IMG/VR virus record: IMGVR_UViG_3300024314_000455
Coordinates: 1 to 21,164 of that record
Length of the DNA stretch: 21,164 nt
Source: a virus
Direction: 5' to 3' (one strand)
The stretch's first letter is position 1. The number at the start of each line of letters is the position of its first letter. This document shows positions 1-21,164 of the stretch, piece by piece. The notes under the pieces are model-generated. The model did not search any database. It saw only the letters and a program-made list of their open reading frames with translations, and was not told where the DNA came from. Both the position numbers and the translations under genes were made by a program.

Positions 1-1162
1 GTGTTACTGATTTATAATCATGCTTTGCCTTTGCCACGAATTGCATATACTCGTTCATTGGTCCTTTGAAATATTCATAAGCGTATTCTTCCAAGATCGC
101 AGGTCCAAAGGGTCGAAACTGTTGGCGCCGTTTAACTTGATTAATAGTGTCCTTAATATCTCGTCTAGGGTCAGCGATAAGGCTACGATTGCCAAGGGCA
201 CGAGGGCCAAACTCACTACGACCATTTGCAATACCACAATAACTATGGTCAATAAGATGGCTAACAACTTCTTTAATTTTAATATCATTTTTTATATCCG
301 TTCCAAGGTATGGATCAACCCAATTTAACTTTTTACCATATGCTAACGCTGCAGCACCAAGAGACGATCCACAATCACCTGGGTTTGGCATAATCCAAAT
401 ATTTTTACCTAGTCCTGCTATTTTACTATTAGCAACACAATTAAGAGCCACGCCACCCATCATAACGAGATTACGAGAAGGGCAGTGTTTTAATACTAAA
501 TTAGTAAGTTTGGCTTCGACCACACTCTGAGCAGAGGACGCCAAATTCTCTTTACTTATATAACGTAACTCTGGAATATCAGGCAAACCTTTATGACAAT
601 TAACATTTTCTAATATATTTTCCATTAATAACGTTTCAGTTGGAAAACCAAAGGCTGCCATACCCATTGTTATATATTCATCTTCCATCGGTCTTAAACC
701 TAAGTACTTTGTAATTGCTGAATAAAACAATCCAATTGAGTACGGATATTTAAATGATTTAATCTTTTTCATTTGAGGTTTATCGTTTTTAGTCCAACCT
801 TTCCAAACAGAAACAGTGTCCCATTCGCCAATGGCATCAACAACCAATATGTTGCATTCGTCAAACTTTGAAGTATAGAAACCTGCAGCGGCATGCGATT
901 GATGATGGTAAAAAGAAACATCAGTTTTAATACGTGGCTTTGCATAAGGTTGACCAGCATATATTTGTCGTGTTCTTTTCAACCAATCCTTTTCATAAAA
1001 GGCAGTGGTATCGGCATCATCTATTTGAGTGTAGTGTAACCATCTATCGTTTTTAACACGACTTATTCTTTCAGCATGGGTGGCTGATAGTATATTTCCA
1101 TCTTGTATCAATGTTGCGCCAGCGTCGTGAAATCCTTCGCTTAAACCCAATATTTTACTCAT
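1..1162 (-). CDS. NodU/TobZ-family carbamoyltransferase, 3' end cut by window edge
   Basis: Reading from ATG at 1162, the frame stays open for 387 codons to the left edge, so the C-terminus lies outside the window. The family transfers carbamoyl from carbamoyl phosphate, via carbamoyl-adenylate, to a hydroxyl on a sugar or similar acceptor (NodU on Nod factor, TobZ on tobramycin). Visible signatures are the Kae1-like metal/nucleotide motif HHQSHAAAGFY (residues 86-96), GGVALNC (236-242), PGDCGSSLGAA (261-271), and the YrdC-like C-terminal part with EFGPRALGNRS (317-327) and QFRPFGPAIL (348-357). The start codon lies inside the preceding small gene (8 nt overlap), as is normal in this genome. 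It is the last visible gene of a sugar-modification cassette, so the acceptor is probably a phage-made or host glycan, or a modified nucleotide. The family call is secure; the acceptor is unknown. Confidence 0.93.
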   Translation of the reverse strand, partial: MSKILGLSEGFHDAGATLIQDGNILSATHAERISRVKNDRWLHYTQIDDADTTAFYEKDWLKRTRQIYAGQPYAKPRIKTDVSFYHHQSHAAAGFYTSKFDECNILVVDAIGEWDTVSVWKGWTKNDKPQMKKIKSFKYPYSIGLFYSAITKYLGLRPMEDEYITMGMAAFGFPTETLLMENILENVNCHKGLPDIPELRYISKENLASSAQSVVEAKLTNLVLKHCPSRNLVMMGGVALNCVANSKIAGLGKNIWIMPNPGDCGSSLGAAALAYGKKLNWVDPYLGTDIKNDIKIKEVVSHLIDHSYCGIANGRSEFGPRALGNRSLIADPRRDIKDTINQVKRRQQFRPFGPAILEEYAYEYFKGPMNEYMQFVAKAKHDYKSVT

Positions 1163-1334
1163 AAACAATTACACACTTTACTTGTTCGTTATTATTAAAT
1201 GGTCTATAATTAACAATAAACACAGCTTTATTTATTTCGCATTTAGTACGATCGTCATATTCTTTGATATAAGAATAGTTATTTACTTCAGCAGAAACCG
1301 TAGTGATAACCGTAAGTGCCCAAATAAAACTCAC
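1155..1334 (-). CDS. small exported protein of unknown function (GTG start)
   Basis: This is a 59-codon frame that begins with GTG at 1334, whose first base is also the last base of the upstream gene's TAG stop. No in-frame ATG exists upstream before a stop. The product starts MSFIWALTVITTVSAEVNNY, which looks like a short signal peptide with cleavage after VSA. The mature part is about 44 residues with two Cys (in TKCEINKA and VKCVIVYE) that could form a disulfide in the periplasm. It overlaps the carbamoyltransferase start by 8 nt. I do not recognise the family. The tight overlaps on both sides and the plausible signal peptide argue that it is real, but short length and the non-ATG start leave some doubt. 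Confidence 0.6.
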   Translation of the reverse strand: MSFIWALTVITTVSAEVNNYSYIKEYDDRTKCEINKAVFIVNYRPFNNNEQVKCVIVYE

Positions 1335-1528
1335 TATTCGCTACCAGTCCAATGACCACGAGTATGTGCTTTGCTAGTTAAATCAATAAGTCTGCCGATT
1401 ACTTTTTTCAATGTCTTTTTCGCAATTGGATTTGTTTCTTCATTAGCCAATACTTGCATAACATCAATTAATTTTAAGTCTTCTTGCATTACTTTGTTGA
1501 CATCATATGGTTCGCGTTTTTCAATCAT
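1334..1528 (-). CDS. small hypothetical protein, helical, 64 aa
   Basis: The 64-residue product begins MIEKREPYDVNKVMQEDLKL and is charged and predominantly helical in character, with no Cys, membrane segment or recognisable motif. Its ATG overlaps the TGA of the upstream gene (ATGA, 1525-1528) and its TAG shares one base with the GTG of the downstream gene, so it is translationally coupled on both sides. It lies between the cytidylyltransferase and the carbamoyltransferase. Function is unknown. Confidence 0.7.
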   Translation of the reverse strand: MIEKREPYDVNKVMQEDLKLIDVMQVLANEETNPIAKKTLKKVIGRLIDLTSKAHTRGHWTGSE

Positions 1529-1704
1529 CTTTGCACCAGAGGTTGTGACGATATGCTGTCGTTATAATCGTTATCACCATAGTAATCGCGGGTTGCGCTT
1601 TCTTTAGTCATAATTCCATTCTTAACACGATAGGTTACAATTTCTCTACGAATAACACCGTTAGTATCTGCGTCAAACGCACTTTTAAATGGTCCTTCAG
1701 TCAT
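1525..1704 (-). CDS. small hypothetical protein, 59 aa
   Basis: The frame from ATG at 1704 gives 59 residues beginning MTEGPFKSAFDADTNGVIRR and containing a RDYYGDNDYNDS stretch near the C-terminus. It starts inside the end of the cytidylyltransferase gene (8 nt overlap) and ends in an ATGA overlap with the next gene. The motif style (an arginine/threonine-rich beta section followed by an acidic-aromatic YxDxxYNDS segment) resembles short conserved proteins of marine T4-like phages, but I cannot assign a function. Confidence 0.68.
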   Translation of the reverse strand: MTEGPFKSAFDADTNGVIRREIVTYRVKNGIMTKESATRDYYGDNDYNDSISSQPLVQR

Positions 1705-2104
1705 TACATACTCTCTTTCTTAGATCACTCGTACTAAACCGATGATCTCTTTTATTAAAATATAATTCTATACCACGAGACCTACAAATGTCTTTACCGG
1801 TAAAATCTTGCGTTTTATATTCTTCGCCAAGAATTCGTATATCTATATGGTACATTGATAATATATCACATAAATCTGATTCTGTCAAATACGGAATGAT
1901 TTCGTCAACATAACTTACAGCTTTTAATTGCGTGTATCTTTCAACAATACTTTGGATAGGAGCATTCTTGTGAGAACGATCCGTTGCAGGATCCATTTGT
2001 AAACCACATAGTAAATAGTCGCATTGCTCTTTCGCTTCTCTCAACATTTGAACATGCCCAGCGTGGAGCAAATCAAATGCTGATGCCGTGAAACCAACAA
2101 TCAT
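1697..2104 (-). CDS. cytidylyltransferase-like nucleotidyltransferase (TagD/GCT-type)
   Basis: The 135-residue protein has the nucleotidyltransferase HxGH motif (HAGH at 14-17, within FDLLHAGHVQMLREAK), and a C-terminal RFSTSDLRKR segment (122-131) in the place of the RxxxISTT/S motif of CTP:glycerol-3-phosphate and related cytidylyltransferases. Length matches the small single-domain TagD class (about 130-140 aa). Such enzymes join a phosphorylated alcohol or sugar to CMP, releasing pyrophosphate. The ATG overlaps the stop of the upstream dehydrogenase gene (ATGA, 2101-2104). In this cassette it probably activates a polyol or sugar phosphate for transfer. Substrate cannot be read from sequence; ADP-heptose-synthase-type activity is an alternative. 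Confidence 0.88.
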   Translation of the reverse strand: MIVGFTASAFDLLHAGHVQMLREAKEQCDYLLCGLQMDPATDRSHKNAPIQSIVERYTQLKAVSYVDEIIPYLTESDLCDILSMYHIDIRILGEEYKTQDFTGKDICRSRGIELYFNKRDHRFSTSDLRKRVCND

Positions 2105-2850
2105 TCACGTATTCCTTTATTATAACTTATTGCTTTGCGTATAATGCTTAAATCATAACCAGATTTATTTGCGCTATACACAATGGCATTTGTATCCTTA
2201 GGGAAACAGTGCCCTCCAAATCCACGATCATCTTCATTAACGTATGTATGGCTTTTACCGATACGTGGATCGTCACTAACATTCATTAATAGTTCATTTG
2301 GTTCAACACCAGCATTTTTTGCCATATCATATATCTGATTGAAAAACGCCACCTTTGTTGCTAAGAACGCGTTTCTAAAATATTTAGTCAAAATTAAAAC
2401 TTCAGGATCTTTAACATCAACACGTACATTTAACGAATTGGATAATACCTCAAGCCAAAAACCAGTATCGCCACCGCCAATAGAAATTGACGAGTGCTTT
2501 CTGAAATCTTCAAAGGCATGAGCTGCTCGTAAGTATTCTGGTGAAAACGTTATTTGTCTATTACCATATCCACGGTTGAGTAATCTCCAGCCTTCTATGC
2601 TGATAGTTGATTTTATTAATATGGGAACATCGTTACACAATTCTAAACATTTATATACGTTATTCATATCACACATGCCATCTTCGCCTTCTGGCGTTGA
2701 CACTGCAATAATCACGGCATCAGCATTTTTAAATACTGATTTATCTTTATAACCTAATTGCGGATCCCAAACTTTAATATCATGGTCTGTTGATAAAAAT
2801 AGCCCGTGAGCCTTACCAACAAAACCATGACCACATATTACAATTTTCAT
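2101..2850 (-). CDS. short UDP-glucose/GDP-mannose dehydrogenase-family protein
   Basis: The start is placed at 2850 because that ATG overlaps the upstream TGA (ATGA). An in-frame ATG at 2865 would add five residues before the Rossmann strand. The 249-residue product begins MKIVICGHGFVGKAHG (NAD-binding GxGxxG-like loop), has FSPEYLR (103-109), the helix with TKYFRNAFLATKVAFFNQI (155-173), and the catalytic-cysteine loop FGGHCFPKDT (211-220, Cys215, Asp219). These are the hallmarks of enzymes that oxidise the C6 hydroxyl of an NDP-sugar to a carboxylate. Family members are usually about 390-450 residues; this one ends soon after the catalytic loop and lacks the C-terminal NDP-sugar-binding domain. 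It could act on a different substrate, need a partner, or be a minimal active form. Confidence 0.9.
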   Translation of the reverse strand: MKIVICGHGFVGKAHGLFLSTDHDIKVWDPQLGYKDKSVFKNADAVIIAVSTPEGEDGMCDMNNVYKCLELCNDVPILIKSTISIEGWRLLNRGYGNRQITFSPEYLRAAHAFEDFRKHSSISIGGGDTGFWLEVLSNSLNVRVDVKDPEVLILTKYFRNAFLATKVAFFNQIYDMAKNAGVEPNELLMNVSDDPRIGKSHTYVNEDDRGFGGHCFPKDTNAIVYSANKSGYDLSIIRKAISYNKGIRE

Positions 2851-3185
2851 TCCATATAAGTCCATTCATATTTTAGCCAATTAGGATGGCTCTTCATTAA
2901 TTCTACCTCGTTTGGTTTTTGATTTTGTAATGCTTTCCAAACGTGGTCAATCTTCTTTGTTAAATTATATTCCGATTTACGACACATGTATAATGATCCT
3001 GATGAACAATTAAAATGATATACATTATCTATACAATCTATTGACGTAATATCGTTGCTTATTCTCCAATCGTCGCTATTTCTAGGTTTTTCGTTAAACC
3101 CTGCGAGTACTCTGTAGTGGGATCCTTGTTCCTTCGTAACCTTTATCAGAACCCAACAATCTGGCAAATATTCGTGATTATTCAC
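2847..3185 (-). CDS. conserved-type hypothetical phage protein, 112 aa
   Basis: The product begins MNNHEYLPDCWVLIKVTKEQ. The N-terminal half looks like a small beta-rich domain (CWVLIKV, HYRVLAGF, VYHFNCSSGSLYMC), and the C-terminal half is helical and ends in a Trp/Tyr-rich stretch (NWLKYEWTYME). There are four Cys and many aromatics. The ATG overlaps the stop of the upstream gene by 8 nt and its own stop overlaps the dehydrogenase ATG. I do not recognise a named family; position within the sugar cassette is the only clue. Confidence 0.75.
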   Translation of the reverse strand: MNNHEYLPDCWVLIKVTKEQGSHYRVLAGFNEKPRNSDDWRISNDITSIDCIDNVYHFNCSSGSLYMCRKSEYNLTKKIDHVWKALQNQKPNEVELMKSHPNWLKYEWTYME

Positions 3186-3507
3186 GAACCTCTTTCCAAT
3201 TATGAATTAGTTTAAGCTTTTCTTCTTTTGAAACACCTTCTACCATGTGGGGATTATCTCTGTCCCATAATTGTAATACACGTTCTTCATCTAAAATAAA
3301 CGTGTCTAGAATTTGCTCACCTAACCAGTGTTGCGAAAATTCTTTAACTTCTTCCATAGTTACTGAGTCGTTTGTCCATTCAATAGCTTCTGCGATTGAT
3401 GGAACTTTTCCGTCTTCTTCCAACGCACTCATAGGTACGAGGTAACGCATGCGATGTGTAGACACCACAGTAGTCACGACATAACGTTCGTCGTTATCTT
3501 CTGACAT
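3178..3507 (-). CDS. hypothetical protein, 109 aa
   Basis: The start at 3507 is chosen because AAGGAGAA lies just upstream at ideal spacing; the in-frame ATG at 3534 would overlap the preceding gene and lacks such a site. The product begins MSEDNDERYVVTTVVSTHRM, is acidic, and contains a beta-type opening followed by helices (SIAEAIEWTNDSVTMEEVKEF). No catalytic motif or membrane segment is visible. The stop of the preceding 42-aa gene (TAAGGAG) forms part of this gene's ribosome binding site, so the two are probably co-translated. Function unknown. Confidence 0.78.
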   Translation of the reverse strand: MSEDNDERYVVTTVVSTHRMRYLVPMSALEEDGKVPSIAEAIEWTNDSVTMEEVKEFSQHWLGEQILDTFILDEERVLQLWDRDNPHMVEGVSKEEKLKLIHNWKEVRE

Positions 3508-3518
3508 TTGTATTCTCC

Positions 3519-3647
3519 TTAGTGATTTATCCAAATGACTTTAGCATATCTTGCGTCAAGCCATTCTCGATATTCTTGCGCGTCAATTTGGCACGCGAAG
3601 TATTTATTAACTTTTACATTCCCATAATATGCTTTAATTTGTACCAT
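3519..3647 (-). CDS. very small hypothetical protein, 42 aa
   Basis: The frame from ATG at 3647 to TAA at 3519 encodes 42 residues beginning MVQIKAYYGNVKVNKYFACQ and ending IWINH. It starts one base after the SleB-type hydrolase stop, with AGAGAAGA upstream as a weak ribosome binding site, and its stop lies within the next gene's ribosome binding site. It fills an otherwise empty gap between two genes of the same strand. No family recognised. Confidence 0.6.
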   Translation of the reverse strand: MVQIKAYYGNVKVNKYFACQIDAQEYREWLDARYAKVIWINH

Positions 3648-3648
3648 A

Positions 3649-4164
3649 TTAGTCTTCTCTATAAAAAATATGTGAACCCATACGTGCTACTCTATGCATA
3701 GAAGGTGCCCAGTATGGCGATACGTATGTAGCGTGGTAGTGTGTTGCGCTTTCTGTAATGCCACGATGTGTTTGGTGTACATACATATCACGAGCATGTT
3801 TACGTGACTTTTCCCAAGACTCATCATCCTGTGGTACATCTGACTTACCATCACAGTACCAAGAAAACTGGCATGTCACACGATTAGGTTTATAACCGTC
3901 TTGTACTACACCACAAACTGTATTTGGATAACGTGAACTTTCAACACGGTTTAATACCACATCAGATACTGATACTGCGTCAATAAGTGAAGACGCTCTG
4001 GTCTCATAATAGATGTTTAGAGCCATACACTCAAGTTCATCTGCGTGGAACTCAGCTAATGCTGCATCAACCTCCTGAGCCTTTAATTCGGAGCCCAATT
4101 GAATAAATCCTGCAAACGCAGTGGTATTAATAAGAAGTGCACAAATTGCTGTTTTAAGTTTCAT
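3649..4164 (-). CDS. exported SleB-type (Hydrolase_2) cell-wall hydrolase
   Basis: The 171-residue protein begins with a signal peptide (MKLKTAICALLINTTAFA, cleavage near residue 18). It then carries the Hydrolase_2 domain: ECMALNIYYETRASS (45-59, with Glu54 in the catalytic position), VVLNRVESSRYPNTVCGVV, then CQFSWYCDG, and a C-terminal THYHATYVSPYWA segment. This family includes spore-cortex lytic transglycosylase SleB and many phage or proteobacterial wall hydrolases. It probably cleaves the glycan backbone of peptidoglycan from the periplasm. A strong sigma70-type promoter lies just upstream (4199-4227). Its export signal and separation from the GH19 endolysin suggest a role other than final lysis, but a second lytic enzyme or a virion wall-digesting factor remains possible. 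Confidence 0.9.
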   Translation of the reverse strand: MKLKTAICALLINTTAFAGFIQLGSELKAQEVDAALAEFHADELECMALNIYYETRASSLIDAVSVSDVVLNRVESSRYPNTVCGVVQDGYKPNRVTCQFSWYCDGKSDVPQDDESWEKSRKHARDMYVHQTHRGITESATHYHATYVSPYWAPSMHRVARMGSHIFYRED

Positions 4165-4198
4165 AGTTTTTGCCTCAGTTTTTATATTTGTTGATTCT

Positions 4199-4227
4199 AA
4201 TATAACTGATTCTATACGCTATGTCAA
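4199..4227 (-). promoter_or_regulatory. sigma70-type promoter for SleB-type hydrolase and downstream sugar genes
   Basis: On the minus strand there is TTGACA (4227-4222), a 17-nt spacer, and TATATT (4204-4199), leaving a leader of roughly 30 nt before the ATG at 4164. The perfect -35, optimal spacing and position in a rare intergenic gap make a host-polymerase (early or middle) promoter likely. Confidence 0.75.
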
Positions 4228-4230
4228 TAG

Positions 4231-4479
4231 TTAATTGTGTCCAAAGTTACTTTTTATTTGAGTTAAAACGTTTGTTAGTTTAAATATCAAGCCTGACTTT
4301 TTGGCTTCATCTGACCAATAACTCTCGTCGCCAGTCAGATCCGATAGTACTTCAAGTAACATCATATTTTGATTCTTTATTATATCATGTTCTTTGTATA
4401 ACTCATTAATTTCTCTATTTAAATCTTTAATTTCAAGTCTTAATATGTCTATACTAGCACTGCCTGCCTTAACTTTCAT
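4231..4479 (-). CDS. small coiled-coil hypothetical protein, 82 aa
   Basis: The product begins MKVKAGSASIDILRLEIKDL and has a heptad-like helical stretch through about residue 45 (LRLEIKDLNREINELYKEHD), then a helical tail. No membrane segment or motif is visible. The ATG sits inside the last codons of the glycosyltransferase-sulfotransferase gene (11 nt overlap), and the gene ends just before the sigma70 promoter of the SleB-type hydrolase, so it is the last gene of the transcription unit that starts near 7679. Function unknown. Confidence 0.72.
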   Translation of the reverse strand: MKVKAGSASIDILRLEIKDLNREINELYKEHDIIKNQNMMLLEVLSDLTGDESYWSDEAKKSGLIFKLTNVLTQIKSNFGHN

Positions 4480-6007
4480 TACCGTATTTCTCGTAAAAAT
4501 CGTAGTCTATTTGGTAAACCTTTTTAATAAACGCGATTTGCTCTTCACTAAAATCATCAGCAGTGATTTCTTTTTTAGTTTGATTTAGCTTCTGTGTTAT
4601 TCCAAAGTGGCTGCAAACGTCATGCTTTTTAATTACCGTAAATCCAACGAATTTATCAATATCAATAAACCATGCCTGTGGGTGGAAATGATGTAATTGA
4701 TGTGCTGAACCAATTTTATGTAAATTAGCAAAGAAGTAGTCAATCTTTTCCTGTTTAGTACATTTACTTAGTTCAACTCCAAAGGTAGAAAATATATCTT
4801 CACCATAATGATAATATCTTTGCTTTTCAGTAACATATGCATTAATACATGAAACGAACCTTTCAACAGGATCTGAATATACAACAAGAGGTCTGCCTCG
4901 TGCATCATCGTATTCATCAGTATCTCTAAATACCTGTTTACGATCTGGGAATGTTTCTTTAACTGTTACACTGCAGCTTCTTGGTATTTCAAACCAATTT
5001 CGTTTACCATCAAGGTTATACATTAATGGGAACTTAAGCTTTTGACACCAAAAACAATTACATTTATTAAATTGAAAGTCTTTGTCTAATTTGGTTGTAG
5101 GCAATAAGAATTCTCTAATCTCAGGATCTTCAAGTGCCAATGCTGGTAATTTATCAATTGGAAATCTTTTTAAGATATGTGTGTTATTACCATCTGGCGC
5201 AGGACCTTCTTCCATTAGACTCTCGTCAAGTTTAGAGTATTCACTATAACCTCTAATATCTTCCATCCATTTAAAAGAGTCAAAGGCATGAGCAAAAGAG
5301 TCGGCTTTAACTTTTCGCGTTTCAGCTCCACCCATCCATGCGAAATGCCAACCCATATCTTGAATGATTTTGTTTTGATGAGTAGGCCAACGAACAGGAT
5401 AATGCATTGACCCACAACGTATTCTGTTTACAGACGTTTTCATAATCTGAAACTTAGTTGCAAAGAACATGGCTTTCCACCAAACTACGTGGCTGCCATC
5501 AGTATTAAATGCTCGTAAATCTGCGCGACCTTGCAAATATGCTAATGGTATTTTAAGAATAATTTCTGGATTATTCCTGCACATCTGAGCAACCCATTTA
5601 ACATTTTCTGGTTTAATGATTTCATCTGCATCACCATATATGAATACGTCGTTGTCATTAAAGTTATCCATGGCTTGCATAACAGCGTCTTTTTGTAAAC
5701 GCTCACGTACCCTAGCATATAAAGAGTTTTCACTGTCTCTATTTGCACCAGCATTAATCCTATCAACCTTTTCAATTACTAAGTCTTCTTGTTCAGCAAT
5801 ATCGTGTTCAACATAATGGATTTTTTCCATTGGTAAACCTTGCTGGCGTGCAATCTCTAAAAATTTACGTTCAACTGGTTTACCGCTGTGTGTTTTATTA
5901 GACTCAACAATAATAAACTTATCCACTACATCTTTTAAAAGATTAACTCTAAGTTTTAAGAGTTCAACTCCAGTAGGAGCAAAAAATGGAAAGCAATCAA
6001 CAATCAT
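4469..6007 (-). CDS. GT17 glycosyltransferase fused to sulfotransferase-like domain
   Basis: The 512-residue protein has two parts. Residues 1 to about 290 match glycosyltransferase family 17: MIVDCFPFFAPTGVELLKLR, FIIVESNKTHSGKP, then DNDVFIYGDADEIIKPE with a GDADE metal-binding DxD motif (125-129), and MGWHFAWMGG (218-227). GT17 enzymes transfer GlcNAc-like sugars. Residues about 335-512 resemble a carbohydrate sulfotransferase: IPRSCSVTVKETF (341-353) is where the PAPS 5'-phosphate loop would be, and SDPVERFVSCINAY (378-391) resembles the 3'-phosphate-binding RDPxxRxxS segment. A CNCFWCQ cluster (316-322, three Cys) lies between them. The start shares one base with the upstream stop (TAATG). 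The GT17 part is confident; sulfotransferase activity is inferred because the loop is atypical. Confidence 0.85.
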   Translation of the reverse strand: MIVDCFPFFAPTGVELLKLRVNLLKDVVDKFIIVESNKTHSGKPVERKFLEIARQQGLPMEKIHYVEHDIAEQEDLVIEKVDRINAGANRDSENSLYARVRERLQKDAVMQAMDNFNDNDVFIYGDADEIIKPENVKWVAQMCRNNPEIILKIPLAYLQGRADLRAFNTDGSHVVWWKAMFFATKFQIMKTSVNRIRCGSMHYPVRWPTHQNKIIQDMGWHFAWMGGAETRKVKADSFAHAFDSFKWMEDIRGYSEYSKLDESLMEEGPAPDGNNTHILKRFPIDKLPALALEDPEIREFLLPTTKLDKDFQFNKCNCFWCQKLKFPLMYNLDGKRNWFEIPRSCSVTVKETFPDRKQVFRDTDEYDDARGRPLVVYSDPVERFVSCINAYVTEKQRYYHYGEDIFSTFGVELSKCTKQEKIDYFFANLHKIGSAHQLHHFHPQAWFIDIDKFVGFTVIKKHDVCSHFGITQKLNQTKKEITADDFSEEQIAFIKKVYQIDYDFYEKYGNES

Positions 6008-6585
6008 TACTTGGTCCTCTCAAGTACAGTAAGTCCGTTATTATTAGTTCGGAATTCTTTAAATCTCCACTCAGGATTGTTAATAACAAAGTTAACGATT
6101 GGTCCAATTAAACCTTCATTAGGCATTGGTCGTTTATCAGCGAAATCTCTCCAGTTTTCTTTTTCATCTCTGCAGCCATATGTTTGAGTATCATGGAAAA
6201 CAAGGAACTTATTTGCTTTATTACCATGCATTGCTAGTTCACGTTTTAATTGAGAACCAGAGTGCCACGTATCAATAAAGAGTAAATCAGTTTGTTCTAT
6301 ATCAATATTCAGTACGTTTGCCTTTTCATATACAACATCTTTACCTACGGTTTTAGCTCTCTTAAATAACTCGCTTACTTCCCAGTTCAATTCAATATCA
6401 TATGACCTTAAGGCTGCATTTGTATTAAGGAATGCTTTGGTACTTTGACCATCTCGCACTCCCATTTCTGTAATATGTTCACATTCCATTCCTAAATTAA
6501 ATAGCAACTCAAGATGCTCGTTAATATCGGAAAATGTATTCTTGGCGTTATTATATTCGCCTTCTATAAATTGTACGAAACTCAT
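6007..6585 (-). CDS. class I SAM-dependent methyltransferase-like protein
   Basis: The start at 6585 is preferred because its ATG overlaps the upstream TGA (ATGA, 6582-6585); an in-frame ATG at 6618 would add 11 residues. The 192-residue product has ITEMGVRDGQSTKAFL (38-53), the usual glycine-rich SAM loop position with an acidic start, SYDIELN (61-67) as the second strand, DLLFIDTWHSGSQLKREL (100-117), and FLVFHDTQTYG (127-137). This pattern matches the small Methyltransf_24/cephalosporin-hydroxylase-like families that occur in sugar and surface-polysaccharide clusters. It probably methylates a sugar made by its neighbours. Substrate and exact family are not certain. Confidence 0.78.
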   Translation of the reverse strand: MSFVQFIEGEYNNAKNTFSDINEHLELLFNLGMECEHITEMGVRDGQSTKAFLNTNAALRSYDIELNWEVSELFKRAKTVGKDVVYEKANVLNIDIEQTDLLFIDTWHSGSQLKRELAMHGNKANKFLVFHDTQTYGCRDEKENWRDFADKRPMPNEGLIGPIVNFVINNPEWRFKEFRTNNNGLTVLERTK

Positions 6586-7607
6586 ATGTCTAACCACCTT
6601 GTGTTGTTTAATGTCCAATTAACTACCTCAGCAATACGTTGTTGTACTGGCTTTGGTTCCCATCCCATTTCTTTCATTCTATTACCACTTAAAGCATATC
6701 GTAAATCATGCCCTGGCCTTGAACTATGGAAATCCATAAACTCATAATTAAGTGGCTTATCTTGAGCATCAGCAATCATTTGAGCTAGTTCTAAATTATT
6801 TAATTCAGTTGCACCACAAATATTAAACTTTGGACATTTGACGCCAGAGTTATTAGTAATATTAAGTGTACCCTCATGTTCTAATAAAAACAGAGTTGCA
6901 TCTGCCACATCTTCGGCATGGATATAATGACGAGATCCTGGGATTGTTTTTGACGCATCACTATGGATTGTTACCTTACCACCATCTCGTACATTACGAA
7001 TAGTCATAGGAATAAATTTTTCAGGATGCTGTCTTTCGCCAAATACATTCATAGTATGTGTAATATAGATTGGCATGTTATAAGAATTTTGATATGCTAC
7101 ACAAAGCTCTTCAGCACCAGCCTTTGAAGCCGAGTACGGATTAGTTGAATTGTAACGATCGTATTCATCATAGTTAACACCTTCTGGCGCTGGACCAAAT
7201 ACTTCATCAGTTGAGAAATATAGGAAGCGTTCAAGGTTTTCTTGTTTACGTGCAAACTCTAAAATGTTACATGTACCGACAACATTATCCATAACAAATT
7301 CCATTGGAAAATCAATAGAACGATCTACGTGTGAACCCGCAGCCAAATGTGCTACAATATCAATTGGTCCAATATCAGCAATAAGCATTGGATTAAATTC
7401 AGCTTTTAAATCGTGGAAAATTGTACGAAGACGTTTGCGTTCTTCTGCAGTACGTTCTTGTAAGAGATCATGTAATCTGTTTAAATTACCGCTATAATCC
7501 AAACGATCAACTGTAATAATTTCCCAGTCGGTTTGTTTAAGTACTCGGTTAATTAAGTGGTGTGCGATAAAACCACCACCGCCGGTAATCAGAATTCTTT
7601 TTGACAT
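6582..7607 (-). CDS. dTDP-glucose 4,6-dehydratase-like (RmlB-type) SDR enzyme
   Basis: The 341-residue protein is an extended short-chain dehydrogenase. It opens with ILITGGGGFIAHHL (5-18, NAD-binding), then HLAAGSHVDRSIDFP (87-101), the catalytic TDE triad FSTDEVFGP (131-139) and YSASK (Tyr158, Lys162). The TDE set is specific to NDP-glucose 4,6-dehydratases rather than epimerases, so the likely reaction is NDP-hexose to 4-keto-6-deoxy-hexose. Length (341) fits RmlB (about 350). A strong ribosome binding site (AAGGAGAT) precedes ATG 7607. It is the first gene after the late promoter and hairpin at 7641-7679 and so heads the sugar cassette. Whether the nucleotide is dTDP, UDP or GDP is not known. 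Confidence 0.92.
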   Translation of the reverse strand: MSKRILITGGGGFIAHHLINRVLKQTDWEIITVDRLDYSGNLNRLHDLLQERTAEERKRLRTIFHDLKAEFNPMLIADIGPIDIVAHLAAGSHVDRSIDFPMEFVMDNVVGTCNILEFARKQENLERFLYFSTDEVFGPAPEGVNYDEYDRYNSTNPYSASKAGAEELCVAYQNSYNMPIYITHTMNVFGERQHPEKFIPMTIRNVRDGGKVTIHSDASKTIPGSRHYIHAEDVADATLFLLEHEGTLNITNNSGVKCPKFNICGATELNNLELAQMIADAQDKPLNYEFMDFHSSRPGHDLRYALSGNRMKEMGWEPKPVQQRIAEVVNWTLNNTRWLDI

Positions 7608-7640
7608 AATATCTCCTTCATCAAAATCATAGTGTAAGAA

Positions 7641-7660
7641 CCTCCCAGCGAACTGAGAGG
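7641..7660 (-). terminator. UUCG-loop hairpin between porin-like gene and RmlB-like gene
   Basis: The minus-strand RNA reads CCTCTCAG-TTCG-CTGGGAGG: an 8-bp stem with one G-T wobble closed around the very stable UUCG tetraloop. T4 and its relatives use UUCG hairpins widely at gene ends. It could be the terminator of the upstream nrd-hemA-porin unit, or a 5'-leader stabiliser for the transcript from the late promoter at 7672-7679. The following bases are only weakly U-rich, so termination is not assured. Confidence 0.65.
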
Positions 7661-7671
7661 CTTGTTAAGTT

Positions 7672-7679
7672 TATTTATA
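7672..7679 (-). promoter_or_regulatory. T4-type late promoter (TATAAATA) for the sugar cassette
   Basis: An exact TATAAATA on the minus strand lies immediately before the stop codon end of the porin-like gene and about 65 nt upstream of the RmlB-like ATG. It matches the T4 gp55 sigma late -10 consensus; no -35 element is needed. It lies in one of the few intergenic gaps, as do three other exact copies in the window. Confidence 0.68.
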
Positions 7680-7680
7680 A

Positions 7681-8625
7681 TTAAAATTTATATTTAATTG
7701 TTGCCTTTACACTATCATCAATGTTTGATGTTTGGCCAGTCCATGGGCTTACTTGTACCTTATCATTATGGTAATAAAGACCTAACTCTACTGGACCTTT
7801 TGTATGGATGGCTGCTAGGTAATTATATGTAAATCCTAAATCATCATCTGTTACATTATGCGCAGTAAACATTAATTCTTTACTATAGTTATACATAATA
7901 CCATAATCTTTACGAGTATTTTCTTTATCTTCCCATTGCTCATATCCTAGACCAATTGGAATACCCATTCGATGGAATGATGTACCGACTGCCATACCTT
8001 TTTGTGTTTCACCGTCTTCTGTATCAATTTGCATATATGATACGTCAACAATTTTTGCACGGGCAGTTACACCGTAATACATTGCTTTTGATTCCGGATC
8101 CCAAGCAACTACACCACCATATGGCATATCTCTTTTTAAACGATATGAATTAAATTCAAATTCGTCATTGTGATCCCATCCACCAAATGCTAATACTACT
8201 TTTTCTCGGTGGTCAATACGTGAGTTCTGTTTCGTAATAATAACTGGTGCACCAATTTTTGCTGTCTTAGCAAATCCTAAACGCTGAGCGTCTGTTTCAC
8301 CAACATATAATCTTGCTCCACCGATACCAAGACCCATTTGTTTCTCAGTAATTGTATTATCTAATGTACGATCTAACGCATAGTTTGTATCAAACCGCGC
8401 AGAAAAACCTGACCAATTTGCCAATGGATGGTCGAGATCTGTTTCATAACCTGCCATTGCTTCAAATCGAGTGTCTACATGACCTTCTGTATTCGTGTCG
8501 TCAATGTAGATTTCAAATGTACCATTAATGAAAGGACCATCTTTTGCTTCTGTATGGTCATGTCCACCAGCCATGGCACCTGATGCCATAAGTGATGCGA
8601 TAATAGTACTTGTAAATATTTTCAT
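7681..8625 (-). CDS. outer-membrane beta-barrel protein (porin-like) with signal peptide
   Basis: The 314-residue protein starts with a signal peptide (MKIFTSTIIASLMASGAMA, cut near residue 19). The rest consists of alternating hydrophobic/polar strands (FEIYIDDT, ARLYVGET, MYYGVTARAKIVDVSYMQ, GIMYNYSK, FTYNYLAAI, VELGLYYHND) and ends in KATIKYKF, with the C-terminal Phe used as an outer-membrane assembly signal. These are features of a Gram-negative porin barrel, and its length is near classical porins. A His-rich HDHTEAKDG stretch follows the cleavage site. The ribosome binding site AAGGAAT lies in the end of the DUF454 gene, two bases before this ATG. Possible roles are nutrient uptake during infection, receptor substitution or superinfection exclusion. 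The barrel call is good; the role is inference. Confidence 0.83.
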   Translation of the reverse strand: MKIFTSTIIASLMASGAMAGGHDHTEAKDGPFINGTFEIYIDDTNTEGHVDTRFEAMAGYETDLDHPLANWSGFSARFDTNYALDRTLDNTITEKQMGLGIGGARLYVGETDAQRLGFAKTAKIGAPVIITKQNSRIDHREKVVLAFGGWDHNDEFEFNSYRLKRDMPYGGVVAWDPESKAMYYGVTARAKIVDVSYMQIDTEDGETQKGMAVGTSFHRMGIPIGLGYEQWEDKENTRKDYGIMYNYSKELMFTAHNVTDDDLGFTYNYLAAIHTKGPVELGLYYHNDKVQVSPWTGQTSNIDDSVKATIKYKF

Positions 8626-8627
8626 TT

Positions 8628-9056
8628 CTATTCCTTATTCTTTAACCAGCCAATTTTTTCACCGGCTTCAAGTCGACGTTCTGCTTCCGCTTTAGTACCT
8701 GGGTAACGCCATGCCCAAATAACGATTAATGCAAATGTAATAAACATGTATAATGTTGCTTTTACATTTCCTGTTCCAAAGAACATAAATCCTAATGATG
8801 TTGACATTACTGCAACCATTAAGTATTTTGCTTTTTGAGGGTAAACTCGTAATCTAGACCAGTTTTTAACAAATGGACCAAACCTTGGGTGGTTCATAAT
8901 CCAGTTATGTAAACGGTCGGAGGACTTGGCAAAACAAAACGTTGCCCCTAAAATAGGTGTACTCCATGGTAGTCCGGGCAGTATTACACCAAGATAGGCA
9001 ACGCCTACCAAAAGGATGCCCAATACAAACCAAAAGGCTTTTTTAATCTTAATCAT
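8628..9056 (-). CDS. DUF454 (YbaN-like) inner-membrane protein
   Basis: The start at 9056 follows AAAAGGAAG at good spacing and gives 142 residues beginning directly with the first membrane helix, as in E. coli YbaN. The alternative ATG at 9101, which overlaps the hemA stop, would add 15 polar residues. The sequence shows IKKAFWFVLGILLVGVAYLG, then GVILPGLPWSTPIL, CFAKSSDRLHNWIMNHPRFGPFVKNW (family signature: FAxSSxRxxxW and FGxxxxxW), then two more hydrophobic helices and a basic/acidic tail ending GWLKNKE. DUF454 proteins are small inner-membrane proteins of poorly known function. Its position between hemA and a porin-like gene hints at a link with tetrapyrrole or metal handling, which is inference. 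Confidence 0.87.
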   Translation of the reverse strand: MIKIKKAFWFVLGILLVGVAYLGVILPGLPWSTPILGATFCFAKSSDRLHNWIMNHPRFGPFVKNWSRLRVYPQKAKYLMVAVMSTSLGFMFFGTGNVKATLYMFITFALIVIWAWRYPGTKAEAERRLEAGEKIGWLKNKE

Positions 9057-9097
9057 AATATCTTCCTTTTTACTGAAAAAAGCGTATTCTAATTGAT

Positions 9098-10294
9098 TCA
9101 TTTCAATACTTCTTTCAGAGCTTCAACTAATTCTACCATCATTATATCGGTATGGTATGGAGTAGGTGCGATACGTAATCGCTCTGTACCTTGTTCCACT
9201 GTTGGAGAATTAATCGGTTGTATGTATATACCGAATTCGTTTATCAATCTATCCGAAGCTTCTTTGCATTTAAACGCATCATTGACCATCACTGGTATAA
9301 TGTGAGTGCAAGCGTTCGGATGAATGTTTATTCCTGCATCAATAAGCATGCCTTTAAGTTTGGCAACGCGTTCCTGATGTTTTTCTCTAAGGGAATTGTG
9401 ATCCTTTAGATAATTTATACTGGCGAGAGCCCCAGCACATATGACTGGTGACATACTGGTAGTGAATATGAACCCACTGGCAGTAGATCTAATAGCGTCA
9501 ATAATTGTTTGATTACCTGCAATGTAACCTCCTTGGACGCCGTATGCTTTGCCTAATGTACCGTTGACGATGTCGATACTACCAGAGTCTAAGTTTAGTT
9601 CTTCACAATACCCAGCGCCGGTTTTACCATAAAGACCTACTGCATGAACTTCATCTATATAAGTCATTGCCTTATATTTATATGCCAGATCCACTATAGA
9701 TTTTATAGGTGATACATCTCCATCCATTGAATATATTGACTCAAATACAATTACAGGATTAAGTTTGCGTTTGATAGCTAGTTTGAGTTTCTTTTCTAAA
9801 TCGTCCATATCGTTATGTTCAAATATTAGTTTCTCTGCTCTACTATTTACCATACCCATAATAATTGAGGCATGGTTCTTACTATCAGAAACAAAACATA
9901 AGTTTGGTATAATTTTAGATAAAGCAATAAGTGACCATTCATTTGCAACATATGCACTTGTAAATACCAAAGCTGATTGAGATTTATGTAGGGATGCTAT
10001 CTCGCGTTCTAGGGTAACGTGATAATGTGATGTTCCACCTATATTACGAGTACCACCTGATCCAGCACCTGTCTGATCCAAAGCAGTATGCATTGAATCA
10101 ATAACATATGGATTTTGACCCATTCCTAAATAATCATTAGAACACCAATTGACTATGTTTTTTGGAGCATATTTGCCATACCATATTGAACGAGGGAAAG
10201 ACCCTCGCTCTCTAAGTATATCGTTAAAGACTCTGTATCTGCCATCGGCTTTAAATTCTTTAACTGTATTTTCAAAATATTTCAGGTAGTTCAT
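9098..10294 (-). CDS. hemA: 5-aminolevulinate synthase
   Basis: The 398-residue protein is full length for ALA synthase (about 400). It condenses glycine and succinyl-CoA to 5-aminolevulinate using PLP, the first step of heme synthesis by the Shemin route of Alphaproteobacteria. Signatures include [11 protein letters not shown] (49-59), [17 protein letters not shown] (76-92), the PLP-contacting [10 protein letters not shown] (214-223), the Schiff-base lysine in [12 protein letters not shown] (Lys249), and the C-terminal [21 protein letters not shown] motif specific to ALAS rather than to KBL or AONS relatives. All expected catalytic positions are present. It begins four bases after the nrdA stop and overlaps the next start, so it is in the nrd transcription unit. 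I recall that viral ALAS genes have been reported from aquatic phage sequences. Confidence 0.96.
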
Positions 10295-10297
10295 AAT

Positions 10298-11998
10298 TTA
10301 AGCTTCACATGCCGCGCAATCTGCGCCCATAGAAACGCGTTTACGAGTTAACGATTGAGCTGCTGACATTGAGTAAGCGTAATATAAACTTTTTACACCC
10401 ATCTCATTTGCATACAGATATAAAGCATTAATGTCTTTAACTGTCATATCTGGGTCAAGCATCAAGTTTAAACTTTGAGATTGGTCAATGTATTCTTGTC
10501 GAATAGCAGCTTGGTCAATAATAGTATTTGGACTAATCTCTGAGAATGTTTTAAATACTGAACGTTCGTCTTCAGTTAAGAACTCAAGGTGTTGAACTGA
10601 ACCATCACGATTTTTAATTGACTCCCATACGTCTGGTGTATCTTGTTCTTTTGCTATTAATAATTCTTTTAAATATGGATTACGAATAGTAACTTTCATT
10701 TTAGCTAAATCTTTAACATAGGCATTAGAAAATTCTGGTTCAATAGATTGTGATACTTGACCAAGGATAAAGCTTGATGATTTGGTAGGAGCAATAGCCA
10801 TCGTTGTAGTATTACGCATTCCATAACCTTCAAGTAATTCTGGTTCACCTAATGTTTTGGCCATCTGACGAGAAGCTTCATATGATTTTTCTTGCATCGT
10901 TTTGGCAATTTCAAGGTTTAATTGAGCAGCTTCTTTTGAGTCAAAGGAAATCATTTTAGATTGTAAATGAGAATGCCATCCTAAAATACCAGCGCCAAGA
11001 GCACGGTGTTTCATAGCAAAGTCACGAGCACGTTTCATGTAAATTTGACCTGTAGTCTTGCGAACAAATTCTTCACATACTGTGTCAAGGAACATAGTCA
11101 ATGTTTCAATCGCGTCTGTTTCTTTGATTTCATCCCAATGTAAAACATTAAGAGAAGACAATACACACGTAAACGTTTCCTCGTGCGAAGATGGTAATGC
11201 AATTTCAGCACACATATTTGAAGCGTGTACTCTCATATCCTTATCTTTATATACTTGTGGTCGACCATCGTTTACATTGTCTGAAAATAGAATATAAGGG
11301 AAACCAATTTCAGAACGACGTTGTAGTACCTTTGCCCATAGACGACGTTTGTCTGGATCTCCAGCTTTCATTTCATCAATGAATTTGTTACTAACATTGA
11401 TACCTGTTGTTAACCCTTGGATAGGATTACCTTCTGTACCAATATCCAAAAACTCATCAGCATCTGGATGTTCAATATCTTGGTAAGCAGCAAAGAAACC
11501 ACGACGTACTGAACCTTGAGATACAACTGACGCCAATGTATCATACATCTGCATAAAGTGTACTGAACCTGAAGATTCACCTGAGTCTCTGATACCAGCA
11601 CCACGATGCCTGATTGCTCCAAAGTAACCTGATGTACCACCACCGTTTTTCATTAACATACCATTTTCGGCATGACCAAACAAAATGGCTTGCATACTAT
11701 CATCAATGTACGAACCAAAACATGATACTGGTAAACCTCGTTCTTTACCATAGTTAGCCCAAATAGGTGATGCTAATGAATAAAATCCACGACTCATATA
11801 GTCATAAAATTTATCAGCAAAGCCATCGTAGTTGGCTTTACCTGTTTTTGTCTTTGCCATGTCCTTTAAATACCATTCAGCTTTATCAGCAATAAAACGT
11901 ATTCTGTCTTGTGGCTTTTCTTTTTCTTCTAAATAACCGCGCGACAAAAATGTCTTGGAGTCATCATTTAGCCAATAGAATTTTTTGTATTTTCTCAT
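10298..11998 (-). CDS. nrdA: class I ribonucleotide reductase large subunit, no ATP-cone
   Basis: The 566-residue protein makes dNDPs for phage DNA synthesis. Catalytic features visible are the redox cysteines in PVSCFGS (Cys93) and FTCVLSSLNV (Cys278), the active-site NMCAEIALPS (Asn261, Cys263, Glu265), the radical-transfer tyrosine pair in SLYYAYSMS, and a C-terminal CAAC thiol relay (Cys561, Cys564). The finger-loop region with GGGTSGYFGAIRHRGAGI is intact. T4 and E. coli NrdA are about 750-760 residues with an N-terminal ATP-cone; this one starts directly with MRKYKKFYWLNDDSKTFLSR and has none. The regulatory cone is instead on the partner NrdB. The start has a weak AGAAAGAT upstream; the gene follows nrdB by 11 nt. 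Confidence 0.95.
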   Translation of the reverse strand: MRKYKKFYWLNDDSKTFLSRGYLEEKEKPQDRIRFIADKAEWYLKDMAKTKTGKANYDGFADKFYDYMSRGFYSLASPIWANYGKERGLPVSCFGSYIDDSMQAILFGHAENGMLMKNGGGTSGYFGAIRHRGAGIRDSGESSGSVHFMQMYDTLASVVSQGSVRRGFFAAYQDIEHPDADEFLDIGTEGNPIQGLTTGINVSNKFIDEMKAGDPDKRRLWAKVLQRRSEIGFPYILFSDNVNDGRPQVYKDKDMRVHASNMCAEIALPSSHEETFTCVLSSLNVLHWDEIKETDAIETLTMFLDTVCEEFVRKTTGQIYMKRARDFAMKHRALGAGILGWHSHLQSKMISFDSKEAAQLNLEIAKTMQEKSYEASRQMAKTLGEPELLEGYGMRNTTTMAIAPTKSSSFILGQVSQSIEPEFSNAYVKDLAKMKVTIRNPYLKELLIAKEQDTPDVWESIKNRDGSVQHLEFLTEDERSVFKTFSEISPNTIIDQAAIRQEYIDQSQSLNLMLDPDMTVKDINALYLYANEMGVKSLYYAYSMSAAQSLTRKRVSMGADCAACEA

Positions 11999-12009
11999 AA
12001 TATATCTTT

Positions 12010-13302
12010 CTAAAAAAGGTCATCCTCGGTGAAGGCCTTGGTTTTCTTTGAATAAGCGGTTGAACGCTTGACGAAAAAGTCAACATTTTTGGTACTCAGG
12101 ATTTCTTCTACAAACCAGTCAGTACTTGCGACCGCCTCTTCGTCTACCTCATATAAAGGCTTCATATCAATAGCTTTCAACGATTGATTGAAACGATGTT
12201 TTAGGAATTCTTTTACTGTTGCTTTTGGTAAAAAGTCTAAATCGTGGTCGGCATAAATCCAATCAACGATAGCAGACTCTGCTTTGAATGCGTCACGGCA
12301 AAGACGATTAACTTCATTGTTACTATCTTTGTCGAACCAATCTGGGTTTTCTTCTCTAATAATATTCACGAGTTCAAAACCAAAACGTGCGTGAATATCC
12401 TCTTCTTTTGATGTTGCTTCAACGGCGTTTGAAATACCTTTGAGAACATTCTTGTGTTTATTGAAAGCCATCATAATAAGGAATTGGCTAAACAATGAAA
12501 CGTTTTCCACAAACATAGAGAATAGAATAATTTTGTGGAAATAGTCTTTATCATCTGCTGGGGCACCGATTGATTGCTCAAGGTAAGCGATACGCTTTTT
12601 CATAGCCGGTACTTCGACTACCTTTTCAAACTCTTCATTAAGACCCATAATTTCAATCAGATTTGAATATGCATCAGCATGACGTACTTCTGACTCGCCA
12701 AACGTAATTCCTACTGCAGCTACTTCTGGCTTAGGGAAACGATCGCCAATCTTTGCCCAAAATGTTTTAACCGCGACCTCAATCTGAGAAATAGCCAACA
12801 TAGCTTTCTTTACGATTTCAACTTCTGGTTCTGACATTTTAACTTTCATATCTTGGATATCTGAAGAGTAATTAAACTCTGTATGTACCCAATATGAATG
12901 ACGAATAGCATCAGTAAATTCTACCAGCTGAGGATATTCGTATGGTTTAAGGCTTGTGCGTTTACGAAAAATGTCAGGTTTATTGTTAAAACGAAACAAG
13001 ATATATTCACGCGCCAAATCGTGCAATCCCATATCCATAATAACATTTTCAACTGTCTTGTGAATAGTATCAACGTCTACGATAACATCAGTTGATTCAT
13101 TATTGATAGCTTCAACTACCTCTGAAGTAATTTCACTTGATAAGTTTTTACTTCTGATTCCAATACCTTTCATTGCTTTATCTACAGCATGCGTAATTTT
13201 ATTTTTATCGAAGTCCTTAGTGGTTCCGTTCCTTTTAGTTACATAACTAACTAGTCTAGGTAATTCTACTACGTTTGAAATTGGTTGGGTATTTTCTAAC
13301 AT
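12010..13302 (-). CDS. nrdB: ribonucleotide reductase small subunit with N-terminal ATP-cone
   Basis: The 430-residue protein has two parts. Residues about 14-107 form an ATP-cone (VTKRNGTTKDFDKNKITHAV, then VENVIMDMGLHDLAREYILF), the allosteric dATP/ATP-sensing domain usually found on NrdA. Residues about 120-430 are the ferritin-like radical subunit: metal ligands Glu175 (SQIEVAVK), Glu205 and His208 (SEVRHADAY), Glu266 (VENVSLF), Glu301 and His304 (EEDIHARFG), and the radical tyrosine Tyr212. The C-terminal TEDDLF tail is the type that docks into NrdA. The ATP-cone-on-NrdB arrangement is known in a minority of class I enzymes (Leeuwenhoekiella blandensis NrdB is the studied case). A sigma70 promoter, a late box and inverted repeats lie upstream at 13387-13454. 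Confidence 0.95.
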   Translation of the reverse strand: MLENTQPISNVVELPRLVSYVTKRNGTTKDFDKNKITHAVDKAMKGIGIRSKNLSSEITSEVVEAINNESTDVIVDVDTIHKTVENVIMDMGLHDLAREYILFRFNNKPDIFRKRTSLKPYEYPQLVEFTDAIRHSYWVHTEFNYSSDIQDMKVKMSEPEVEIVKKAMLAISQIEVAVKTFWAKIGDRFPKPEVAAVGITFGESEVRHADAYSNLIEIMGLNEEFEKVVEVPAMKKRIAYLEQSIGAPADDKDYFHKIILFSMFVENVSLFSQFLIMMAFNKHKNVLKGISNAVEATSKEEDIHARFGFELVNIIREENPDWFDKDSNNEVNRLCRDAFKAESAIVDWIYADHDLDFLPKATVKEFLKHRFNQSLKAIDMKPLYEVDEEAVASTDWFVEEILSTKNVDFFVKRSTAYSKKTKAFTEDDLF

Positions 13303-13386
13303 CCTTGGCGCCTCTTTATATGTTAATGTGTGTAAACAAAGTGGTACCCAAAGGGCACTACATTGCTTATTCTAATTGGATATTCA

Positions 13387-13403
13387 TTGACCGCTGAAGT
13401 CAA
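13387..13403 (-). repeat. inverted repeat TTGAC-N7-GTCAA in the nrdB leader
   Basis: The plus strand reads TTGAC, seven bases, GTCAA. It lies about 85 nt upstream of the nrdB ATG and just downstream of the predicted transcription start. A near copy with N6 spacing overlaps the -35 box (13439-13454). It could be an operator half of a repressor pair, or a small RNA hairpin. Confidence 0.45.
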
Positions 13404-13413
13404 CTGGTAGCTG

Positions 13414-13421
13414 TATTTATA
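13414..13421 (-). promoter_or_regulatory. T4-type late box (TATAAATA) upstream of nrdB
   Basis: An exact TATAAATA on the minus strand lies five bases downstream of the sigma70 -10 box for the same gene. A late promoter could keep nrdB-nrdA-hemA-DUF454-porin on after the host-type promoter is shut off. The AT-rich position means chance occurrence cannot be excluded. Confidence 0.5.
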
Positions 13422-13425
13422 ACTT

Positions 13426-13454
13426 ACTATACCATATATTGACGCAAATGTCAA
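13426..13454 (-). promoter_or_regulatory. sigma70-type promoter for nrdB-nrdA-hemA-DUF454-porin
   Basis: Minus strand: TTGACA (13454-13449), 17-nt spacer, TATAGT (13431-13426). Directly upstream of the -35 is the A/T-only palindrome AAAAATAACTTATTTTT (13456-13472), which is in the position of an UP element. The -35 is one arm of TTGACATTTGCGTCAA (13439-13454), a possible operator. The leader is about 115 nt. Confidence 0.8.
13439..13454 (-). repeat. inverted repeat TTGAC-N6-GTCAA over the nrdB -35 box
   Basis: The 16-base element TTGACATTTGCGTCAA has perfect 5-bp arms and covers the -35 hexamer and the start of the spacer. With the copy at 13387-13403 it brackets the transcription start, a usual arrangement for repressor operators. 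It does not match the NrdR box. Confidence 0.45.
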
Positions 13455-13479
13455 TAAAAATAAGTTATTTTTGGAAACA

Positions 13480-14148
13480 TTATTTTTCAATAAAATTTTC
13501 CATAGACGGAAAGATTTTTGTAATAGCTTCGGCGCAGGCGATAGCAATATCCATATGTTCTTGTTGTGTTCCATTAGACGAACGTAGTTCAATATAATGG
13601 ATCCACGAACGAATAGAACCTTGCATATATAAACGACTTGGTGTATTACCTTCAGGTAAAATAGCACGAGCCTGTTCTTTTGCAATACCATTTTCAATAG
13701 CCCATGCATATGATTTCATTGCTTCGTTCCAAACATTTCGTTGATGAACTTCCCAAGCCATATGCAGCGATACATCGTCGGTCATAACGCTGTTTTGACG
13801 ATTTTTTGGATCTTGTAATCGAGCTTTACGAATAACCACTTTATCATCCAAGTCACGAATATCAGCATAGCGTTGACTAAACTCTTGGAAGGCAAATGAA
13901 CGGTGACGTAGCATCTGACGTGCAATATCGCGAGTTGTTTCAATTTCCAATGTAGCATTGGCCATTTCAAACGGAGACCAATGAGAATGTTTTGCCAAGT
14001 AATTAAGTAGCTTAGGCGCTGTTTCTTGGTTCAACTGGTTTGACGGATTTGACACTCTTGCGCAATACGCAATCAAATCTTGTACATCATCTAATCCAAC
14101 AATTTCACCTTTTACTGGTTGTGAGTAGGCAATTAGTCTAGCTTTCAT
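13480..14148 (-). CDS. thyX: FAD-dependent thymidylate synthase
   Basis: The start at 14148 is used because its ATG overlaps the TGA of the preceding 51-aa gene (ATGA) and the product then begins MKARLIAYSQPVKGE. The longer frame to 14184 only re-reads that small gene in another frame. The 222-residue protein carries the ThyX motif RHRSFAFQEFSQRY (81-94; family RHRxxSxxExSxRY), HSHWSPFEMANATLEI upstream of it, and ARAILPEGNTPSRLYMQGSIRSWIHYI for dUMP/FAD binding. It methylates dUMP using methylene-tetrahydrofolate, FAD and NADPH, and complements the nearby ribonucleotide reductase in dTTP supply. Length is usual for the family. It is the third gene of the unit from the primase promoters. Confidence 0.96.
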   Translation of the reverse strand: MKARLIAYSQPVKGEIVGLDDVQDLIAYCARVSNPSNQLNQETAPKLLNYLAKHSHWSPFEMANATLEIETTRDIARQMLRHRSFAFQEFSQRYADIRDLDDKVVIRKARLQDPKNRQNSVMTDDVSLHMAWEVHQRNVWNEAMKSYAWAIENGIAKEQARAILPEGNTPSRLYMQGSIRSWIHYIELRSSNGTQQEHMDIAIACAEAITKIFPSMENFIEK

Positions 14149-14300
14149 ATTACGTATCCTTGTTCGCGGAGGCGGGCTTTCCATGCGCCACCTGTTTGTT
14201 GTTCTTTAAACTGTAGCTCAAGCCATTCTTTATCTTTTGACGGTTCAAGTGTTTTAATTATATTCTCTATTAATTCTGGTTTTAAATTGAGTAAGTTCAC
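14145..14300 (-). CDS. small hypothetical protein between primase and thyX (GTG start)
   Basis: A GTG at 14300 is preceded by GGAGGAAAT, a near-perfect ribosome binding site, and overlaps the primase stop as GTGA (14297-14300). The 51-residue product reads NLLNLKPELIENIIKTLEPS from residue 2 and ends ARLREQGYVI; it is helical and basic near the end (GGAWKARLREQGY). Its TGA overlaps the thyX ATG. Strong translation signals on both sides support a real gene. Family not recognised. Confidence 0.7.
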   Translation of the reverse strand: MNLLNLKPELIENIIKTLEPSKDKEWLELQFKEQQTGGAWKARLREQGYVI

Positions 14301-15316
14301 GATTTCCTCCAATTAGCAAATTTCAATTCAGCTACCAAACCTTGGTAGATATTCTCTTCTATCATTTTTTCTGGATCAAACCCTTTCATATAGATATCGT
14401 TAATGTCTTTCGCAGGAACGTTCTCTGGCCATATACAAACTTTATAACCAGCTTTAATTACTTTTTCCATACGATCGCAAATTTCTTTATTACGTGGCTC
14501 TGCATCAAATACGTATATCGCATTTTCACTTGCAGAGTTACCATTGCCTTCAGCACCATTCATAGAGATAGCATTTTCAAGGAACATACTATCAATAGCA
14601 CCTTCAACAATATAATAAGGCTGACTGAAATCAACTTTGTCCAAACCAAAAATCTTCGGCCTTTCTTCAAACAATATAGTTATATATCTAATTCCGTCAG
14701 GATCAAATCCACGAGCTGATACACCAAAGCAATTACCATGTTCATCAAGGAATGGTATGATTAAACGTGGCTCATCTTTTTTAAAGTTTGGGAATTTATC
14801 TGGTATAATACTGTTGATCCATGTTTTAAACTTAGGAGCATAGTACAAACGATAATGGTGGCTCGTAGGTATTTTACGTTGTTCAATATAACGTTTAACT
14901 GGATGGTCAAACTTTAATTGACTAATCTTTTTAATTTTGGAAAGGGGATTTGTTTTATTAAATGTAGGCGCTTTTGTTTTAAACTTACTATCGTCAACCT
15001 CTTTTTCTTTGGTATCTTTGATAGTATTGTTGGCTTTACCTACAAACTTATCAGCAATATAATCGTTGTATAATTGCTGATCCTGGCCCTTTAGGAAGAA
15101 CGAGAAGCCCTGACTGGCACCGCAGTTATGGCAATAGTAGGAGAACTTATTATCACGTTCCAACAGCCATCCACGGGCCTTAGATCGGCTCTTTTGTGAG
15201 TCACCGCAAATAGGGCACCGAAAATTAATTTTATAAGGATTTGTGTTACGTATTTTAAAATTATCGAGTCGGCCAGATAACATCTGAGCATACTGAATAT
15301 CAACAAAATCTACCAT
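14297..15316 (-). CDS. DNA primase (DnaG/T4 gp61-type: zinc finger plus TOPRIM)
   Basis: The 339-residue protein makes RNA primers for lagging-strand replication. It has an N-terminal zinc ribbon (RCPICGDS at 33-40 and YCHNCGAS at 61-68; Cys34, Cys37, Cys62, Cys65 or His63), a linker rich in Lys/Asp (about 95-135), and a TOPRIM core: PFLDEHGNCFGVSARGFDPD (188-207), YIVEGAIDSMFLENAI (235-250, Glu238) and IYVFDAEPRNKEIC (267-280, Asp271). Length matches T4 gp61 (342 residues). Two sigma70-type promoters stand immediately upstream, and it overlaps the next gene by four bases. The helicase partner is not in the window. Confidence 0.93.
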   Translation of the reverse strand: MVDFVDIQYAQMLSGRLDNFKIRNTNPYKINFRCPICGDSQKSRSKARGWLLERDNKFSYYCHNCGASQGFSFFLKGQDQQLYNDYIADKFVGKANNTIKDTKEKEVDDSKFKTKAPTFNKTNPLSKIKKISQLKFDHPVKRYIEQRKIPTSHHYRLYYAPKFKTWINSIIPDKFPNFKKDEPRLIIPFLDEHGNCFGVSARGFDPDGIRYITILFEERPKIFGLDKVDFSQPYYIVEGAIDSMFLENAISMNGAEGNGNSASENAIYVFDAEPRNKEICDRMEKVIKAGYKVCIWPENVPAKDINDIYMKGFDPEKMIEENIYQGLVAELKFANWRKS

Positions 15317-15343
15317 TATATACTTTCCATATTGAATATAAAC

Positions 15344-15371
15344 ATTATAACATAAAAGCTAATAATGTCAA
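15344..15371 (-). promoter_or_regulatory. sigma70-type promoter (proximal) for primase-thyX
   Basis: Minus strand: TTGACA (15371-15366), 16-nt spacer, TATAAT (15349-15344). Both hexamers are perfect consensus. The leader is about 25 nt to the ATG at 15316. This is the best host-type promoter in the window and fits early expression of replication genes. Confidence 0.82.
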
Positions 15372-15381
15372 CCGTTATTTT

Positions 15382-15410
15382 AATATATCACAGATTTAAT
15401 TATATGTCAA
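15382..15410 (-). promoter_or_regulatory. sigma70-type promoter (distal, tandem) for primase-thyX
   Basis: Minus strand: TTGACA (15410-15405), 17-nt spacer, TATATT (15387-15382). The -35 begins within the stop codon region of the upstream coiled-coil gene. It stands 39 bases upstream of the proximal promoter, giving a tandem pair. Confidence 0.65.
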
Positions 15411-15898
15411 CCAAAAACGTCAGGCCAAGACCATTTAGCAAAGAAAAACATAATAACACCACTTACACCCATAATATAGTAACGCCAGTTTTCTAATGTT
15501 GAAATCTTTTTTGTTTGTTCGTTTATACGAGAATGCAAACCACGCTCCATTACTTCAAGCTTTTCAAGTATTTCTTTATTACTCATAGCTCGTTTTTCAG
15601 CGTTGTGTTGTGCAAGTTTTTCGTGGTCTCCACGTGACGACCGTCTGTACTCTTCTAACCTGTCGCTCAATACTTGTAAACGTAAATCTTCATTACGTCT
15701 AGTTTCGTCAACCGTACGTTCAATTTCTTCGAGCTTTTCTTTTGTAAAAGCGATCACTTCAGATTGAACTGCGACGTTCTTACTAAGGTCAACCATAACA
15801 TCCATTGATGTTTCAACCTTGTTAAAGAATTTTTGAATTTGTTTAATATCGCTCTGAATCAAGCGAATATCGGTTTCCCAATTTTTTTCTGATGCCAA
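15407..15898 (-). CDS. coiled-coil protein with C-terminal membrane anchor (TTG start)
   Basis: The frame opens with TTG at 15898, six bases after AAAGGAAT; no ATG lies nearby. The 163-residue product begins ASEKNWETDIRLIQSDIKQI after the initiator. It is a long coiled coil (residues about 10-135: IQKFFNKV, KLEEIERTVDETRRNEDLRL, EKLEVMERGLHSRINEQ), followed by one C-terminal hydrophobic segment (YYIMGVSGVIMFFFAKWSW) and PDVFG. This is the layout of a tail-anchored protein facing the cytoplasm. It lies between the spanins and the primase and could belong to the lysis set or tether something to the membrane. Family not recognised. Confidence 0.75.
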   Translation of the reverse strand: MASEKNWETDIRLIQSDIKQIQKFFNKVETSMDVMVDLSKNVAVQSEVIAFTKEKLEEIERTVDETRRNEDLRLQVLSDRLEEYRRSSRGDHEKLAQHNAEKRAMSNKEILEKLEVMERGLHSRINEQTKKISTLENWRYYIMGVSGVIMFFFAKWSWPDVFG

Positions 15899-15993
15899 GA
15901 TATTATTCCTTTGATGCCTTTTGATAACGGAGGCTAGTGGCGAACTCCATGATTATAATTTAATCACACTAGAAATAATATAAATTGTCAGTA

Positions 15994-16368
15994 TTATTTA
16001 TCTGCCAAAGCCTCTTCGTAGTAAACAATTATCGCTTTTTGTTCATTTATATATCGGCGCAATTCACCGATTCCAATAGCAAGGTTTTCATAACCTTTTG
16101 AACTAACAGCAAACACTACGAAGTTACCTGATTTTGATTTGAGTTCATTTACTTTTTCATCAAGGTTATCTTCAGTAATAATCATCCATTCCATTGGTGG
16201 AAAATCAACAAGTGGTGGTCTTGCTTGTATAGGAATGTTTTGTTTTTGATATTCAGTCTGAGTTACTACTACCGGTTCCGGCTGGCTCAGACACGCTGTC
16301 AGTATCATCAGCATCGGAAGGAGGAGTAGTATCTTTAGCGATTTCGTCAATAAGTCTGTTAACTGCAT
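15994..16368 (-). CDS. o-spanin-like outer-membrane lipoprotein (Rz1-type)
   Basis: The 124-residue product begins MQLTDLLTKSLKILLLLPML and has the lipobox LTAC at 23-26, so Cys26 should become the lipidated N-terminus. A Pro/Gln-rich stretch follows (SQPEPVVVTQTEYQKQNIPIQARPP), then a folded-looking tail with VVFAVSSKGYENLAIGIGEL and a helix. The start lies within the i-spanin gene in another frame (116-base overlap), which is the classical Rz/Rz1 architecture. It is longer than lambda Rz1 (60 aa) but shares the signal, lipobox and Pro-rich linker. It would link to the i-spanin across the periplasm and fuse the membranes in the last lysis step. Confidence 0.82.
   Translation of the reverse strand: MQLTDLLTKSLKILLLLPMLMILTACLSQPEPVVVTQTEYQKQNIPIQARPPLVDFPPMEWMIITEDNLDEKVNELKSKSGNFVVFAVSSKGYENLAIGIGELRRYINEQKAIIVYYEEALADK
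15995..16002 (-). promoter_or_regulatory. weak late-promoter-like box (GATAAATA)
   Basis: One mismatch from TATAAATA, overlapping the o-spanin stop codon and followed by a 95-bp non-coding gap before the TTG-started coiled-coil gene. That gap also holds a TATAAT-like stretch near 15956. It is a possible late promoter for that gene, weakly supported. Confidence 0.3.
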
Positions 16369-16696
16369 TCTGTACTCTTTCTTCTAAATCTACAGGGTCA
16401 GTTAAAGCTTCCATATCTAAATCAATGCGAGCAAACTTGTTACGCAATGTATTTAAATACTCACGCGACTCTGCTAATTGTTTCGTAAGATTTTGGTTTA
16501 ATGTTTCGTTACGTTGTGCATCAGCAACCATGGTGTCCACAGTATTTTGTAATGTTTCAGCTGCGGATACCAGTTTAACGTTATTGGTCCGAAGAACGCT
16601 TATCGTTTCCTCAGACCAATCGTAGTACTGTTTGGCGCCATATCCTATACCTGCAAATAGTCCGCATACGATAATTAATAGATATAATTTCGCCAT
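16253..16696 (-). CDS. i-spanin-like inner-membrane protein (Rz-type)
   Basis: The 147-residue product has one N-terminal membrane helix (LYLLIIVCGLFAGIGYGA, residues 4-21), then a periplasmic coiled-coil helix (SVLRTNNVKLVSAAETLQNT through AESREYLNTLRNKFARIDLD), and a low-complexity Ser/Asp/Thr/Pro tail (residues about 122-147). This is the layout of Rz. The o-spanin-like gene begins inside its last third in another frame. With the GH19 endolysin 400 bases upstream it forms a lysis cassette. No holin was recognised in the window. Confidence 0.82.
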   Translation of the reverse strand: MAKLYLLIIVCGLFAGIGYGAKQYYDWSEETISVLRTNNVKLVSAAETLQNTVDTMVADAQRNETLNQNLTKQLAESREYLNTLRNKFARIDLDMEALTDPVDLEERVQNAVNRLIDEIAKDTTPPSDADDTDSVSEPAGTGSSNSD

Positions 16697-16708
16697 GTTA
16701 TCACCCTA

Positions 16709-17080
16709 TTACTTTGAGCAATATGATGCATATAAGCCTTCAAATTTAGCTTTATCGCAGCCATACTTTTCTTTCATCTTGCCGTACATTTCTGTTTTTG
16801 TACAAGATGCGTTTAGTTTTTTCATGTCAGCGCCGATTTTAGCATCGTCCGAGTCAGAATCATCATCGTCGTCTTTGTCATCATCGTCGTCGTCATCATC
16901 ATCTTCATCTTCGTCTTCATCATCGTCGTCTTTTGCTTCTTCTAAATCTTCTTCCATAGCAGATTTATATTTTTCTTCTAAAGCAGCAGCGATACGTGAT
17001 TGCATTTCTTCTGCGAATGCGTCTTTCATTTCCAATGGATTTTGATCCAACGCTTCTTTGATAATTTTTTCTAAAGACAT
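16709..17080 (-). CDS. Asp-tract acidic protein, possible prohead-core (gp67-like) protein
   Basis: The 123-residue product opens MSLEKIIKEALDQNPLEMKD and continues with a helix (AFAEEMQSRIAAALEEKYKS), then a very acidic low-complexity tract (residues about 51-79, almost only Asp/Glu), then a Lys/Cys-containing tail (LNASCTKTEMYGKMKEKYGCDKAKFEGLYASYCSK, three Cys). An amphipathic helix followed by an acidic tract is the plan of T4 gp67, a small prohead-core protein, and similar N-termini occur in marine T4-like prohead proteins. A late promoter (17120-17127) and a strong AAGGAGAT site precede it, as expected for a virion gene. The Cys-containing tail is not part of gp67, so the match is tentative. 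Confidence 0.72.
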   Translation of the reverse strand: MSLEKIIKEALDQNPLEMKDAFAEEMQSRIAAALEEKYKSAMEEDLEEAKDDDDEDEDEDDDDDDDDDKDDDDDSDSDDAKIGADMKKLNASCTKTEMYGKMKEKYGCDKAKFEGLYASYCSK

Positions 17081-17119
17081 TTCTATCTCCTTATTGTTAG
17101 ATTTAATATTTCTATACTG

Positions 17120-17127
17120 TATTTATA
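17120..17127 (-). promoter_or_regulatory. T4-type late promoter (TATAAATA) for the Asp-tract protein
   Basis: An exact TATAAATA on the minus strand lies between the endolysin stop and the Asp-tract gene, 40 nt upstream of its ATG. It probably also drives the spanin pair downstream. This fits late expression of capsid-core and lysis genes. Confidence 0.68.
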
Positions 17128-17128
17128 A

Positions 17129-17980
17129 TTATTTAAACATCTTAGCTTGAGTAGAAGGGCCTACAATACCATCTGCAACTAAACCATTACTATTTTGCCA
17201 TTTTTTCACAGCGACAAGGGTTCCAAATCCAAAATCACCATCAGCAGCAACACCAATAGCTTTTTGCATCTTTTTAACATCATCACCTTGCATACCCTTG
17301 CGTAGAGTACGAACAGAAGTAGATGTTTTCTTTGTTTTAGGAGCAGGTACTTTACCACCAAGAATTGCTAACGCTTCGTCCCAACGACGGTTACGATCTG
17401 CTAATCCAATTGTACCACCATTAATCTTTTTGGTTAAACCTTTGTTATCACCTTTGTCAGCAAACTTTTCTAATTTGTTTGTTGCCCAAAACCAGCAAGC
17501 AGACTCAATAGCACCCGTCGGTGTTGATACATATTCCGCGGCTTCTTCGGCGCTTAAGTCAACTGTGTTTGCAAATTGTGTGTAATTATTTCTTCCTGTA
17601 AGCTGCTTGATACCTCGACCCCTAAAGAGCCAGCCATCGCCGGGATTGACGTTTCCCAAAGCACCTCGTTTGGACCTAAACTCATCTTGGTAGACGTAGT
17701 TTGCGATTTTTTCTTGGTCTCTTGCATATTCTTTTGCATCACGTTTTCCTTTTCCAAAATAACGGCCAAACACTGAGTTCAAAGCCTTTTCTGAATAATT
17801 AAGGTTTTCTACTAATCTTGTAAAGTCTAATGACTCATGCGCGCATTGTGCCATAAAGCCAGCGATACGATTATTTGTATTGATTTCATATTTTTCAAAC
17901 ATTGGTACCGCTGCTTCATACCAAAGCTCTGGTTCTTTATTTGAAGGAATCATTGCACTAAATTGTTCTAAAGTAATCAT
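17129..17980 (-). CDS. GH19-type endolysin with C-terminal peptidoglycan-binding domain
   Basis: The 283-residue protein cuts the peptidoglycan glycan strand. The catalytic domain (about 1-205) is GH19/chitinase-like: AQCAHESLDFTRLVENLNYS (44-63, Glu49 as the acid), NPGDGWLFRGRGIKQLTGRNNY (112-133), AIESACWFW, and KKINGGTIGLADRNRRW. A Thr/Lys linker (TKKTSTS) leads to a PG_binding_1 repeat (LRKGMQGDDVKKMQ, GDFGFGTLVAVKKWQ, DGIVGPST; about 218-281). No signal peptide is present, so a holin should release it. The ATG overlaps the upstream stop (ATGA, 17977-17980). With the spanins it forms the lysis module. Confidence 0.94.
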   Translation of the reverse strand: MITLEQFSAMIPSNKEPELWYEAAVPMFEKYEINTNNRIAGFMAQCAHESLDFTRLVENLNYSEKALNSVFGRYFGKGKRDAKEYARDQEKIANYVYQDEFRSKRGALGNVNPGDGWLFRGRGIKQLTGRNNYTQFANTVDLSAEEAAEYVSTPTGAIESACWFWATNKLEKFADKGDNKGLTKKINGGTIGLADRNRRWDEALAILGGKVPAPKTKKTSTSVRTLRKGMQGDDVKKMQKAIGVAADGDFGFGTLVAVKKWQNSNGLVADGIVGPSTQAKMFK

Positions 17981-18708
17981 TTATTGTCTCCCATAATATC
18001 TCTTAGTCTTTTCTTTTTTGAACTCTTATTACTTGACGTCCATTTCTTTTGTCCTGCTTTAGACATGTGACCGCCATCCATACCAGCTATATTTCCACCA
18101 CTAACATTATTTACTGGCTCTTCTTGTATTTCTGGTTTTGCATCAATGTTATTCTTTTGTCTAAATGATTTTAAATCAGATGATGCTCTTTCTCGTCTTT
18201 TCTTGGCATCCAAAGCATCTTTAACATTTTGAGTATGGAGTTTATCAACGTCCATTCCACGTTTTGCTAACTGCTGTTTAAATCTTGCTCTGCCGAATGC
18301 TTCATTTACATTTTTTCTATTGACATTCTCTGCAAGTGTGGTATAATAGTTATAACTACTAGAAAATAATTCTAATGATTCATCTAATTGGTTATCAGTA
18401 ATATCTTCGTTCAAAAACATATCCTCATCAGTAAATGCTTTATATTCTCTAATCAAAAAGAGAGCGGCTGCATATGATGCTAGTTTTGAACTACCACCTG
18501 GGACTTTGGCGAGTAATTTCTTCAGGTTAGCAATCATACGATCAAAGATACGCCATGCGGCACGCTGTTTTTTAGTATTTAAATCTTTTGATTTGATTAG
18601 TACTTTACCATCTTTATCAATGATGCCTTCTTTATATGCAGGCCATTTTTCAAACGGCGTAGCTAGGCGTCGAATAAATTGGTATACCATAAATAGATCT
18701 ACAACCAT
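17977..18708 (-). CDS. conserved-type hypothetical phage protein, 243 aa
   Basis: The product begins MVVDLFMVYQFIRRLATPFE, followed by KWPAYKEGIIDKDGKVL and a helical WRIFDRMIANLKKLLAKVPGGSSKLASYAAALFLI section. These phrases are typical of a conserved family in marine T4-like phages with no experimental function that I know of. The C-terminal third is basic and low-complexity (DALDAKKRRERASSDLKSF, NVSGGNIAGMDGGH, SSNKSSKKKRL). The ribosome binding site AAAAGGAAT precedes ATG 18708. It sits in the structural/lysis block and overlaps the endolysin start by four bases. A virion or DNA-binding role is possible but unproven. Confidence 0.8.
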   Translation of the reverse strand: MVVDLFMVYQFIRRLATPFEKWPAYKEGIIDKDGKVLIKSKDLNTKKQRAAWRIFDRMIANLKKLLAKVPGGSSKLASYAAALFLIREYKAFTDEDMFLNEDITDNQLDESLELFSSSYNYYTTLAENVNRKNVNEAFGRARFKQQLAKRGMDVDKLHTQNVKDALDAKKRRERASSDLKSFRQKNNIDAKPEIQEEPVNNVSGGNIAGMDGGHMSKAGQKKWTSSNKSSKKKRLRDIMGDNK

Positions 18709-18710
18709 GT

Positions 18711-19085
18711 TTATATTCCTTTTAGCAGTTCGCTAATGTATTTATCTGATTCTATACTATCTTTATGTATGACATATTCGTCGTAAGAAACGACACTAGG
18801 CATAAAGTTTAAATATACCACAAATGGTTTTAAAAATTCGTGGTATTCATGTAGTTTCATAAAAAGCATGTTAGTTGCTTCTGGTCCAAAGATATTATAT
18901 ATAACGATCAAGTGATTCAGAATCAGCCTTTCTTTCAAATCATTATCTTGTTTGTATCTACCAAATAGTTTACGTAAATACTGAAATCTCTTCAAGTCCT
19001 CATAAAATTCGACGGTATCGGTACAATTTGGATTGTCGTAATACTTCGAAGCAAATAACAGAAAGGTTGATTCTGTTAATATCAT
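18711..19085 (-). CDS. conserved-type hypothetical phage protein, 124 aa
   Basis: The 124-residue product begins MILTESTFLLFASKYYDNPN and is helical, with FYEDLKRFQYLRKLFGRYKQ, RLILNHLIVIYNIFGPEATN and PFVVYLNFMP as its most striking segments. It looks like the short conserved protein that accompanies the preceding family in marine T4-like phages. No catalytic motif, signal or membrane segment is seen. It sits two bases from the next gene and has no strong ribosome binding site, which suggests translational coupling. Function unknown. Confidence 0.8.
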   Translation of the reverse strand: MILTESTFLLFASKYYDNPNCTDTVEFYEDLKRFQYLRKLFGRYKQDNDLKERLILNHLIVIYNIFGPEATNMLFMKLHEYHEFLKPFVVYLNFMPSVVSYDEYVIHKDSIESDKYISELLKGI

Positions 19086-19091
19086 TTTTTA

Positions 19092-19397
19092 TTAGGTATC
19101 CGCAACTACTGCATCGTCGCCTGTACCACTAACACCTAAGTCGCCAACAGTAGCGTCTGCACATGTTCCGCCCTTCATTGGTACTAAACATTCCGCAAAG
19201 TGGCGGCTGTTAGCTGTGTGATATGACCACCAACCCGGTCCTGTAAGACCTTTTGCTCGGTTAGATGCTAATGCTGCTTCTTCGTCTGAAACGAAAACCG
19301 CGTTATCTTTGTCGTTTGATTTGTTTGGATTAGATGCAGTTGCAGACAGCCATTTTGGTGCTGATGCCGCGTTATCTAGTTTTGCCCATGATCCCAT
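19092..19397 (-). CDS. hypothetical small acidic protein, 101 aa (possible virion component)
   Basis: The product begins MGSWAKLDNAASAPKWLSAT and is rich in Ala, Gly, Ser, Asp and Trp (five Trp in 101 residues), with two Cys (ECLV, TCAD) and a Gly/Asp/Val tail (GDLGVSGTGDDAVVADT). A strong site, AAGGAGAA, precedes the ATG. The composition resembles an exposed beta-rich decoration or fibre-associated protein rather than an enzyme, but this is a guess. It follows the 526-aa late gene and is probably co-transcribed with it. Confidence 0.72.
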   Translation of the reverse strand: MGSWAKLDNAASAPKWLSATASNPNKSNDKDNAVFVSDEEAALASNRAKGLTGPGWWSYHTANSRHFAECLVPMKGGTCADATVGDLGVSGTGDDAVVADT

Positions 19398-19418
19398 TGT
19401 AGTTCTCCTTAATGAGGT

Positions 19419-20999
19419 TTAGTAAATTTTTGGTTTTGGTTTATTCTGAGTTTGTTTCAGCTTAGCCTTAGCCCTGTCTATATCTCTTTTTAATCTATTA
19501 GATTTTCTTATAGCAAGTTTTTGATGGATATTATCTCTTCTTTTATCTTGTATCTTAGCTAATGTAGACTGATGTCTGTCATTTTGAGCTTTTTCTGCGT
19601 CTGTTTTAGCCCTCTGCGTGCCACGAATATTACCTTGTTTATTCATCAACGCGGCTTTTCCTACTGCTTTAATGCCTCTTCCTGCAAGCCTTGTCGCAGC
19701 AAATGCAGCCCTTGCTGTTCCACCAATAACTTTACCAGTGGCACCTAATAATTCCTGAAGTTCTTCCTCAGTCATATTTTCTAGTTGTTCTATGGTAATA
19801 TTATTTTCGTTAATGATGTCGATAATAGCTTCGTTCATTTCTTCGTATTCTAAATCTTCGCCAAGTTTATACTTATAAGGAGCTGGTTTGCCAGTCATAG
19901 AATTGCTTTTTGGATCTTTTCTTACAAGACCTTTTGGATCTTTTAAGTGAATATCATCATCAGTTGTACGTTTAATTTCTGAACCAATGCCTTTATGACG
20001 CTTATCAAATCTCTTTTGATGCTTGTCTTGCGCCGCCTTTGTCGCTGATCCATAATCTCCGCCGCCAGCCATTCTTTTATTAGCTGATTGCTTGTATTGT
20101 TTTAATGACTTTTTCTTATAGCTTTTTAAAGTTGCAGGAGATAATTCATCAAGCTGTTCTGTTGATTCGTGTCTTGCAGCAGGATCGCCTTTAGTTACTG
20201 TATGAGGTTTACCTTTAATGTGTACAATAGCATTACCATTTCGGTCTACATTACCATTATAAGTACCATTTTTGACCGCTTTACGAGCAGCCATAACCTT
20301 TGGATGTTTAGGATCAAATGTTTCATTTACATTGGAACTGCTGTGATGAGGCAAATGGTGTGCATGCGTGTAAGTAGCCGTTTTGTTAATTTTATGATTT
20401 TCATTGCCATGATGATAAGCCGTCATATGCTTTTTTAAGCCAGCTTCATCGCCTTTAGCATTAGCCTTCATGGCTTTATGTAAGTGTCCTACTTGAGCTT
20501 CGTGATGAGGCACTGAAAGATGAGTTGTATGGTAACGATCATATCCTTTATCAGTTTCTCTGTCATGGAAGTTCTGGGCGTGTTGTAAATGTGCTTGAGT
20601 TTCTATCTTTTTTCGATCATATGAATCATTACCGGTATTTGTGTGCTTTGGTTTATAAGCATGCTTTACAGAAGTATAATAAGATTTTCTCTTATCTGCG
20701 CCTGCCCACTTGGTTAGCGCTTCATCTAAATCTGGTTCCACTGATTCTGTGGTATAACCCATAGCTTTCATTCTATGATGGTCAACTTCTTTTTCAGCCC
20801 TAATTCTCTCACCTGTTTTAGGATGCACCATCCAATGTGGAGTATATTCTGTGCCAACCTTTTCATTAACTGAATTGCAGTTACAATGCGGGCAATCTGC
20901 AGAACAATCACAATCTTCAGCTTTGGTATCAGCGCCGCAGCATTTATCAGAACAATGAGTGTCTTTTGCTTCATTAAAATGTTTTTTAAAGCTTTTCAT
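19419..20999 (-). CDS. large basic Cys/His-rich multi-segment phage protein, possible virion polyprotein
   Basis: The 526-residue protein is modular. Residues 1-50 (MKSFKKHFNEA start) hold eight Cys in about 26 positions (Cys16-Cys41), a metallothionein-like cluster. Residues about 50-80 have HPKTGERIRAEKEVDHHRMK. Residues about 95-230 are extremely His-rich (HLQHAQNFHD, VPHHEAQVGHLHKA, AYHHGNENHK, HAHHLPHH). Residues about 285-350 carry EQLDELSPATLKSYKKKSLK and a Lys-rich helix. Residues about 395-425 are acidic (LEYEEMNEAIIDIINENN), and the C-terminus is strongly basic. Short tags VNE/LDE/MNE recur between segments. Parts look like marine T4-like structural proteins. A late promoter (21025-21032) and AAAGGAAT site precede it. 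It may be a head protein cut by the prohead protease; function is not established. Confidence 0.8.
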   Translation of the reverse strand: MKSFKKHFNEAKDTHCSDKCCGADTKAEDCDCSADCPHCNCNSVNEKVGTEYTPHWMVHPKTGERIRAEKEVDHHRMKAMGYTTESVEPDLDEALTKWAGADKRKSYYTSVKHAYKPKHTNTGNDSYDRKKIETQAHLQHAQNFHDRETDKGYDRYHTTHLSVPHHEAQVGHLHKAMKANAKGDEAGLKKHMTAYHHGNENHKINKTATYTHAHHLPHHSSSNVNETFDPKHPKVMAARKAVKNGTYNGNVDRNGNAIVHIKGKPHTVTKGDPAARHESTEQLDELSPATLKSYKKKSLKQYKQSANKRMAGGGDYGSATKAAQDKHQKRFDKRHKGIGSEIKRTTDDDIHLKDPKGLVRKDPKSNSMTGKPAPYKYKLGEDLEYEEMNEAIIDIINENNITIEQLENMTEEELQELLGATGKVIGGTARAAFAATRLAGRGIKAVGKAALMNKQGNIRGTQRAKTDAEKAQNDRHQSTLAKIQDKRRDNIHQKLAIRKSNRLKRDIDRAKAKLKQTQNKPKPKIY

Positions 21000-21024
21000 T
21001 TTGCATTCCTTTAATATTATTCTT

Positions 21025-21032
21025 TATTTATA
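21025..21032 (-). promoter_or_regulatory. T4-type late promoter (TATAAATA) for the 526-aa protein
   Basis: An exact TATAAATA on the minus strand lies in the 39-bp gap between the stop of the rightmost partial gene and the ATG at 20999, 26 nt from that ATG. Position and sequence match the other late boxes of the window. Confidence 0.68.
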
Positions 21033-21038
21033 AAAAAA

Positions 21039-21164
21039 TTACCATTTGACCTTATCAGCCCAGTATGCAGCTGACATTTTACCTTTAGCAATATTTTTAC
21101 CATGACGAGCCTTAAATGACTTGCGCTTGGCTTTCATTCTATCAGACTCACCTTTTTTAGGATC
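21039..21164 (-). CDS. C-terminal end of a basic phage protein, 5' part outside the window
   Basis: The open frame enters from the right edge and ends at TAA (21039-21041), giving 41 residues that begin DPKKGESDRMKAKRKSFKAR and end SAAYWADKVKW. The Lys/Arg-rich segment followed by an RHGKNIAKGKMSAAYWADKVKW-type ending resembles the C-terminal tails of structural or scaffold-like proteins in marine T4-like phages, a match from memory. Nothing more can be said without the rest of the gene. Confidence 0.7.
   Translation of the reverse strand, partial: DPKKGESDRMKAKRKSFKARHGKNIAKGKMSAAYWADKVKW

Follow-up and report, generated by a model that had tools for sequence, protein, structure and literature searches.

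T4-like cyanophages carry LPS or capsule clusters that include an rmlB gene (T4-GC 265), HxGH nucleotidyltransferases, glycosyltransferases and carbamoyltransferases (PMC3037559; PMC7824862). Whether such sugar clusters serve any function in T4-like marine phages was stated in the first of these to be unknown, with the term "stuffer DNA". Other described phage systems decorate DNA or the virion. A carbamoyltransferase of an uncultured phage acts on 5-hydroxymethylcytosine (5hmC) (PMC8670742), RB69 has an arabinosyl-hmC module (PMC6024577), and mycobacteriophages bear glycans on virion proteins (Freeman 2023, cited in PMC12619734).

Gene content and selection of the cassette

The window analysed here is a 21,164-nucleotide stretch (positions 1–21,164 of IMG/VR record IMGVR_UViG_3300024314_000455) from a marine, T4-like phage whose group may infect marine Rhodobacteraceae. 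A sequence-only reading had assigned six sugar-related genes to the minus strand of positions 1–7607, and all six are present, with calls of varying strength: an RmlB-like protein, a Methyltransf_24-like protein, a fusion of GT17 and a sulfotransferase fold, a short UGDH-like enzyme, an HxGH cytidylyltransferase (CT) and a NodU/TobZ-type carbamoyltransferase. All features below lie on this strand. Between the sugar genes, and absent from that reading, are an endolysin-like gene (3649–4164; Hydrolase_2 cell-wall hydrolase, 3.2e-21) and small ORFs of unassigned function. These encode 82 aa (4231–4479, overlapping the fusion gene, with relatives in most loci of the phage group), 118 aa (3178–3534, conserved in the group, no family match) and 112 aa (2847–3185, no family above cut-off). 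Adjacent cassette ORFs overlap one another. The search to the left of the window that the same reading had suggested did yield two further relevant genes, an SGNH gene and a phosphomannomutase (PMM), by way of the sister contig L002.

Another 61 viral loci carry the set, many of them near-duplicates (26 fusion proteins at 90% identity). Purifying selection on the core genes is strong, with dN/dS of about 0.05 as for nrdA: values computed from pairs with at least 75% amino-acid identity were 0.047–0.058 for rmlB, the methyltransferase, the fusion and CT, compared with 0.041 for nrdA and 0.053 for primase. Because the cassette both recurs and is selected in this way, we do not regard it as a chance assembly.

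The first gene (6585–7607) encodes a 341-aa protein of the nucleotide-sugar 4,6-dehydratase type that matches Pfam Epimerase (6.5e-50) and TIGR01181, and its best solved structural relative is RmlB (2.3e-47). Its TIGR01181 score is below the equivalog cut-off (245.8 versus 365 bits), and we therefore call it RmlB-like, a label that fixes neither nucleotide nor sugar. Membership of the extended SDRs is indicated by the STDE motif in 50 of 50 rmlB relatives and YxxxK in 48 of 50, motifs which we take to be catalytic. The next protein (6010–6618, starting at 6618 or 6597) is probably a sugar O-methyltransferase, judging from family profiles. The window copy scores below the Pfam gathering threshold (14.7 versus 26.3 bits, E = 0.06), Methyltransf_24 is matched at E ≤ 0.1 by 18 of 21 members (best 4.9e-4) and RMNT_CmcI by two (best 5.2e-4); no sequence relatives were found in the PDB.

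The 512-aa fusion begins with a GT17 glycosyltransferase (5110–6007; PF04724, 1.2e-9, 38.1 bits versus a gathering score of 26) with a GT-A fold (best Z 11.6), and PF04724 is matched at E ≤ 0.1 by all 23 aligned members. The second half (4472–5109) probably has a sulfotransferase fold. For a model of residues 304–512, the first 49 of the best 50 structural matches are sulfotransferases and three retinol dehydratases (best Z 7.0, a heparan-sulfate sulfotransferase), followed by an adenylate kinase at Z 3.8; retinol dehydratases are relatives of sulfotransferases. Foldseek alone gave no E below 0.19 for this model. The window copy of this half has no Pfam match, and Sulfotransfer_2 is matched at E ≤ 0.1 in 6 of 23 fusion members (best 0.0011). 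The whole fusion had no convincing sequence relative in the PDB and a single weak match among 50,697 phage records. A "beta-1,4-glycosyltransferase" of S-SRM01 gave no match to the fusion profile.

The UGDH-like dehydrogenase (2101–2865, 254 aa) consists of the NAD and central domains only (PF03721, 6e-8; PF00984, 3.9e-22), and the motifs GFGGxCFPKD and SPE are present in 41 of 41 sequences. The C-terminal UDP-binding domain PF03720 is absent and was matched by none of 21 members. A separate ORF as its source was rejected, with matches in 0 of 10 group records and in 14 of 14 control genomes. CT (1697–2104, 135 aa; PF01467, 4.3e-12) has as nearest structures the ethanolamine-phosphate (4.4e-23) and glycerol-3-phosphate (9.2e-13) cytidylyltransferases. 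An RmlA-type NTP_transferase was matched only in G003, a 221-kb relative, among 10 records.

The carbamoyltransferase (2–1162) continues at its 3′ end beyond the window (Carbam_trans_N, 1.2e-37; Carbam_trans_C, 4.5e-24). The complete protein in L002 has 455 aa (2.3e-37 and 8e-47, respectively), and the novobiocin, GdmN and TobZ enzymes match. In rhizobial Nod factors, methyl, sulfo and carbamoyl groups are added by NodS, NodH and NodU. The comparison with Nod factors drawn earlier from the sequence is apt for these three chemistries but extends no further; the 387-aa window fragment scores 79.3 bits against a NodU equivalog cut-off (NF041651) of 1000.

Three modules in different company

Inside the window's phage group the genes are closely linked. 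Among the loci eligible for each gene, linkage was seen in 50/50 for rmlB, 56/57 for the methyltransferase, 33/40 for UGDH, 36/40 for CT and 38/40 for PMM, and the order UGDH–CT–PMM is kept in 38/38. NodU and SGNH are all-or-none, with both in 16 and neither in 24 of 40 loci and never one alone, and the order CT–NodU–SGNH–PMM holds in 16/16.

Anchoring on each gene separately resolved the cassette into at least three modules that also occur apart: rmlB with methyltransferase-GT17 (module A), UGDH-CT-PMM (module B) and NodU-SGNH (module C). Outside the group, 20 of 30 methyltransferase loci have GT17 nearby (ten of the 20 share an identical layout) and the other 10 lack it; in L205, L231, L234 and L219 the two are one ORF. 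In two outside loci (L209 and L227), an rmlB relative (63%) lies ~1.7 kb upstream of the methyltransferase. At 21 divergent rmlB loci found by an rmlB scan, some of them short, tblastn showed no relative of the methyltransferase, GT17, UGDH or NodU, and 27 of 28 divergent UGDH loci, again some short, carry no other cassette gene. CT-PMM comes after DNA polymerase in relatives elsewhere.

These neighbourhoods bear on two points of the sequence-only reading. Its expectation of co-occurrence is borne out by strong linkage within the group but not by the divergent rmlB and UGDH loci, which lack the partners, or by the optional NodU-SGNH pair. Its single pathway for all six genes agrees with their staying together, with the overlaps between neighbouring ORFs, with selection for intact genes and with the rmlB placement in L209, L227 and the isolate S-SCSM1; the fall of individually anchored genes into modules that also travel separately weakens it. 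A modular decoration kit is the better reading.

Candidate acceptors

We infer the substrates, the order of steps and the acceptor as follows. In module A, the RmlB-like enzyme would form an NDP-4-keto-6-deoxyhexose, the methyltransferase would O-methylate that sugar, and the GT17-sulfotransferase fusion would attach and sulfate it. In module B, PMM would make a hexose-1-phosphate, CT would activate it and the short UGDH would oxidise the activated hexose to give a second donor. The optional NodU-SGNH pair would add carbamoyl groups and perhaps edit acyl groups. We tentatively place the core product of this kit on a glycan of the phage's own tail fibres, at somewhat below an even chance. The more detailed proposal is rather unlikely in full: an O-methylated, sulfated and sometimes carbamoylated 6-deoxy-sugar on the fibres, made by a dedicated methyltransferase-GT17-sulfotransferase system and with a UGDH that works without its nucleotide-sugar-binding domain.

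The argument for fibres is one of analogy from relatives of module A parts. Some of the long ORFs near the outside methyltransferase-GT17 genes are collagen-like, and four of four tested match tail-fibre or virion PHROGs. A weakly GH130-like gene is present in the same 20 outside loci that have both methyltransferase and GT17. Isolate DSL-LC02 has a relative of this gene, as well as FkbM genes, surrounded by tail-fibre and collagen-like genes, and the G003 copy is separated by 0.8 kb from a tail-fibre-like ORF of 3119 aa. The GH130-like gene is far from the cassette in the three group records reaching ~45 kb or more downstream (~49 kb away in G004 and G005). Scores fall short of the family cut-offs for the methyltransferase, sulfotransferase, GH130 and most TPR assignments (GH130 in L211, E = 0.0044; TPR below in G003 and L211 and just above in DSL-LC02). 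The relatives lean towards fibres for the methyltransferase-GT17 half and link the other half in part to hydroxymethylcytosine. Against the fibre reading, the cassette of the window's group adjoins nrdAB-hemA, away from the fibre locus, 10 of the 30 outside methyltransferase loci are without GT17, rmlB has a relative in a cyanophage LPS cluster (S-SM2), and elsewhere the partners of module B are DNA polymerase or dCMP hydroxymethylase genes.

Relatives of rmlB elsewhere (67–73% identical in S-SM2, S-SRM01, S-SCSM1 and ACG-2014f) lie beside fibre genes, in an LPS cluster or beside carbamoyltransferases. The ACG-2014f gene adjoins tail-collar fibre genes, that of S-SRM01 is next to a sulfotransferase and fibre-like ORFs, that of the isolate S-SCSM1 follows four carbamoyltransferase ORFs, and that of S-SM2 is within the cyanophage LPS cluster.

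It is somewhat unlikely that the cassette instead remodels the host surface, changing the infected cell's LPS or capsule to hinder, for instance, superinfection or grazing. A PAPS-type sulfotransferase and NodU chemistry would suit surface glycans. Such a role has been proposed for the LPS clusters of T4-like cyanophages; P-SSM2, S-SM2 and S-SSM7 share seven LPS genes, among them the rmlB relative T4-GC 265 (PMC3037559), and clusters with carbamoyltransferases are read as capsule or metabolite systems (PMC7824862). The position of methyltransferase-GT17 among fibre genes in relatives, and of a relative of its neighbour gene among fibre genes in DSL-LC02, speaks against this role, and no flippase, polymerase or ligase happened to come to notice.

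DNA hypermodification, with module B and possibly NodU supplying a sugar or carbamoyl group for 5hmC in phage DNA, appears quite improbable. It was first raised as the main explanation by a T4-type dCMP hydroxymethylase in G003 (1.3e-61 to 1b49), the only one of 31 hydroxymethylase records with NodU; the hydroxymethylase is also in three records with NodU relatives (G051, G052 and G056). CT relatives occur in 16 of 40 hydroxymethylase loci, L414 has contiguous hydroxymethylase, PMM, CT, UGDH and dCMP deaminase genes, and carbamoylation of 5hmC by a phage enzyme is proven (PMC8670742). We lowered this reading because the hydroxymethylase is in only 1 of 26 CT records, did not turn up in two long CT records (144 and 151 kb), and the NodU residues differ: at TobZ positions 408, 421 and 423, mapped by spacing rather than by alignment to TobZ, the L002 protein has I, G and R and the proven 5hmC enzyme I, C and T. 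GNR or GTR occurs in 69 of 69 motif matches. The hydroxymethylase is furthermore within 8 kb in just 4 of 80 CT loci, and it was found in 1 of 38 group records, which are fragments. The UGDHs beside it are only 32–35% identical and, in the four loci read, longer (272–298 aa). A search of the 82-kb sister contig, itself a fragment of the genome of the window's phage, gave no hydroxymethylase. A TET/JBP search gave no match in 10 records, but no control genome gave a match above cut-off either.

That the sugar genes are unlinked cargo, gathered in a variable region without shared function, is very improbable: modules do come apart in relatives and non-sugar genes are interspersed, but selection is strong, gene order is fixed, NodU-SGNH is all-or-none and methyltransferase and GT17 are fused in some loci.

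Comparison with known systems

Core genes of one such sugar cluster are selected as strongly as replication genes, and the cluster resolves into modules with different partners, so that each module can be tested for its own target, be it fibre, host surface or DNA. A sulfated and methylated fibre glycan, if real, would be an unusual phage surface, and sugar-bearing hydroxymethylcytosine would add to the known anti-restriction modifications. The gene combination was not named in the titles and abstract openings found in a non-exhaustive search of open-licence literature.

Described systems show the following likenesses and differences. The 5hmC carbamoyltransferase (PMC8670742) is of the same family, and dCMP hydroxymethylase is encoded by one relative of the window's phage too, but the window type keeps G and R at TobZ 421/423 and neighbours SGNH and sugar genes. 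The sugar genes of RB69 (PMC6024577) lie near a T4-like DNA polymerase, like CT-PMM in relatives, but are sugar-isomerase and NTP-transferase-like enzymes rather than PMM, HxGH CT and UGDH. Mycobacteriophages have virion glycans, as the present phage would on the fibre reading, and the passage on them in PMC12619734 mentions no sulfo, carbamoyl or RmlB parts. Compared with the cyanophage LPS clusters (PMC3037559; PMC7824862), of whose set T4-GC 260, 265, 266, 304, 305, 307 and 308 our comparison covered the 265-type rmlB, the fixed rmlB-methyltransferase-GT17/sulfotransferase trio, the short UGDH, a eukaryotic-type PMM and the hemA neighbourhood set the cassette apart. The cassette is a variant of these known T4-like cyanophage sugar ("LPS") clusters, unusual in its short UGDH and its GT17-sulfotransferase fusion.

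Gene content of the cassette

The cassette runs down the minus strand from position 7607 of the window, which is a complete 21,164-base virus record from a T4-like phage. Its first genes encode an RmlB-like dehydratase, a methyltransferase-like protein, a 512-aa fusion of GT17 and sulfotransferase-fold parts, and an 82-aa ORF, followed by a Hydrolase_2 cell-wall hydrolase and two small ORFs without assigned function. It ends with a 254-aa UGDH-like protein, a 135-aa HxGH cytidylyltransferase (CT) and a NodU/TobZ carbamoyltransferase cut by the window edge. All six sugar genes called on this strand in a sequence-only reading are present, although the UGDH is a short form, support for the methyltransferase assignment is weak, and genes unrelated to sugars lie between them. 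More sugar genes do lie left of the window, as seen in L002, an 82-kb sister contig that shares the window's fusion protein at 100% identity: it encodes a complete carbamoyltransferase (455 aa), an SGNH-type protein (weak match to Lipase_GDSL_2, 6.8e-4) and a eukaryotic-type phosphomannomutase (PMM; PF03332, 5.5e-30).

The predicted model of the N-terminal half of the fusion has a GT-A glycosyltransferase fold (best Z 11.6). When the C-terminal half was modelled alone, rows 1-49 of 50 in the structure alignment were sulfotransferases and three retinol dehydratases, led by heparan-sulfate sulfotransferases (Z 7.0, rmsd 4.2, 154 aligned); row 50 was an adenylate kinase (Z 3.8), and Foldseek with this model gave no match at E < 0.19. 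Four fusion relatives of 319-320 aa lack the sulfotransferase-like half. At the position of this half in the window's fusion, a GT17 protein of locus L211 (10551-12119, plus strand) has a C-terminal part matching phrog_1644 'minor coat protein' (1e-31).

Across 41 full-length relatives, the UGDH-like protein is 248-261 aa long and keeps the motif G(F/Y)GGHC(F/L)PKD (41/41). The protein lacks PF03720, which none of 21 members matched; a search for this domain also gave no match in 10 group records, but did give one in 14/14 control genomes. The nearest known structures to the CT are ethanolamine-phosphate (4.4e-23) and glycerol-3-phosphate (9.2e-13) cytidylyltransferases. A phage contig (L131, 2377-3573, minus strand) carries 5-aminolevulinate synthase, DUF454 and a short UGDH relative; tblastn detected no further cassette gene on it.

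Recurrence, selection and possible host

A scan with the fusion as query matched 61 other viral loci, which therefore contain the fusion by construction; these T4-like marine phage loci are referred to as the group. Linkage was counted only in loci long enough to show the gene in question. Upstream, rmlB was found in 50/50, the methyltransferase in 56/57 and 5-aminolevulinate synthase (hemA) in 41/43 eligible loci; downstream, UGDH was found in 33/40, CT in 36/40, PMM in 38/40, and NodU and SGNH in 16/40 each. The loci are not independent, their fusion proteins collapsing to 26 at 90% identity. Median dN/dS, over non-independent pairs with at least 75% amino-acid identity, was 0.057 for rmlB, 0.049 for the methyltransferase, 0.047 for the fusion and 0.058 for CT, with nrdA (0.041) and primase (0.053) for comparison; it was 0.136 for UGDH, 0.112 for NodU, 0.134 for PMM and 0.290 for SGNH (6 pairs). 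The cassette core is not stuffer DNA. Between DUF454 and rmlB lies a gene (7681-8625, minus strand) for a 314-aa protein whose N-terminus resembles, by eye, a signal peptide; its relatives occur in part of the group only. A small window protein (16709-17080, minus strand) has a long Asp/Glu run.

Among 84,980 species, one genome each, fusion relatives occurred in only one bin, on three contigs of Rhodobacteraceae bacterium Water_Bin34. These look like phage contigs because the genes on all three (3/3), hemA included, are arranged as in the phage. Binning, itself weak as evidence, and hemA hint at marine Rhodobacteraceae as the hosts of the group. In the window hemA is a full gene (9098-10294, minus strand; TIGR01821, 543.5 bits versus a cut-off of 338.55). 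Its product matched 19 records in the phage collection, the first-listed being 36.5% identical, and a viral 5-aminolevulinate synthase gene is mentioned in PMC13390420.

One pathway or three modules

We used each cassette gene in turn as a scan anchor, with counts taken among the loci listed (at most 80 per anchor). In the 21 listed rmlB loci with identity up to 80%, tblastn detected no methyltransferase, GT17, UGDH or NodU relative; CT was present in three, and all six that were read by eye had further ORFs resembling glycosyltransferase, methyltransferase, aminotransferase or sugar genes. Two loci outside the group from the methyltransferase scan (L209 and L227) have an rmlB relative (63%) ~1.7 kb upstream. 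Among the listed CT loci, PMM lay within 8 kb in 46/80 and UGDH in 15/80, five of the 80 being group members; in five that we read, an 887-899-aa ORF precedes CT-PMM, and the one such ORF tested is a DNA polymerase B. Divergent UGDH loci (48-52%) were without other cassette genes in 27/28 of those listed, the remaining one having CT and PMM. For NodU (identity up to 71%), 24 of the 47 listed loci with room had SGNH at most 5.5 kb downstream, UGDH was present in 10, a weak rmlB match in two and other cassette genes in none; within the group, NodU and SGNH were both present in 16/40, both absent in 24/40 and never found one alone (0/40). From these anchor scans, the cassette is therefore three modules: rmlB with methyltransferase-GT17, UGDH-CT-PMM, and NodU-SGNH. 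The earlier idea of a single pathway for one decorated sugar is partly supported: the genes are kept together in the group, but the modules occur apart in relatives.

Possible acceptors and known phage sugar clusters

We examined 30 methyltransferase loci outside the group (L204-L234, with L206 dropped as a group member). GT17 was close to the methyltransferase in 20/30 and absent from 10/30; the same 20 carry a weakly GH130-like gene, and ten of them share one layout (the GH130 and TPR labels rest on weak family matches). The methyltransferase and GT17 form a single ORF in three loci (L205, L231 and L234), and in L219 both are joined with a repeat protein. Several long ORFs nearby are collagen-like, and all four that were tested had matches to tail-fibre or virion PHROGs. 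Among the tail-fibre and collagen-like genes of cyanophage DSL-LC02 lie FkbM genes and a relative of the GH130-like gene; in S-SCSM2R such a relative, 1.3 kb after nrdB, adjoins a gene with the annotation baseplate wedge/tail pin. A search of 38 group records detected the GH130-like gene in three; by locus coordinates, these three alone extend ~45 kb or more beyond the cassette on its downstream side. It lies ~49 kb from rmlB in two (G004 and G005); the third, the 221-kb relative G003, is a linear record that has the gene at its opposite end, close to a 3119-aa ORF matching tail-fibre PHROGs (4.5e-23). Because relatives of the rmlB-methyltransferase-GT17 parts and the GH130-like gene stand near fibre genes, we favour, with modest confidence, the virion fibre as acceptor of this module.

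Alternatively, the UGDH-CT-PMM and NodU genes might act in DNA modification at hydroxymethylcytosine. G003 encodes a T4-type dCMP hydroxymethylase (G003 86822-87517, equivalent to L067 6822-7517, minus strand; 1.3e-61 to 1b49), so its phage DNA likely carries hydroxymethylcytosine; dCMP-deaminase-like, cytosine-methyltransferase-like and glycosyltransferase-like genes, labelled by eye, lie near it. CT relatives occur in 16/40 hydroxymethylase loci, and in L414 (2664-5810) contiguous, overlapping genes for hydroxymethylase, PMM, CT, a longer UGDH (32%) and dCMP deaminase form a candidate hydroxymethylcytosine-sugar operon. A phage carbamoyltransferase proven to act on 5hmC is described in PMC8670742, and NodU relatives occur together with the hydroxymethylase in three records. 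However, at positions mapped by spacing, the C and T of the proven enzyme, as given in that source, correspond to G and R in the window-type NodU; all 69 NodU motif matches (69/69) read GNR or GTR. Moreover, the hydroxymethylase was present in only 1/26 CT records, 4/80 listed CT loci and 1/38 group records, the last nearly all fragments and including two further weak 34% matches.

Relatives of rmlB also occur in phage isolates. In ACG-2014f the relative adjoins tail-collar fibre genes and a glycosyltransferase, and in S-SRM01 a sulfotransferase, a glycosyltransferase and fibre-like ORFs; in S-SCSM1 it directly follows four carbamoyltransferase ORFs. In S-SM2 it lies inside a sugar-gene cluster that is counted among LPS clusters in PMC3037559. 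The cassette is best labelled a modular phage glycan kit, a variant of the sugar clusters of T4-like cyanophages.
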